Assembly: GCF_024296665.1 (NCBI RefSeq)
Contig: NZ_CP100762.1
Coordinates: forward strand, 2,852,001 to 2,916,000
Length of the DNA stretch: 64,000 nt
From: Salinilacihabitans rarus
Lineage (GTDB): Archaea; Halobacteriota; Halobacteria; Halobacteriales; Natrialbaceae
Direction: 5' to 3'
The number at the start of each line of letters is the position of its first letter. Positions within the stretch are counted from its first letter, which is position 1. Positions 1-64,000 of the stretch are shown here, one piece after another. The notes under the pieces are model-generated. The model was not told the origin of the DNA and made no database searches. It saw nothing but the letters and a program-made list of their open reading frames with translations. The position numbers and the translations under genes are program-made.

Positions 1-1181
1 TACGCGTAGATCCGCTCGCCGTCGAACTCGGTGATCACGAGGTTCGCCCCGCCCGGGGCGCCGCTCGCGGCCAGCGGGCCGTCGGCGTCGACCTCGACCG
101 CGGCGCCGATCGGCACCTCGCGGTCGACGCGGTCGCCGCCGTCGGCGCGCTCGATCGTCAGCGTGACGACCTCCGCGTCGCCGACGGCCGCCAGCAGGCC
201 GTCCTCGGTCGCGATCGACTCACCGTCGACCGCGAGGATCGAGTCGCCGACCGCGAGGTCGGCCGGGTTCGTCGACGCGGCCGCCGTCACGACCAGCGAG
301 CGCTCGATCGTTACCGTCTCCTCGCCGTTGCGCTCGACGGTGATCGTCTCGCCCTCCGCGGCGTCGAGGCGTTCGAGGAGGTGGTCGTTGTCCGCGACGG
401 CGACCCCGTCGATTGCGGTGATCCGGTCGTTCGGCTGGACGCCCGCGTCCGCCGCCGGCGAGCCGGGGGCGACGCCGCCGACCGCGGCGCCCGGGGCGAC
501 GGCGATCGAGCCGGCGACCGGGCCGAAAAGCAGCGCGAACGCGACGACCGTGACCGCGAAGTTGAACGTGACGCCGGCGGCGAACATCCGGGTCTGCCCG
601 CCGCGGGAGGCCTGCTTGCTGCTCTCCTGGTTGGGTTCGACGAACGCGCCGATCGGGAGGATCGCGAGGGTCGCGACGCCCATCGACTCGATGTCGATGC
701 CCTCGACGCGACAGAGCAGGCCGTGGCCGCCCTCGTGGACGACGAGGCCGACGAGCAGGCCGATCACGATGCCGGGCGCCGCCGACAGCGGCAGGAAGTC
801 GTTGACGCCGGGGATGACGAGGGCGTTGCGGGGTTGCTGGACCGGCGAGGCGGGCTGTGGGTTGGTGAGCGTGCCGACGGCGACGATCACGAGGAAGACG
901 AACATGCTCACCATCACGACGAGGGCGATGCCGACGCCGAGGTTCGCCCACGCGCGCCAGAACCGCTTCGGCCGGGAGAGCCGGTCGAGTAGCTCCCGGC
1001 CCCGTTTCGTGTGAATCGTCAGGATCGGCCCCTGCGTCCCGACGTACGACGGGAGGAGGCCTCGCTGGCGGAGGGCGACGATCGCGAACCAGTAGACGGC
1101 GACGCCGGCCAGAACCCACGTGAGCGTGCTCGAACCGGTCACGTCGGGAACGCCGACCGCCGCCGGGGGACCGTACTCCAT
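1..1181 (-). CDS. Site-2 protease-like M50 metalloprotease with PDZ repeats (partial, 3' end outside window)
   Basis: Probable intramembrane zinc protease of the M50/S2P family, acting on membrane substrates. The start is the ATG at 1181 and the frame is still open at base 1. Translation shows a membrane segment near residues 20-37, another near 80-103, then a hydrophobic helix containing HEGGH (residues about 149-153), the zinc-binding HExxH motif. After a further membrane segment come two PDZ-like stretches (about 230-390) with G-x-P-A-A-D-A-G-V and D-x-I-x-A-V/I-D-G signatures. The C-terminal membrane part with the third zinc ligand must lie beyond the window edge. A second M50 gene (5179-6300) lacks PDZ repeats, so the two are not simple duplicates. 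Confident in the family; substrate unknown. Confidence 0.9.
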   Translation of the reverse strand, partial: MEYGPPAAVGVPDVTGSSTLTWVLAGVAVYWFAIVALRQRGLLPSYVGTQGPILTIHTKRGRELLDRLSRPKRFWRAWANLGVGIALVVMVSMFVFLVIVAVGTLTNPQPASPVQQPRNALVIPGVNDFLPLSAAPGIVIGLLVGLVVHEGGHGLLCRVEGIDIESMGVATLAILPIGAFVEPNQESSKQASRGGQTRMFAAGVTFNFAVTVVAFALLFGPVAGSIAVAPGAAVGGVAPGSPAADAGVQPNDRITAIDGVAVADNDHLLERLDAAEGETITVERNGEETVTIERSLVVTAAASTNPADLAVGDSILAVDGESIATEDGLLAAVGDAEVVTLTIERADGGDRVDREVPIGAAVEVDADGPLAASGAPGGANLVITEFDGERIYA

Positions 1182-1227
1182 CGGTGTTACTTCCGGGGGG
1201 CGCTTTCAAATGGCTTTTGTCTGTCCC

Positions 1228-2910
1228 TCAGCGCTCGCGGCGAAGCCTGTCGACGACGAACTCCCGGTCGACGTTCGCGAGGAACGGCCCCAGCTTCGGC
1301 CCCTGCTCCTCGTCGAAGAACAGGCGGTAGCCGGCGGCGAAAAAGTCGCCGACGGGGACGTCGTGACGTTTCGCGGTCTCGTAGATCTCGCCCTGGATCT
1401 CGTCGGGGCCGTGGCCCGCCGCGACGAAGTCGGCCAGTTCGTCGAGGGCGTCCTCGGTCGCCGCGTCGAACTCGTGGTCCGGCAGTTCCGAGCGCTTGAG
1501 TTCGTAGTCGAACTGGTTGCCCGTCCGGCGGGCCCACGTGCGGGCGCGTTCGACGCGTTCGAGGGCGTCCTCGATGGCCCACTCGGGGGCGTCCTCGGGA
1601 ACGTGGCCCTCCCGGCGGGCGATCTTCTCGCGCAGGTCGGGGTCGTCGGTCATCCCCAGCACCGCGGCGAACGTGTACGGGAGGCGGAGCCGCTCTTCGC
1701 GGGGTTCCTCGACCACGAGCGGGTACACCCGCTCGGCGAACGCCCGCTCGTCCTCGCTCGCGTCGACCTCGCCGAAGTAGATCGCCTCGAACCGGTCGAA
1801 CTCGTCGACCAGCAGGTCGAGGCGTTCGACGCTGAAGTCCCGGGCCTTCGAGGGGTCTTTCGCGAAGAAGTACCGCAGCACCTCGGGTTCGAGCAGTTCG
1901 AGGACGTCGGAGACGAGGATGACGTTGCCCGCCGAGGAGGAGAACGGTTCGCCGTCGAGGGTGAACCACTCGTAGACCATCGGCACCGGCGGTTCGATCC
2001 CGAGGACGTTCCGGGCGACGTCCTCGCCGCTGGGCCACGACCCCTCGGCGTGGTCCTTGCCGAACGGCTCGAAGTCGACGCCGAGTACCTGCCACTGGCC
2101 GGGCCACTCGAAGCGCCACGGCATCTTCCCCTCGCGGAGGGTGGCGGTCCCCTCGTGGCCACAGCCCTCGATGGTCCGGTCGCCGGCCTCCATGTCGGTA
2201 CAGCGGTAGTCGACCGTGCCGACCTCGCCGGCGTCGAGGTCGACGCCGGTGACGGTCTCGGTCACCTTCCCGCACTCCTCGCAGATGGGGTTGAACGGGA
2301 CGTAGTCGTCGTCGACCTTGTCCTGGTACTTCGAGAGCACCTCGCGGGCGTGCTCGCGGTTCCCGAGGACGTGGCGGGTCACCGCGTCGAGGTCGCCGGA
2401 CTCGTAGAGGTCGGTCGTCGAGACGAGGTCGATCGGCACGTCGACGGCGTCGGCGCTGTCCTGGATGATCGTCGAGAAGTGCTCCCCGTAGGAGCCACAG
2501 CAGCCGAACGGGTCGGGGATGTCGGTGTAGGGCGCGCCGAGGTTCCGGCCGAGCGCGCCCGCGTCCACGTCACCGAGGTCGACGAGGTTCCCGTCGAGGT
2601 CACAGAGGGTGCGCGGAAGTTTGCGGAGGGGGTCGCGGTCGTCGGCCGTAAACACCTGCCGGACCTCGTGGCCGCGCTCGCGCAGCACCGCGGCGACGTA
2701 GTAGCCGCGCATGATCTCGTTGACGTTGCCGAGGTGGGGGACGCCCGAGGGGGAGATGCCGCCCTTGATGACGATGGGTTCGTCGGGGTCGCGGGCCTCG
2801 ATCCGGTCTGCGACCTCGTCGGCCCAGAAGACGTGGTGTTCCTCGCCTCCCTCGCGCTCGCGCTGGAGGGTGTAGGGGCTCTCGGCGTCGGCGTCGTCCT
2901 CAGCGCTCAT
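1228..2910 (-). CDS. lysS: Lysyl-tRNA synthetase, class I
   Basis: Charges tRNA-Lys with lysine and ATP in the cytoplasm. The 560-residue protein has the class I signature HLGN (about 59-62, the HIGH equivalent), preceded by ISPSG, and a KMSKS-like loop reading SSSAGN near residue 320. There is a Cys-rich segment (CEECGK, later CTD...GCGHEG) typical of the archaeal class I enzyme and not of bacterial class II LysRS. The ATG at 2910 lies inside the end of pyrH, an 11-nt overlap on the same strand, so the two are co-transcribed. The loop has Ala where Lys is common in KMSKS motifs; I cannot say whether this is normal for haloarchaea. Confidence 0.95.
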   Translation of the reverse strand: MSAEDDADAESPYTLQREREGGEEHHVFWADEVADRIEARDPDEPIVIKGGISPSGVPHLGNVNEIMRGYYVAAVLRERGHEVRQVFTADDRDPLRKLPRTLCDLDGNLVDLGDVDAGALGRNLGAPYTDIPDPFGCCGSYGEHFSTIIQDSADAVDVPIDLVSTTDLYESGDLDAVTRHVLGNREHAREVLSKYQDKVDDDYVPFNPICEECGKVTETVTGVDLDAGEVGTVDYRCTDMEAGDRTIEGCGHEGTATLREGKMPWRFEWPGQWQVLGVDFEPFGKDHAEGSWPSGEDVARNVLGIEPPVPMVYEWFTLDGEPFSSSAGNVILVSDVLELLEPEVLRYFFAKDPSKARDFSVERLDLLVDEFDRFEAIYFGEVDASEDERAFAERVYPLVVEEPREERLRLPYTFAAVLGMTDDPDLREKIARREGHVPEDAPEWAIEDALERVERARTWARRTGNQFDYELKRSELPDHEFDAATEDALDELADFVAAGHGPDEIQGEIYETAKRHDVPVGDFFAAGYRLFFDEEQGPKLGPFLANVDREFVVDRLRRER

Positions 2911-3625
2911 CGCTGGCCCAGTATGTCGGTTCCTCGCCCGCCCCCGCGGGGACGACGTCCGTGCCGTCGTGGTCGCCGTGGCGGACGGCGCGGGCGATCC
3001 GCTCGGGGTCGGTGCCGTCGAGGACGATGGTCCGCATCCCCGAGCGCTGGATGATCTTCGCCGCCAGCAGGTCGACGGGCGCCGAGGCGCCGGCGTTCAT
3101 CTCGAGGCCGGCGATCACGTCGACCAGTTCGGCGGCGGTCAGTTCGTCGTACTTCGTCGCCTCGTCGTCCTCGTTCGGGTCGGCGCTGTAGACCCCGGGG
3201 ACGCTCGTCGCGTACACCAGCAGGTCGGCGTCGACGTACTCGGCGAGGGCGGCGCCGACGGCGTCGGTCGTCTGGGCCGGGGCGACCCCGCCCATCACGC
3301 AGACGTCGCCCTGCCGGAGCGCCTCGCCGGCCTCCTCGTAGTCGAGCGCGGGCGCCCGGACGGACTCCTCGCCCAGCGCCGCGATCAGCAGGCGCGCGTT
3401 CAGCCGGGTGACGTCGATCCCTAGCTGGTCGAGTTCGATCTCGTTCGCTCCGAGGTCGCGGGCGGCGCCGATGTACTCGCGGGCGACGCCGCCGCCCCCG
3501 ACGACGGCCCCCACTCGACACCCGTCCGCGACGAGGTCTTCGACGACGGCGGCGTGCTCGGCCACCCGGTCGGCGCCGGGTTCGGGCACGAGCACGCTCC
3601 CGCCGATAGAAACGACCACTTTCAT
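2900..3625 (-). CDS. pyrH: Uridylate kinase (UMP kinase), archaeal PyrH type
   Basis: Phosphorylates UMP to UDP in pyrimidine nucleotide synthesis; an amino-acid-kinase-fold protein. The 241-residue protein opens with VVSIGGSVLVPE, the phosphate-binding glycine loop, followed by VVGGGGVAREY and a VCVMGGVAP segment. It closes with GTDPERIARAV, typical of the short archaeal form. The longer open frame upstream runs antisense through moaE and is not coding. The ATG at 3625 is supported by a TATA-like CTTAAGAG about 30 bp upstream, which implies a leaderless mRNA. The 3' end overlaps lysS by 11 nt. Strong assignment. Confidence 0.95.
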   Translation of the reverse strand: MKVVVSIGGSVLVPEPGADRVAEHAAVVEDLVADGCRVGAVVGGGGVAREYIGAARDLGANEIELDQLGIDVTRLNARLLIAALGEESVRAPALDYEEAGEALRQGDVCVMGGVAPAQTTDAVGAALAEYVDADLLVYATSVPGVYSADPNEDDEATKYDELTAAELVDVIAGLEMNAGASAPVDLLAAKIIQRSGMRTIVLDGTDPERIARAVRHGDHDGTDVVPAGAGEEPTYWASDER

Positions 3626-3651
3626 ACTATGGCCGAGTAACCGGGTTGCTC

Positions 3652-3660
3652 TCTTAAGGG
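3652..3660 (-). promoter_or_regulatory. TATA-like promoter for pyrH-lysS
   Basis: On the minus strand this reads CCCTTAAGA, centred about 30 bp before the pyrH ATG at 3625. That is the spacing expected for an archaeal leaderless transcript. Inferred from position and composition only. Confidence 0.5.
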
Positions 3661-3712
3661 TTGCCAACTGACCGGCGACAGCTACAAAGCCCGAGCGCGC
3701 TATCTCACCACC

Positions 3713-4543
3713 ATGCACGTACTCGGGGTTCTCGACGGCGGGGCGGGCGCCGATCCGCTCGAACGGACCGTCGATCGACTGGTCGACGCGCTCTCGCGGC
3801 GCGGCCGCGTCGGCGTCGTCCGCTACGACGCGACCATCGCCGACGGGACGGCCGCGTTCGGGGAGTCCGCCGCCCGCGCGGGCGGGGACGTCACCTACGC
3901 CCTCGGCGCCGACGGCGACTGGTCCGCCTGCGGCACCGGCCTGTCCGTCGACGACGCGCTCGCGTCGCTGGCGACCGACTGCGCGTACGCCGTCGTCGTC
4001 GGCCTCTCGCCGCGCCGACACCCGTCGGTCGTCGTCGGCGACGAGGACGCGGCGGACGATGCGCTCGCGACGGTCGACTCGCCCGCGGATCTCGACGCCG
4101 AGGCGGTCGCCGACGCGCTCGACGCCCGCGACCCGTACGAGACGCTCGACTCGCTGGTCGCCCGCGTGAAGGCCGCGCCCGGCGCCGACCGCTCGGGTGC
4201 GATCGCGACGTTCACCGGCCGCGTCCGCGCGAAGGACGGCCCGGACGACCCGCGGACCGAGTCCCTCGAGTTCGAGAAGTACGACGGCGTCGCCGACGAA
4301 CGACTGGCGGCGATCCGGGAGGACCTCGAGGCGCGCGAGGGCGTCCACGCCGTCGAACTCCACCACCGGACGGGCGTCGTCCGCGACGGCGAGGACATCG
4401 TCTTCGTCGTCGTGCTCGCGGGCCACCGCGAGGAGGCGTTTCGCACCGTCGAGGACGGGATCAACCGGCTGAAAGACGAGGTGCCGCTGTTCAAAAAGGA
4501 AGTGACAGTCGAAGAGGAGTTCTGGGTTCACGACCGCTCGTGA
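3713..4543 (+). CDS. moaE: Molybdopterin synthase large subunit MoaE fused to a MobB-like N-terminal domain
   Basis: The C-terminal 130 residues are MoaE, the subunit of molybdopterin synthase that inserts two sulfurs into precursor Z with MoaD. Seen: a GAIATFTGRVR strand, a LEFEKY...A segment, VELHHRTGVV, and the conserved end PLFKKE...EEFWV. The N-terminal 140 residues (LGVLDGG, then D-x-L-x-R...V-D-A-L) resemble the MobB P-loop domain, but the loop reads GGAGADPLE and lacks the GKT/S of a working Walker A. The fold may therefore be kept without nucleotide binding. ATG at 3713 with no overlap to neighbours. Molybdenum cofactor is needed by the oxidoreductase at 51081-53852. Confidence 0.85.
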   Translation: MHVLGVLDGGAGADPLERTVDRLVDALSRRGRVGVVRYDATIADGTAAFGESAARAGGDVTYALGADGDWSACGTGLSVDDALASLATDCAYAVVVGLSPRRHPSVVVGDEDAADDALATVDSPADLDAEAVADALDARDPYETLDSLVARVKAAPGADRSGAIATFTGRVRAKDGPDDPRTESLEFEKYDGVADERLAAIREDLEAREGVHAVELHHRTGVVRDGEDIVFVVVLAGHREEAFRTVEDGINRLKDEVPLFKKEVTVEEEFWVHDRS

Positions 4544-4584
4544 GCCGTTCGTTCTGTCCGCGTCCGTTCGAAATATAATCGGGC

Positions 4585-4603
4585 CGTGTCACGGAATGAC
4601 ACG
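4585..4603. other. Perfect 7-bp inverted repeat in the moaE downstream gap
   Basis: CGTGTCA and TGACACG flank a 5-nt CGGAA centre, next to an AT-rich AATATAAT at about 4571-4578. It sits between the end of moaE and the DUF7123 gene. It could be an operator half-site pair or a hairpin at the moaE 3' end. No T-run follows, so it is not an obvious terminator. Confidence 0.3.
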
Positions 4604-4768
4604 CGATCCGGGGCCCGATCCGGCGAGCCGAGATAACGAATCTCAGGCGATTTTAAAACGTCTACGGCGATCTAAGACACTCGTAAAACATCGCGAAACG
4701 GGGCGCAAAACGTATTCGTTACGGCCCGATCCGCTGAACGCAACCGAAACGCCGCTAACCATCCCGCC

Positions 4769-4776
4769 TTTATAAT
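4769..4776 (+). promoter_or_regulatory. TATA box for the DUF7123 gene
   Basis: TTTATAAT lies 23-30 bp upstream of the ATG at 4799, which indicates a leaderless transcript and fixes that start. Confidence 0.65.
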
Positions 4777-4798
4777 CCATCTCCGCCGCTACGGTTCG

Positions 4799-5044
4799 AT
4801 GTCGATGAGCACGACAGCCCACCCCTCCACGGACAGCAAGGAAAGCCGCCTGAAGCGATACCTGCACGAACGCGCGAAAGACGGTGAGCTCTACTTCAAG
4901 GGCAAGTTCATCGCCGACGACGTCGGCCTGTCCCCGAAGGAGATCGGCGCGCTCATGGTCAAACTCTCCGAGTCGTGCTCCGACCTCGAGATCGAGAAGT
5001 GGTCGTACACCAGCGCGACCACGTGGCGCGTCGAGCCGGCCTGA
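4799..5044 (+). CDS. Small winged-helix-like haloarchaeal protein (DUF7123 type)
   Basis: An 81-residue protein with the pattern RLKRYLHERA...LYFKGKFIADDVGLSPKEIGALM, a compact winged helix-turn-helix-like core, ending in a short strand (W-x-Y-T-S-A-T-T-W-R-V). I recognise it as a haloarchaeal family usually labelled DUF7123; its role is not established. The start at 4799 fits the TATA box; a second in-frame ATG lies two codons later. Monocistronic, followed by the M50 gene on the same strand after 134 bp. It may bind DNA, but that is inference from fold-like features. Confidence 0.8.
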   Translation: MSMSTTAHPSTDSKESRLKRYLHERAKDGELYFKGKFIADDVGLSPKEIGALMVKLSESCSDLEIEKWSYTSATTWRVEPA

Positions 5045-5178
5045 GGTTCCTGCGCCCTCCGTCGACGCACGAACCGCTCCGAACCGACCCGCCGACGGCT
5101 CCCCGCTCGGCCGACGCGCGATCACACGCGCGGATTCTCGGCAGTCGATTTATAGCCGGCGGCGCCGAATGACCGACG

Positions 5179-6300
5179 ATGTACGACGTTGACCCGCCCG
5201 AGTCCGGCCCTTCGCTCGAGCGGATCGAGTCGGTCTTCGCCGTCTACGACGTCGAGACCGACGGCGACGAGCTTCGATACTACGGCGACCCGTTGCTCGA
5301 CCCGGAGGCGGCGATGCGCGAACTCTGGCCAGCGTTTCGCGAGGCGGGCTACGAGGCCCAGCTCCGGCTTCGCCACGGCGAGTACGTCGTCGTCGCCGAA
5401 CCGATCTCGATCGGCGTCGAGGGCGTCCCGTGGACGAACGTGATCCTCTTTCTCGCGACCGTCGGCTCGACGCTGTTCGCCGGCTCGCAGTGGTACTACA
5501 TCGACCCGTTCGCGAACCCGACGGGGATGCTTCGGGCGTGGCCGTTCACCGTCGCCATCCTCACCGTGCTTGGCGTCCACGAGATGGGCCACTACGTCCT
5601 GAGCCGCTACCACCGGGTCGAGGCGTCGCTGCCGTACTTCCTGCCCGTCCCGACGCTGATCGGGACGATGGGGGCGGTGATCAAGATGAAAGGCCGGATG
5701 CCCGACCGCAAGGCGCTGTTCGACATCGGCGTCGCCGGCCCGCTGGCCGGCCTCGCGGCGACGGTCGTCGTCACCGTGATCGGCCTGCACCTGCCGCCGG
5801 TCCACGCGCCGCCCGAACTCGTCGACAGCACGAACACGATCGAGATCAGCCTCGGCTACCCGCCGCTGCTCGAACTGCTCGCGGCGGCGTTCGACCAGCC
5901 GCTGTACCGCGACGACCCGACGACGGTCGTCCACCCGGTCGTCATCGGCGGCTGGGTCGGGATGTTCGTCACGTTCCTCAACCTGCTGCCGGTCGGTCAA
6001 CTCGACGGCGGCCACGTCCTCCGGGCGATGGCCGGCGAGTTCCAGGAGACCATCGCCGCGCTCGTCCCCGGCGCGCTGTTCGCGCTCGCCGCCTACCTCT
6101 ACTACGTCAGCGGCTACAGCGGCAACTCGGTGTTCATCTGGGTGTTCTGGGGGCTGTTCGCCACCCTCATCGCGGCGGTCGGGCCGGCCCAGCCGGTCGA
6201 CGACTCCCGGCTCGGCGTCGGCCGGTTCGTCGTCGGGGTCGTCACCTTCGCCCTCGGCGTGCTCTGTTTCATGCCGGTGCCTATCGCCGTCGTCAGCTGA
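5179..6300 (+). CDS. Site-2 protease family M50 membrane metalloprotease
   Basis: A 373-residue membrane protease. A soluble N-terminal domain of about 85 residues, with mixed strands and a D-P-E-A helix, is followed by six or so membrane segments. The zinc motif HEMGH lies in a helix at about 134-138. The third-ligand region NLLPVGQLDGGH is at about 268-279, the classic S2P arrangement. No PDZ domain is seen, which resembles the compact archaeal S2P/EGY1-like form. The ATG at 5179 is the first good start. The gene ends 3 bp before the convergent thiL. Substrate unknown; archaeal relatives are assumed to cleave membrane-bound regulators. Confidence 0.9.
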   Translation: MYDVDPPESGPSLERIESVFAVYDVETDGDELRYYGDPLLDPEAAMRELWPAFREAGYEAQLRLRHGEYVVVAEPISIGVEGVPWTNVILFLATVGSTLFAGSQWYYIDPFANPTGMLRAWPFTVAILTVLGVHEMGHYVLSRYHRVEASLPYFLPVPTLIGTMGAVIKMKGRMPDRKALFDIGVAGPLAGLAATVVVTVIGLHLPPVHAPPELVDSTNTIEISLGYPPLLELLAAAFDQPLYRDDPTTVVHPVVIGGWVGMFVTFLNLLPVGQLDGGHVLRAMAGEFQETIAALVPGALFALAAYLYYVSGYSGNSVFIWVFWGLFATLIAAVGPAQPVDDSRLGVGRFVVGVVTFALGVLCFMPVPIAVVS

Positions 6301-6303
6301 TCG

Positions 6304-7170
6304 TCAGTGCGTGTAGCCCCGATCCGGCAGGGGTTCGCCGTCGAGCGTGATCCCCTCGGCTTCCGCCTCGACCGTCCCGATTTCGGCGATCGGTACGTCC
6401 GCGTCCTCCCGGGCGGCGTCGAGGTCGGCCTCGCGAACGGTGACCACGAGTTCGAAGTCCTCGCCGAAGGTCATCGCCGTCTCCAGTGGCTCGTCGACGA
6501 CCTCGCGTACCGTCTCGTCGACGGGGACCCGGTCGGCGTCGACGGCGAAGCCACAGCCCGAGGCCTCGGCGAGTTGGTGTAGCGAGCGCGCGAGGCCGTC
6601 GCTCGAATCCATCATCGCGGTCGCGTACGGCGCGAGCGCGCGGCCGGCGGCCACCCGCGGCTCGAAGCGGAAGAGGTCGTTCGCCCGGTCGGCGTCCCCG
6701 CGCTCGAAAAGCTGGAGGGCGGCGGCGCTCCGGCCGAGCGTCCCGGTGACGCAGACGACCTCGCCCGGCCGGGCGCCCTCGCGGTAGACGGGGTCGTCGG
6801 TCCGACCGATCGCGGTCGTCGCGACGGTGAACTCCTCGTGGGCGTCGAGGTCGCCGCCGACGTAGTCGGCGCCGACGCGCTCGCAGACGTCCCGGGCGCC
6901 CCGGACGAACGCGAGCAGTTCCTCGCGGTCGAACGCCGGGGCGGCGTAGGCGGCGACGGCGGCCGTCGCCTCGGCGCCCATCGCGGCGACGTCCGACAGC
7001 GACGCACCGACGGCCCGCCAGCCCGCGGCGTACCGCGTCGTGCCGGCGGGGAAGTCCGTCCGCTCGTGGAGCATGTCGGTCGTCACGACGAGGTCGTCGA
7101 CGACGGCGGCGTCGTCGCCGGCCGCCTCGAGTTCCTCCGCGAGGGCCGCCAGCGCGTCGCGTTCGTCCAT
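6304..7170 (-). CDS. thiL: Thiamine-monophosphate kinase
   Basis: Phosphorylates thiamine monophosphate to the active cofactor thiamine diphosphate. The 288-residue protein has the PurM-like ATP-grasp order: DDAAVV near residue 20, VTTDMLHERTDF, GWRAVGASLSDVAAMGA, a GGDLD motif, VTGTLGRSAAAL and MMDSSDGL, ending with a FGEDFELV segment. All the usual metal- and phosphate-binding motifs of ThiL are present. The ATG at 7170 gives the normal N-terminus, and longer upstream in-frame starts add only unrelated residues. Convergent with the M50 gene and divergent from the flippase-like gene. Confidence 0.93.
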   Translation of the reverse strand: MDERDALAALAEELEAAGDDAAVVDDLVVTTDMLHERTDFPAGTTRYAAGWRAVGASLSDVAAMGAEATAAVAAYAAPAFDREELLAFVRGARDVCERVGADYVGGDLDAHEEFTVATTAIGRTDDPVYREGARPGEVVCVTGTLGRSAAALQLFERGDADRANDLFRFEPRVAAGRALAPYATAMMDSSDGLARSLHQLAEASGCGFAVDADRVPVDETVREVVDEPLETAMTFGEDFELVVTVREADLDAAREDADVPIAEIGTVEAEAEGITLDGEPLPDRGYTH

Positions 7171-7275
7171 AGGGTCACGTTCGATGCGAAGCCGAAAAGG
7201 GACTCGGAAATCGGCCGGCCCCCGCGGGATCGACACTCCGGTGGCTTGAAGCGTCCGGTGGTCCTCCGAACCGAT

Positions 7276-8307
7276 ATGTCAGCGCCAGCGCGGCGGCGGT
7301 CGATGATCGCGGGGTTTGCGGGCGCGCTCATCGTGCTCGCGGTCCTGCTGTGGCTCGTCGGGGTCGGGGAGGTCGTCGCGACGCTCCGGCGCGCCGACGT
7401 CGACGTGCTGGCGCTGGTCGCGCTGGCCGCGCTCGGCTGGCTGCTCGCGTGGTCGCTCGCGCTCCGGACGGTCCTCGCCATCCTCGGCATCGACGTCAGC
7501 GTGAGGCAGGCGACGGCGGTGTTCGCGGCGACGGTCTTCGCGAACAACGTCACCCCGTTCGGCCAGGCCGGCGGCGAACCGGTGAGCGCCCTGCTGATCT
7601 CGTCGGTCGCCGACACCGAGTACGAGACCGGCCTCGCGACGATCGTCAGCCTCGACGCGCTCAAACTGTTGCCCCCGATCGGGTTCGGCCTGCTGGGGAT
7701 CGCCTACTACGCGACGACGATCACCCTCTCCGAACGCCTCGAAACCGCCGCGGTGGCGCTCTGTGCGCTCGCGGTCGGCCTCCCCGCGGTCGGGCTGGCG
7801 CTGTGGCGCCGGCGCGACGGCGTCGCCTCGGGAACCGCCCGCGGCCTCGCGGCGGTGCTGGGCGGCCTCGGGCGCGTCATTCCGCGGTGGCGGCCGCCGA
7901 CCGCCGCCGCGCTCGAACGCCGCGCCCGGGGGTTCGTCGGCGCGCTCGAACGGGTCGCCGGCGAGCCCCGCGCGGTCGCGTTCGCCCTCGCGTACGTCTC
8001 GCTGGGCTGGCTCGGGCTGATCGCCTCGCTGTGGCTGTCGCTGGCCGCGCTCGGCTTCGGCGACCCGCGGCTGCTCGCGGCGGCGTTCGTCGCGGTCCCG
8101 CTGGGAAGTGTCGCCTCCGCGACGCCGTTTCCCGGCGCGCTCGGTGGGATGGAGGCGGCGCTGGTCGTCCTGCTGACGCCGATCACGGGGCTGCCGGCGT
8201 CGGCGGTCGGCGCCGCGGTCCTCTGTCATCGGTTCGCCACCTACTGGCTGCCGACGCTGCTGGGCGGGGCGGCCGCGTTCGCGTTCGGCTCGACGGCGCG
8301 CTGGTGA
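7276..8307 (+). CDS. Flippase-like / lysylphosphatidylglycerol synthase transmembrane (UPF0104) protein
   Basis: A 343-residue polytopic membrane protein with about eight hydrophobic segments. It carries the family signature NNVTPFGQAGGEPVSALL (about 93-110), the N-x-x-P-x-x-x-G-G-E-P pattern of the AglD/MprF membrane-domain superfamily. A later SATPFPGALGGMEAAL segment is also typical. Haloarchaeal members are often simply called flippase-like; some relatives act in glycolipid or glycoprotein export. No catalytic C-terminal domain is attached. ATG at 7276, divergent from thiL with a 105-bp gap. Function beyond the fold is not established. Confidence 0.85.
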   Translation: MSAPARRRSMIAGFAGALIVLAVLLWLVGVGEVVATLRRADVDVLALVALAALGWLLAWSLALRTVLAILGIDVSVRQATAVFAATVFANNVTPFGQAGGEPVSALLISSVADTEYETGLATIVSLDALKLLPPIGFGLLGIAYYATTITLSERLETAAVALCALAVGLPAVGLALWRRRDGVASGTARGLAAVLGGLGRVIPRWRPPTAAALERRARGFVGALERVAGEPRAVAFALAYVSLGWLGLIASLWLSLAALGFGDPRLLAAAFVAVPLGSVASATPFPGALGGMEAALVVLLTPITGLPASAVGAAVLCHRFATYWLPTLLGGAAAFAFGSTARW

Positions 8308-8338
8308 GCGAGAGCGCCTTCAACCGGACAACGATGCT

Positions 8339-8345
8339 CTTAAAT
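8339..8345 (+). promoter_or_regulatory. TATA box for rps19e
   Basis: CTTAAAT centred 28 bp before the ATG at 8370. It implies that the in-frame ATG overlapping it at 8334 is not the start. Confidence 0.6.
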
Positions 8346-8369
8346 GGCGCCGAGGGGAACGAAACCCCA

Positions 8370-8825
8370 ATGGCTACGATGTACGACGTTCCGGCGGACG
8401 CGCTCATCGACGCGCTCGCCGACGACCTCGCGGAGCGACTCGACGAACCAGACTGGGCCAAGTTCGCCAAGGCCGGCGCCGACCGCGAACTGCCCCCCGA
8501 GCAGGAGGACTTCTGGGCGGTCCGGGCCGCCAGCCTGCTCCGGAAGGTCGCCGACAACGGCCCCGTCGGCGTCGAGCGCCTCGCGACCGAGTACGGCGGC
8601 TCCAAGGGCGGCTCGAACCGCTACCGCGTCGCCCCCGACCGCCGCGCCGACGGCTCGCGCAGCGTGATCCGGACCATCCTCCAGCAACTCGAAGCGGAGG
8701 ACCTCGTCGAGACCGCCGAGGGCGAGGGCCGCCGGATCACCCCCGAGGGACAGAGCCTGCTCGACGAGACCGCCGGCGAGGTCCTCGCGGAACTCGACCG
8801 CCCGGAACTCGAACGCTACGCGTAG
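8370..8825 (+). CDS. rps19e: 30S ribosomal protein S19e
   Basis: An archaeal/eukaryotic ribosomal small-subunit protein needed for late 30S maturation. The 151-residue protein begins MATMYDVPADALI and carries DFWAVRAASLLRK, the G-G-S-K-G-G-S-N-R-Y loop and an R-T-I-L-Q-Q-L-E-x-x-x-L-V winged-helix end, all typical of S19e. The start is chosen from the TATA box about 28 bp upstream (leaderless). In other archaea S19e often lies beside the PDCD5 gene; here that gene is 2.4 kb downstream with three accessory genes between, so the usual cluster appears split. Confidence 0.95.
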   Translation: MATMYDVPADALIDALADDLAERLDEPDWAKFAKAGADRELPPEQEDFWAVRAASLLRKVADNGPVGVERLATEYGGSKGGSNRYRVAPDRRADGSRSVIRTILQQLEAEDLVETAEGEGRRITPEGQSLLDETAGEVLAELDRPELERYA

Positions 8826-8930
8826 AGCTATTCTCGCTCGTTTCGACGGCGATTCGTTCCGCAAGCGACGCGGCGGAACGGACCGGTCCGTAACGCTTGT
8901 ATTCGCCCTACGACCACGTAGTTCAGGAAC

Positions 8931-9503
8931 GTGACTCTCGTAACCCGGCGACGAGCGGACATCGCCGTCGGCGCCCTGATCGCGAGTATTCTGCTGGCTG
9001 GCGCCGTCAGTGCCGTACAACTGTCCCTGATGGACGGTTCGGCGATGGGGCAGATGGAGTCGGCGCCCCTGCTCCACTCCGTCGGGCCCTTTCTCGGCAG
9101 TCTCGTCGTCGCCAGTCTCGTCGGAGGCGTCTACGTCCTCGTCCGCGGGCAACTGATCCCGGACGCGTCGGATCGCGCGACGCAAACGACGGGTGATGCC
9201 GCCGAAGAATCCGCCGAAATCGACGCGACGGAGGGCGCGAACGCGGCCGATCCGTCGCCAGCCGACGCGGCCGCGAAGCCGCGGATTCTGGCGGTGCTCC
9301 CGGACGACGAGCGCCGAATCCTTGAACCCGTCGTCGAGTCGCCCGGCCTGACACAGAGCACGGTCGCCGACCGGTCGGGATTTTCCAGAAGCAAAGTCAG
9401 CCAGACCGTCACCGACCTCGAAGAGCGCGGCTTGCTGTATCGGGAGCCACAGGGGCGGACGTACCGCGTGTATCCCGCCGACGACCTCGACGAGCGCGCG
9501 TGA
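8931..9503 (+). CDS. Membrane-anchored winged-helix transcriptional regulator (DUF7343-like)
   Basis: A 190-residue protein with a GTG start at 8931. Two membrane segments (about 10-27 and 45-66) are followed by an acidic Ala/Glu-rich linker (75-115) and a C-terminal winged helix. That helix shows L-P-D-D-E-R-R-I-L-E-P-V-V, then Q-S-T-V-A-D-R-S-G-F-S-R-S-K-V-S, an L-E-E-R-G-L turn and Y-R-E-P-Q-G-R-T-Y. This domain order is common in haloarchaea: a DNA-binding head tethered to the membrane, with no receiver or sensor. The GTG start is needed to include the first membrane helix. Target genes unknown. Confidence 0.75.
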   Translation: MTLVTRRRADIAVGALIASILLAGAVSAVQLSLMDGSAMGQMESAPLLHSVGPFLGSLVVASLVGGVYVLVRGQLIPDASDRATQTTGDAAEESAEIDATEGANAADPSPADAAAKPRILAVLPDDERRILEPVVESPGLTQSTVADRSGFSRSKVSQTVTDLEERGLLYREPQGRTYRVYPADDLDERA

Positions 9504-9726
9504 ACCGCCGAATTCGCTTCGGACAAACGGTTACGGGAGAAATAAACGTTTAGGACGTCGTAGAACGCGTCTCGAACGGTCTCCTCGATGAATTCACGCC
9601 CTCCTTCATAACAGTCTCCCGTCCGTAGTGGCTCCCGTGGTGAACACCGATGCGATCAAACGCGACGATACGGCGGACGATTCGGCCGCCAGCAAGCACC
9701 CGGCGAGTCGGACGGGGGGAGCGACG

Positions 9727-10065
9727 ATGACGAACGGCCGGTCCGCCCTCCGGACGTCGGTGCTCGTGCTCGCGGCCGTCGTGGCCATCCCGGTACTCGC
9801 GATGGCCCTCGGAGTGTCGACCATGGCGATCGGAGGCTGGGGTCACATGGCGGCCGGGACCGGCGCCTGGGGCGGAGCGATACCGGCGGTGCTCCCGCTT
9901 CTCGTGCTCGTCGGTCTCGGCTACGTCCTGTACGCCGGCCTGAACGAGGGGGACAGTCGGCGGACGGACGGCGCGCTCGAAGAACTCGAGGTCGCGTACG
10001 CTCGCGGGGAGTTGTCCGACGAGGAGTTCGAGCGTCGACGAGAACGACTGCGCGAGGGCGAGTAG
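9727..10065 (+). CDS. SHOCT-domain small membrane protein
   Basis: A 112-residue protein with two hydrophobic segments (about 8-28 and 46-64). It ends in a SHOCT helix pair: L-E-E-L-E-V-A-Y-A-R-G-E-L-S-D-E-E-F-E-R-R-R-E-R-L. SHOCT is a short oligomerisation domain found at protein ends. I chose the ATG at 9727, preceded by the purine run GGGGGGAG at 5 nt spacing. GTG starts at 9628 and 9640 would add about 30 residues of polar sequence without domain features. Function unknown; many haloarchaeal genomes carry several such proteins. Confidence 0.75.
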   Translation: MTNGRSALRTSVLVLAAVVAIPVLAMALGVSTMAIGGWGHMAAGTGAWGGAIPAVLPLLVLVGLGYVLYAGLNEGDSRRTDGALEELEVAYARGELSDEEFERRRERLREGE

Positions 10066-10237
10066 CGCGCTTCGGCACGGGCGCCCATCCAATTCTGTGT
10101 GATGCGGTGAAAATTGCGTGACGTCAGCGGAATCTGGCGATATACGGAGCGCGCACTGTTCGACGTGCGCTACTACGTGGCACTCCTATCACACCATCAC
10201 CATAACTGCTTATGGAGCGAGGAGATGTCTCCCCTCT

Positions 10238-10957
10238 ATGGCCGATTCGGGTAACGACGAGTTCGACCCAACGGCACCGGACCAACGGGAGATCGGCCGC
10301 GAAATGGTCGACGACAGTACGGGACTCGGTCCGGTGATGGCCCACGCCTATCGCGGAGAGATAGACCGAGTGGGGACGTGGCGCCAGCGCCTCGACGAGA
10401 CGACGACGTGGGCGGTGACGCTGATGGCAGCAATCCTGACGTGGGCGTTTTCGAGTACCGATAACCCACACTATATCTTGCTGATCGGGATCGTCGTCGT
10501 CACCGTCTTCCTGGGCATCGAAGCACGGCGGTACCGGGACTACGATGTCTTTCGCTCTCGTGCTCGAGTCATCCAAGAGAACCTGTTCGCAAACGCTCTC
10601 GATCCGTCCCAGGGCACTGAAAGTCACGACTGGCGAGCGGAACTGAGCAGGGACTATCGCAGGCCGACGCTGAAAGTCTCGTTCTACGAAGCACTCACGA
10701 ACCGGCTCCGACGTGTGTACCTCGCTCTGCTCGGTGTCCTGCTGGTCGCGTGGGTCTTCAGGATTACAGCGTTCGCGCCGCGCCAGGACTGGCTGACAAC
10801 CGCTGGAATCGTCCGTATCCCCGGGATCGTTGTGGTCGCCGTTGTAGGTGTGTTCTACGTCGTACTGCTGGGTGTCACCTTCTGGCCCCGCGAGCGCCAT
10901 GCCAAGGGTGAATTCCGTGAAGGGGACCCGGACGACTGGAAAGAGACGGACCGATAA
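10238..10957 (+). CDS. DUF2270 membrane protein
   Basis: A 239-residue protein matching the DUF2270 family. The soluble N-terminus contains [14 protein letters not shown] and [11 protein letters not shown], then two close membrane helices (about 65-95). The arm has [16 protein letters not shown], and two more helices near 155-215. The start at 10238 has a TATA-like CTTATGG about 27 bp upstream, so the longer GTG-start frame is unlikely. No biochemical role is known to me. GC content is a little lower than in the flanking core genes. Confidence 0.8.
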
Positions 10958-11219
10958 CTCTGTTCTCCGCACTGACCGCGGCGGTCACGGCAGTTCGAGG
11001 TGGATAACCCGACCCTCGGGATCGGAGAGGAAGCCGCGCCGCCGAGTGAAATGCGATTCCGTTCTTCCGCGTACCGAAGACGCGCTACCGGGGCAGGTGA
11101 GATGCCCGCGTCTCGCGGCTCCGGCGAGCGAGTTCGCCGGACGGCGTCGTCGGTTCGCACGGCCGAACCGAAAACGGCGCTCCGTAATCATTTTCCCCTG
11201 CGCCGGACAACACGGATGC

Positions 11220-11573
11220 ATGAGCGGCACACCGGACGACGACGATCTCGAGGAGCTCCGGCGCAAGAAGATGGAAGAGCTTCAGGAACGCGCCGAGACT
11301 CAGGGGGCCGACGAGGAGGCCCGCGAGGCCGCCCAGCAGCAGGCCGAAGCCCAGAAGCAGGCGCTGTTGCGCCAGTACCTCACCGACGAGGCCCGCAAGC
11401 GGCTCAACACGGTCAAGATGAGCAAGCCCGGTTTCGGCGAGCAGGTCGAACAGCAGGTCGTCGCGCTCGCGCGCAGCGGCCGCATCCGGGACAAGATCGA
11501 CGACGAGAAGATGAAACAGCTGCTAAAGGAGCTACAGCCCGAGAAGAAACGCTTCGACATCCGGCGGCGCTGA
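11220..11573 (+). CDS. DNA-binding protein of the PDCD5 (TFAR19) family
   Basis: A 117-residue basic/acidic helical protein: [14 protein letters not shown] near the start, an [13 protein letters not shown] helix, then [14 protein letters not shown] and an [15 protein letters not shown] tail. These are the hallmarks of the archaeal PDCD5 homologue, described as a small three-helix DNA-binding protein of unclear function. ATG at 11220. Its stop overlaps the start of the next gene (TGATG), showing translational coupling with the PP-loop protein. Confidence 0.92.
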
Positions 11574-12169
11574 TGCGGCTCGGGCTGCTCTACAGCGGCG
11601 GCAAGGACTCGACGCTCGCGGCGCTGCTCCTCGACGAGTTCTACGACGTCACGCTGACGACGGCACACTTTGGCGTCACCGACGACTGGGAGCACGCCCG
11701 CGCGACCGCCGAGGCCGCCGGCTTCGCGTTCGAGCGTCTGCAACTCGACCCGGGCGTCGCGAACGAGGCCGTCGAGCGCATCCGCGAGGACGGCTTCCCG
11801 CGAAACGGCATCCAGCACGTCCACCAGCACGCCCTGGAGCGGGTCGCAGAGGAGGGTTACGACGCGGTCGCCGACGGCACCCGCCGGGACGACCGCGTCC
11901 CGACGGTCTCGCGGGCGCAGGCCCAGAGTCTCGAGGACCGACACGACCTCGACTACATCGCCCCGCTGTCGGGGTTCGGCCGGCGCGCGGTCGACCGGCT
12001 GGTCGAGGAGACCCTCGACGTGACCGTCGGCCCGAGCGAGGAGATCGCCCGCGCCGACTACGAGGCCGAACTGCGGGCGATCATCGCCGAGGAGGACGGC
12101 GAGGAGGCGGTCGCCGACCTCTTCCCCGACCACGAACAGACGCGCGTCAACCGGATCCACGAGGGCTGA
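11573..12169 (+). CDS. PP-loop ATP-pyrophosphatase-like protein (haloarchaeal DUF7411 type)
   Basis: A 198-residue protein starting [26 protein letters not shown] (residues 8-14) is the PP-loop that binds ATP in N-type ATP pyrophosphatases such as Dph6, ThiI and asparagine synthetase. Other features are T-A-H-F-G-V-T-D-D and D-G-T-R-R-D-D-R-V-P-T. The substrate is not evident: it is shorter than diphthine-ammonia ligase and lacks that family's second domain. Start and stop overlap the PDCD5 gene, so they form an operon; a link to tRNA or translation-factor modification is plausible but inferred. Confidence 0.75.
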   Translation: MRLGLLYSGGKDSTLAALLLDEFYDVTLTTAHFGVTDDWEHARATAEAAGFAFERLQLDPGVANEAVERIREDGFPRNGIQHVHQHALERVAEEGYDAVADGTRRDDRVPTVSRAQAQSLEDRHDLDYIAPLSGFGRRAVDRLVEETLDVTVGPSEEIARADYEAELRAIIAEEDGEEAVADLFPDHEQTRVNRIHEG

Positions 12170-12237
12170 CGCCCGGGAGCGGCGGCCGGCGGGCGAATCG
12201 CGGGGTTCATGTCGCCCCGACGGAGTCCCGTAACTAG

Positions 12238-13113
12238 ATGGACCCCGGACTCGGCTACTCGGTTCTCGCGGCGGTCGTCTGGGGGGTGTACCTGTTCGGG
12301 CTCAAGCAGTACTTCGAGGGGTATCCGGCGACGACCCTGTCGGTCTGCATCAACGCCTTCGCGATCGCCTTCTACCTCCCGGTGACGCTGCGGGCGCTCT
12401 CGGACGGTGCGGCGGCCTCGCTCTCGGATGCGGGGGCGACCCACGTCGGCGTCGTCGCGCTGACCGTCTGCGCGACGGCGGCGGCGTTCGTGCTCTTCCT
12501 GTACGCGATCGCCGACGGCGACGTCTCCTACGTCGCGCCGATCAACAAGGTCGTGCCGGCGTTCGTGTTGCCGATCGAGGTGCTCGTCCTCGGCCAACTG
12601 CTCGCGCCGCTGCAGGTGGTCGGCGTCCTCGTGGCGACGCTGGCGATCTACGTGGCGAACTACCGCGCCGGCGGCCTCCTCGACCCGTTCCGCCGGGCCG
12701 CCCGCTCGCGGCCCGCCCAACTCGCGTTGCTGTCGGCGGCGCTGTTTGCCGTCAGCGACGTCGGCAAGCGCGTGGCGCTGCAGGAACTGGCGATTCCCAC
12801 GGCGCTGTGGGTACCGCTGTTGCTCGCGGGGGTGCTCGTCGTCTTGCTCCCGTCGGCCGTCCGCGAGCGCCCCGACGACCTGCGTGGCGACCTCCCGAAG
12901 TTCGCCGCCGCGGGCGCGGTCGTCGCGCTCGGCGAGCACACCACCACGGTCGCGTTCTCGCTGGTGCCCGCCAGCGTCGCCTCGCCGATCATCAACACGC
13001 AGGCGATCGTCGCGGTGTTGCTCGGGGGCGTGTTGCTGGGCGAGGAGCACTTTCGCGTCCGGATCGTCGCGGCGGTGCTGGCGGTCGCGGGCGTGACGCT
13101 CATCGCGCTGTGA
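12238..13113 (+). CDS. EamA/DMT-family transporter
   Basis: A 291-residue membrane protein with ten predicted hydrophobic helices arranged as two five-helix EamA repeats: YSVLAAVVWGVYLFGLK at the start of the first and a matching block from about residue 160 starting LALLSAALFAVSDVGKR. Each repeat ends in the P-x-x-x-P-I/V-I-x-x-x-x-A-V-V-x-x-L type segment (SPIINTQAIVAVLLGGV near 250). Such proteins export or import small metabolites; the substrate cannot be told. ATG at 12238, about 57 bp before hisS on the same strand. Confidence 0.85.
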   Translation: MDPGLGYSVLAAVVWGVYLFGLKQYFEGYPATTLSVCINAFAIAFYLPVTLRALSDGAAASLSDAGATHVGVVALTVCATAAAFVLFLYAIADGDVSYVAPINKVVPAFVLPIEVLVLGQLLAPLQVVGVLVATLAIYVANYRAGGLLDPFRRAARSRPAQLALLSAALFAVSDVGKRVALQELAIPTALWVPLLLAGVLVVLLPSAVRERPDDLRGDLPKFAAAGAVVALGEHTTTVAFSLVPASVASPIINTQAIVAVLLGGVLLGEEHFRVRIVAAVLAVAGVTLIAL

Positions 13114-13169
13114 TCGCCGTCGAGACGCGAAAGACAGGTTTCAAGCGTCCGCTCCGCTAACCCGCTCGC

Positions 13170-14480
13170 ATGTACGAGGGCATCAAGGGGTTTCGAGACT
13201 TCTACCCCGAGGAGATGCGGGCCTACCGCGAGACGATCGACGAGATCGAGGCGACGGCCCGCCGGTACGGCTTCCGCGAGATCGGAACGCCGGCGATGGA
13301 ACGCGCGCAGATGTATGTCGACAAGAGCGGCGAGGAGATCGTCGAGGAACTCTATAGCTTCGAGGACCAGGGAGGACGGCACGTCGCGCTCACCCCCGAG
13401 TTGACGCCGACCGTCGCGCGGATGGTCGTCGCGAAACAGCAGGAACTGTCGAAGCCGATCAAGTGGTACTCGACGCGGCCGTTCTGGCGCTACGAGGAGC
13501 CTCAGCAGGGTCGGTTCCGCGAGTTCTACCAGACCAACGTCGATATCTTCGGGTCGAGCGACCCGTCCGCCGACGCCGAGATTCTGGCGGTCGCCGGCGA
13601 CACGCTCACGAACCTCGGTCTGGAGCGCGAGGACTTCGAGTTCCGCGTCTCCCACCGCGACATCCTCGGCGGCCTGCTGGAGACCTTCGAGGGCGAGGTC
13701 GACACCCGCGAGGCGATCCGCGCGGTCGACAAGAGCGCGAAAGTCGAGCGCGCGGAGTACTACGACCTGCTGGCCGAGGCCGGCCTCTCGTACGATCAGG
13801 CCGAGCAGTTCGACGACCTGCTCGCCGTCGGCGAGGGGAACCTGGACGAACTGGTCGAGTTCGCCGGCACCGACCGCATCGAGGCGGCGGTGACGAACCT
13901 GCAGGAGGTGCTGTCGGCGGCCGAGGACTTCGGCGTCCGCCAGCACTGTACGCTCTCGCTGGAGACCGCGCGGGGGCTCGACTACTACACGGGCGTCGTC
14001 TTCGAGTGCTTCGACTCCGCGGGCGAGGTCTCGCGTGCGGTCTTCGGCGGCGGCCGCTACGACGACCTGATCGAGAGCTTCGGCGGCCAGCCGACGCCCG
14101 CGGTCGGCTTCGCGCCGGGCGTGATGAACTCGACGTTGCCGCTGTTGCTCCAGCGCGCCGGCGTCTGGCCCGAGGAGGCGCTGCGGACCGACTACTACGT
14201 CCTGCGGGTCGGCGACACCCGGCCGGTCGCCGCCCGGATCGCCCGCGACCTGCGCGAGCGGGGCCACGTCGTCGAAACCGACGTCGCCGGCCGGTCGTTC
14301 GGCGCACAGATGAACTACGCCGACTCGATCAACGCCGAGACGGTCGTCATCGTCGGCGAGCGCGACCTCGAAAACGACGAGGTGACGGTCAAGGACATGG
14401 AGTCGGGCGATCAGGTGCAGGTGCCCGTCGACGAGTTCCCCGGGGACCGCACGCGGCCGACGTACGACGACTTCGCCTGA
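13170..14480 (+). CDS. hisS: Histidyl-tRNA synthetase
   Basis: Class II aminoacyl-tRNA synthetase charging tRNA-His. The 436-residue protein has G-x-x-D-F-Y-P-E-E at the N-terminus and motif 2 as W-Y-S-T-R-P-F-W-R-Y-E-E-P-Q-Q-G-R-F-R-E-F. It also has the histidine-A signature RGLDYYTGVVFE and the FGGGRYDDL histidine-B loop, with motif 3 VGFAPGV. The C-terminal anticodon-binding domain (about 325-436) has the usual Y-Y-V-L-R-V-G-D-T...A-R-I-A-R-D-L-R pattern. ATG at 13170. All expected catalytic motifs are intact. Confidence 0.96.
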   Translation: MYEGIKGFRDFYPEEMRAYRETIDEIEATARRYGFREIGTPAMERAQMYVDKSGEEIVEELYSFEDQGGRHVALTPELTPTVARMVVAKQQELSKPIKWYSTRPFWRYEEPQQGRFREFYQTNVDIFGSSDPSADAEILAVAGDTLTNLGLEREDFEFRVSHRDILGGLLETFEGEVDTREAIRAVDKSAKVERAEYYDLLAEAGLSYDQAEQFDDLLAVGEGNLDELVEFAGTDRIEAAVTNLQEVLSAAEDFGVRQHCTLSLETARGLDYYTGVVFECFDSAGEVSRAVFGGGRYDDLIESFGGQPTPAVGFAPGVMNSTLPLLLQRAGVWPEEALRTDYYVLRVGDTRPVAARIARDLRERGHVVETDVAGRSFGAQMNYADSINAETVVIVGERDLENDEVTVKDMESGDQVQVPVDEFPGDRTRPTYDDFA

Positions 14481-14490
14481 CGGCGGCCGC

Positions 14491-14694
14491 TCACCCGTCT
14501 TCGAGCAGGCCGACGATCGATCGGGTCCGGGGCCGGACCCGTCGCGGCGCGTCGCGACCGGCGCCCGTCCGTTCGATCGGCGCGTGACCGGTCTCGACGT
14601 GGTGTTCGATCATCGCGCGGTCGAGGTCGGTCCCGGTCCCGTCCTCGCCCGCTCGCGCCTCCCAGCCACACTCGCGGCAGTACGCTCGGCTCAC
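14491..14694 (-). CDS. Small putative zinc-finger protein
   Basis: A 67-residue protein starting at GTG 14694 with the pattern YCRECGW (Cys-x2-Cys) and, 20 residues on, A-M-I-E-H-H-V-E-T-G-H, giving a likely C2H2-type zinc site. A basic C-terminal tail follows. Haloarchaea encode many such zinc micro-proteins; I do not recognise a named family. It is convergent with hisS, whose stop lies 10 bp away. Function unknown; could bind RNA or DNA. Confidence 0.55.
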   Translation of the reverse strand: MSRAYCRECGWEARAGEDGTGTDLDRAMIEHHVETGHAPIERTGAGRDAPRRVRPRTRSIVGLLEDG

Positions 14695-14807
14695 GGTGGG
14701 ACGTTTCGAGGCCGGCCCCTTAGCCGGTCGGCTCGATCTGGACAGCGTTGACGGTCGGCGCCGGCGCTGGGCGTAGCGTTAACTGCCGGGGTGGTGTACG
14801 TCGTCCG

Positions 14808-16247
14808 ATGGCCGACAGCCGCCCCAACGTCCTGTTCGTTCTCACCGATCAGGAGCGCTACGACTACACGGCCCCCGACGGGCCGCCGGTCGAGACGCCG
14901 GCGTTCGACCGCCTCTCGCGGGCGGGGATGCGCTTCGAGCGGGCGGTCACGCCGATCGGCATCTGCACGAGCGCCCGCGCCTCCCTGCTGACCGGGCTGT
15001 GGCCCCACGCCCACGGGATGCTCAACAACGCCCACGAGGCGGACGCGATCCGGGCGAACCTCTCGACTGCCCTGCCGACGTTCTCCGGGCGACTCGCCGC
15101 GGCGGGCTACGACACCACCTACACCGGCAAGTGGCACGTCGGCCGCGACCAGACCCCCGAGACGTTCGGCTTCGAGTACCTCGGCGGCAGCGACAGACAC
15201 CACGACGACATCGACGAGGCGTTCCGGGAGTACCGCCGCCAGCGGGGGACGCCGGTCGAGGAGACCGACCTCGACGACGAGATATACACCCACGGCGGCC
15301 CCGACGAGGGCGTGCTCGCCGCGGCGACGACGCCGGTCGACGTCGAGGACACCCGGGCGTACTTCCTCGCCGAGATGACCCTCGACGCGCTCGACGCGTA
15401 CGCCGACGGCGACCGGGAGGGACCGTTCTTCCACCGGACGGACTTCTACGGCCCCCACCACCCCTACGTCGTCCCCGAGCCGTACGCCTCGATGTACGAC
15501 CCCGACGAGATCGATCCCCCGGAGAGCTACGCCGAGACGTTCGACGGCAAGCCCGCGGTCCACGAGCAGTTCCTGCGTTACCGCGGCGTCGACGGCTTCG
15601 ACTGGGAGACGTGGGCCGAGGTGATCGCGAAGTACCGGGGGTTCGTCTCGCTCATCGACGACCAGTTCGGCCGCGTCCTCTCGGGGCTCGACGACCGCGG
15701 ACTCGCCGAGGAGACGGTCGTCGTCCACGCCGCCGACCACGGCGACTTCGTCGGGGGCCACCGCCAGTTCAACAAAGGTCCGCTGGCGTACGACGACACC
15801 TACCGGATCCCGCTGCAGGTGCGCTGGCCCGGCGAGGTCGACCCCGGGTCGACCTGCGAGGCGCCGGTCCACCTGCACGACCTCGCGCCGACGTTCCTCG
15901 AGATCGGCGGGGTGTCGGTCCCCGACTCGTTCCAGTCGCAGAGCCTCGTGGCGCTCCTCCGGGGCGAGGCCGCCGACCGCCGGGACTCGACGTTCTCCGA
16001 GTACCACGGCGACGAGTTCGGCCTCTACACCCAGCGGACGGTCCGCACTCGCGAGCACAAGTACGTCTACAACGGCCCCGACCGCGACGAACTGTACGAC
16101 CTCGCGGCCGACCCCGCCGAGTTGCGGAACCTGATCGACCACCCCGACTACGCCGACGTCCGCCGCGAGATGCGCGAGCGACTCGTCGCGTGGTTAGACG
16201 AGACGGCGGACCCGAACCGGACGTGGGTGTCGAAGGCGCTCGGCTGA
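14808..16247 (+). CDS. Sulfatase-family hydrolase
   Basis: A 479-residue alkaline-phosphatase-superfamily enzyme. It begins R-P-N-V-L-F-V-L-T-D-Q, placing the first metal-binding Asp. The nucleophile block is CTSARASLLTG at about residue 54, where Cys would be converted to formylglycine; the third position is Ser rather than the usual Pro or Ala. Later come G-K-W-H-V-G, F-H-R-T-D-F-Y-G-P-H-H-P-Y and H-A-A-D-H-G-D-F, which supply the remaining metal and sulfate contacts. No signal peptide is seen, so it is probably cytoplasmic. ATG at 14808; the GTG 60 bp upstream adds nothing recognisable. Substrate unknown; choline-sulfatase- or phosphonate-hydrolase-like in length. Confidence 0.85.
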   Translation: MADSRPNVLFVLTDQERYDYTAPDGPPVETPAFDRLSRAGMRFERAVTPIGICTSARASLLTGLWPHAHGMLNNAHEADAIRANLSTALPTFSGRLAAAGYDTTYTGKWHVGRDQTPETFGFEYLGGSDRHHDDIDEAFREYRRQRGTPVEETDLDDEIYTHGGPDEGVLAAATTPVDVEDTRAYFLAEMTLDALDAYADGDREGPFFHRTDFYGPHHPYVVPEPYASMYDPDEIDPPESYAETFDGKPAVHEQFLRYRGVDGFDWETWAEVIAKYRGFVSLIDDQFGRVLSGLDDRGLAEETVVVHAADHGDFVGGHRQFNKGPLAYDDTYRIPLQVRWPGEVDPGSTCEAPVHLHDLAPTFLEIGGVSVPDSFQSQSLVALLRGEAADRRDSTFSEYHGDEFGLYTQRTVRTREHKYVYNGPDRDELYDLAADPAELRNLIDHPDYADVRREMRERLVAWLDETADPNRTWVSKALG

Positions 16248-16293
16248 GGTCGCCGCGCTCGGCGACTCGAACCGACCTCGAACACCGCGTCGG

Positions 16294-16785
16294 CTACGGC
16301 GTTTGCATCCCCCGGTGGCTCAGGACGACCCCGATCACGAACGCGCCCGCCGCGAGGTAGATCGGCCCGAGGTGGGTCACCCAGTCGTGTTCGAACCCCC
16401 CGACCCAGTGCATCGGCAGGGCGATGGCCAGCCCGACGACCGCGGCGACGGTCGCGGTGGCCCACGCCCACCGCTGGCGCCGACGGACCCCGTACCACGA
16501 GAGCGCGGCGACCGCGATTCCCGTGGAGATGATGAACGCCGCCGTGGCGACGTGCAGGTGCCCGATGTAGAACGCGACTGTCGGATCCAGATCCGCCCGG
16601 GCCGCCCCGTCGAGGCTCGCGACCCCGAGTTCGAAGCCGCTCCCCGCGAAGTTCATCGCGAGGAAGACGATCCCGTAGCCGACGAAGCCGACGCCGGCGA
16701 GCGCCATCAGCACCGATCCGGTTCGAAGCTCCGCGTTGCGTTCGACCTGTCCTACCCGATCCGCGACCCCTTTCGTGACTCCCAT
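16294..16785 (-). CDS. Four-helix membrane protein of unknown function
   Basis: A 163-residue protein with four hydrophobic helices (about 24-45, 72-96, 104-124 and 136-156) and short loops. The second loop has F-Y-I-G-H-L-H-V-A-T-A and the third L-P-M-H-W-V-G-G-F-E-H-D-W, so several His residues sit at the membrane face. That could suit haem or metal binding, which is inference only. ATG at 16785. About 65 bp further upstream lies the first copy of an 80-bp repeat shared with the DUF1059 gene at 17901-18074, suggesting common control. Confidence 0.6.
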   Translation of the reverse strand: MGVTKGVADRVGQVERNAELRTGSVLMALAGVGFVGYGIVFLAMNFAGSGFELGVASLDGAARADLDPTVAFYIGHLHVATAAFIISTGIAVAALSWYGVRRRQRWAWATATVAAVVGLAIALPMHWVGGFEHDWVTHLGPIYLAAGAFVIGVVLSHRGMQTP

Positions 16786-16850
16786 GATATTCCCCGCCGG
16801 AGGCGACGCGCTCCACGTCCGTCCGCCACGCGGTGGCCGCCGGCCCCGGC

Positions 16851-16930
16851 GGGAGACGCTACGGGGACCCGGGTTAGGTAGCTATCCGGTGCCGGTTCGG
16901 CAGCCGCTGCCGTTCGGGCGGCCGGTGAAC
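16851..16930 (-). repeat. 80-bp imperfect direct repeat, copy A (upstream of the 16294-16785 gene)
   Basis: Aligns without gaps to 18092-18171 with 61 of 80 bases identical. The best-conserved parts are GACGCTACG, TAGGTAG.TATCCG and GCCGGT.CGGCAG. On the minus strand the centre reads CGGATAGCTACCTA, a promoter-like AT step about 105 bp before the ATG at 16785. It occurs between the regulator gene (17010-17834) and the membrane-protein gene. Confidence 0.7.
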
Positions 16931-17009
16931 GGCGAGCACCGGCCGCCGCCCGGTCGCCGTGCCCGTGCGAGTCGTCCCCGTCCCGCGACGCCGCGTCCCG
17001 CCGACCACG

Positions 17010-25660: not shown

Positions 25661-26980
25661 TCAGTTTTCGTCGGCCGGCGAGCGGTTTCGGGCACTCGTG
25701 GGGCTCTCGCTCGTCGAGCGTACCGGGTCGGAGCGGCCGCGGACGCCGGCTAACGGCGAGGCGAGGAGCGCGAGCGCGGCGAGGACGATGATCCCTGCCT
25801 CGATCGCGAGCACGCGAGCGGCGCCGACCGCCTCGAGCAGCGGCCCCGCGACGGCGATCGCCAGCGGCGGCGTGGCCAGCGCGAGCGCTTTGACGATGGA
25901 GAAGACCCGCCCGCGGTGATCGTCCGGGACGAGCGCGTGCATCAGCGTCCGGCCGGGGACCTGAACGGCCGCGATACCCGCGCCGAACGCGGCCATACAG
26001 AGCGTCCCGGTCACGAGCGGGAGGGGTGCGCTCGCGGCGGCGATCGGGAGTGTGGCGAGCGCGACGCCGCTGACGGCCAATCCGACGATCATGACCGGCC
26101 CTCGCGATTCGGTGACCGCGTTCGGTTTCGCGCCGACGAGCACCGACCCGCAGATCGTCCCGACGAAGGTGCTCCCGTAGAGGAGGCCGTAGGCGGCACT
26201 CCCGCCGTCGAGTTGCGTCTCGACGAAGAAAGGGAGGACGACGGCGAGAGGGCCCGTCGCGACGCCGGCGATCATCGAGAGGAAGACGACCGACACCACG
26301 ATCGGCGTTCGAACGACGTATCGAAGCCCGTCGACGGCGTCGCGGAGCACGGTTCGACTCGTCCCGTCGCTCGCGTCGCTCTCGGGTACGCCCGCGCTCG
26401 TCGGAACGCGACCGAGGAGGACCGCGGCGAGGAGAAAGCTCGCCGCGTTGATGCCGAACGCGACGGTCGTCCCGAGGACGGCTATCAGCGCCCCGCCGAA
26501 CACGTAGCAGATGCGCGCGGCGTTCGTCGTGAGGGCTAACAGCCCGTTCGCTGCGTCCAGCCGTTCCCGGTCGACGATCGCCGGGATCACGGCGCTCCGG
26601 GCGGGCGTCACGAACGCCGCCATCGACCCCTCGACGACGGCGGCGGCGACGACGGCGGGGAGGAGCCACGACTCCGGCCCGTAGAGCGCGACGACCGGGA
26701 GCGCTCCGACGGCAACGGCCCGGGTGAGGTCGGCCGCGATCATCACCCGCTTTCGGTTCCAGCGGTCGACGAGCGCCCCGGCCGGCACCGAAAAGAGGAG
26801 GTCCGGAACGAGCGCCGCAACCGCGACGGCGGAGACCACCAGCGGATCGCCCGACACGTCGTACGCCAGCCAGATGACGGCGATCGAGTGGACGCTCGAT
26901 CCGACGCTTGAGACCAGGTTGGCCGCCCAGAGGGCCGCGAAGCGGCGATTCTCTAAGGCGCGTCCGAGCCCCTCGGTCAT
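25661..26980 (-). CDS. MFS transporter, probable exporter of the borosin-like cluster
   Basis: A 439-residue major facilitator protein with 12 hydrophobic segments and the loop 2-3 motif A as PAGALVDRWNRKRVM. A shorter R-G-P-V-M type repeat lies after helix 8, and R-G-R-V-F-S-I-V near the start of helix 10. It resembles the MFS_3/EntS-like efflux group. The ATG at 26980 overlaps the stop of the methyltransferase gene (ATGA), so translation is coupled. That coupling, and the precursor gene upstream, suggest it exports the modified peptide or gives immunity. This role is inferred; the family is clear. It ends about 50 bp from the convergent PAN stop. Confidence 0.85.
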   Translation of the reverse strand: MTEGLGRALENRRFAALWAANLVSSVGSSVHSIAVIWLAYDVSGDPLVVSAVAVAALVPDLLFSVPAGALVDRWNRKRVMIAADLTRAVAVGALPVVALYGPESWLLPAVVAAAVVEGSMAAFVTPARSAVIPAIVDRERLDAANGLLALTTNAARICYVFGGALIAVLGTTVAFGINAASFLLAAVLLGRVPTSAGVPESDASDGTSRTVLRDAVDGLRYVVRTPIVVSVVFLSMIAGVATGPLAVVLPFFVETQLDGGSAAYGLLYGSTFVGTICGSVLVGAKPNAVTESRGPVMIVGLAVSGVALATLPIAAASAPLPLVTGTLCMAAFGAGIAAVQVPGRTLMHALVPDDHRGRVFSIVKALALATPPLAIAVAGPLLEAVGAARVLAIEAGIIVLAALALLASPLAGVRGRSDPVRSTSESPTSARNRSPADEN

Positions 26981-27816
26981 CCTGACTCGTCGGCCCGCCC
27001 CCTCGTGATCGTCTCGAGGTGGTCCGCGGACGCCACCCGGTCGGCGAGGGCTTCGTTGACGACCTCCTTTTCGGGGACGCGGGGGACGTAGAGCGTCTGG
27101 ACCGCGTTGATCTCGTCCGACATGGCCTCGAACTCCGAGAGGGCGAACGTCAGCCGTCGCGACTCCGTGAACGGGTACGTCGCCGTCTGCAGGAGGTGTA
27201 CCTCGTGGTCGTCCGGATAGAACCGCTGGAGGTACCGCCGGATCCGGGAGAACCGCTCCGGGCGGTGGTCGGCCTCCGTGTACCGCAGCGTTTCGACGAT
27301 CCCGATCTGCCAGATCATCGCTGGCGCTCGCGGTTCGAGGTCGTACTCGTGGAGGAGCAGGTCCGTCGCCTCGTACATCTGCACCCCGTTCGCCGCCGGA
27401 TCCAGCGGGAGGTCGGCGTACAGGCAATCCATCGAGGAGACGCCGGGACGCTTCTCGACGCACAACCCGCGTTCCGGGGCCTTCTCGACGATCCAGCGGC
27501 TGGGCGAGACGAAGACGAACGGGTGACCGTACAGCGCGAGCGTGACCGGCTCGTCGCTCGCCTCGGCCGCGTCCAGAACGGTCTCGGCCATCGCCTCGTA
27601 CGAGTTCTCTCGAAGGCCGCCCTCGTCGTACAGCTCACGGAGGTCCGTGACCTCGGCGTCGAACGAGTCGAGGTGTCGGCGCATGATCTCTGGCTGGTGA
27701 TCCAGCAGGTACACCTCGCTCGACGACTCGAAGGCGAGTTCGACTTCGCGGGTCAGCTGTCGGGTGCCGACCATTCCGGTACCGACTACGTAGATGTCGC
27801 ACAGGTGTTCTGACAT
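26977..27816 (-). CDS. Borosin-type alpha-N-methyltransferase (split, tetrapyrrole-methylase fold)
   Basis: A 279-residue SAM-dependent enzyme of the tetrapyrrole methylase superfamily. It starts D-I-Y-V-V-G-T-G-M-V-G with the SAM-binding glycine loop. It shows the hallmarks of the fungal borosin enzyme OphMA (compared from memory): LYDEGGLRENSY matches its YYDNGKSRLNTY, placing Y63, R69 and Y73 on the catalytic Tyr/Arg/Tyr. YGHPFVFVSPS (Y96) and PGVSSMDCLYADLPLDP match equally well. Corrin and cobalamin methylases do not share the DCL.ADL..DP run. Unlike OphMA the substrate peptide is not fused; a separate 69-residue gene lies 34 bp upstream. ATG at 27816. No Shine-Dalgarno site is visible, and the gap is C-rich. 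Predicted reaction: methylation of backbone amides in the precursor tail. Confidence 0.85.
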   Translation of the reverse strand: MSEHLCDIYVVGTGMVGTRQLTREVELAFESSSEVYLLDHQPEIMRRHLDSFDAEVTDLRELYDEGGLRENSYEAMAETVLDAAEASDEPVTLALYGHPFVFVSPSRWIVEKAPERGLCVEKRPGVSSMDCLYADLPLDPAANGVQMYEATDLLLHEYDLEPRAPAMIWQIGIVETLRYTEADHRPERFSRIRRYLQRFYPDDHEVHLLQTATYPFTESRRLTFALSEFEAMSDEINAVQTLYVPRVPEKEVVNEALADRVASADHLETITRGRADESG

Positions 27817-27850
27817 GTGAGGAGGTAGGTGGTGGGCGTTCGGGGGCGGT

Positions 27851-28060
27851 CTAGACGACCACGATGATGACGACGGTCGAGGTCTCGATGGAGAAGACGT
27901 CGACCGCCGCCTCTTCGTCCCGGGCCGCGACCGCGTCGGCGGCGTCACCGTCCAGGTCGTACTCCTCGACCACCGCCTCCGGGTCCGAGCGCACCTTCGC
28001 GAGGAAGGATTCGTCGTTCATCGAGCGATCGATCATCGCGTCTGCCATGCGTGCGGACAT
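27851..28060 (-). CDS. Borosin-like RiPP precursor peptide
   Basis: A 69-residue peptide. Residues about 18-50 form an acidic helical leader with D-P-E-A-V-V-E-E-Y-D-L and a later A-V-A-A-R-D. This resembles the binding domain of split borosin precursors, where a D/N-P-E-A-x and L-x-x-x-x-x-x-A-x-x-x-G/R-D pattern precedes the core. The tail FSIETSTVVIIVVV is an all-beta-branched Val/Ile stretch like the backbone-methylated core of omphalotin precursors, and it ends exactly at the stop codon, so no follower is present. Start at 28060: a TATA box 28-35 bp upstream fits a near-leaderless mRNA. ATG 28048 or 28024 would shorten the leader. Cleavage site and methylated residues unknown. Confidence 0.82.
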   Translation of the reverse strand: MSARMADAMIDRSMNDESFLAKVRSDPEAVVEEYDLDGDAADAVAARDEEAAVDVFSIETSTVVIIVVV

Positions 28061-28086
28061 AGCACCCCGGGTTACCCCCGTGTTAG

Positions 28087-28096
28087 TATTTAAACC
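28087..28096 (-). promoter_or_regulatory. TATA box for the borosin-like operon
   Basis: Minus strand GTTTAAATAC, a near-consensus haloarchaeal TATA element centred 31 bp before the precursor ATG at 28060. A purine-rich GGAAACAG just upstream could serve as the BRE. It is the only obvious promoter for precursor, methyltransferase and MFS gene. Confidence 0.7.
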
Positions 28097-28170
28097 TGTT
28101 TCCGAGCTGACCTGCGGCGACCGTCCCGCAAAATCGCAAGCCCTTACGCCGTCGAACCCCCAGCCCGACT

Positions 28171-28653
28171 ATGGGAACGATCCGAATCGTCTGGGGCTCA
28201 GGCTCCGCGCCGACGGCGATGGCCTCCTACGACGCCGCGCTCGCGGACGCGGGGGTCGAGAACTACAATCTCGTGCCCGTCTCCTCGGTGATCCCCGCGA
28301 CCGCCGACGTCGAGGCCGTCGGCACCGCGCCGGACCTCGGGCCGGCCGGCGAACGGCTGACGGTCGTCGAGGCGCGCGCGACGACCGCCGGCCCGGGGCG
28401 GGTCAGCGCCGCCCTCGCGTGGGCGCAGTCCGACCGCGGCGCGGGACCGGGGCTGTTCTACGAGGTGGCCGACGAGACCGACGCCGCGGACGTCGAGACC
28501 CGCGTCCGGGAGGGGCTGGCCGCGGGCCAGGAACTGCGCGACTGGGCGTTCGACGACCCGACGGTGCGCGCCGAGAGCGCGGCGGCCGAGTCGGGTTCGT
28601 ACACGACGGCGCTCGTGCTGGCGGTCTACGGCGAGAGCGAGCCGATCGTCTAG
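28171..28653 (+). CDS. pdaD: Pyruvoyl-dependent arginine decarboxylase
   Basis: Makes agmatine from arginine, needed in archaea for agmatidine in tRNA-Ile2 and for polyamines. The 160-residue proenzyme contains NLVPVSSVIPA: self-cleavage at the S38-S39 pair yields the pyruvoyl group on the large subunit. Other typical segments are V-W-G-S-G-S-A-P-T near the start and E-S-G-S-Y-T-T-A-L-V near the end. ATG at 28171; divergent from the borosin-like operon with a 110-bp shared upstream region. Confidence 0.93.
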   Translation: MGTIRIVWGSGSAPTAMASYDAALADAGVENYNLVPVSSVIPATADVEAVGTAPDLGPAGERLTVVEARATTAGPGRVSAALAWAQSDRGAGPGLFYEVADETDAADVETRVREGLAAGQELRDWAFDDPTVRAESAAAESGSYTTALVLAVYGESEPIV

Positions 28654-28718
28654 GTCGGCGTTGTCGGAAGGCGAACCCTTTTTGCCGCCGGTCCCTTTGT
28701 ACTGTTTAACGAATTCTC

Positions 28719-29120
28719 ATGAACGGAAACACGCCGTACGCGGGGCTGCCGGGTGTGACGCAGGCCGGCCAGCGAGCAGCGGCGGACGTCCCGGCTCTCT
28801 CGCGCGACCAGAAGCGGGTCCTCCACCGCGACGTCTCCCGGATCGCCGCCCGGACGCGCGAACTCCTCCCCGACGAGTACGCGGTCGACTCCCAGATTTC
28901 GGCGGGCGTCGCCGGGCCGCAGGTGACCGTCGCGGTCCAGCCGCCGGTCGGCCACCCCGTCAGCGCCGGCTTCTCGCCCGACGTCGACGAAGCGACCGAG
29001 ATCACGGAGGCGATCATCGACGCCGACGAGCGCGACGAGGTCGCCCGCGGACTGGCCGCCAGCGCGGCCCTGCAAGTCAAGCAGGCCGTTAGCGACGACG
29101 TGAAGCCGACGGCGCGGTAG
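28719..29120 (+). CDS. DUF5811 haloarchaeal protein
   Basis: A 133-residue protein starting M-N-G-N-T-P-Y-A-G-L-P-G, with a helix rich in Arg/Asp (S-R-D-Q-K-R-V-L-H-R-D-V-S-R-I-A-A-R-T) and a strand region (V-T-V-A-V-Q-P-P-V-G-H-P-V-S-A-G-F). I recognise the pattern as DUF5811, restricted to haloarchaea, of unknown function. A TTTAACGAATTC element at about 28704-28715 lies close upstream of the ATG. Same strand as pdaD, 65 bp apart. Confidence 0.75.
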   Translation: MNGNTPYAGLPGVTQAGQRAAADVPALSRDQKRVLHRDVSRIAARTRELLPDEYAVDSQISAGVAGPQVTVAVQPPVGHPVSAGFSPDVDEATEITEAIIDADERDEVARGLAASAALQVKQAVSDDVKPTAR

Positions 29121-29130
29121 GCCGCCGCCG

Positions 29131-29301
29131 TCACCCGCGGTTCAGGGACGCGGTGACCGCCTGCGGCAGGAAGACGCCGACGACGAGCAGGATCGCGACG
29201 ACCGCCCGCGACCCCCAGTCCGTGACCGTGACCGCGAGTACCGTGAGGGCGAGCGCCAGCGCGACGAAGCTGGCGACGACGCGGTTTTCGCGGGAGACCA
29301 T
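29131..29301 (-). CDS. Small two-helix membrane protein
   Basis: A 56-residue protein: N-R-V-V-A-S-F-V-A-L-A-L-A-L-T-V-L-A-V-T-V, then a D-W-G-S-R turn, then a second helix V-V-A-I-L-L-V-V-G-V-F-L-P-Q-A. Two membrane spans fill almost the entire chain. ATG at 29301. In the presumed ancestral order it followed infB directly on the same strand; the AT-rich insert at 29346-31019 now separates them. Function unknown. Confidence 0.6.
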   Translation of the reverse strand: MVSRENRVVASFVALALALTVLAVTVTDWGSRAVVAILLVVGVFLPQAVTASLNRG

Positions 29302-29345
29302 GCGGTCGCTTCCGCGTCGGTCGGACAAAAAACTACTCGCCTCTC

Positions 29346-29359
29346 ACTTCCCCCAGAAG
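29346..29359. repeat. 14-bp direct repeat, left end of AT-rich insert (att-like)
   Basis: ACTTCCCCCAGAAG, identical to 31006-31019. On the minus strand this copy still reads the last codons of infB (Phe-Trp-Gly-Lys) but followed by TGA. It is therefore probably the displaced original gene end. Confidence 0.7.
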
Positions 29360-29466
29360 CCACCGAATTGTACAACAGATTGTTCACACAAAAATATCGG
29401 GGCGAATCGCGCTCCCGTCTGGCGATTTCACCCCTATCAACGGTCTGTTCGAGTACCGACGGAACT

Positions 29467-29496
29467 ATCAGAATGAGTTTATCAGAATAGTTATCA
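29467..29496. repeat. Short iteron-like TATCA repeats
   Basis: TATCAGAA at 29467-29474 and 29480-29487 on a 13-bp period, then TTATCA at 29491-29496, all within the AT-rich insert upstream of its first gene. They may be a protein-binding array or chance in AT-rich DNA. Confidence 0.35.
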
Positions 29497-29616
29497 CCGC
29501 GCTGTACGGCGATTCACGTCTCAAGGGTAGTGCGACCCCACCGTGGCAAAATTAGGTCTTACAGAGGGGGTGCACACGCGGCTGGTGGGCCATCAGACTG
29601 CGCGCTCTCTCCCGCG

Positions 29617-29664
29617 CTTTGATGTATCACAGTTGCAAAGAGCGGGTATGGTCTCAGAGACAGT
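29617..29664 (+). repeat. 48-bp conserved 5' block, copy 1
   Basis: Matches 30361-30408 at 39 of 48 positions, including CTTTGATGTATCA and TATGGTCTCAGA across the start codon. The block carries promoter and start of both insert genes and marks them as duplicates. Confidence 0.7.
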
Positions 29665-30205
29665 GCTCAGCACACTCGGGGGCGTTATTGTCGGTTCGCT
29701 TCTGACTGGTGGGTTCAACTATCTCAATACACAGCAGCAGGTACAGTCAGCCAACCAGCGACAACGGGCCGAATTTGTTGCAGAGAGGAAAGTTAACGAA
29801 CTGTTGGACTTGTCTTCAGAAATCAGCCATTCATACAAATTTATACTGAAATGTCTCTCACTCGCTGTTGATGACGAAAGTCTTCCTGTGGAACGGCTTC
29901 TACAACTGCCTTCAGAAGTCGAAGCGAAGGGCAACGCTGCAGGGATGTTTTTGGATAATGAGAAGATGGAGCCAATTGACACCTATCACTTTCAGTTAGT
30001 GAATGCTCAGTTATTCCTTCTTGAAGCCACTGAAGAGAACATTAGTGAGATTGAAAATCATTTACTACATTCAGAATTTTTACATGAAGAAGAGATTGAA
30101 AGGCGCGCATCGATGTTCGATTTTGACGAATTCAACGAAGCCTACGCGGAAGCAAACTCCGTCCTCCGATGGGAAGTAGCGGAGCCGATAGAGAGGCTAC
30201 GTTAA
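29648..30205 (+). CDS. Membrane-anchored protein of the AT-rich insert, paralogue 1
   Basis: A 185-residue protein. One N-terminal membrane helix (about 5-24, V-L-S-T-L-G-G-V-I-V-G-S-L-L-T-G-G-F) is followed by a polar, mostly helical cytoplasmic part with Gln/Arg-rich coiled-coil character and many Glu. The start at 29648 is set by alignment with its paralogue: both begin MVS(E/D)T with the same upstream block. A GTG 105 bp earlier would add residues absent from the paralogue. Base composition is clearly lower in GC than the neighbours, and codons such as ttt, aat and aga are frequent: a sign of transfer. Function unknown; the fold type occurs in mobile elements. Confidence 0.7.
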   Translation: MVSETVLSTLGGVIVGSLLTGGFNYLNTQQQVQSANQRQRAEFVAERKVNELLDLSSEISHSYKFILKCLSLAVDDESLPVERLLQLPSEVEAKGNAAGMFLDNEKMEPIDTYHFQLVNAQLFLLEATEENISEIENHLLHSEFLHEEEIERRASMFDFDEFNEAYAEANSVLRWEVAEPIERLR

Positions 30206-30360
30206 CCCTGTAACCCGTTTCGTAGTTTCATCCAGAGATGCATAGCCGCCACACCAGCGGCAGCATATACGTCCGCGAGAAAAGCACGCACCCTACTCAT
30301 CCCGCTCTAATTCCGCTCGAAACCCACACTGATAGGATAGTGACGGACACGACCCCCACT

Positions 30361-30408
30361 CTTTGATGTATCAAGGTTGTGAACAGCCGATATGGTCTCA
30401 GACACGGT
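30361..30408 (+). repeat. 48-bp conserved 5' block, copy 2
   Basis: Second copy of the block at 29617-29664, spanning the start of the downstream paralogue. Confidence 0.7.
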
Positions 30409-30955
30409 TATCGGCGCTGTTATCGGTGTAAGCGGGGCTATAATAGGTTCATTGGTCACTGGCGCGTTCAATTGGCTATCTACACGGCAAAGAATGGAAG
30501 CCGAACGCGAAAACCTCCGAATCAGACAGCAAGCCGAGACAGAACGACGGAGAGGAGAGTATTATCTTCAGCAGAAGGTGGAGGCGCTGATGAGCCTCTA
30601 TGCGATTCTCGAAGAGACACGGCGGGAGTACAAGAAAACGGCAGATAAGGCTGTGTACGGAGAGATTTCACAAGAAGAGTATGATGATGTGATTGACTGG
30701 TATCATAAGTATGAGCGAGCAATGGATAGGGCCGCAGTTTTTCTCAGCGACGAACAGCATGAGATTCTGCTGGAAGCCTTCAATAAAATTCACGACACTA
30801 ACTCATTTCTCCACCGCAAGGTAGACAACCCCAAGCAAAGCGACTACTCTGAATTTGGACTATCAGAATACAACGACCGATTCAATACCGCAGAAGAGAT
30901 GCTAAAAGAGGAAATCAGAGGGCCAATTGAAGCACTCCATTGCAGTCGCTACTAA
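30392..30955 (+). CDS. Membrane-anchored protein of the AT-rich insert, paralogue 2
   Basis: A 187-residue protein with an N-terminal membrane helix (V-I-G-A-V-I-G-V-S-G-A-I-I-G-S-L-V-T-G-A-F-N-W-L) and a long charged coiled coil (about 30-75: R-Q-R-M-E-A-E-R-E-N-L-R). A helical C-terminal part follows with W-Y-H-K-Y-E-R-A and a late E-E-M-L-K-E-E-I-R-G-P-I-E. It shares length, topology and the end pattern (E-x-x-x-P-I-E) with the gene at 29648. Same AT-rich composition. I cannot assign a function; no enzyme motif is visible. Confidence 0.7.
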   Translation: MVSDTVIGAVIGVSGAIIGSLVTGAFNWLSTRQRMEAERENLRIRQQAETERRRGEYYLQQKVEALMSLYAILEETRREYKKTADKAVYGEISQEEYDDVIDWYHKYERAMDRAAVFLSDEQHEILLEAFNKIHDTNSFLHRKVDNPKQSDYSEFGLSEYNDRFNTAEEMLKEEIRGPIEALHCSRY

Positions 30956-31003
30956 TGGCGCGTCTCATTTAGTCGTTGTACACAGTTGTGTGTACGATTT
31001 CGT

Positions 31004-32803
31004 CTACTTCCCCCAGAAGGGGTCGCGCTTGCGCCGCTTCTCGAGGTACATGTTCAGCGCTTCGAGTTCGTCGGCCGGAATCTCGCTCGCCAGTTCCTGC
31101 TCCAGAATCTTCGCGTGCTTCTCGGGAATCTCCGTCCAGAGTTCGTCGTCCTCCTTGACCTGCCGGCCGACCGTCGGGCCGTCGATGGCGACGGAGACGC
31201 GCTCGCCCGCGCGGGCCTCGTCGACGTCCTCGCCTTGCTCCTGTATCCCCTTGATCTGGCCGACCCGCTCGGGTTCGTTGTTCTCGAAGTTCACGACGAA
31301 GGCGTTGTTCCGGAGGGTGCCGGAGTTGACCTCGACGCCGACGACCGCGGGGTCGCTCTGGCGGAAGGTGTGATCCGGCAGCACCCGGAAGCGGGCGGGC
31401 CGGGTGATGTTCTTGAGGATGGTGTCCTGCTGGGCGCGTTCGATCCCTTCGACGTACTCCTCGTACTCCTCGATCAACTGGTAGATGACGTCGTCGGTGA
31501 AGATGCGGACGTCGTCGTCCTCGGCGCGGCGCTCGGCGTCCGGGAGGACGTCGACGCTGAACCCGAGGATGACCTGCTCTTTGGGGTCGTCGGCGGTCGA
31601 GGCGACCGAGACGTCCCGCGGCGCGACGTCGCCGACCTCCGCGCGGACGATGGGCACCTCGGCCTCGGAGAGCGCGTCGGCCATCGCTTCGAGGCTGCCG
31701 AGGGTGTCGGCCTTGACGACGACCCCCTCGTCTGCGGTGTCGACGGCGATGTCCGCGAGTTCGGCCTCGACCTCGCGGATCACTTCCTCGCGGTCGCGGT
31801 CGCGGACGACCCGGACGGGGGCGCCGGCCATCGCGTCCGCCAGGTCGGGGGCGGCGACCTTGATCCCGGCCGCGGCGCCGACCTCGTCGACCTTCTCGAA
31901 GCGGTTCTCGGTGCGGATCTCGGCGAGCGGGCGTGGCTGGAGCAGCGCGCGCACGTCGGTGACGATCGGATCGTTCATCCCCCCGACGACGATCGTGTCG
32001 TCGGTGCGGATCGTCCCGTCGTACATGACGGTGTCGATGGTCGTCCCGAACCCCTTCTCCTCTTTGACCTCGAGGACGGTGCCGACGCCGGGGCCGGCGA
32101 CGTCGATCTCCATCTCCTCTTTCATGTACCGCTGGGAGAGGCCCATCATCACGGCGAGCAGGTCCGGCACGCCCTCGCCGGTCATCGCGGAGACGGGGAC
32201 GACGCCCACGTTGCGCTGGAAGTTCTGTACCCGCCAGTAGAGGTCGGCGGAGAAACCCTCCTCGGAGAGGTTGCCGATGATCTCGTAGAGGCTCTCGTCG
32301 AGTCGCGAGCGGACCCGGTCGGACTGGTCCTCGTAGGTTCGGGTGATCGGCGCGTCCTCGGTCGGGTTCCAGCCGGGTACGGTGTCGATCTTGTTCGCGG
32401 CGACGATAAAGGGCGTCTGCGAGCGTTTCAGGATGTCGAGCGCTTCGAGGGTCTGGGGCTGGAAGCCGTCGTTGACGTCGACGACGAGGATGGCGATGTC
32501 GGCGAGCGCGCCCCCGCGGGAGCGAAGCGTCGTAAAGGAGTGGTGCCCCGGGGTGTCGATGAACAGCAGACCGGGCAGGTCGAAGTCGTCGGGGTCGACG
32601 AGTTCGCCGGCGATCGAGGAGATGACGGAGAGCGGGACGGCCGTGGCCCCGATGTGCTGGGTGATCGCACCTGCTTCGCCCTCGATGACCGCGGAGCCGC
32701 GGATCTTGTCGAGGAGACTCGTCTTACCGTGATCGACGTGTCCGAGGACGGCGACGATCGGCGTTCTGAGAGACGTGGGGTCGCGCGTATCCGTATCCGA
32801 CAT
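31004..32803 (-). CDS. infB: Translation initiation factor aIF2/eIF5B-type (IF-2)
   Basis: A GTPase that joins ribosomal subunits and helps place initiator tRNA. The 599-residue protein has G1 GHVDHGKTSLLDK, a G2 region G-A-I-T-Q-H-I-G-A-T, G3 DTPGHHSF, G4 NKID and later beta-barrel domains. It ends in a charged helix E-A-L-N-M-Y-L-E-K-R-R-K-R-D-P-F-W-G-K. Length and the lack of the long bacterial N-terminus fit archaeal eIF5B. ATG at 32803. Its last codons form one arm of the direct repeat that bounds the AT-rich insert, yet the frame stays intact. Confidence 0.96.
   Translation of the reverse strand: MSDTDTRDPTSLRTPIVAVLGHVDHGKTSLLDKIRGSAVIEGEAGAITQHIGATAVPLSVISSIAGELVDPDDFDLPGLLFIDTPGHHSFTTLRSRGGALADIAILVVDVNDGFQPQTLEALDILKRSQTPFIVAANKIDTVPGWNPTEDAPITRTYEDQSDRVRSRLDESLYEIIGNLSEEGFSADLYWRVQNFQRNVGVVPVSAMTGEGVPDLLAVMMGLSQRYMKEEMEIDVAGPGVGTVLEVKEEKGFGTTIDTVMYDGTIRTDDTIVVGGMNDPIVTDVRALLQPRPLAEIRTENRFEKVDEVGAAAGIKVAAPDLADAMAGAPVRVVRDRDREEVIREVEAELADIAVDTADEGVVVKADTLGSLEAMADALSEAEVPIVRAEVGDVAPRDVSVASTADDPKEQVILGFSVDVLPDAERRAEDDDVRIFTDDVIYQLIEEYEEYVEGIERAQQDTILKNITRPARFRVLPDHTFRQSDPAVVGVEVNSGTLRNNAFVVNFENNEPERVGQIKGIQEQGEDVDEARAGERVSVAIDGPTVGRQVKEDDELWTEIPEKHAKILEQELASEIPADELEALNMYLEKRRKRDPFWGK
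31006..31019. repeat. 14-bp direct repeat, right end of AT-rich insert, inside infB
   Basis: Second copy of ACTTCCCCCAGAAG. It encodes the last residues of infB (Phe-Trp-Gly-Lys) with a TAG stop. Confidence 0.7.
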
Positions 32804-32953
32804 AGTGAACCACCCGAGAAGGTCCTTGCAAAAACGTCCGTACGCCCGTAGTTAAACCCATCGTCATCCGGGTCTCCCCCGCGAACGACGCGACGCCGAC
32901 GCGCGTCAGACACCCCCGTGGTTTTTAATATCGACTACCCGAAACGGGGGTGT

Positions 32954-33199
32954 ATGAGCGAGATACTCGCCGAGAACCTCTCGGGGAAGGCCGTCATGGG
33001 ATCCGACGGTACGGAACTCGGGATGCTCTACAACATCACGATGGACCTCAAATCGGGCAGCCTCCACGACCTCGTCGTCGAACCCGACGAGGAACTCGCC
33101 CTCGACGCCGTCCGGTTCAAGTACGACGACGCCGGCCGGTTTCTCGTCCCCGTCAGCCGCGTTCAGGCGGTGAAAGACTACATTGTCGTCACGCGCTAA
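32954..33199 (+). CDS. PRC-barrel domain protein
   Basis: An 81-residue single-domain PRC-barrel: L-A-E-N-L-S-G-K-A-V-M-G-S-D-G-T-E-L-G, Y-N-I-T-M-D-L-K-S-G, then L-V-V-E-P, with V-P-V-S-R-V-Q-A-V-K-D-Y-I-V-V at the end. In archaea this small protein often sits beside translation or rRNA-processing genes; here it is 4 bp before nob1, so they are co-transcribed. A TATA-like GTTTTTAATA (32921-32930) lies 28 bp upstream of the ATG. RimM carries the same domain, so a ribosome-maturation role is plausible but unproven. Confidence 0.88.
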   Translation: MSEILAENLSGKAVMGSDGTELGMLYNITMDLKSGSLHDLVVEPDEELALDAVRFKYDDAGRFLVPVSRVQAVKDYIVVTR

Positions 33200-33203
33200 G
33201 GGT

Positions 33204-33662
33204 ATGTACGTTCTCGACTCGTCGGCTTTTATCCACGACTTCCACACGACCGAACAGACCGCGACGATCCCGCTCGTCCGCGAGGAACTCGAAGACGAGA
33301 GCGCCTACCGCTACGACGCCATGGAGGGGTCGGGGATGCACGTCCACATCCCCAACGACGACACCACCGAGACGGTCCACCGGGCCGCCCGCGAGTCCGG
33401 CGACCTCGACGTGCTCTCCGAGACCGACGTCCGCCTCGTCGCCGCCGCGTTCGAACTCGACGCCACGCTCGTCACCGACGACTACGCGATGCAAAACGTC
33501 GCCGAGAAGCTGAACGTCGACGTCGAGGTGATCGCCCGCGAGGGCATCTCCGAGGTGCGCGACTGGCGGTTCCAGTGTCGGGGCTGTGGCCGCGAGTTCG
33601 ACGAGGAGAAAGACCGCTGTCCGATCTGCGGCTCCGGGCTGGCGCGGAAGAACCCGACGTAG
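33204..33662 (+). CDS. nob1: NOB1-family PIN endonuclease with zinc ribbon
   Basis: Probably makes the final cut at the 3' end of 16S rRNA. The 152-residue protein has a PIN domain with Asp residues at V-L-D-S-S-A-F-I, an E-E-L-E-D-E-S-A-Y-R-Y segment, and S-E-T-D-V-R-L-V-A-A-A, V-T-D-D-Y-A-M-Q-N-V. The C-terminal rubredoxin-like ribbon is C-R-G-C-G...C-P-I-C-G-S-G. All four metal Asp/Glu positions and four zinc Cys are present. ATG at 33204, directly after the PRC-barrel gene. Confidence 0.92.
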   Translation: MYVLDSSAFIHDFHTTEQTATIPLVREELEDESAYRYDAMEGSGMHVHIPNDDTTETVHRAARESGDLDVLSETDVRLVAAAFELDATLVTDDYAMQNVAEKLNVDVEVIAREGISEVRDWRFQCRGCGREFDEEKDRCPICGSGLARKNPT

Positions 33663-33681
33663 CCCGGCCTCGACGCGCTTC

Positions 33682-34803
33682 TCAGGCGTACGCGCCGTAG
33701 AGGTTGGCGAAGACGATGGCGTTGTAGAGGCCGTGGACCGCCGCGGGGACGAGCAGGTTCTCCGTGCGCTCGTAGACGATTCCGAGCGTCAACGAGAGCC
33801 CGAAGACGGTCGCGAGGCTGGCGAGGACGGCCCCGAACGCGGCCGTGTCGTAGGCCGTCAGGTGGACCGCGGCGAAGATGACGCTCGCGACGACGACCGC
33901 GCCCGCCCGCGAGAAGACGCCGTACAGCGACTTCTGGATCACGTTGCGGTAGAGCAACTCCTCGAACGGCCCGATGACCAGGATCGCCGCGGGGACGTAC
34001 ACCAGCATCAGTTCCGGGTTCTGCTCGGCCTGCTGGGCGGTCCCGTGCTGTGAGCTCTCGGCCCCGACCGCGGCCATGAGCTCCGTGATCGCCACCACCG
34101 CGGCGAACAGCGCGATCACGCCCCCGATTCCCCACGCGAGGTCGCGCAGCGACGGGACGCGCAGGTCGACGAAGCCGAGGTCGTACCCCTTCAGCCGGAG
34201 GTAGCCGACCACGAGGGCGAGCGTACCGACGGCCCGGCCGACCTGACTCAGCGCGACGAGCCCTCCCTGGGTCGGCTCGCCGACCGCCGCGAAGACGGGC
34301 AACGCGACGAGCACCGTCCCGATCTGGGTCGCGATCAGGCCGGCGGCGCCGACGATCGTCAACTCGACCGCGAGCGTCGTCCGCCGCCACAGCCCCGCGT
34401 TCGACACGCCCGCGTACTGGGCGACGCCGAGGCCGGCCGCCCCGCCGCCCGCGAGGAACGTCACGAACACGAACGGGAGCGTCCCCGAGAGCCCCGGCAG
34501 CCCGACGTCGCCGGTCGCGCCGACGTTGAGCGCGTACCCCGACGAGAGGACGACGCCGACGCTGGCGGCGACGGCGACCGCTCCGGCGCGTCGCCGCTCG
34601 ACGACGCCGTACCGGCGGGCGAGGAACGCGCCGAGCGCGACGAGCGCGAGGACGGTCGCCGTCGCGACGGCCGGCTCCGCGACGCCGCGACGGATCGGGA
34701 CGGCGACGCCGCCGGCGGCGACCGCCGCGAGGGCGGCGCCCGCGGCGGAGGCGGCGCCGTCGGCCGCGAGAGGGCCGTCGTCGGCCCGCGCTGTCTCGTT
34801 CAT
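33682..34803 (-). CDS. CPBP intramembrane metalloprotease
   Basis: A 373-residue polytopic protein with about ten hydrophobic helices. The ABI/CAAX-protease motifs are EELLYRNVIQ (Glu-Glu-x3-Arg), V-I-F-A-A-V-H-L (first His) and V-P-A-A-V-H-G-L-Y-N (second His), in the last third. The N-terminal half is Ala/Val-rich membrane sequence with no known domain. Such proteins process membrane peptides; haloarchaea carry several. ATG at 34803, convergent with nob1. Substrate unknown. Confidence 0.87.
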   Translation of the reverse strand: MNETARADDGPLAADGAASAAGAALAAVAAGGVAVPIRRGVAEPAVATATVLALVALGAFLARRYGVVERRRAGAVAVAASVGVVLSSGYALNVGATGDVGLPGLSGTLPFVFVTFLAGGGAAGLGVAQYAGVSNAGLWRRTTLAVELTIVGAAGLIATQIGTVLVALPVFAAVGEPTQGGLVALSQVGRAVGTLALVVGYLRLKGYDLGFVDLRVPSLRDLAWGIGGVIALFAAVVAITELMAAVGAESSQHGTAQQAEQNPELMLVYVPAAILVIGPFEELLYRNVIQKSLYGVFSRAGAVVVASVIFAAVHLTAYDTAAFGAVLASLATVFGLSLTLGIVYERTENLLVPAAVHGLYNAIVFANLYGAYA

Positions 34804-34833
34804 GGGTGATCGTTCGGCCGGACCCTCATAGGA

Positions 34834-36126
34834 TCACCGTTCGACGCGCAGTTCCGTCTTCTCGGCGACCGCCTCGGCCGCCCCGTCATCCCCGCCGAGC
34901 AGCCCGCGGGTGGCCTTCTTCGCCCACTCGACGGCCGGCTGGTCGAAGGCGTTCACGCCGTAGAGTTCGCCCGCGAGGACGCAGGCGGCCTCCATCCCGT
35001 ACAGCAGCCCGCCGAGTTCGCGCGCGTCGACGCGCTCGATTTCGACGCGGACGTTCGGCCGGCCCGCGGCCGCCAGACTCGCCTCGGTCGCCGCGAACTC
35101 GGCGTCGAGCAGTTCCCGGAGCGTCGCGTCCCCGAGGTAGGCGAGGGCGTCGACCTCGGTGGCGGGGATCGGCCGATCCGCGCCCGCCCGCGGCCGGACG
35201 AACGTCACCAGTTTGTCCCGCGGCCCGGCCCGGTAGAGCTGTAGCTGGGAGTGCTGGTCGGTGACCCCGAGCGCGCGCACCGGCGTCTGCCCGAGGTCGT
35301 CCTTCCCGAGGCTCTCGGCCCACAGCTGGGCGAACCACTCGGCGTAGGTTTCGAGCGACTCCGCGTACGGCATCATCGCGTTGATCCCGGCCCCGCGCCC
35401 GTCGAGGGCGTACGCCGTCGCGCCGTAGGCGTAGGCGGGACACTCGAACAGCGACCCCGTCAGGCTCTCGGCCTCCGCCCGCGCGCCGTCGAGCAGCGCT
35501 TCGAGGTCGACCCCGCAGACCGCGGCGGCGACCAGCCCGACCGCCGACAGCGCCGAGAACCGGCCGGGGACGCCGTCCGGGACCGCGAGCGCGGGCAGGC
35601 CGTGGCGGTCCGCGAGGTCCCGAAGCGGCCCCGCGTCGCCGGTCGTGACGACCGTCCGCTCGGTCCAGTCGACGCCCGCCGCCGCGAACGCCTCGCGGAC
35701 GACGAGGAAGTTCGCGAGCGTCTCCGCGGTCGTCCCCGACCGGGAGACGACGTTGACCGCCGTCCGCTCTAACGGCAGGTCGGCGAGGCGCGCGGAGACC
35801 CACGCGGGGTCGACGTTGTCGAGGAAGACGGTCTCCGTGTCGTCGCCGAGCGCGTCCGTGATCGTGGCGGCGCCCAGCGCGCTGCCGCCGATGCCGACGG
35901 TCACGAGCGCGTCGGCGTCCGCGACGGGGTCGACCGCCGCGCCGACCTCGTCCGGGTCCGTCCGTTCGGGGAGGTTCAGCGCGGCGTAGCCGTGCTCGTC
36001 GTTCGCCCGCCCGGCCTCGATGCGCTCGTGGGCGTCCGCGACCCGCTCGTCCAGCCGTTCGAGGGCGTCCCGCGAGACGCCCGGCGAGGCGACCGACGCG
36101 AGCGCGTTCCCGATGTCGACGTCCAT
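34834..36126 (-). CDS. pgi: Glucose-6-phosphate isomerase
   Basis: Interconverts glucose-6-phosphate and fructose-6-phosphate. The 430-residue protein has V-T-V-G-I-G-G-S-A-L-G-A (phosphate loop), V-V-S-R-S-G-T-T-A-E-T (SIS sugar-phosphate motif), G-R-F-S-A-L-S-A-V-G and a late G-V-T-D-Q-H-S-Q-L-Q-L-Y-R-A-G with catalytic Glu/His. Length fits the compact PGI found in haloarchaea. ATG at 36126; the CPBP gene follows on the same strand after 30 bp. Confidence 0.94.
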   Translation of the reverse strand: MDVDIGNALASVASPGVSRDALERLDERVADAHERIEAGRANDEHGYAALNLPERTDPDEVGAAVDPVADADALVTVGIGGSALGAATITDALGDDTETVFLDNVDPAWVSARLADLPLERTAVNVVSRSGTTAETLANFLVVREAFAAAGVDWTERTVVTTGDAGPLRDLADRHGLPALAVPDGVPGRFSALSAVGLVAAAVCGVDLEALLDGARAEAESLTGSLFECPAYAYGATAYALDGRGAGINAMMPYAESLETYAEWFAQLWAESLGKDDLGQTPVRALGVTDQHSQLQLYRAGPRDKLVTFVRPRAGADRPIPATEVDALAYLGDATLRELLDAEFAATEASLAAAGRPNVRVEIERVDARELGGLLYGMEAACVLAGELYGVNAFDQPAVEWAKKATRGLLGGDDGAAEAVAEKTELRVER

Positions 36127-36233
36127 GCGCGAGACGGCGACGGCCGGGGCCAAAGGCGTTCCGTCATGGCCCCGCTCTCGGCGCGCGCGGGCCGGCGCGG
36201 GGTATATTCGCCCGCGGGCCGAACGTCCCGGCG

Positions 36234-36740
36234 ATGGGCGAGGACGGCTACCGGGGGTTGCCCGGGGCGCTCTGGTTCGCGTTCCGCCACAGCGACTCCC
36301 TCCTGTTCAGACTCTACGCCCTCGTGGGCGCGGCGCTCGCGGCCCTGATCGCGCTGCTGTTCGCGCTCGGGCTGATCGTCGTCATCGACGCGACCGCCGA
36401 CGCCTCCGCGACACTCGCGTTCTCGCGGTCGTTCGTCCTGCTGGTCGGGGTGGCCCTGCTCGTGCCGATCCTCGCGCCGATCCTGCTGGTCGCGCGCCGG
36501 CACCGCCGCGGCGCCGACGACGCCCGCTACGACCGCCGGCTGGCGCTCGCGGGCTTCTGGTTTTGCGGCTGGCTCTACGTCGGCCTCGTGGCGACGGTCC
36601 CGCCGGAACACCGGGAGGCCGCCGGCGGCCCCCTCGGGCCGGTCGTCGCCCGGCTGTACGAACTGCCGCCGACCGTCGGCCTCGCGGTCGTCTGCGCCGC
36701 CGCGGCGTCGATCTACGCCGTCCACCGGCTCTCGCGGTGA
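36234..36740 (+). CDS. Membrane protein of unknown function
   Basis: A 168-residue protein with four hydrophobic segments (about 28-50, 64-88, 100-122 and 145-163). A charged loop, R-R-H-R-R-G-A-D-D-A-R-Y-D-R-R, separates the two halves. Resembles haloarchaeal small membrane proteins but no family is recognised. ATG at 36234; divergent from pgi. Confidence 0.6.
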   Translation: MGEDGYRGLPGALWFAFRHSDSLLFRLYALVGAALAALIALLFALGLIVVIDATADASATLAFSRSFVLLVGVALLVPILAPILLVARRHRRGADDARYDRRLALAGFWFCGWLYVGLVATVPPEHREAAGGPLGPVVARLYELPPTVGLAVVCAAAASIYAVHRLSR

Positions 36741-36797
36741 GGCCGCGCCGGAGGTACGCTTAGGTTCACACCCCGCGTACCACCGGTGGGGATTCAG

Positions 36798-37565
36798 ATG
36801 ACAGTCGAGGACTCGATAGCCATCGTGACCGGCGGTGCGAGCGGGATCGGCTACGGTATCGCGGAGGTGCTCTCGAACGACGGGGCGACGGTCGTCGTCG
36901 CCGACGTCGACGAACCGGCCGCCGAGGCGGCGGCCGACGACCTCCCGGGGCCGGCGACGGCCGTCGGGGTCGACGTGACCGAGCGCGAGTCGACCGAGGC
37001 GCTCGCCGAGGCCGTCGTCGACGAGTACGGCCGCATCGACGTGCTGTGTGCGAACGCGGGCATCTTCCCGTCGGCGCCGCTCGAAGAGCTGTCGGTCGAC
37101 GACTGGGACCGGGTCAACGACGTCAACGTGAAGGGGGCGTTCCTCTCCGTGCAGGCGTGTCTGCCGTACATGCGCGAGCACGATTACGGCCGCATCGTGC
37201 TCACCTCCTCGATCACGGGGCCGATGGTCGGCTACCCCGGCTGGGCCCACTACGGCGCGAGCAAGGCCGCGATGCTCGGCTTCGTGCGGACCGCCGCCAT
37301 CGAGGTCGCCGACGCGGACATCACGATCAACGCGGTGCTCCCGGGGAACGTCCGCACGGGCGGGCTCGACGACCTCGGCGAGGAGTACCTCGACCGGATG
37401 CGCGAGTCCATCCCGAAGGGGGAACTCGGCACGCCCGAGGACGTCGGCCACGCGGTGGCGTTTCTCGCCTCCGACCGGGCCGGGTACATAACCGGGACGA
37501 CGCTCGTCGTCGACGGCGGCCAGACGCTCCCCGAGTCGCAACTGGCCCTCGAAGAGGTCGAGTAG
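36798..37565 (+). CDS. SDR-family NAD(P)-dependent oxidoreductase
   Basis: A 255-residue Rossmann-fold short-chain dehydrogenase similar to FabG-type 3-oxoacyl reductases. It has the TGGASGIGYGIA cofactor loop, D-V-D near 36-40 (an Asp favouring NAD), an N-A-G motif, and the catalytic S...YGASK (Y-G-A-S-K-A-A-M). The substrate-loop end G-T-P-E-D-V-G-H-A-V-A-F-L and G-T-T-L-V-V-D-G-G are also present. ATG at 36798 is chosen because the Rossmann strand begins five residues later; a GTG four codons earlier is possible. Exact substrate cannot be told. Confidence 0.88.
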   Translation: MTVEDSIAIVTGGASGIGYGIAEVLSNDGATVVVADVDEPAAEAAADDLPGPATAVGVDVTERESTEALAEAVVDEYGRIDVLCANAGIFPSAPLEELSVDDWDRVNDVNVKGAFLSVQACLPYMREHDYGRIVLTSSITGPMVGYPGWAHYGASKAAMLGFVRTAAIEVADADITINAVLPGNVRTGGLDDLGEEYLDRMRESIPKGELGTPEDVGHAVAFLASDRAGYITGTTLVVDGGQTLPESQLALEEVE

Positions 37566-37622
37566 CGTCGGCGGCGGCCGCGAGACGAAACCCCAAAAGC
37601 CGTCGCCGACGAACGCCCTCCC

Positions 37623-38096
37623 ATGACCGAGAAGACGGGCACGTTCGTCGTCACTCACGCCGAGTCCGAGTCGGCCGTGGTCCGCGACGTCGACACCGCG
37701 CAGGTACACACCCTCTCGTCTAACCCGGGCGTCGAGGTCCACGACGTCATCGAGGCGACCGTCGCGCCGGACCCGCCGCTGTCGGTCACCTGGAAGGTCG
37801 TCGAGGTCGACGAACGACGGACGATCGACCTCGTCGACAGCGACCTCGAACCCACCCGCCAGTCCGTCGAGGCCGCGGGCGAGGCCGACGTCGGGGATCT
37901 GGTCCGGACCGAGCGCGCCGGTGCCGGCGAGATCCACGTCCTCTCGCTCCCGCCGGCGGAGACCGAGAGCGCGGCCCGCGACGTCCTGGAGGACGTCGAG
38001 ACGGTCGCGCGGGCGGCCCGCCTCGGGGCCGTCCGGGTCGAGGTGCGCCGGTCGCCCGAGGAGGGCGTACTCAGCGTCCGCTACCTCCCGGACTGA
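37623..38096 (+). CDS. DUF5812 haloarchaeal protein
   Basis: A 157-residue acidic protein starting M-T-E-K-T-G-T-F-V-V-T-H-A-E-S-E-S-A-V-V-R-D, with an N-terminal beta-rich domain and a later helix V-E-D-V-E-T-V-A-R-A-A-R. I recognise it as DUF5812, known only as a conserved haloarchaeal family. ATG at 37623. No catalytic motif seen. Confidence 0.72.
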   Translation: MTEKTGTFVVTHAESESAVVRDVDTAQVHTLSSNPGVEVHDVIEATVAPDPPLSVTWKVVEVDERRTIDLVDSDLEPTRQSVEAAGEADVGDLVRTERAGAGEIHVLSLPPAETESAARDVLEDVETVARAARLGAVRVEVRRSPEEGVLSVRYLPD

Positions 38097-38163
38097 GCGG
38101 CATCGGCCTCGCTCGCCGGCCCGGCCGACCGCGCGCCGCAGGAATAACCGTTCGAGTGGTCGC

Positions 38164-38505
38164 TCACGCCCTGCCCGGCCCGCCCTGACTCTGGACGCGC
38201 CAGCTTCCCTGAATGTCACAGGCCTCGCGCACGTCGTACTCGATGTCGGTGTCCTCGTCGACCCGCGGGCCGCCCTCGACGCGCTCGACGTGCAGAGGGA
38301 CGTCGAGGGTGTTGCCACAGCAGCCGACGCCGACGAACTCCTCCCAGACGTCGCCCTCGCGGGCCTCCTCGCGGGTCTTGCGCAGGAACGCCCGGAACGA
38401 GGGTTTCTCGACCTGAAACCGCCCCCAATTCGAGAGGTCCTCGGGGTAGGAGACGACGACTCGCTTTGCGGTCCCGTCCGCGCGCTCGCTCGGATCGGCG
38501 CTCAT
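38164..38505 (-). CDS. Conserved haloarchaeal protein with Cys pair
   Basis: A 113-residue protein: V-V-V-S-Y-P-E-D-L-S-N-W-G-R-F, then F-R-A-F-L-R-K-T-R-E-E-A-R-E-G-D, then V-G-V-G-C-C-G-N-T-L-D-V-P-L-H. The Cys-Cys-Gly pair and a later Cys (E-A-C-D-I) might bind metal. I do not recall a named function. ATG at 38505; convergent with the DUF5812 gene. Confidence 0.65.
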   Translation of the reverse strand: MSADPSERADGTAKRVVVSYPEDLSNWGRFQVEKPSFRAFLRKTREEAREGDVWEEFVGVGCCGNTLDVPLHVERVEGGPRVDEDTDIEYDVREACDIQGSWRVQSQGGPGRA

Positions 38506-38745
38506 GCGCGACGGTAGGGGATCGACGGGCAAAGGTGTGGCGTGCCCCGCGGACGGGGGTCCCGTCACAGCGGTAGCGAACCCACGGCGAAAGCCGTGGG
38601 AGGAACGCGTACGCGCCGTGCCACGGTTCCGCCGACGATGGCAGGGCCGACTCCCCACCGGAGTCATCCGAACGGAACTGCTTCGGCGGTGGGTGGCTGA
38701 CGAATTGAGAAGGCTTACTTTGGCCGGGGGACACAGGGCGAATAT

Positions 38746-39663
38746 ATGGGCTATTTCGAGGTACCGGAGATCGACTACTCACGGTACACGAACCGTCAAC
38801 TTGCGGCGGTTCCGCTCGCGCTTCTCGCGGTCGCGTTGCTCGTCCTCGCGGGCGGCTGGGTCGTCTACGGGACCCCCGTCCAGCTGGGGATGGACTTCTC
38901 CGGGGGCTCGGAGCTCACCGTCCAGACGTCGACGCCGGAAGGGGACATTCCGGCCGCGTTCGACGAGGAGCCCGAGTCGATCCAGTCGATCCAGACCGAA
39001 GACCAGTACATCGTCAAGTTCCCCGCCGCCGACGACGTCGACGGGGAGGCAAGCGGCGACGGGGAGAACCGCCTCACCCAGCTCAGGGAACAGGCGGCGT
39101 CGAACCTCCAGCCGATCGAGGGCTCCGACGAGGTCGTCCTCTCGGCGTCGTCGACCTCGGCCAGTTTCGGCCTCGAGACCCTGCGGACCGCGCTGCTGGG
39201 CCTCTCCGCCGCGTTCGTCGGCATGAGCCTCCTCGCGTTCGTGCTCTTTCGGACGTTCGTCCCGTCGATCGCCATCGTCGTCTCGGCGTTCTCCGACGTG
39301 ATGATCCCGCTCGCGTTCATGAACGTCGTCGGTATCCCGCTCTCGCTGGGGACGATCGCCGCGTTGCTGATGCTGATCGGCTACTCGGTCGACTCAGACA
39401 TCCTGCTGAACAACCACATCCTCCGCCGGAGCGGTAGCTTCTACGAGAGCACGTACCGGGCGATGCAGACCGGCGTCACGATGACCGTCACGTCGATGTC
39501 GGCGATGTTCGTGATGGCCATCTCGGCGTGGGCGTTCGGCATCGACCTGCTCGCGTCGATCGGGATCATCCTCGTCGTCGGCCTCGCGACCGACCTGCTG
39601 AACACCTACATGCTGAACCTCAGCCTGCTTCGCTGGTACAAGTTCGAGGGGGTGGCCCGATGA
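38746..39663 (+). CDS. secF: Protein-export membrane protein SecF
   Basis: Part of the SecDF complex that assists protein translocation across the cytoplasmic membrane. The 305-residue protein has a first membrane helix (about 25-45), the G-M-D-F-S-G-G-S-E-L motif, a small periplasm-facing domain, and five C-terminal helices with L-L-M-L-I-G-Y-S-V-D-S-D-I-L-L-N-N. Archaeal order secF-secD is seen: its TGA overlaps the secD ATG (ATGA). A TATA-like GCTTACTT lies about 29 bp before the ATG at 38746. Confidence 0.95.
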   Translation: MGYFEVPEIDYSRYTNRQLAAVPLALLAVALLVLAGGWVVYGTPVQLGMDFSGGSELTVQTSTPEGDIPAAFDEEPESIQSIQTEDQYIVKFPAADDVDGEASGDGENRLTQLREQAASNLQPIEGSDEVVLSASSTSASFGLETLRTALLGLSAAFVGMSLLAFVLFRTFVPSIAIVVSAFSDVMIPLAFMNVVGIPLSLGTIAALLMLIGYSVDSDILLNNHILRRSGSFYESTYRAMQTGVTMTVTSMSAMFVMAISAWAFGIDLLASIGIILVVGLATDLLNTYMLNLSLLRWYKFEGVAR

Positions 39664-41264
39664 TCGGGGCCCTGCGCGAGAACTGGCGGATCGCCCTGCT
39701 CGGGGTCTTCGTCGCGTTCGCGCTCGTCGCGCTGTTCGTCCCCGGGGGCGTCTTCGCCGACGACAGCTACGCCGGGGCGGAAGACGAGAGCTTCCGGGAG
39801 AGTCCGACGAACCTCGAGTACGGCCTCGGCCTCGACGGCGGCACCCGCGTCAGCGCGCCGGTCGTCGGAATGACCGTCGAGGACGTCGACCTCGGGGTCG
39901 ACCCGACGACGGACGACCCGCAGGTCGTCGCCGACCGCGAGGACGAGGTCGAGGCGACGCTCTCCGAGGAACTCGACCTCGAAACCGGCGACGCGGCCGT
40001 CCGCTACGACGAGGGCAGCAACGAGTTCACCGTCGAGGTGTTCGTCGAGGACGTCACGAAAGCGGAGTTCGCCGCGGCGCTGAACGAGGCCGGCGTCGAC
40101 GCCACCGAATCGGACGTCCGCGACGGGGTCACCGCCCAGACCCGCGACGAGATCGTGACGACCGTCGAGACGAAGGTCAACGAGGCGGGGCTCAGCGGTG
40201 CGCGCGTCTTCGACTCGTCCTCCGGGTCGGGCAACCAACACTACATCGTCGTCGAGGTGCCGGACATGACCTACGAGGAGGTCCGGGGCCTGCTGGAAGA
40301 CCGCGGCGTCGTCGACGTCGTCGCCCACTACCCCGGCGAGGACGGCGAGCACGTCAACGAGGTCGTCCTCACGCGCGACGAGATGGACACGATCAGTCCC
40401 CCCCAGTACAACGACCGGGAGGGGTACTACTACGTCGCGGTGACCCTCGAGGACGACGCGGCCGAGCAGTTCGAGCAGAAGATGGTCGACACGGGCTTTA
40501 CGAGCGACCCCGTCTGCCGCTACGAGGAGAACGGCTCCAGCGAGGGCCACTGCCTGCTCACCCGGGTCGACGGCGAGGTCGTCGACGCCCGTGGGATGAA
40601 TCCCGACCTCGGCGCGGACATGGAGTCCGGCCAGTGGAAGAACAGCCCGACGTACATCCTGCCCACGCAGGACCGCCAGGAGGCGCAGGTGCTGTCGGTC
40701 AACCTCCAGGCCGGCGCGCTGACCGCGCCGCTTGACTTCGAGAACGATCAGGTCTACTCGCTCCAGCCCGCACTGGCCGAGCAGTTCAAGGTCTACTCGC
40801 TGTTCATCGGCCTGTTCTCGGTCGTGACGGTCAGCGGCGTCGTCTACCTGCGCTACACCGACGCGCGCGTCGCCGTCCCGATGATCCTGACGGCGGTCTC
40901 GGAGGTCGTCATCCTGCTCGGCTTTGCGGCGCTGATCCGGATGCCACTCGACCTCTCGCACGTCGCCGGCTTCATCGCCGTCGTCGGGACGGGGGTCGAC
41001 GACCTCGTCATCATCGCCGACGAGGTGTTAGACGAGGGCGACGTCAACTCCCGGCGCGTGTTCGAGTCGCGGTTCAAGAAGGCGTTCTGGGTCATCGGCG
41101 CCGCCGCGGCGACGACGATCGTCGCCCTCTCGCCGCTGGCGCTGCTCTCCCTCGGGGACCTCCGCGGGTTCGCGATCATCACGATCCTCGGCGTCCTCGT
41201 CGGCGTCCTCGTGACCCGGCCCGCCTACGGCGACATCCTCCGGCGGCTGCTGACCGACCGCTAG
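39660..41264 (+). CDS. secD: Protein-export membrane protein SecD
   Basis: Partner of SecF. The 534-residue protein has an N-terminal membrane helix, the G-L-G-L-D-G-G-T-R-V motif near residue 60, and a long acidic extracellular domain (about 65-370). C-terminal helices carry V-V-G-T-G-V-D-D-L-V-I-I-A-D-E. The usual SecD D-L-R-G-G motif is replaced by G-L-D-G-G, as in archaea. Translation is coupled to secF through the ATGA overlap. Confidence 0.94.
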   Translation: MIGALRENWRIALLGVFVAFALVALFVPGGVFADDSYAGAEDESFRESPTNLEYGLGLDGGTRVSAPVVGMTVEDVDLGVDPTTDDPQVVADREDEVEATLSEELDLETGDAAVRYDEGSNEFTVEVFVEDVTKAEFAAALNEAGVDATESDVRDGVTAQTRDEIVTTVETKVNEAGLSGARVFDSSSGSGNQHYIVVEVPDMTYEEVRGLLEDRGVVDVVAHYPGEDGEHVNEVVLTRDEMDTISPPQYNDREGYYYVAVTLEDDAAEQFEQKMVDTGFTSDPVCRYEENGSSEGHCLLTRVDGEVVDARGMNPDLGADMESGQWKNSPTYILPTQDRQEAQVLSVNLQAGALTAPLDFENDQVYSLQPALAEQFKVYSLFIGLFSVVTVSGVVYLRYTDARVAVPMILTAVSEVVILLGFAALIRMPLDLSHVAGFIAVVGTGVDDLVIIADEVLDEGDVNSRRVFESRFKKAFWVIGAAAATTIVALSPLALLSLGDLRGFAIITILGVLVGVLVTRPAYGDILRRLLTDR

Positions 41265-41382
41265 ACACCGGGTCACCGTTCTTCGCGACACCGGCCGGCC
41301 GCAGTTCGTACAGGTTGGCATCCGGCTCGACTCCGTGCCGGACGGGTAGCCACGACGGTTGCACACGCACGCACCGCTCGAC

Positions 41383-42045
41383 TCAGAACTCCCCCAGACT
41401 CGCCTGCTCGGCGGTCGCAAGCACCTCCTCGCAGGTCGCCCACGACGACCGCGCGCACGGGGGTAACTCGCCCCGGTCGTCGACGTACGCTTCGAGGAAC
41501 GCCCGCGTCGCCGGGTCGCTCGGGTAGCCGCTGCCGACGCCGCCGTACTCGTCGTACTCGGCCGCGATGGCGGCGACGTGGGCGTCGCGTTCGACCTTCG
41601 CGATCACGCTCGCCGCGCCGACGAGGGCGTCCTCGTCGTCGGCGCCGTGGCGCGCCTCGACGGTCGCGTCGATCCCGCAGGCGTCGGCGACCCGCCGCGC
41701 GAAGCGGTCTGCGTCGGTGTCGCAGGCGTCGCACAGTCCCGCGGGTCCCTCCGTTCCGGCCGCGTCGGCGGCGGCCTCGATGGCCTCGGCGTGGGCCGCG
41801 ACCGCCAGCGAGTTCATGTCGGTCTCGGGGTCGTCGATCCGCGCGGGGGTGACCTCGGCGACGCCGATCCGGACCCCGTCGCTCGCGCGCATCCGCCCCG
41901 CCAACTCCTCGCGGCGTGTGGGCGCGAGACGCTTCGAGTCGGCGATTCCGTCGGGCAGGCGCGCGCGGTCGTCGACCCAGACCGCCGCCGCGAACATCGA
42001 CCCGAGCGCCGGCCCCTTCCCCGCCTCGTCGACGCCGAACGGCAT
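41383..42045 (-). CDS. rnhB: Ribonuclease HII
   Basis: Cleaves RNA in RNA-DNA hybrids, including single ribonucleotides. The 220-residue protein begins M-P-F-G-V-D-E-A-G-K-G-P, containing the Asp-Glu of the active site. It continues with S-K-R-L, an L-C-D-A-C-D-T-D-A-D segment where a third Asp sits, then A-S-V-I-A-K-V-E-R-D and G-S-G-Y-P-S-D-P. Typical archaeal RNase HII. ATG at 42045 is preferred over an in-frame ATG nine codons upstream because family members begin at the V-D-E-A-G strand. Confidence 0.92.
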   Translation of the reverse strand: MPFGVDEAGKGPALGSMFAAAVWVDDRARLPDGIADSKRLAPTRREELAGRMRASDGVRIGVAEVTPARIDDPETDMNSLAVAAHAEAIEAAADAAGTEGPAGLCDACDTDADRFARRVADACGIDATVEARHGADDEDALVGAASVIAKVERDAHVAAIAAEYDEYGGVGSGYPSDPATRAFLEAYVDDRGELPPCARSSWATCEEVLATAEQASLGEF

Positions 42046-42160
42046 GGCCGATCCCTCGTAACCGGCCGGCATAACGGTTGTGACTCCACGGCGGGTACGT
42101 GAGACGGGCGCGCGGACGGACGACGAAGAACTCGACGAGCGACCCGGAAGCCGGTCCCGC

Positions 42161-43504
42161 TCAGTCGTCCCGGGGTTCGTCCCGGAAGTACGCCTCGCGC
42201 TCGAACGGCTCGTCCTCGCCCTCGACCCCCGTCACGTCGAGCGCGGTGACCTCGGCGCCGACGCCGAGCAGTCCCGCGAGGCTCGGCTCCGTGCGGCCGT
42301 CGTCGCCGCTTATCAGCTCCTTGACGTAGAGCCCGCCCTCGCCGTGGATGTCGACCTCGGCGCGGTCGGCTTCGAGCAGTTCGCCGTCGATCTCGTAGAC
42401 GGTCCGCGTGCGGGTCAGGTTCGCCCGCCGGTGGTCGACGCGCTGGGGGGTGTACTGCTCGACGGTCGTCCCGCCGAGTTCGGCCAGTGCGGCCTCGAAC
42501 TCGTCGGCGGAGACGGGTTCGTCGAAGGCGACGTCCGCGCGGTAGCGCTTGCTCGCGTCGTGTTCCTTGACGCGCTCGACCATCTCGTAGGTCGCCAGCC
42601 GCAGCCCCTCGACCTCGACCGCGCCGGCCGTGGCCTCGTTGATCTCGCGTTCGAGGGCCTCGACGTCCGGGCGCCGCTTTCGGGGGCGTTTCACTTCGAG
42701 GACGAACGGCCGGCCCGCGCCGAGCATCCGGGCGTCGACGTCCTCGCGACCGGCGCCGTGGAACTTGCCCTCGTCGCCGTCCATCGCCTCGACGACGTGC
42801 GGGCGGACGGCCTGCTCGACGCTCGTCTCGTACATGTACCCCGAGCCGCCACAGTGCTCGCAGGGTTCCTCGCCCTCGTCGCCGAGCTGGACGCCGTCGC
42901 CGCCACACTCGCGGCAGGGCCACTCCGTCTGCGGGATCTCCCGTTCGAGCTTCCGGTAGCGACCGTAGACGAACGCCGGGTTCACCTGGACGTCGACCGC
43001 GTGGCTCGTGACCTCGTCGTCGTCGCGCGGGTCGAACGCCTCGAGGTCGAGGACGACGAGCACGTCGGGCCGTTCGAACTCGACGTCGGCACCGGTCGCC
43101 GCGCCGACGCGGCGGCCGACCTCGCGGTTGACCTCGCGCTTGAGCGGTTCGCCGGCGTCGGCGGGGAGGCCGGCGTCCTCGCGCAGCAGTTCCTCGTTCT
43201 CCTCGACCAGCGGCGGGACGCGGCTGCCGACCTGATAGGTCTCGAACCCGACGCCGTCGAGGGCGTCGACGACCGTCTCCGCGAGCGCGTCGAAGGCGCC
43301 GCAGTACCCCTCACAGACCCAGCAGTCGGCGGGCTCGACGGCCTCGAAGGGCTCGTCGTCTTCCATGGCGACGGTCGTCCGCAGCGCCCGCCCCCGCTCG
43401 GCGTTTGCCAGACCGAAACTCCGGTCGGCGAACGGGCGCCCGAGACAGGAGTCACAGACCGGCCCCGTCGCGAGCGCCGCGCGGGCGTCGTCGGTGAGCG
43501 TCAT
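42161..43504 (-). CDS. pus10: tRNA pseudouridine synthase Pus10
   Basis: Makes pseudouridine 54 and 55 in archaeal tRNAs. The 447-residue protein has an N-terminal THUMP-like part with zinc cysteines (C-D-S-C-L and C-W-V-C-E-G-Y-C), a Cys-rich C-R-E-C-G-G-D-G and C-E-H-C-G-G-S-G-Y pair near the middle, and the catalytic G-R-E-D-V-D-A-R-M-L-G-x-G-R-P-F segment. The last third holds the L-Y-V-K-E-L-I-S-G-D-x-G-R-T-E-P-S strand. The Asp after R-E-D-V is the catalytic one. ATG at 43504. TrmY (46619-47215) acts on its product. Confidence 0.93.
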   Translation of the reverse strand: MTLTDDARAALATGPVCDSCLGRPFADRSFGLANAERGRALRTTVAMEDDEPFEAVEPADCWVCEGYCGAFDALAETVVDALDGVGFETYQVGSRVPPLVEENEELLREDAGLPADAGEPLKREVNREVGRRVGAATGADVEFERPDVLVVLDLEAFDPRDDDEVTSHAVDVQVNPAFVYGRYRKLEREIPQTEWPCRECGGDGVQLGDEGEEPCEHCGGSGYMYETSVEQAVRPHVVEAMDGDEGKFHGAGREDVDARMLGAGRPFVLEVKRPRKRRPDVEALEREINEATAGAVEVEGLRLATYEMVERVKEHDASKRYRADVAFDEPVSADEFEAALAELGGTTVEQYTPQRVDHRRANLTRTRTVYEIDGELLEADRAEVDIHGEGGLYVKELISGDDGRTEPSLAGLLGVGAEVTALDVTGVEGEDEPFEREAYFRDEPRDD

Positions 43505-43608
43505 GTCCACCCGTGGGCGCGCCGCCGGTAACACGCTTTCCCTTCGGCGCTCGCCGCCGAGCGGTCGAATAGCCGAGGTTGAAATACGTGGCGTCCGACC
43601 GATCGCGT

Positions 43609-44748
43609 ATGCGACAGGCACCACTCGGTCGCCGCGCGTTCCTCGCGGCCGGCGCCGCGGTCGCCGGGACGCTCGCGGGGTGTGCAGGGCCGCGGAGCGA
43701 GGCGTCGGACGCGTCGATGCGCGGCAACTCCTCCGTCGGGGCGGGAATCGACCGCGAGAACCGCGCGGACGGGTCGACGTACACCGACGTCTACGAGGCG
43801 ACGATCGACTCCGTCGCGCTCGTGCAGGTCGACGGCGTCACCGACCCCGCGACCGGCGAGGAGGGACGCGGCTCCGGGTCCGCGTTTCGCTACGGCGACT
43901 CGTACCTGCTCACGAACCACCACGTCGTCGCCGGCGCCGACGCGGTCGACCTCCAGTACGTCACCGGCGACTGGAGCGGCACGACGGTCGTCGGTACGGA
44001 CCCCTACAGCGACCTCGCGGTGCTCGACGCCGACTACGTCCCCGACGCCGCGGCGCCGCTGTCGCTGTCCGAGCGCCGGCCCGTCGTCGGTCAGGAGGTG
44101 CTCGCGATCGGCAACCCGCTGGGGCTCAAAGGCTCGATGTCACAGGGGATCGTCAGCGGCGTCAACCGGTCGTACGCGCCGCCGGGCGCGCGGTTCTCGC
44201 TACCGAACGTCGTCCAGACCGACGCCGCCCTCAACCCGGGCAACAGCGGCGGGCCGCTCGTGGACCTCGACGGCGACGTCGTCGGCGTCGTCCACGCCAC
44301 GGGCGGCGAGAACGTCGGCTTCGCCGTCTCGGCGGCGCTGGCGCGGCGCGTCGTCCCGTCGCTGATCGAGACCGGCAGGTACCGCCACTCCTTCCTCGGG
44401 GTCGAACTCGCGACCGTCGACCGGCGGATCGCCGCGGCGAACGACCTCGACGAGGCGTCGGGGGTCATCGTCGTGGACGTCCTCCGGGAGGGGCCCGCGG
44501 CGGGCGTCCTCGACGGGAGCGACGGGACCGACGGGACCGACGGGTCCGGCCTCCCCGTCGGCGGCGACGTGATCCGCGAGATGGCCGGGCAGCCGATCCC
44601 CGACATGCACGCGCTCACGACGTTCCTCGCCCTCGACACGAGTCCGGGCGATACCGTGCCGATCCGCCTCCTGCGCGACGGCGACCCGACGACCGTCGAG
44701 GTGACCCTCGGCGAGCGGCCCGCCCCGAACGGGTGGGCGTCGGGGTGA
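43609..44748 (+). CDS. HtrA/DegP-like serine protease, Tat-exported lipoprotein
   Basis: A 379-residue secreted trypsin-like protease. N-terminus: twin-arginine G-R-R-A-F-L-A-A-G, hydrophobic run, then lipobox LAGC at about 21-24, predicting a lipid-anchored extracellular protein. The S1C triad is His in TNHHVV (about 97-102), Asp in D-P-Y-S-D-L-A-V-L, and Ser in N-P-G-N-S-G-G-P-L. A C-terminal PDZ (about 255-370) follows, interrupted by a short D-G-S-D-G-T-D-G-T-D-G-S-G linker. The ATG at 43609 has GAAATACG at TATA distance. Role: likely cell-surface quality control. Confidence 0.93.
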   Translation: MRQAPLGRRAFLAAGAAVAGTLAGCAGPRSEASDASMRGNSSVGAGIDRENRADGSTYTDVYEATIDSVALVQVDGVTDPATGEEGRGSGSAFRYGDSYLLTNHHVVAGADAVDLQYVTGDWSGTTVVGTDPYSDLAVLDADYVPDAAAPLSLSERRPVVGQEVLAIGNPLGLKGSMSQGIVSGVNRSYAPPGARFSLPNVVQTDAALNPGNSGGPLVDLDGDVVGVVHATGGENVGFAVSAALARRVVPSLIETGRYRHSFLGVELATVDRRIAAANDLDEASGVIVVDVLREGPAAGVLDGSDGTDGTDGSGLPVGGDVIREMAGQPIPDMHALTTFLALDTSPGDTVPIRLLRDGDPTTVEVTLGERPAPNGWASG

Positions 44749-44956
44749 AAACCGTTCGAAAGCGGTGCTTACCCCGGCGGAAGACCCCTCCTACTGGCGG
44801 GCTGTGGCCCGTAGCGCGGTCGTCCGCGCCGATCGCCGCCGTCGCTCGACCCCGGTCAATTCGACTGAATTCGGAGCCAACGGGGCCGGTTCGTCGCGCC
44901 GGGAAGGTATAGCCTATCGATAACAATACCCCGCTCGGCCGTACCGAAGACCCGTC

Positions 44957-45157
44957 ATGAGCTCGGACCCCGACGTCGACACCCGGCGCGACGGCGCCGA
45001 CCCGCAGTCGCCGCCGATCGATCACGTCACGGTCGAGAACGACGACGCGCCGAACGAGTGTGCGCTCTTCCCGCGGGAGGCGAGCGAGGAGGAGCTACTG
45101 ACGACCTGGATCACGGCCCACGAAGGCTCGTACGTCGACCTCGAGTCGATGCGGTGA
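44957..45157 (+). CDS. Small haloarchaeal protein (DUF7511-like), copy 1
   Basis: A 66-residue acidic protein whose last half reads N-E-C-A-L-F-P-R-E-A-S-E-E-E-L-L-T-T-W-I-T-A, then V-D-L. The gene at 61593-61814 has the same pattern (R-C-T-L-V-P-R-G...K-L-T-T-W-Y-S-A...V-D-L), so the window holds two members. I recall this as DUF7511; function unknown. AT-rich GATAACAATACC lies about 30 bp upstream of the ATG. Confidence 0.7.
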   Translation: MSSDPDVDTRRDGADPQSPPIDHVTVENDDAPNECALFPREASEEELLTTWITAHEGSYVDLESMR

Positions 45158-45160
45158 CGG

Positions 45161-45353
45161 ATGCGACGCGGACCCGGGCGAGCGATCACCGTCGTCGGCT
45201 TCTGGCTCGGCGCTCCTGCCGGTCGCCTACCTCCCGGTGTTCGTCCTCGGGGTGGACTCGCTCGCGCGGCTCTGGCTGGTCCTCGGGCTGCTTGCGGTCA
45301 ACGCGCTCGCGCTGATCGTCGGCCACGACTATCCGGCGAGTCGCACCCGGTGA
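45161..45353 (+). pseudogene. Frameshifted small membrane protein
   Basis: Reading from the ATG at 45161 gives R-A-I-T-V-V-G-F-W-L-G-A. From about 45213 the +1 frame continues the hydrophobic pattern L-L-P-V-A-Y-L-P-V-F-V-L-G-V-D-S-L and a second helix W-L-V-L-G-L-L-A-V-N-A-L-A-L-I-V to a TGA at 45351. Together they make a sensible 63-residue two-helix protein, but no single frame reads through. A one-base frameshift, real or from sequencing, is the simplest explanation. It directly follows the DUF7511-like gene. Confidence 0.4.
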
Positions 45354-45429
45354 GGGTGGCAGATCGGCGCACCCCTGTCGGGTCGACCGCGGCCCGTGGC
45401 ACCGGCCCCCGCCGGCCGCGACGGCCCGA

Positions 45430-45603
45430 TCACTCGCCCGAAATCGCCCAGAACTGCGCCCGGGGCGTGCCGCAGCTATCGCAGACGGCCGCCCTGTTTC
45501 CCTTGTACCGCTCGCGGACGAGCGTCCCGTCCGCGCAGAACTCGCAGCCCCGCCCTTCGAGCGCCGACAGCACGCCGCGCCCGCTCGACAGTGATTCCGC
45601 CAT
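45430..45603 (-). CDS. HVO_A0556-type zinc-finger protein
   Basis: A 57-residue protein with two Cys pairs, GRGCEFCADG and AVCDSCGTP, forming a likely zinc ribbon, plus L-V-R-E-R-Y-K-G-N between them. The G-x-L-V-R-x-x-Y-K-G-N-x-A-V-C pattern matches the haloarchaeal family known as HVO_A0556-like zinc finger. Function not established. ATG at 45603. Confidence 0.7.
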   Translation of the reverse strand: MAESLSSGRGVLSALEGRGCEFCADGTLVRERYKGNRAAVCDSCGTPRAQFWAISGE

Positions 45604-45735
45604 ACACCGAGGTGTCGCCCGACGCGGCGGAAACCGTTGGCCCTGCCCCTGCAATGTGGGTTCGGCTGACGGTCACGGCTCGCGACGCGTCGGGAGCCGA
45701 AGCGCCTATGCCGCCGGTGAGCGAAGCCCGGGCCG

Positions 45736-46293
45736 ATGTGGCCCTGGGGACACCTCGCCGTCGCGTACCTGTGCTACCGCGTCTACGCCCGTCGACGCTA
45801 CGGCCGGACGCCGCGAGCGCTGCCGGCGGTCGCGCTCGCCGTCGGCTCGCAGGCGCCGGACCTGCTCGACAAGCCGCTGGCGTGGACGGCCGGCGTCCTC
45901 CCCGCCGGCCGGACGCTCGCGCACTCGCTTTTGTTCGCCGCGCTGGCCCTGCCCGTAGTCTACGCGCTCGCCCGTTCGGCGGGCCGCGCCGAGGCGGGGG
46001 TCGCGTTCGTCGTCGGGCACCTCTCGCACCTGCTCGCCGACGTCCCGCCCGCGGCGTTCGCCGGCGACCCCGCGACCGCGGCGTACCTCGTCTGGCCGCT
46101 GCTCCCGGCGCCCGAGGAGGTTGCCGTCGCCGGCATCCTCGACGCCATCCTCACCTACTACGCGATGGGGCCGTTCGAGTGGCTCCAGCTCGGCCTGTTC
46201 GCCCTCGCGGTCGCCGCGTGGGTCCGCGACGGCGCACCCGGCCTCGAGTACGTCCGACTTACGGGGCTCGACGCGACGGGCGCGGGGCGGTAG
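45736..46293 (+). CDS. Membrane-bound metal-dependent hydrolase (DUF457/YdjM-like)
   Basis: A 185-residue membrane protein: M-W-P-W-G-H-L-A-V-A-Y at the start, S-Q-A-P-D-L-L-D-K-P in the first loop, R-T-L-A-H-S-L-L-F in the second and G-H-L-S-H-L-L-A-D in the third. The conserved His/Asp set matches the YdjM/DUF457 fold, thought to bind metal at the membrane face. Four or five hydrophobic helices. ATG at 45736. Substrate unknown. Confidence 0.82.
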   Translation: MWPWGHLAVAYLCYRVYARRRYGRTPRALPAVALAVGSQAPDLLDKPLAWTAGVLPAGRTLAHSLLFAALALPVVYALARSAGRAEAGVAFVVGHLSHLLADVPPAAFAGDPATAAYLVWPLLPAPEEVAVAGILDAILTYYAMGPFEWLQLGLFALAVAAWVRDGAPGLEYVRLTGLDATGAGR

Positions 46294-46618
46294 GCACCGG
46301 TCGACGTCCGCCGGCCGCGTCGCGTACGGCTCGCGTACTCCGGGTCGGCTCGCCGGCCCGTTCGCGGCCCGCGGACGGGGACGGCGGTAACCTCGACCCC
46401 TCGAATCGGTACGCGCCAGATAGTGATAGGGGTCGCCGTCGTCCGTCGAAACGCGCATCCGCCGGCCACGGATGCGCCGTGTCCCACCGTCCGTGATCGT
46501 CGCCGTGGGCGCGGCCGGGTCGCCCGTCCCGCGCCGTCTCCTTTCGCCTTCCGTCCTGCCCCCGCCCGACCCGGATGCGAACCGGGGCGCCTATTCCCGC
46601 CGCGCCCGTCGATCCGCC
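46294..46618. other. 325-bp gap before trmY
   Basis: No convincing gene, RNA or repeat. Open frames across it are GC-driven shadows. A CCTATTCC element near 46588-46596 lies about 28 bp before the trmY ATG and may be its promoter. Confidence 0.5.
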
Positions 46619-47215
46619 ATGCGCCAGTTCGTGCTCATCGGCCACGACGTCCCCACCGAGCCAGACTTCTCGCTCGACGACCTCGCCGGCGGCGCCGGTC
46701 GCCTCGACGCGCTCTGCCGGTCGATCACCGCCTCGCTTCTGACCTCCCACGGCATCCGCGAGGACGTCCGCGTCCACCTCGTCGCCCGCGACGAACTGAC
46801 GATCGTCTTCGACGGGGCCGACCTGCGGCGACTCAACCCCGACGAGCGAAGCACCGCCGCGCTCGTCCGGAAGGCCTTAGAGCACCGTGAGGAGGCCATC
46901 GGGGCGCTCCCCGCCGAACCCAGCCCCGGCGTCGAACTCTACCGCCGGGGCGTCGCCGAGACGCTCGCGGCCGTCGCCGACGAGGGGACCGTCGTCCAGC
47001 TCCACGAGGACGGCGAGCCGATCGTCGACGCGTCCGTCCCCGAGGACCCCGTCTTCGTCCTCTCGGACCACCGGGACTTCACCGACGAGGAGGCCGCCGA
47101 ACTCGAATCGGCGGCCGACCTGCGGGTTCGCCTCGGGCCGACACTGCTACACGCCGACGACGCGGTCGCGGTCGCCCACCACTTCCTCGACACCGACGGC
47201 TACGAGCGGTTCTGA
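46619..47215 (+). CDS. trmY: tRNA (pseudouridine54-N1)-methyltransferase
   Basis: A SPOUT-fold methyltransferase that turns pseudouridine 54 into N1-methylpseudouridine in archaeal tRNA. The 198-residue protein starts M-R-Q-F-V-L-I-G-H-D-V, with D-F-S-L-D-D-L-A-G-G-A-G-R-L-D near residue 20, and ends in the trefoil-knot SAM region F-V-L-S-D-H-R-D-F...L-R-V-R-L-G-P-T-L-L-H-A-D-D-A. It works on the product of Pus10, encoded 3 kb upstream. ATG at 46619. Confidence 0.93.
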   Translation: MRQFVLIGHDVPTEPDFSLDDLAGGAGRLDALCRSITASLLTSHGIREDVRVHLVARDELTIVFDGADLRRLNPDERSTAALVRKALEHREEAIGALPAEPSPGVELYRRGVAETLAAVADEGTVVQLHEDGEPIVDASVPEDPVFVLSDHRDFTDEEAAELESAADLRVRLGPTLLHADDAVAVAHHFLDTDGYERF

Positions 47216-47269
47216 CCGTCGGGAAGCGCAACCGACAAGACCCCGCCGTCGCATCTTGCGACGAACGAC

Positions 47270-47770
47270 ATGTCCGAGCGAACGCGACTGGTCGTCGTCT
47301 GCGGGCTGCCGGGGACGGGGAAGACGACGGTCGCCAGGACCGTCGGCGAGCGCCTCGGGGCGACGCTCCTGCGGACCGACGTGGTGCGAAAGGACCTGTT
47401 CCCCGAGCCGTTGTACGCCGACGCCGAGACCCGCGCGACCTACGACGCGGTGTTCGAGCGCGCGAGCGACGCCCTCGACCGCGGCCGTCCCGTCGTCCTC
47501 GACGGCACCTTCCGGCGGGCGCCGCTGCGCCGGCGGGCCCGCGCGCTCGCGGCCGGCGCGGACGCGGCCTTCGACCTCGTCCGGGTGACCTGCGCCGAGG
47601 ACGTCGTCCGCGAGCGGATCGCCGCGCGCGAGGGCGACGAGAGCGACGCCGACTTCGAGGTCCACCGCCTCCTGCGCGCGGAGTTCGAGCGCCCGGCGAT
47701 CGACCACCACGTCGTCGACAACTCGGGGACCGAAGCCGAGACCCGCCGGCAGGTAGAATCGCTGCTCTGA
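47270..47770 (+). CDS. P-loop kinase-like protein (AAA_33)
   Basis: A 166-residue protein with Walker A G-L-P-G-T-G-K-T-T (about 12-20), R-T-D-V-V-R-K-D-L-F, a second D-G-T-F-R-R and a lid region with arginines (E-R-I-A-A-R-E). This is the pattern of zeta-toxin/gluconate-kinase-like AAA_33 proteins. Target small molecule or RNA end unknown. ATG at 47270. It ends 78 bp before tRNA-Pro. Confidence 0.82.
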   Translation: MSERTRLVVVCGLPGTGKTTVARTVGERLGATLLRTDVVRKDLFPEPLYADAETRATYDAVFERASDALDRGRPVVLDGTFRRAPLRRRARALAAGADAAFDLVRVTCAEDVVRERIAAREGDESDADFEVHRLLRAEFERPAIDHHVVDNSGTEAETRRQVESLL

Positions 47771-47848
47771 CCGCGCGGGTGGCGTCCAGGCGTCCCGGCA
47801 GGGGGTTTTCGGAAGCGTTAAACGACCGGACGCCCACGGTTCGAGTGC

Positions 47849-47921
47849 GGGCCGGTGGGGTAGCTTGGTATCCTTCGGCCTTCGGGTGGCCGTAACCGCA
47901 GTTCGAATCTGCGCCGGCCCA
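47849..47921 (+). tRNA. tRNA-Pro (anticodon CGG)
   Basis: A 73-nt cloverleaf. The acceptor stem GGGCCGG pairs with CCGGCCC (47914-47920), with discriminator A at 47921. The D arm is GGGGTAGCTTGGTATCCTTC. The anticodon stem CGGCC/GGCCG carries loop TTCGGGT, giving anticodon CGG. The T arm is CGCAG-TTCGAAT-CTGCG. No intron and no encoded CCA. The 3' half is repeated at 48044-48069. Confidence 0.93.
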
Positions 47922-47932
47922 CTTCTCCCGCA
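47907..47932. repeat. 26-bp direct repeat, copy in the tRNA-Pro 3' end
   Basis: Covers the T-stem end, acceptor 3' strand and 11 bp beyond the tRNA. Identical to 48044-48069; an attachment-site-like arrangement. Confidence 0.75.
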
Positions 47933-48311
47933 CTTCAAACCGCCGAGCGGCGCGGCTGCGACGCGAGGCAACCGACGTGCGGGAGTCGACGACGGCGCGC
48001 AGATTCGAATCAGGGAGGAGCTTCGCTCCGACCGTGGTTCGACATCTGCGCCGGCCCACTTCTCCCGCATCGCAACGCGAGGACCGGAGTGACGAGTCTG
48101 CGCGGGCGAACGGACCCGAGCAGCAGCGAGGTCGTGGTCAACGACGACGGTACGGTCCGGCTCTTTTCCGAGAAGAGCCGTCGGGTGATCGCAGCGCTCG
48201 CCGCGGACCTCGAACGGAAAGATAACCAACGCCGCCCCGCGTCGCTCCCGTCTTGTACTACCTCTCGTCGAACGCCCGCTGATCCGTGTCAGCGAAGTCG
48301 AGGATTTCGGA
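47922..48311. other. 390-bp gap downstream of tRNA-Pro with tRNA-derived fragments
   Basis: Contains the second copy of the 26-bp repeat and a 13-bp inverted copy of the T-arm end (47997-48009, GCGCAGATTCGAA). It also has a short open frame from a GTG at 48089 whose product (V-V-V-N-D-D-G-T-V-R-L-F-S-E-K) I cannot identify and would not call a gene. Probably the scar of integration and loss at the tRNA. Confidence 0.5.
48044..48069. repeat. 26-bp direct repeat, displaced copy of the tRNA-Pro 3' end
   Basis: Identical to 47907-47932, preceded by GTTCGAC where the tRNA has GTTCGA. It cannot form a tRNA alone. It is 137 bp downstream, consistent with an att scar. Confidence 0.75.
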
Positions 48312-48938
48312 TCACGCCGTCTCCGTAACGACCACCTCCAATCGCTCGGATTCAGCCGACAGAACCGCGTCGGTCAGGCGAACGACCGCCGCGTAATGTT
48401 CGGGCGGATTCGACTGCAACACGGCGGCTTTGAACTCACCGAACCACTGCTCGAGGTGGTCCCGGATGAACGTACGCTGCCGTTCGACGCTTTCGACGTC
48501 GCCGCTCGCTTCCCTGGCCCGCAACTCGCCGAGAAACTGGAGTTCGATACCGACGTGGTCCGCCGGTTCGTGTTCGTCGTCGTCCGTGATGTCCAGACCG
48601 GCTTCCCTGTACTCGTTGCGCACTGCCGTGGTCGACGCGCCGTAGATGGTCCCCTCACGATAGAGGGACTCGTACGGCGGGTCCGGTGACGCCTCGGAAA
48701 GTCCCCGGAAGAGACGCGGAAAGGCTGGCGAGACGTCTTCGACGTCGTCGCGGTCGGTCTCGCGAATCGTTTCCAGGGGGGATTCGACGTTCGCGGGCAG
48801 TGTTCCGTCGGCGTGGGTGAGCCAGGCGTCGGCCCACTCGCCGAGTGCGTCGAGTTGGTCGGCCGTCGGTGGTTCGAGATATACCTCTCCGAGGGTCCGA
48901 TAGACGCGGGCGGTCGCAGTCGTGGTGATGGCCGTCAT
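48312..48938 (-). CDS. TorD/DmsD-like molybdoenzyme chaperone
   Basis: A 208-residue all-helical protein of the TorD family: R-V-Y-R-T-L-G-E-V-Y-L-E-P-P near the start, E-S-L-Y-R-E-G-T-I-Y-G, then D-H-V-G-I-E-L-Q-F-L-G-E-L (the conserved E-L-x-F-L block) and a late F-I-R-D-H-L-E-Q-W. These chaperones bind the Tat signal of the catalytic subunit and hold it until the cofactor is inserted. It is the last gene of the minus-strand operon, 20 bp after the NrfD subunit. Confidence 0.88.
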   Translation of the reverse strand: MTAITTTATARVYRTLGEVYLEPPTADQLDALGEWADAWLTHADGTLPANVESPLETIRETDRDDVEDVSPAFPRLFRGLSEASPDPPYESLYREGTIYGASTTAVRNEYREAGLDITDDDEHEPADHVGIELQFLGELRAREASGDVESVERQRTFIRDHLEQWFGEFKAAVLQSNPPEHYAAVVRLTDAVLSAESERLEVVVTETA

Positions 48939-48958
48939 GGTGGTGCTATCTCTCGTGA

Positions 48959-50239
48959 CTATTCACCGGCCTGTTCGACTGTCCCCACTGGAACCAGCGG
49001 CAGGAGCTTCGACAGGACGACGAACCCCAGGACCACCAGCGACACCGTTCCGATCACGTGGGCCCACTCCGCCAGTGACGGGACGTACTCGCTGACCGGG
49101 TACAACATTTCGGGGTACGTCAGACCCCCGACGACCAGGACCGTCTCCATTCCGAGGATGCCGACGAGCAGAACGACGCTCGACAGCAGGGTGGCCGTCC
49201 TGTTGTACGTGTCGGAGGCGATCTGTACGGCGAGTACGACCGCCGGGATGGCGATTGCTGCGATGGCGAGTAGCATCATCGTCGACAGCGGACCGGCCGT
49301 CATCGCGGAGGCGACGTTCGATGGGGCCATCGACGCAGCGAACGATCCCGACTGGATGGCAAAGAGCGCAGCGACGAGGTAGAAGAACCCGACGCCAGCC
49401 GTCACACCGCCGAGGACGGCGAGTCGCCGATCCGAGAAAACCGACGACCATCCGTAGACGACACGGAGGACGCCGGCGGCGAGCAGCACCATCGCGAACC
49501 CGCTCGTCAGGCTCATCAGGAGGAACTCCGGCCCCTGGACCGCGCCGAACCAGTTCATGTTGACCCCGAGCTGGGACCAGGCCCACGGAACGAGGCCACC
49601 CCCGACCACGGGCACGAAGGCCAGGATGATTCCGGCAATCCAGCGAGACGCCGCCGACCTCTCACGCTGCGCCGGCGTTCCGGCGAGCCACCCGTGGAGT
49701 CCGTTGTCGTCCAGATTGCCTTCCGCCACGAGGCGACTTACGTCTTCACGAACTGTGACGACGAGGAAGACCACACTCAAGACCACGAGCCCACCGACGA
49801 GAACGATGTCCCAGAACAGCGGCGATTGCAGTTGCGGATAGAGAACGGTGTTGACGACTCGGCCCGGGCGACCGAGGTCGTAGAGGATGTGGAGGAAGCT
49901 CGCGAGGAACGCGAGCGGTGCCAGGAACTCTCCGACGCGGGCGAAACCGAGGTAGCTATCGATCCGCAGGACCCGAATCGCTGCAGCGAGGAGGAGCGCG
50001 CCGATAGCGATCCCTGTCCACCAGCCGAACGCGCCGATGTCGAGCCCCCAGGGTACCCCTGCCGACGTCCCCCAGTTGCCGAGATTGGTCACGTGGCCGC
50101 CAGTCACCTCGATGAGCCACGCAGCGATGCCGACGACGGCGAGAATCGCCGTCACGATGACGATGCCGTAGAATCTGCTTCCTCGCCTCTCGAGTGGGGC
50201 GAGGAACCGGTCCATGTCCGTGGGGAGTTGCGTACTCAT
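48959..50239 (-). CDS. NrfD/PsrC-type membrane quinone-binding subunit
   Basis: A 426-residue protein with about ten membrane helices. It anchors the oxidoreductase and exchanges electrons with the quinone pool. It shows the PsrC/NrfD pattern, with A-F-L-A-S-F-L-H-I-L-Y-D-L-G-R-P-G in the third helix region and W-D-I-V-L-V-G-G after it. The ATG at 50239 overlaps the TGA of the Fe-S subunit (ATGA). No haem-ligand His pairs of the DmsC or NarI type are evident. Confidence 0.88.
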   Translation of the reverse strand: MSTQLPTDMDRFLAPLERRGSRFYGIVIVTAILAVVGIAAWLIEVTGGHVTNLGNWGTSAGVPWGLDIGAFGWWTGIAIGALLLAAAIRVLRIDSYLGFARVGEFLAPLAFLASFLHILYDLGRPGRVVNTVLYPQLQSPLFWDIVLVGGLVVLSVVFLVVTVREDVSRLVAEGNLDDNGLHGWLAGTPAQRERSAASRWIAGIILAFVPVVGGGLVPWAWSQLGVNMNWFGAVQGPEFLLMSLTSGFAMVLLAAGVLRVVYGWSSVFSDRRLAVLGGVTAGVGFFYLVAALFAIQSGSFAASMAPSNVASAMTAGPLSTMMLLAIAAIAIPAVVLAVQIASDTYNRTATLLSSVVLLVGILGMETVLVVGGLTYPEMLYPVSEYVPSLAEWAHVIGTVSLVVLGFVVLSKLLPLVPVGTVEQAGE

Positions 50240-51081
50240 TGTTCGACCTCCGTCTCGACCGATTCAGGCGGGTGGTTCTCGATCTCGATCGCCGTTTCCG
50301 GATCCTTGAACGTGTCCGCGTCTTCGATCGGTCGTGCGTCCGCCGACGGCTCTTCGCCGAGATAGACGACGTTCGGCTTCGTCCCGCGGTCTTCCATCAG
50401 CTTGAACCGGGATTTCCCCTGGTTCTGGCGGAGATACCGCCGCGGTTCGCTGTTCGGGTCGTCCATGTCGCCGAACTTGATGGCATCTGCCGCACACGTC
50501 TCCGCACAGGCGGTCGTTCCCCGTTTCGACTCGGAGTCCTGACGGTGGACACACAGCGTACACTTCCCCATGACGCCCCGTGGCTGGTTGCCGGAGGCGT
50601 TGGTCTGTCGAGGCGCTACCGGTTCGTCGTGGACGGGGTTTCTCCACGGCGTGGAGTCCGAATCCACCTCGTCCGCGAGGCTGCCGGAACCGTACCAGTC
50701 GGCCCCGGCGTTCTCGTTTGCGAACCCGTACTGTGCCTCCTCCGGGGAGCGGAACTGTGCGTAGTTCACGCCGTAGGGGCATCCGACCTCACAGTACCGG
50801 CAGCCGATACAGCGGTCGTAGTCGGTGAGGACGATACCGTCTTCCTCCCGTTTGAACCGCGCACCGGTCGGACACACGTCCGCACAGGACGGTTCCGAGC
50901 AGTGCTGGCACGGGCGGGGCATAAACTCCTGGTCGACGTCGGGGTACTCGCCCTCCTCGTACCGGAAGACGTGCATCCAGAACGCCCCTCGTGGGGTGTT
51001 GTTTTCGACTTTGCAGGCTTCGACGCACGCCCGACAGCCGAAACAGGCGTCCGTGTCGATGACCATTCCGAGTTGCGTCAT
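50236..51081 (-). CDS. Four-cluster iron-sulfur electron-transfer subunit
   Basis: A 281-residue ferredoxin-like subunit of the DmsB/PsrB/NrfC type. Four [4Fe-4S] motifs are visible: C-F-G-C-R-A-C-V-E-A-C, C-Q-H-C-S-E-P-S-C-A-D-V-C-P, C-I-G-C-R-Y-C-E-V-G-C-P and a split C-T-L-C-V-H-R ... C-A-E-T-C. It passes electrons between the catalytic subunit and the NrfD anchor. No signal peptide; presumably carried out with the Tat-exported partner. ATG at 51081 overlaps the catalytic gene's TAA (TAATG). Confidence 0.92.
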   Translation of the reverse strand: MTQLGMVIDTDACFGCRACVEACKVENNTPRGAFWMHVFRYEEGEYPDVDQEFMPRPCQHCSEPSCADVCPTGARFKREEDGIVLTDYDRCIGCRYCEVGCPYGVNYAQFRSPEEAQYGFANENAGADWYGSGSLADEVDSDSTPWRNPVHDEPVAPRQTNASGNQPRGVMGKCTLCVHRQDSESKRGTTACAETCAADAIKFGDMDDPNSEPRRYLRQNQGKSRFKLMEDRGTKPNVVYLGEEPSADARPIEDADTFKDPETAIEIENHPPESVETEVEQ

Positions 51082-53852
51082 TAGCTGTCACCTCCCTTTT
51101 TCGTCACCTTCGTCATCACGTGGAACGAATGACCGTTGTCGAGAGCGATGTAGCCCGGCCCGTTCGGGAACGCCGAGTTGACGTTCGGGCCTTCGTCGAG
51201 TGCCTCGCTCGTCGGGTCTTTCCACGTACCGTGGTGGGCGGGGACGTCGATGACGCCCGGCTTCATTCCCTCCATCACCATGGCGAGGCCTTCTATCTGA
51301 TAGGTTTCGCCGGTCTGTGCGTTGTGGCTCTCGACGACGACTTCGTCACCGTCCTCGATACCGAGGTCCTCGGCATCCGAGGCGTTCATGCGGATGTGAC
51401 TTCGCGGCGTGATCTCGTTGAGGAGCTTGTTGTTCGCCGTCCGGGACTGCTTTTGCTCGATCTGGTGGGCGCTGATCATCGAGAACTCGTACTCGTCGGG
51501 CGACTGCCACATCGTCGGCTCCCGCCAGGTCGGGAAGGCGTTGTAGTCCTGGAGGTACGGGAAGTCGCTCTCGTCGTACCCCTCCTGGGCCATGAGTTCC
51601 TCGACGCGCTCACCCATCTTCAGCAGCGTTTCGCTGTAGAAGTCGTGTTTGACCGCGTACGGGTTGTACTCGCCCCACTCCTCGCGGTCGCCCCACGTGT
51701 ACGCGTACCGATTGCCGTCGCCGACCTCCCACTCGTTGACGATGACGTTGCCCTCGCGGAACCACTCCAGGCTCTTGCCCTTGCTCTTCGCCCAGCGGTC
51801 CAGCCCTTCTTCGAGGAAGGTGTGTGGTTCCTCGAAGAGGTCCTGATCGTCGACGGGGTCGAAGGCGTAGTCGGTCCCGTCGATACCGAGTTCGTCGTTG
51901 ATGTCGGCGAGGTACTCCTCCTCCGCGTCGACCGCCGCCGCCATCTGAATGAAGATTTCGGCGTCGGGCAACGAGTTCCACATCGGCTCCATCGCCGGGA
52001 ACCGGATGTGGCTGATGTCCCTGTAGCCGTCCCAGCCGCCGGTCGGCCCCTGTAGCTTGTCAGCCGTCGCCGCGGGCAACACGTAATCGGCCCCGACGTC
52101 CGCGGTCTCGCTCATGAACGGATCGACCACGATGACCGTGTCGAGTTTGCTGTAGGCCTCGATCTGCGATTGCGTGTTCGGCCCCGACATCACCGGATTC
52201 GCCATCTGGACGACGAAGGCCATCTCCTCCGGGCCGTAGGGCAGGTTATACTTATCGGGGTTGTTGAGACTGACCGGCGTCTGCGTGTACCCACCCGAGT
52301 CGATGGGGTGGAACATGCTGCCACCGAGCGACGGACCGTCGGGCTCCGGCGTGATCTTCTCCGGGTTGTAGGCCAGATCGCGGAAGTCGGCGCGGTAGTC
52401 CTTGGGACCGTCGTATTTCGCCTTCCGGACGCGCGTCGAACCGACCGCGTCGACGGCACCGACGAGCATGCTCGCGTGGTACTGGGCTATCGTCGCCATC
52501 ACGCCCTGCTCTTCCTGAGCCACGTGGTACCCGTGGACGCCGACCGGTCGGTAGGGGAGTTCTTCGCCGTCGATCTCCACTGTTGCGCCGATCTGTGCGG
52601 TTTCGCCCCACTCGATGGCGATTCGCTCGATGTCCTCGGCGGTGATGCCGGGCGTATCGTCGAGGTCTTTCCGGTTGACGATGGCCTCTGCCCATTCGGG
52701 GGTGTACTCCTCGATGTGTTCCGTGTACAGCTGGAAGGCGGGTTTCGCCTCGACGCCGTCCACCGTGACGGAACCGGTGAGTGCCGGATCGTCGGCCTCT
52801 TCGTGGGGAACCGGCTCGCCAGCCGCTTCGTCCCACACCAGTTCGCCGCGTGGCCACTTCCACGACTCCGCCGGGTCTTCGGCGTCCGCAGCACGCAGGA
52901 TTTCGCCCTCCCCGTCGCCTTCAGTCGCCACCAGGCACGGCGCGTTCGTCGAACGGGTGAGGTACTCTTCGTCGATGTACCCCTCGCGGACGAGGACGTG
53001 GTTGAACGCACTCCAGAACGCGAGGTCCGTCCCGGGTTCGATCGGAAGCCACTCGTCGGCGTACGACCCCGCGGACCGCCGCTGCGGGTCGACCGAGACG
53101 ACGCGCATGCCCTGATCGTTCCGGGCCTGCGAGATCTGGCGGGGCCACGAGAGCGCACAGTGGTGGGCGCCGCCGCCGCGGGTGATGTTGTGTCCCCACG
53201 CGATCATCATCTCGCAGTTCTCGAAGTCGGTCTCCGAGACGCCGTGGGTTCCGAAGGTGAGTTCCTGACCCCGGTAGCCCGAATCGGAACAGGTCGCGCC
53301 GTGGCCGTACTTCTCCATCGATCCGTACTTGTTACTCGCTCCGGTCACCCACGCGTCTTCCTGCCACTGTGGCGATTTCTTCCGGCCGACCTGGAAGACG
53401 ACCCGCCGGGGGTCGTCTTCGAGTTTCGCTTTCAGGTCGTCGCCGATTTCGGCCATCGCCTGGTCCCAGGAAATCTCCTCCCACTCGCCGTGCTGGCCCT
53501 TCTCGTTCGTTCGCTTCAACGGAGCCTTCACGCGGTACGGGTCGTAGATCTGGGAGATCTGGGCCTGACCTTTCGGACAGAGGCCGCCTCCGGTGCGTGG
53601 TTCCTCCGGGTTGCCCTCGAACTTCACCACGCGGTCGCCGACCTTGTGGGCGGTCGCCGAGCAGTCCATCTTGCCGATCCAGCAGGCGGTCGGGACTGTG
53701 TCTTCCGAGAGTTGGGCCGCCGTGGCATCCGCGTTCAGGCTGCCGAGTTTCGTGGATGTGCCGCCGAGACCGATGCCGGCGGCGGCAACTCCACCGGCCT
53801 TCAATGCGTCACGTCGTGTGAGGTCGTGTCCGTCGTCGTTTTCGTCACTCAT
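51081..53852 (-). CDS. Molybdopterin oxidoreductase catalytic subunit (DMSO-reductase/CISM family)
   Basis: A 923-residue enzyme with a twin-arginine leader (T-R-R-D-A-L-K-A-G-G, about 12-21). The N-terminal Fe-S region reads ACWIGKMDCSA...GLCPKG: C57, C64 and C92 are there, but the second Cys of the usual C-x2-C-x3-C is Gly60. The Mo ligand is probably C190 in H-G-A-T-C-S-D-S-G. Other family marks are A-W-G-H-N-I and S-V-D-P-Q-R-R. The C-terminal pterin domain has S-H-I-R-M-N-A-S-D-A-E-D-L-G and D-G-D-E-V-V-V-E-S-H. With Fe-S and NrfD partners it may handle polysulfide, thiosulfate, tetrathionate, sulfite or arsenate; the sequence does not settle which. Confidence 0.9.
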   Translation of the reverse strand: MSDENDDGHDLTRRDALKAGGVAAAGIGLGGTSTKLGSLNADATAAQLSEDTVPTACWIGKMDCSATAHKVGDRVVKFEGNPEEPRTGGGLCPKGQAQISQIYDPYRVKAPLKRTNEKGQHGEWEEISWDQAMAEIGDDLKAKLEDDPRRVVFQVGRKKSPQWQEDAWVTGASNKYGSMEKYGHGATCSDSGYRGQELTFGTHGVSETDFENCEMMIAWGHNITRGGGAHHCALSWPRQISQARNDQGMRVVSVDPQRRSAGSYADEWLPIEPGTDLAFWSAFNHVLVREGYIDEEYLTRSTNAPCLVATEGDGEGEILRAADAEDPAESWKWPRGELVWDEAAGEPVPHEEADDPALTGSVTVDGVEAKPAFQLYTEHIEEYTPEWAEAIVNRKDLDDTPGITAEDIERIAIEWGETAQIGATVEIDGEELPYRPVGVHGYHVAQEEQGVMATIAQYHASMLVGAVDAVGSTRVRKAKYDGPKDYRADFRDLAYNPEKITPEPDGPSLGGSMFHPIDSGGYTQTPVSLNNPDKYNLPYGPEEMAFVVQMANPVMSGPNTQSQIEAYSKLDTVIVVDPFMSETADVGADYVLPAATADKLQGPTGGWDGYRDISHIRFPAMEPMWNSLPDAEIFIQMAAAVDAEEEYLADINDELGIDGTDYAFDPVDDQDLFEEPHTFLEEGLDRWAKSKGKSLEWFREGNVIVNEWEVGDGNRYAYTWGDREEWGEYNPYAVKHDFYSETLLKMGERVEELMAQEGYDESDFPYLQDYNAFPTWREPTMWQSPDEYEFSMISAHQIEQKQSRTANNKLLNEITPRSHIRMNASDAEDLGIEDGDEVVVESHNAQTGETYQIEGLAMVMEGMKPGVIDVPAHHGTWKDPTSEALDEGPNVNSAFPNGPGYIALDNGHSFHVMTKVTKKGGDS

Positions 53853-54087
53853 CGTCGAATCCCTCCGGTTTGGAGTTTCGTTCGTCGCGACCGAACTCGC
53901 GCACGACTGCTTCGTGGTGTTTTTCGTGGAACTTCTCGCGTGAGAGTTCCCCGTTCGCTACCCGACGTGCGTCTTTCGCCAGTCGCTTCCCGAGTTCCGT
54001 ATCGAACGGTACGTCACCGAGAATCGCCTCGGCACGCTCTTCGACGTCGTCTTCGAATATGTCGTGGGCCCCGCTTTTGTTGTACAC
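53845..54087 (-). CDS. Small operon-leader protein of the molybdoenzyme operon
   Basis: An 80-residue acidic helical protein: E-E-R-A-E-A-I-L-G-D-V-P-F-D-T-E-L-G-K-R-L-A-K-D-A-R-R-V, then L-S-R-E-K-F-H-E-K-H-H-E-A-V-V. Similar proteins precede DMSO-reductase-type genes in haloarchaea and are labelled ferredoxin N-terminal-like, although this one has no Cys. I chose the GTG at 54087, with GGGGGTG 5 nt upstream. The ATG at 54150 lies only about 7-18 bp from the TATA box and so ahead of the likely transcript start. Its 3' end overlaps the catalytic gene by 8 nt. Confidence 0.65.
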   Translation of the reverse strand: MYNKSGAHDIFEDDVEERAEAILGDVPFDTELGKRLAKDARRVANGELSREKFHEKHHEAVVREFGRDERNSKPEGFDDE

Positions 54088-54156
54088 AATTACACCCCCT
54101 ACTTCACTCGAATACAGACATCTGAGGGGGATATCCCTTCCAGTCAACATCTGAAC

Positions 54157-54168
54157 GGGTTTATAGGG
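54157..54168. promoter_or_regulatory. TATA element between the molybdoenzyme operon and a small plus-strand frame
   Basis: GGGTTTATAGGG. On the minus strand CCTATAAACC would drive the operon, with a transcript start near 54135-54140. On the plus strand TTTATA lies about 27 bp before an ATG at 54190. Confidence 0.5.
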
Positions 54169-54189
54169 AGACGAAATAGCGAAGGGAGT

Positions 54190-54282
54190 ATGTTACGAGA
54201 GCTACATCAGACGATGGTTCGACGCCTGTCAGTGATGCGAGTTGACGTAGAGCTACACCACAATACCGCCCCGAACGTCTGA
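54190..54282 (+). CDS. Possible 30-residue leaderless peptide
   Basis: A short frame with ATG at 54190, 27 bp after TTTATA and preceded by GAAGGGAGT, encoding a basic peptide with several His (M-L-R-E-L-H-Q-T-M-V-R-R-L). It may be a real micro-protein, a leader peptide, or chance. No relatives known to me. Confidence 0.25.
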   Translation: MLRELHQTMVRRLSVMRVDVELHHNTAPNV

Positions 54283-54465
54283 TTCTGGTGGCCGTGCCAC
54301 GATCCATCGACGCCACGAACTCGCCCGTTGGTAACTGCGTTTTCTCACTTCCGGGCGGGGTGTCGGTGGTCCGACGCAGTTGTCGGGCGATCGTGTGGAC
54401 GACGGATAGCGTCGGCGTGAGACGTTGTAGCGGGCGATCGAAACTCGGTCCCAGAGTGGTGGCCG

Positions 54466-54633
54466 TTATTCCTCACACACTTCTCGAAAGGCGGATTCGC
54501 TGACCTGTGTTCCACACAGATAACAGCCATTCGCGAGCATGTCCGCTCGAATCACCGCGTCCACGATCGGTGACATTTCACAGGCCGGGCACGTGAACCG
54601 AAACATCGTCTCCGTCCCGGCTTTCCCACTCAT
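54466..54633 (-). CDS. Zinc-ribbon micro-protein (DUF7560-like)
   Basis: A 55-residue protein with FTCPACEMSP and GCYLCGTQVS, two Cys-x2-Cys knuckles 20 residues apart, and a central helix V-D-A-V-I-R-A-D-M-L. The pattern F-x-C-P-x-C...D-A-x-x-R-x-x-x-L-x-x-G-C-x-x-C-G-x-x-V fits the haloarchaeal DUF7560 zinc ribbons. The ATG at 54633 follows GGGAGGGA with 5-nt spacing. It lies between the molybdoenzyme operon and its presumed regulator. Function unknown. Confidence 0.7.
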   Translation of the reverse strand: MSGKAGTETMFRFTCPACEMSPIVDAVIRADMLANGCYLCGTQVSESAFREVCEE

Positions 54634-54949
54634 TTCCGTCCCTCCCGGCGGGTCCGTCTCGGCCAGGAATCGGCGCCTGTCCTTTCTGGTACCCTCGCCT
54701 GATAGGCGCAGTTGGACTGCACTCGAACCGTCCCCGAGTGAACGTGCGACGGAGCGAATCGGCCCACGAGGGGGTCTCGAATACCGGGCTTGCACGTGGA
54801 CGTGGTGATGGAGTGCACTCTTGAGCCTCCCGTTTTCTTACTCTGTCGGCGGGTATCTGGATAAAGACGGGACTCAACGTTCGAACATGTTTAAAAAAAG
54901 ATCGGGAAACGGACGCTCCCGGTATCGAAATTTCGAAGGCGCGCAGCTA
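54634..54949. other. 316-bp gap between zinc-ribbon gene and DmsR-like regulator
   Basis: No gene seen. It holds the upstream region of the zinc-ribbon gene and, at 54893-54899, a run of seven T on the minus strand after the regulator gene. Confidence 0.5.
54893..54899 (-). terminator. Oligo-T terminator of the DmsR-like regulator
   Basis: Seven consecutive T on the minus strand, about 50 bp after the stop at 54950. This is the type of simple U-run at which archaeal RNA polymerase stops. Confidence 0.5.
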
Positions 54950-55684
54950 TTATTTCAGGCCGAGAGCCGGTTCGATCTGTTCGAACAGTCGCTGTTCGAT
55001 CGAACGAACCCGTCGAGAGACCATCGAGGGGGATATCCCCAGTTTGTCCGCGAGTTCGGCCTGTGAGATGCCGCGGGGTGATGCGAAATACCCTTCTTCG
55101 AGAGCGAGCTGGAGGAACTCCTGTTGCGTATCGGTCAGGACGCTCACGTCCACCGATGTCGAGGTGTGTTCGCTCTCCGTGGACCTCGTTTCCCGGAGAC
55201 TGTCGATCCGGACGGACCCGGCGGCACTCTTGAGGTCGGTGACGAGCGCTCTGAAGTGCTCCCGGTCCGGGGACAACGCCCTGATGACGATACTGCCATC
55301 GGCGTATCCCTCGATCTTCGGGGTGCAACCGTGCCGCTTGAACGTCGAACAGATACACCGCTTCGGACGGCGCAACGACAGGCGGACGACCCCCTCTTCG
55401 TCGGCGTCCTCACAATCTTCGGGAGGACAGATCCCATCGTGACGTTCGACGGTGTGACAGTGTTCGTCGAGATCGTCGGTAGAGTATTCCACGATACATT
55501 CGTCGTCACCGACCTCGACGTGGCGAACTGACCCGTTGCAGCCGAGAACCGACATCGGACAGTCCTGATCGACCGAAACCCGAACCGTCGTTTCGAGGCG
55601 TTGCACTTCGCTCTGCAAGCCACTGCCCCGTTCGGCCTCGTTCGAAACGACGACTGGTTCTACGAGGCGATTGTAGAAGGGCAT
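54950..55684 (-). CDS. Cys-rich Bat/DmsR-like HTH_10 regulator
   Basis: A 244-residue regulator. The C-terminal HTH_10 domain (about 185-240) is typical of bacterio-opsin-activator-type proteins: L-T-D-T-Q-Q-E-F-L-Q-L-A-L-E-E-G-Y-F, then G-I-S-Q-A-E-L-A-D-K-L-G-I-S-P-S-M-V-S-R-R-V-R. The N-terminal half carries nine cysteines in clusters (D-C-P...L-G-C-N, E-H-C-H, I-C-P-P-E-D-C, R-C-I-C-S-T-F, H-G-C-T-P), suggesting a metal or Fe-S redox sensor. It resembles DmsR of haloarchaeal DMSO-respiration clusters, so it likely controls the adjacent molybdoenzyme operon. ATG at 55684. Confidence 0.82.
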   Translation of the reverse strand: MPFYNRLVEPVVVSNEAERGSGLQSEVQRLETTVRVSVDQDCPMSVLGCNGSVRHVEVGDDECIVEYSTDDLDEHCHTVERHDGICPPEDCEDADEEGVVRLSLRRPKRCICSTFKRHGCTPKIEGYADGSIVIRALSPDREHFRALVTDLKSAAGSVRIDSLRETRSTESEHTSTSVDVSVLTDTQQEFLQLALEEGYFASPRGISQAELADKLGISPSMVSRRVRSIEQRLFEQIEPALGLK

Positions 55685-55749
55685 GTCCGTATCACGTGTT
55701 GGGTGGCCCATAGGGTTGGCCTCGATTTCTACGATTTGGGAACGCTACA

Positions 55750-55917
55750 CTCGACTGCGGGATTTTGCGATGGACGACGTCGAGGCCCGGCCGAGTCCCG
55801 CTCGCGTACGCGACCATCGACGGCATCTCGTCGGTGGGGGTTATCGTCACGCCGACGAACACCGCACCGATGGCGATGTTGCCGAGGTGGCGGGAGAACG
55901 GTAGTTCGTCGCCCCTG
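55750..55917 (-). pseudogene. Fragment of a membrane protein gene
   Basis: The minus strand reads P-F-S-R-H-L-G-N-I-A-I-G-A-V-F-V-G-V-T-I-T-P-T-D-E-M-P-S-M-V-A-Y-A without a start and with no proper end. The T-P-T-D/E-E-x-P pattern after a membrane helix recalls DUF2391-like integral membrane proteins. Only about 45 residues survive, so this is a relic. Confidence 0.4.
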
Positions 55918-55976
55918 ACCTCATCGGTCTTTCAGGACCGCGTTCGCCAGCGCCGCGCCGAAGCCCAAGGGGAGGT

Positions 55977-56286
55977 CGATGCCTACGGGGAGTCCAGCAA
56001 AGCGGATCCGGAGCGGTCCCTCGACGCCGTGGACCTCACGGTGTGCATCGACGGCGAGGCGGTCGACGATCCGGTCCGGCACTGGGGTGCGTTCGAGCGA
56101 AACGACGAGGGGAACTGGATCGTGTGGTGGAGCTACGTGACGCCGCCGAAGTCACCCGGCCTGCACGGGTTCGAGGTCGTCTTCGCCTATCCCGACGGCT
56201 ACACCGACGCGGACCTCGTCATCGAACCGGGGCACCGACGGGCGTGGGCGGGTTACTACGAGGTCGTCGCGGGGAGAGGCAGGTAG
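55977..56286 (+). pseudogene. Truncated protein fragment
   Basis: From about 56023 the frame gives a sensible domain end: L-D-A-V-D-L-T-V-C-I-D-G-E-A-V, then W-I-V-W-W-S-Y-V-T-P-P-K-S-P-G-L-H and F-E-V-V-F-A-Y-P-D-G-Y. It stops at 56286. Upstream the same frame runs into the unrelated membrane fragment, so the N-terminus is missing. I do not recognise the family; it looks like a beta-rich extracellular or ligand-binding piece. Confidence 0.35.
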
Positions 56287-56807
56287 GGCTCGTTCCGCTC
56301 TCGCCTGCCGGAGATGGTTTCCGAATATTCGGGTCGAAACAAGCGCGTCCAGCTAACCGGGTCACGTTCATCGGGTGCTTGAACGACTCGCTCGCGGCGG
56401 GCGAGCGAGAGGTGGCCGACCCCATCGACGACTCGTCCGCGGCCGCCCGTGCGAAGGGGGACTCGGTTTCAAAGCGGTGCCGTTTTCCCGTCACGAAACG
56501 CTCTCCGCCGCCTGCGGGGCGAACGGAAACCGGCCGACGGGGCGGCTTCAAGAGAGCGCTGTACGGCTTCTGTCTGACGCTGGTTATCAGATATGAAAAC
56601 GGTTCTTGTTGGCGTAAATGCAGTATTACTTGACTTTCAGGTAGCTTTATTACCAGTGGCTTCAGTGAGTCTATCCAACACCAGACGCGGCAGGAAGGTG
56701 ACGGTGATGGGTGCGGGCGGTGGTCTACTCCCCAACCCCGTCGCCCTCAGCCTCCACGTGCAGCGGAATAAGCCTTCCGTACGCGAGAAGGTGTTGTGGT
56801 AGATACC
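56287..56807. other. 521-bp gap before the pilin gene
   Basis: No gene supported. The left part is GC-rich with shadow frames. From about 56590 it becomes AT-richer (for example TTGGCGTAAATGCAGTATTACTTGAC), grading into the pilin gene's composition, and probably contains its promoter. Confidence 0.45.
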
Positions 56808-57392
56808 ATGCAATTCGCAAAAAAGCTAATCGGCGACGAAGAGGAACGGGCTGTATCGCCAGTCATCGGGGTAATCCTGATGGTGGCGATCACGGTGATT
56901 CTCGCGGCCGTGATCGCGGCATTCGTGCTGGATATGGGGAATCTGGGAGAACCTGCTCCAAACGCGCAATTAAGCCATTCGGATTCAGAAACGGAAGTCA
57001 GTGGCGTTACTATTCCACAAATCGTGACGACACACGACGGTGGAGATGAAGTCTCTTCGGATGAAATCCGTATTGTTGTCAGAGACTCTAGTGATAATAG
57101 TGCAATTCAAACATTAACTCCTGATGGGGCTAATGGGTTCAACACGACAGATTATACCTCTGACGCCGTTGGTACCACCGATGACTGGTACGTAACCAAG
57201 AACGGTGATGAGGTCAGTGGCACTATTTCGACTGGTGATACGCTCGTTGTCACTTCCTCGATGGATACTAGTACTACTGGTTCGAATCCCGACCTTCATG
57301 ACACGGATGTAGAAATTCAGATCATCCATGATCCTAGTGATAGCATGATTAGCAACAGCAACCTGAGCTTCGGCGAATACGAGACGCCGTAA
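56808..57392 (+). CDS. Type IV pilin (archaeal PilA-like)
   Basis: A 194-residue surface pilus subunit. The class III signal R-A-V-S-P-V-I-G-V-I-L-M-V-A-I-T-V-I-L-A is typical of haloarchaeal pilins with the Pilin_N domain. PibD would cut before the S-P or in the preceding E-E-E-R-A, and the hydrophobic stretch forms the pilus core. The rest is a Ser/Thr/Asp-rich beta domain with possible N-glycosylation sites (N-T-T, N-L-S). ATG at 56808; a GTG four codons upstream is possible. Base composition is far more AT-rich than most of the window, as often seen for variable surface genes. Confidence 0.88.
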   Translation: MQFAKKLIGDEEERAVSPVIGVILMVAITVILAAVIAAFVLDMGNLGEPAPNAQLSHSDSETEVSGVTIPQIVTTHDGGDEVSSDEIRIVVRDSSDNSAIQTLTPDGANGFNTTDYTSDAVGTTDDWYVTKNGDEVSGTISTGDTLVVTSSMDTSTTGSNPDLHDTDVEIQIIHDPSDSMISNSNLSFGEYETP

Positions 57393-57652
57393 CAACTTCT
57401 CCCCTCTATTTTATAGGCCAACAAAATAATAATTAGATAGTGATATATATATATAGGTACTAATTTATTAGCACATTCTACATTTAGAATCCCCTAGCTA
57501 TAACTCCATTAATAAATTTGGAAATATAAATCTAATTGCGACAATAATACCCTATCAAAATTGTCAAAACCCATCCGAACCAACACGAACGCCCGCCACT
57601 ACATTCCACTCGGCCGCAACAATAATCAGCTCTCACCCGTCATTCGATTATA
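57393..57652. other. Very AT-rich 260-bp intergenic stretch
   Basis: The lowest-GC part of the window, with TATATATATA at about 57443-57452 and several ATTAATAAAT-like words. It may contain the pilin terminator and the promoter of the next gene, or mark an insertion boundary. No gene seen. Confidence 0.5.
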
Positions 57653-58384
57653 ATGGTCGCGTCCCGATTGCTACCGTGGGTACTCGCAGCAGGCGCCGTG
57701 CTCGCCGTTCTCCTGACCTATCCGTTCGTCGCGACCGCGATCTCCTACCGGCGGAGCGACAACGGGTTGGCCTACATCCTCTTCGTGATCGGCATCGGCC
57801 TCTGGAACGGGATGTTCGCCGCGCAGTTGCTCGACCCGAACGCGCTGGTGAAGGGCTTCTTCTTCGCGCTCGCCGCCGTCGGGGCGTCGCTGGCCGCTCT
57901 CGGCTGGTTCCTGTTCGCGGCCACCGCGAGCAGCACGCGCCGCGTCCCGCGGCGGGGGCCGGTGTACGGGGCCGCGGCCGTCCTCGTCGGCGTCGACATC
58001 TCGCTCATCATCACCGCCCCCGTCCACGACCTCTACTGGGCGATCCCGGCCGGGGCGACCCCGTCGGCGTTCGCCGTGATCGTCCCCGCGGTGGGCTACT
58101 GGCTGCACACGCTGTTGCTGGTCGTCCTGTTCGCCGCCGGAACCGTCCTGTTCGGGTTCGCGTGGGAGGCCGGCACCACCGTCCGGTTCACGCGCGCGTA
58201 CGCCGTCGCGGGCGCGGCCACCGCCGCGGCCGTCGCCGCGAGCAACGTCGTCTTCCTCGGCGGCGGGTCGTTCGCGCCGCTGGTCGCGGCCGCGCTGACG
58301 ACCGTCGGCTGGGTGCAGGCCGACGACGGGCGGACGCTCTACCGCGTCCGGCCGTACCTCCAGCCGATTCGCTCGATCAAGTAG
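57653..58384 (+). CDS. 7TM sensor-like membrane protein (HisKA_7TM type, no kinase)
   Basis: A 243-residue protein with seven hydrophobic helices, short loops and a final cytoplasmic tail. The loops contain A-P-V-H-D-L-Y-W and Y-R-R-S-D-N-G-L-A-Y-I, as in the seven-helix input domain of haloarchaeal histidine kinases. Here it ends after R-P-Y-L-Q-P-I-R-S-I-K without PAS or kinase domains. It could be a free-standing sensor or a truncated kinase. ATG at 57653. Confidence 0.65.
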   Translation: MVASRLLPWVLAAGAVLAVLLTYPFVATAISYRRSDNGLAYILFVIGIGLWNGMFAAQLLDPNALVKGFFFALAAVGASLAALGWFLFAATASSTRRVPRRGPVYGAAAVLVGVDISLIITAPVHDLYWAIPAGATPSAFAVIVPAVGYWLHTLLLVVLFAAGTVLFGFAWEAGTTVRFTRAYAVAGAATAAAVAASNVVFLGGGSFAPLVAAALTTVGWVQADDGRTLYRVRPYLQPIRSIK

Positions 58385-58642
58385 CGCGCCGGATCGCCGC
58401 GCCCGCCTGCATCGACCGCGGGAGGGCACCCCGGCGGGACGCACTCGCCGCTCGCGGTCGGCGGTCACCTCCGGTATCGTGACCGTACGTCCGCGGCGAC
58501 CGTCCCCGAAGCCTGTCCCTCCGGATCGCTCATCAACTCCTTACTGACCGTTCACCTCGCCTACCCGAACGCGGCCGAGAGGCGGCCGTCCCGTTCGCTC
58601 GAAATAACAATCGGGTACTCCGTTGGCCGAACGTCACGCACG

Positions 58643-59914
58643 ATGAAACGACGAAAGTACCTCGCGGCCGCCACGGCGGCCGCCGTTCTCGCTGGCTGTG
58701 CGGGCGGCGAAGAAACCGACGATCCGACGAACGAGACCGACAACGACGAGGAGTCGACGAACGAGACGGACGACGAGGAGGAGTCGACGAGCGAGACCGA
58801 CGAGGAAACGGAGGAGTCGACCGGCGCGGACGTCGAGACGTTCGACGACTTCGAGGACCTCGACGCGTGGGAGACGGTGATGGGGTCGCTGTCGGCCGAC
58901 GAGGAGCGTTACTACGACGGCTCGCAGTCCGCGCTGCTCGAAGCCGCGACCGGCGACCAGCAGGTCCGGATCGTCCGGGAACTCGACTCGACCGAGGACT
59001 TCTCGGGGATGCGTCCCGGCCTCGCGATGACCGCCGAGACGACCGTCGACCCGGTGATCCAGCTGATCGACGACGACGGGAACCGCATCGACTTCCGCCA
59101 GGAACTCGACGGGGGGCTGCCGATGACGCGGTGTAACTTCGGCGTCGCCGAGGTCGACGGCGACCCGGACCTGAGCGAGGTCGCCGAGATCCAGATCGCC
59201 CTCTGGACGGGGACGGAGTACGAGGGCCGCCTGTGGGTCGACGACCTCCACTTCGTCCCCACGCCCGAGACCGGGAAGGTGATGCTCCAGTTCGACGGGG
59301 GCTACGAGACCGACTACACGAGCGCCCTCCCGCTGCTCGATGAGTACGGCTACCCCGCGACGTCGTTCATCACGACGGGCCGACTCCGCGGGGACGAGGA
59401 GCACGACGGCGACCGCCTCGTCGAGGACCACGTCGGCGAACTCGCCGACGCGGGCTGGACGATCGCCAGCCACACCGCCCACGGGACGATCCTGACCGAT
59501 CCCGGCGAGCGCGACCGCGAGGCGGAGGTCGCCGACGCCAAGGAGTGGCTCGAGGACGAGGGCTTCGAGGACGGCGCCCGGTTCTTCTCCTACCCCGGCG
59601 GGCAGTACGACGTCGAGACCTACGAACTGGTCGAGGAGTACCACGACGTCGCCTTCGCCGGCCGCTACCCCGCCCAGGGGTACGCCGCGAACCCCCTCCT
59701 GTGCTCGCGGGTCACCGATCCCGGACCCGACGAGGCCCGGCGCGCGCTCGACCTGACCGCGGAGTTCGGTGGGATCACCTCGCTCTGTTACTACCGGCTC
59801 GACGGCGGGTCGCGCTCGGCGCTGGAGGCGGCGCTCGCGCACCTGAGCGACCTGGAAGAGGCGGGAGAAGTCGAGGTGATCACGCCGACGGAGTTCGAGG
59901 AGTATATGGCCTGA
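58643..59914 (+). CDS. Polysaccharide-deacetylase-fold lipoprotein with altered metal motif
   Basis: A 423-residue exported protein. It starts M-K-R-R-K-Y-L-A-A-A-T with lipobox LAGC (about 16-19), followed by a Glu/Asp/Thr linker (to about 60) rich in N-E-T sequons. A beta-rich domain follows (about 65-205). The C-terminal NodB-like fold starts V-M-L-Q-F-D-G-G-Y: active deacetylases read F-D-D, and here the second, metal-binding Asp is Gly. The histidine motif S-H-T-A-H-G and a P-G-G-Q-Y loop remain. It may have lost deacetylase activity or bind metal differently. ATG at 58643. Confidence 0.82.
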   Translation: MKRRKYLAAATAAAVLAGCAGGEETDDPTNETDNDEESTNETDDEEESTSETDEETEESTGADVETFDDFEDLDAWETVMGSLSADEERYYDGSQSALLEAATGDQQVRIVRELDSTEDFSGMRPGLAMTAETTVDPVIQLIDDDGNRIDFRQELDGGLPMTRCNFGVAEVDGDPDLSEVAEIQIALWTGTEYEGRLWVDDLHFVPTPETGKVMLQFDGGYETDYTSALPLLDEYGYPATSFITTGRLRGDEEHDGDRLVEDHVGELADAGWTIASHTAHGTILTDPGERDREAEVADAKEWLEDEGFEDGARFFSYPGGQYDVETYELVEEYHDVAFAGRYPAQGYAANPLLCSRVTDPGPDEARRALDLTAEFGGITSLCYYRLDGGSRSALEAALAHLSDLEEAGEVEVITPTEFEEYMA

Positions 59915-59924
59915 GACGCCGGGC

Positions 59925-60593
59925 TCAGACGGGCTGATCCGGCGTCTGCGGCTCGCTTCGTTCCGTACCGTTCAGTTCGGTCATCACGAGCGCGCGGTAG
60001 GCCCGCCGGAACCGCTCGGAGAGCGCCTGGTGGGAGACGCCGAGTTCGTCGGCGAGTTCCTCCATCGACGTCTCGCGCGGGATCGTGAAGTAGCCGTGAT
60101 CGAGGGCGACCAGCAGCGTCTCGTACTGTTTGGCCGTGAGCCCGCAGGCCGCCGGCGTCTGCTCGCGCAGTTCCGAGAGCCGGACGAGGTTCGTCCCGAT
60201 CCGTCCCTCCCCGAGGCGGTCGTAGAGCCGACTGGCGTCCTCGCGGTCGACGAACCGCACCCGGAGGTGCCAGCGGCCGTCGGCGGCCGAGGCCGCCAGC
60301 ACCGTCCCGCCCTCCGAGAGGATCAGCCCGAACACGTCGGTCGCGTCCGCGGCGAACGAGACGTCGAACAGCCAGCGGTCGTCGCCCTCGCTGACCAGCG
60401 ACGCCTCCCGGACCGTCTCGTCGGCGTCGAGGGCCGCCTCGACCGTCTCGCGGTCGGCCCCGTCGAACCACAGCCCGTAGCCGTCGGAGGCGATCACCTG
60501 CTCCATCTCGCAGGTCGCCGCCGGCGCTCGCTCGAACGTCGTCCCGAGCACCGTCTCCGCCGCCGGAAGCTCGAATTCTGCGATCGTGGTCAT
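59925..60593 (-). CDS. Bat-type HTH_10 transcriptional regulator
   Basis: A 222-residue regulator. The N-terminal two-thirds is the bacterio-opsin-activator-like sensor region (E-F-E-L-P-A-A-E-T-V-L-G near the start, D-R-W-L-F-D-V-S-F, then L-R-V-R-F-V-D-R-E). The C-terminal HTH_10 has L-T-A-K-Q-Y-E-T-L-L-V-A-L-D-H-G-Y-F-T-I-P-R and L-A-D-E-L-G-V-S-H-Q-A-L-S-E-R-F-R-R. No Cys clusters, unlike the one at 54950. ATG at 60593; convergent with the deacetylase-like gene. Targets unknown. Confidence 0.88.
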   Translation of the reverse strand: MTTIAEFELPAAETVLGTTFERAPAATCEMEQVIASDGYGLWFDGADRETVEAALDADETVREASLVSEGDDRWLFDVSFAADATDVFGLILSEGGTVLAASAADGRWHLRVRFVDREDASRLYDRLGEGRIGTNLVRLSELREQTPAACGLTAKQYETLLVALDHGYFTIPRETSMEELADELGVSHQALSERFRRAYRALVMTELNGTERSEPQTPDQPV

Positions 60594-60742
60594 GATCGGA
60601 TGCCCCGACGTATGCCGACCGGTACGATAACCTCGTTTCCAAAAATTTTAGCCCGATTCGGACTGAAATTCACCCCACGGAGAACGACCCGTCGATTCGC
60701 CGGCCGCAGGCGTTATGCGCGTCCGTCCCGTCTCGCCGCGGG

Positions 60743-61480
60743 ATGACCGACGAACCCGGACTCGACCTCGCGCTGTCGGGGGACGCGGCCGCGGTCGCCG
60801 CCCGGCGCGACGAGGTGGCCGCCACCATCAGGGCCCACGCCGGCGAAGTCGCGCGCGAACTCTCGCTGCTCGGCGGCGGCGACTACGGCCGCGAGACGTT
60901 CGAGACCGACGCCGGGGAGTGGACGCTGAAGTACGAGGCGGGCGACGTCGAGTACCTGCGATTCTCGCCGGCCGGCGGCGGCGAGACGTACGTCGTCTCG
61001 ACGAAACAGCCGCCCGAACCCGACGCGCTGGCCGACGCCGCCGCCGACTATCCCGCGTTCGTCGAGGCCTACAACCGCCACCTCGACGCCTACGAGGGCG
61101 TCCTCGACGACGTCCCCTCGACGTTCCCCGAAGTGCGCCCGGTGGGCCCGCTGGTCGCCGAGCGCGACCGGATCGTCGGCCGCATCCGCGACGTCGCCGA
61201 CGCGATGGCGTCCCGCCTCTACCGCTACGAGGGCGAGTACGGGACGTTCGCCCGCCGCGTCTCGGGGACGCGCTGGGAACTGAAGTGGGACGGCGAGGCC
61301 GCCTCCTATCTCCGCGTCGGCGGCGAGGGCGGCACCTACCTCGTCTCCCAGTACGATCCGCCGGCGGCGACGGACGTCCGCCGGTACGCCGACGACGTCG
61401 CCGGCTTCGTCGAGGCGTTCAACGCGTTCGTCGACGAACTCGAGGCGGACCTCTCGCGGGTCTCCTTCGACGAACCCTAG
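60743..61480 (+). CDS. Uncharacterised protein made of a tandem-duplicated domain
   Basis: A 245-residue cytoplasmic protein with two similar halves. The first has E-W-T-L-K-Y-E-A-G-D-V-E-Y-L-R-F, T-Y-V-V-S-T-K-Q and Y-P-A-F-V-E-A-Y-N-R-H-L-D. The second has R-W-E-L-K-W-D-G-E-A-A-S-Y-L-R-V, T-Y-L-V-S-Q-Y and V-A-G-F-V-E-A-F-N-A-F-V-D. Each is a beta sheet followed by a long helix. I do not recognise a family. ATG at 60743, divergent from the regulator with about 150 bp between. Confidence 0.7.
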   Translation: MTDEPGLDLALSGDAAAVAARRDEVAATIRAHAGEVARELSLLGGGDYGRETFETDAGEWTLKYEAGDVEYLRFSPAGGGETYVVSTKQPPEPDALADAAADYPAFVEAYNRHLDAYEGVLDDVPSTFPEVRPVGPLVAERDRIVGRIRDVADAMASRLYRYEGEYGTFARRVSGTRWELKWDGEAASYLRVGGEGGTYLVSQYDPPAATDVRRYADDVAGFVEAFNAFVDELEADLSRVSFDEP

Positions 61481-61592
61481 CTCCCCCGCTCTCGCCAGCC
61501 GTACGGAGCGCTCTATACGTCACCTAGAAGCGTGTTTACGTCCGCCGCACGGATCGTCGGCCGAGGCGTCACGGGACGCCCGGACGATACAC

Positions 61593-61814
61593 ATGACCGG
61601 GACCGCCGACGTTTCCGACGACAGCACCGTTCGCCAGCGACCGTCCCCCCGCGCGGCCGACGGTCCGATCGACCTCGAAGCGGTCGTCGTACGCTACGAC
61701 GACCGACCTGACCGCTGTACGCTCGTCCCCCGGGGGTGTCCGGACGAGCGGAAACTGACCACCTGGTACAGCGCGAACCTGACCGCGTTCGTCGACCTCG
61801 GCGACGCCCGGTGA
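61593..61814 (+). CDS. Small haloarchaeal protein (DUF7511-like), copy 2
   Basis: A 73-residue protein ending R-C-T-L-V-P-R-G-C-P-D-E-R-K-L-T-T-W-Y-S-A-N-L-T-A-F-V-D-L, the same pattern as the gene at 44957-45157. The N-terminal 30 residues are polar and poorly conserved. ATG at 61593. Function unknown. Confidence 0.7.
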   Translation: MTGTADVSDDSTVRQRPSPRAADGPIDLEAVVVRYDDRPDRCTLVPRGCPDERKLTTWYSANLTAFVDLGDAR

Positions 61815-61887
61815 GCGGCCGTCGCCGCCGGCCCGGCGGACGTTGGAAACCGTGGCCCCCGCCGCGTCGCGGCGGGCGACGTGAGGG

Positions 61888-62163
61888 TTAGACGTCGACG
61901 TACTGATTCACCCACTCCTGTCGCTGTTCGAGGGCTCGCTGCCCCTTCGGGGTCAGCGCGTAGTAGTTCGTCCGGCGGTCGAGTTGCCCCTTCTCGACGA
62001 GTTCCTGCTCGACGAGCGCGTCGAGGTTCGGGTAGAGCCGGCCGTGGGTCACCGGCTGGTCGATGTACTCGTTGATCCTGTCGAGAATCTCCTGACCGGA
62101 CGGACGGTCCATCCCCGCGATGACGTACAGCAGGTCGCGTTGGAAGCCTGTGAGCTGATCCAT
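61888..62163 (-). CDS. PadR-family transcriptional regulator
   Basis: A 91-residue winged-helix protein: L-T-G-F-Q-R-D-L-L-Y-V-I-A, then G-Q-E-I-L-D-R-I-N-E-Y, the recognition segment H-G-R-L-Y-P-N-L-D-A-L-V-E-Q-E-L-V, the wing L-D-R-R-T-N-Y-Y-A-L-T-P-K-G, and a short dimer helix. This is the compact PadR form common in haloarchaea. The ATG at 62163 is preceded by AGAGGGTGATCC, a good Shine-Dalgarno; CCTATAAC lies about 45 bp upstream. Targets unknown. Confidence 0.88.
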   Translation of the reverse strand: MDQLTGFQRDLLYVIAGMDRPSGQEILDRINEYIDQPVTHGRLYPNLDALVEQELVEKGQLDRRTNYYALTPKGQRALEQRQEWVNQYVDV

Positions 62164-62347
62164 GGATCACCCTCTGAGTGGCGACCTTCACCGATTTGTG
62201 GCTTTGTTATAGGGCTGGTACGTGCCGTCGGGCGATCGGAACGGCCGACGTATGGTCGGTAAGCATCGACGTTCCGACCGATCGGTCGCGCCGGCCCCTC
62301 GCGGGCGCGTCGCGGCGCTTTTGAACGCACCGGTCGTAGCAGCGGCC

Positions 62348-62902
62348 ATGTCGAGCGATCCGCTCGCCTGGGAGACCCTCGACCGGCGAGTAGCGTACAC
62401 CTGTCCGGGTTTCGACGTGGTTAACGAACGCGTTCGACTCCCCGACGGGAGCGAAACCGACTTCGATTACCTCTCCGAGCCACCGAGCGTCTGCATCCTC
62501 CCGTTGACGCCCGACGGCGACGTCGTCTGCATCGAGGAGTGGCGCCAGGCCGTCGACCGCGTCAGCTACGGGCTCCCCGCCGGCGGCGTCGAACCCGACG
62601 ACGGCGACCTGACGGCGGCCGCCCGCCGGGAACTCGCCGAGGAGACGGGCTACGAGGCCGGGTCGCTCGACTCGCTGGTGACCGTCGAACCGGCCAACGG
62701 CATCGCCGACGCGCTCTTGCACGTCTTCGTCGCCGCCGACTGTCGGCCGACCGCGGAGCAACGGCTCGACTTCAACGAGAGCATCCGCGTCCGGCCGACG
62801 CCGTTCGAGGACCTCCTCGCGGCGGTCCGCGACGGCGCGGTCCGGGACGGCCGGACCGTGCTCGCGGTCTCGTACTACCGGCTGTTCGACGACGGCGCCT
62901 AA
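62348..62902 (+). CDS. Nudix hydrolase
   Basis: A 184-residue pyrophosphohydrolase. The Nudix box lies near residues 78-102: G-G-V-E-P-D-D-G-D-L...A-A-R-R-E-L-A-E-E-T-G-Y, with R-E-L-x-E-E-T-G intact and a slightly long first loop. Preceded by W-R-Q-A-V-D-R-V-S-Y-G-L-P-A, typical of ADP-ribose or nucleoside-diphosphate-sugar pyrophosphatases. ATG at 62348; a 42-codon upstream extension (GTG) has no domain. Substrate not certain. Confidence 0.9.
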   Translation: MSSDPLAWETLDRRVAYTCPGFDVVNERVRLPDGSETDFDYLSEPPSVCILPLTPDGDVVCIEEWRQAVDRVSYGLPAGGVEPDDGDLTAAARRELAEETGYEAGSLDSLVTVEPANGIADALLHVFVAADCRPTAEQRLDFNESIRVRPTPFEDLLAAVRDGAVRDGRTVLAVSYYRLFDDGA

Positions 62903-62953
62903 AACGGGAGTCGGGCGAAAGCGATCCGCAACGTCTCGCCCGCGTCGCGTCGG

Positions 62954-64000
62954 TTACGCGCTCTCGTTGTCGGCTGCCTCGTCGGTTTCGTTGTCTGCGG
63001 TCTCGTTCTCGGCTGTCTCGTTCTCGGCGGTTTCGTTCTCGGCGGTTTCGTTCTCGGCAGTCTCGTTGCCGCCGTCCTGGAGTTGCTCCTGGAGCCCCTC
63101 GGCGTCGCCGACGGTGATCGTCTGCGCCGTGGAGTCCTCGACCGTCATCTGGCTGGCGGCCGCGGACGTGACGGTCTCGGTGGTGCCGGTCTCGTCGTCC
63201 ATCGTCTCGTTGTCCATCGTCTCGTTGTCCTCGCCGTCCATCGTCTCGTTGTCCTCGCCGTCCATCGTCTCGTTGTCCTCGCCGTCCATCGTCTCGTTGT
63301 CCTCGCCGTCCATCGTCTCGTTGTCGGCGGTCTCGTTGCCCGCGTCGTCCGCCTCCTCGGCGCTCTGGAGCGACTCGATCGTCATCGACTCGAACGTGAC
63401 CTCCTGGACGCCGAACTGCTCGACGGTGAGTTCGTCGATCTCCTGCGTCGTCATCTCGCCGTCCTGCGCGGTCTCGTTGTCGGCAGTTTCGTTGTCGGCG
63501 GTCTCGTTGTCGGCAGTTTCGTTGTCGGCAGTTTCGTTGTCGGCAGTCTCGTTGCCGTCCTCCTCTTCCTCGTCGTCACCGCCGAGCAGTCCCTCGAAGA
63601 AGTCGCCGATCCCCGAGAGGATGCCGTCGTCGCTCTCCTCGACGGTCAACTGCTCGATGGTCATCTGCTGGACGTCCATCCGCTCGATGGTCATCTGCTG
63701 GACGGTGAGCTGGTCGGCGTCCTCGTCGATCAGGTCCTGCGTGCCGGCCGTCTCGTTGTCCTCGGTTTCGTTGTCCTCCTGGACGGAGATGGCGGCCGCC
63801 TCGTCGGTCTCGTTGTCCTCGCCGTCCATCGCCTCGTCGGTTTCGTTGTCCTCGGTTTCGTTGTCGGCGGTTTCGTTGTCCTCGTCGTCCATCGCCGCGT
63901 CGTCCATCGCCTCGTCGTCGACTTCGCCTTCCTCGATCCGGAGGTCCTCGATCGAGACGTTCTCGAGTTCGAGTCGCTCTATCTCGATGTCGGAGATGGT
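62954..64000 (-). CDS. Acidic surface protein rich in N-E-T glycosylation sequons (partial, 5' end outside window)
   Basis: At least 348 residues, open at the window edge. It is made of blocks of D-N-E-T-A or D-G-E-D-N-E-T-M repeats (25 N-E-T and one N-E-S in the last 317 residues) alternating with V-Q-Q-M-T-I-E-R-M-D-V-Q-Q-M-T-I-E-type stretches that look like short beta-turn repeats. N-x-T/S is the archaeal AglB glycosylation sequon, so a heavily glycosylated secreted or surface protein is likely. It ends A-A-D-N-E-S-A without a membrane anchor. The start and any signal peptide lie beyond 64000. Confidence 0.75.
   Translation of the reverse strand, partial: TISDIEIERLELENVSIEDLRIEEGEVDDEAMDDAAMDDEDNETADNETEDNETDEAMDGEDNETDEAAAISVQEDNETEDNETAGTQDLIDEDADQLTVQQMTIERMDVQQMTIEQLTVEESDDGILSGIGDFFEGLLGGDDEEEEDGNETADNETADNETADNETADNETADNETAQDGEMTTQEIDELTVEQFGVQEVTFESMTIESLQSAEEADDAGNETADNETMDGEDNETMDGEDNETMDGEDNETMDGEDNETMDNETMDDETGTTETVTSAAASQMTVEDSTAQTITVGDAEGLQEQLQDGGNETAENETAENETAENETAENETADNETDEAADNESA
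63196..63333 (-). repeat. Tandem DNA repeat encoding M-D-G-E-D-N-E-T units
   Basis: Near-identical 24-bp units (CTCGTTGTCCTCGCCGTCCAT on the plus strand plus CGT) in tandem, flanked by shorter D-N-E-T-A units. The period is a multiple of three and the repeat stays in frame. Confidence 0.7.

Follow-up and report, generated by a model that had tools for sequence, protein, structure and literature searches.

A Val/Ile-tailed precursor gene and its methyltransferase neighbour suggest a split-borosin cassette in the haloarchaeon Salinilacihabitans rarus

Does a haloarchaeon encode a backbone N-methylated ribosomal peptide in a gene of 69 codons? The question is raised by a locus of Salinilacihabitans rarus lying in a 64,000-nucleotide stretch of contig NZ_CP100762.1 that was analysed as a whole (the window). 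An open reading frame on the minus strand (28060-27851, 69 aa, translation MSARMADAMIDRSMNDESFLAKVRSDPEAVVEEYDLDGDAADAVAARDEEAAVDVFSIETSTVVIIVVV, then the stop) has the C-terminus TVVIIVVV, in which 7 of 8 residues are Val or Ile, with a TAG stop immediately after. The initial annotation had described such a tail ending exactly at the stop, and the translation bears this out. The features of the locus are as follows.

28087..28094, minus strand: TATA-like box TTTAAATA, read from the sequence, about 30 nt ahead of the precursor start codon; putative function
27890..28060, minus strand: precursor portion before the linker
27878..27889, minus strand: precursor linker IETS, residues 58-61, predicted to be unstructured; boundary approximate
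27854..27877, minus strand: precursor candidate core TVVIIVVV, residues 62-69; stop codon 27853-27851
26977..27816, minus strand: putative borosin-type backbone alpha-N-methyltransferase, 279 aa (PF00590; SonM match; predicted structure)
25661..26980, minus strand: MFS_3 / TIGR00900-like exporter, 439 aa; start overlaps the methyltransferase stop (ATGA)

The precursor ORF is a real gene, since a profile built from six haloarchaeal homologues, with the precursor itself excluded, ranked it first of the 469 window ORFs (E 6e-16) and its GC content by codon position (0.69/0.37/0.91) is like that of the adjacent genes. It was still first of 469 with a leader-only profile from which the tails had been cut (E 5e-15). 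To gauge how rare such a tail is, we pooled the window with 15 haloarchaeal stretches, which together gave 1,756 ORFs of 50 aa or more. The precursor alone had at least seven Val/Ile among its final eight residues, and a 7-of-8 Val/Ile stretch at any position was present in just two of the pooled ORFs. The position of the TATA-like box would fit a near-leaderless haloarchaeal transcript of the precursor; a scan for sigma-70 promoters and terminators found nothing, as expected for archaea.

The methyltransferase gene begins 34 nt downstream of the precursor, and its product belongs to the tetrapyrrole methylase fold/superfamily. Its best PDB sequence match was SonM (E 6e-27, ~28% identity), and the PDB sequence matches were all borosin peptide N-methyltransferases, save one insignificant match. 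The best 50 fold matches of the predicted structure (mean pLDDT 80) were also all borosin methyltransferases. In SonM, Y58, R67, Y71 and Y93 were mutated to test catalysis or SAM binding (PMC8429565). These residues align to Y63, R69, Y73 and Y96 of the window enzyme, and their equivalents are invariant across nine haloarchaeal methyltransferases, placing the window enzyme in the borosin clade with the catalytic Tyr/Arg/Tyr set. The SonM match and the conserved catalytic residues support the earlier proposal that a borosin methyltransferase is linked to the precursor. The order precursor, methyltransferase, MFS protein is repeated in one relative (G325), and the composition of the cassette does not mark it as foreign.

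Homology of the precursor leader was more distant. Matches to the single sequence were weak (LigA, E 0.008; Os1348 RiPP leader, E 4e-7, under its cut-off), and a PDB search with the single sequence gave noise only, so that a profile was required. Compared with PDB sequences, a profile of seven haloarchaeal precursors retrieved SonA chains (E 0.003-0.008) and gallate dioxygenase, with the nitrile hydratase alpha chain as the top match above SonA. The borosin-binding domain of SonA (residues 1-53) is a five-helix bundle whose structural relatives cap dioxygenases. The AlphaFold2 model of the precursor has helices at 3-15, 17-25, 27-33, 39-45 and 49-57, after which the tail is disordered (mean pLDDT 67, low past residue 49). 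Foldseek of this model against the PDB returned just five matches, four SonA chains and dbOphMA, all weak (E 5-10) but each of the kind that a borosin precursor should retrieve. This suggests that the leader, with its five predicted helices, is like the SonA borosin-binding domain, and it supports the earlier description of a helical acidic leader. By the profile match to SonA, together with the weak fold match, a separately encoded precursor with a putative borosin-binding domain lies beside the enzyme.

We examined 392 Halobacteria genomes for both genes. The methyltransferase was present in nine, and the precursor profile matched in seven, all among those nine; no precursor homologue was found without the methyltransferase among the 392. 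Ten haloarchaeal methyltransferases group in a single clade (support 99/98), separate from the bacterial enzymes, which are about 31-43% identical to the window enzyme. Among the haloarchaeal precursors, the leaders have a mean pairwise identity of 40% (0.40) compared to 21% (0.21) for the tails. Tails are hydrophobic in six genomes, S. rarus included, and some sister precursors bear short hydrophilic ends (NN, SSEA, SRKRD). The tails found next to the enzyme in relatives are:

G325: AAAVLVVVVNN
G174, two precursors: VLVAVVVTIARA and ATVYTITITYVSRKRD
G043: VSVTIIVRIR
G169 and G083: GIQIAGIVLPSSEA

A conserved leader with a variable but hydrophobic tail, the pattern that the initial annotation had expected of a core, was found in five of the other eight genomes, the remaining three being Halobellus clavatus, G217 and G334. 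As judged by alignment rather than from a model of the complex, the hydrophobic, variable core lies at a position that the enzyme could reach. Ends that are not rich in Val/Ile occur in three of the nine haloarchaeal clusters, a second clade of Halobellus clavatus and two relatives. The precursor profile finds nothing in G217 and G334, where a divergent short ORF beside the methyltransferase ends DFDPRSWLINN; precursor-like short ORFs with this ending and no Val/Ile tail were seen at L015:9553-9858 and L016:9486-9665. Halobellus clavatus has a divergently encoded precursor (L018:7406-8134, minus strand, the same as L017:9165-9893) in which six DDNIGYTGDS units in tandem fill the stretch from the leader to the stop, possibly a multicore borosin-type precursor. 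At L011:8343-8908 in G174, two unlike precursors stand in tandem upstream of a single methyltransferase, with ABC transporter genes upstream. In G697, from the same phylum and another family, a single 426-aa frame (L037:1000-2280) is fused leader-first, in the order borosin-binding-like leader, proline-rich stretch, methyltransferase domain.

Collectively, these results suggest, with a probability of about 0.8, that the window locus is a minimal split-borosin cassette of the SonM/SonA kind, comprising a precursor, a backbone N-methyltransferase and an exporter. Very probably, its three genes yield a Val/Ile-rich peptide that is methylated on its backbone and exported. From the gene identities, catalytic residues, leader/tail pattern, linkage and operon order computed here, we infer the following route, from methylation onwards. 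The N-terminal helical bundle of the precursor would dock onto the methyltransferase dimer. With the C-terminal TVVIIVVV threaded through its active site, the enzyme would use SAM to methylate backbone amides in the N-to-C direction, most likely those of some residues in the range 63-67. One cut by a cellular peptidase, at a putative site between leader and tail, would follow, and a short, hydrophobic, protease-resistant N-methylated peptide would be exported by the MFS protein. The product is likely to be linear rather than cyclic and may act as an antagonistic or signalling peptide.

The precursor could instead be an accessory cap subunit, similar to LigA in dioxygenases, serving a methyltransferase with another substrate. 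This would agree with the relationship of the leader to LigA-type domains and with an enzyme from the tetrapyrrole methylase superfamily, but we consider it very unlikely: the enzyme and structure matches are all peptide N-methyltransferases, with the peptide-binding tyrosines and arginine conserved, and the tails diversify like cores, one sister genome having two precursors of unlike tails and another six tandem repeats. Even less credible is that the precursor is an unmodified membrane-associated protein with its Val/Ile tail as an anchor and the methyltransferase a neighbour by chance. Eight hydrophobic C-terminal residues do follow an acidic domain, but a tail of that length is too short to cross a membrane. 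It is also the leader, of the SonA/LigA kind, that is conserved and not the tail, and the protein is never without the methyltransferase in the 392 genomes. A protein kept without a linked methyltransferase, which had been named beforehand as the finding that would speak for an anchor, was thus not encountered.

A further possibility keeps the borosin pathway and differs in the last step, with a serine peptidase of the genome closing a macrocycle, as OphP does for omphalotin. In G169, G083 and a Haloarcula sp. CBA1115 plasmid, a prolyl oligopeptidase-type protein is encoded directly after the methyltransferase. Relatives of this sister-cluster protein include prolyl endopeptidases, Peptide cyclase 1 and OphP, and the linked precursors end LP-SSEA (tail GIVLP-SSEA). 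The omphalotin-cyclising enzyme OphP can use Pro at P1 (PMC12235650). The S. rarus genome has three other S9 peptidases elsewhere, but the POP propeller PF02897 had no match. The window tail also lacks a follower that could be displaced, as well as the Pro, Gly or Ala that OphP prefers at P1 (PMC12235650). An omphalotin-type system has a POP in its cluster and a follower peptide; here PF02897 is unmatched and the stop comes directly after the tail. Cyclisation at this locus is therefore unlikely. Since that genome has no PF02897 match and three other S9 peptidases, it would be simpler to suppose that a host peptidase cuts the window precursor once and that the product is linear. The earlier remark that no protease is adjacent holds for the window cassette and fails for the sister clusters, where the prolyl oligopeptidase lies beside the methyltransferase. 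The row of precursor, methyltransferase and prolyl oligopeptidase was observed at L013:6939-10156, L014:8323-11565 and L050:8746-11897 (Haloarcula sp. CBA1115 plasmid). An ABC transporter lies upstream in divergent orientation, and the precursor tail is GIQIAGIVLPSSEA; these pieces are annotated only as 'hypothetical protein' and 'SAM-dependent methyltransferase'.

The split-borosin reading can be compared with known systems. Like SonM/SonA of Shewanella oneidensis, a type IV split borosin (PMC8429565), the window locus encodes a methyltransferase and a ~70-aa precursor separately, and it shares the five-helix leader (predicted here), the catalytic residues and a C-terminal hydrophobic core without a separate follower. 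Unlike SonM/SonA, the window system is archaeal, with a Val/Ile-only core, a shorter end after the putative methylation sites and an MFS exporter in the operon. The putative core of the 71-residue SonA comprises residues 62-71, up to its final residues (PMC8429565). The claim that the precursor has no follower is therefore correct, with the stop directly after the tail, but this is not peculiar, because the putative SonA core likewise extends to the C-terminus; a core running to the stop codon is not new. If the profile alignment is continued ungapped, the methylated L63 and I65 of SonA would correspond to I65 and V67 of the window tail, which stops two residues past the putative second site, compared to six in SonA. 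This short end speaks against the split-borosin reading, as do the weak fold match of the precursor, the low model confidence past residue 49 and the three haloarchaeal clusters with ends not rich in Val/Ile. A precursor ahead of the enzyme is no distinction either, as this order also occurs in bacterial relatives. Split borosins of Opitutaceae, Streptomyces and Mycobacterium (L019-L034) have a homologous leader and enzyme with the precursor directly upstream, several with Thr/Val/Ile-rich cores, but these bacterial precursors add a conserved C-terminal segment past the core that haloarchaeal precursors do not have. The bacterial precursors at L019:7589-7987 (Opitutaceae) and L025:7470-7979 (Rhodobium) have long runs of Thr/Val, such as STTTTTTVITTTTTTTTTTSAT, that follow the leader or lie beyond it.

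The fungal omphalotin system (OphMA/OphP, PMC12235650) has a similarly Val/Ile-rich core and the same enzyme fold. It differs in that enzyme and core are fused, the core has a follower and the product is cyclic; its prolyl oligopeptidase, OphP, has a counterpart in sister haloarchaeal clusters, whereas the window genome has none of that type. Core and methyltransferase of the window are on separate ORFs, which sets them apart from fused borosins of the fungal type (types I-III). EreM of the proteusin pythonamide also N-methylates the backbone of a ribosomal peptide at valines (PMC11285071), but it is an FkbM-like enzyme unrelated to the borosin fold, acting on a long core with other modifications.

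Borosins are known from fungi and bacteria, and the haloarchaeal locus very probably extends them to archaea. Our literature search on borosins in archaea and halophiles, whose coverage of borosin papers was incomplete, found no report of an archaeal borosin, so that the archaeal occurrence is new as far as the literature searched shows. In a survey of 11,644 archaeal genomes, the abundant classes were YcaO-related, radical-SAM, lanthipeptide and lasso peptides, and no borosin was named (PMC12144867). Because of this, and because their annotation is generic, the haloarchaeal clusters look overlooked. On balance, we think that haloarchaea have their own undescribed split-borosin clade, with stop-ending Val/Ile-only, prolyl-oligopeptidase-linked and six-repeat multicore forms; archaea would thereby gain their first backbone N-methylated ribosomal peptides. 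With three genes and an eight-residue core, the cassette would be a very small system in which backbone N-methylation could be tested at high salt. Omphalotin maturation may have a parallel in archaea, as suggested by the sister clusters that encode a prolyl oligopeptidase.

Three further genes lie within 7 kb of the cassette.

24363-25610: PAN
22356-24242: M3 peptidase
21002-22417: M28 peptidase

These were considered as maturation genes of the cassette and rejected as resident genes. Seven relatives were inspected, and in six of them PAN lies next to PvlArgDC at a distance of 190-850 bp; some also have M3 and M28. In the window, the PAN-PvlArgDC gap is 2,561 bp and is occupied by the cassette, which suggests that M28, M3 and PAN stand outside it. 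Elsewhere in the window, positions 29300-31000 form a low-GC island (about 0.48-0.57 compared to 0.68). Its ORFs 29657-30205 and 30392-30955 had no match in Pfam and are similar-looking, each opening with a short membrane-like segment.
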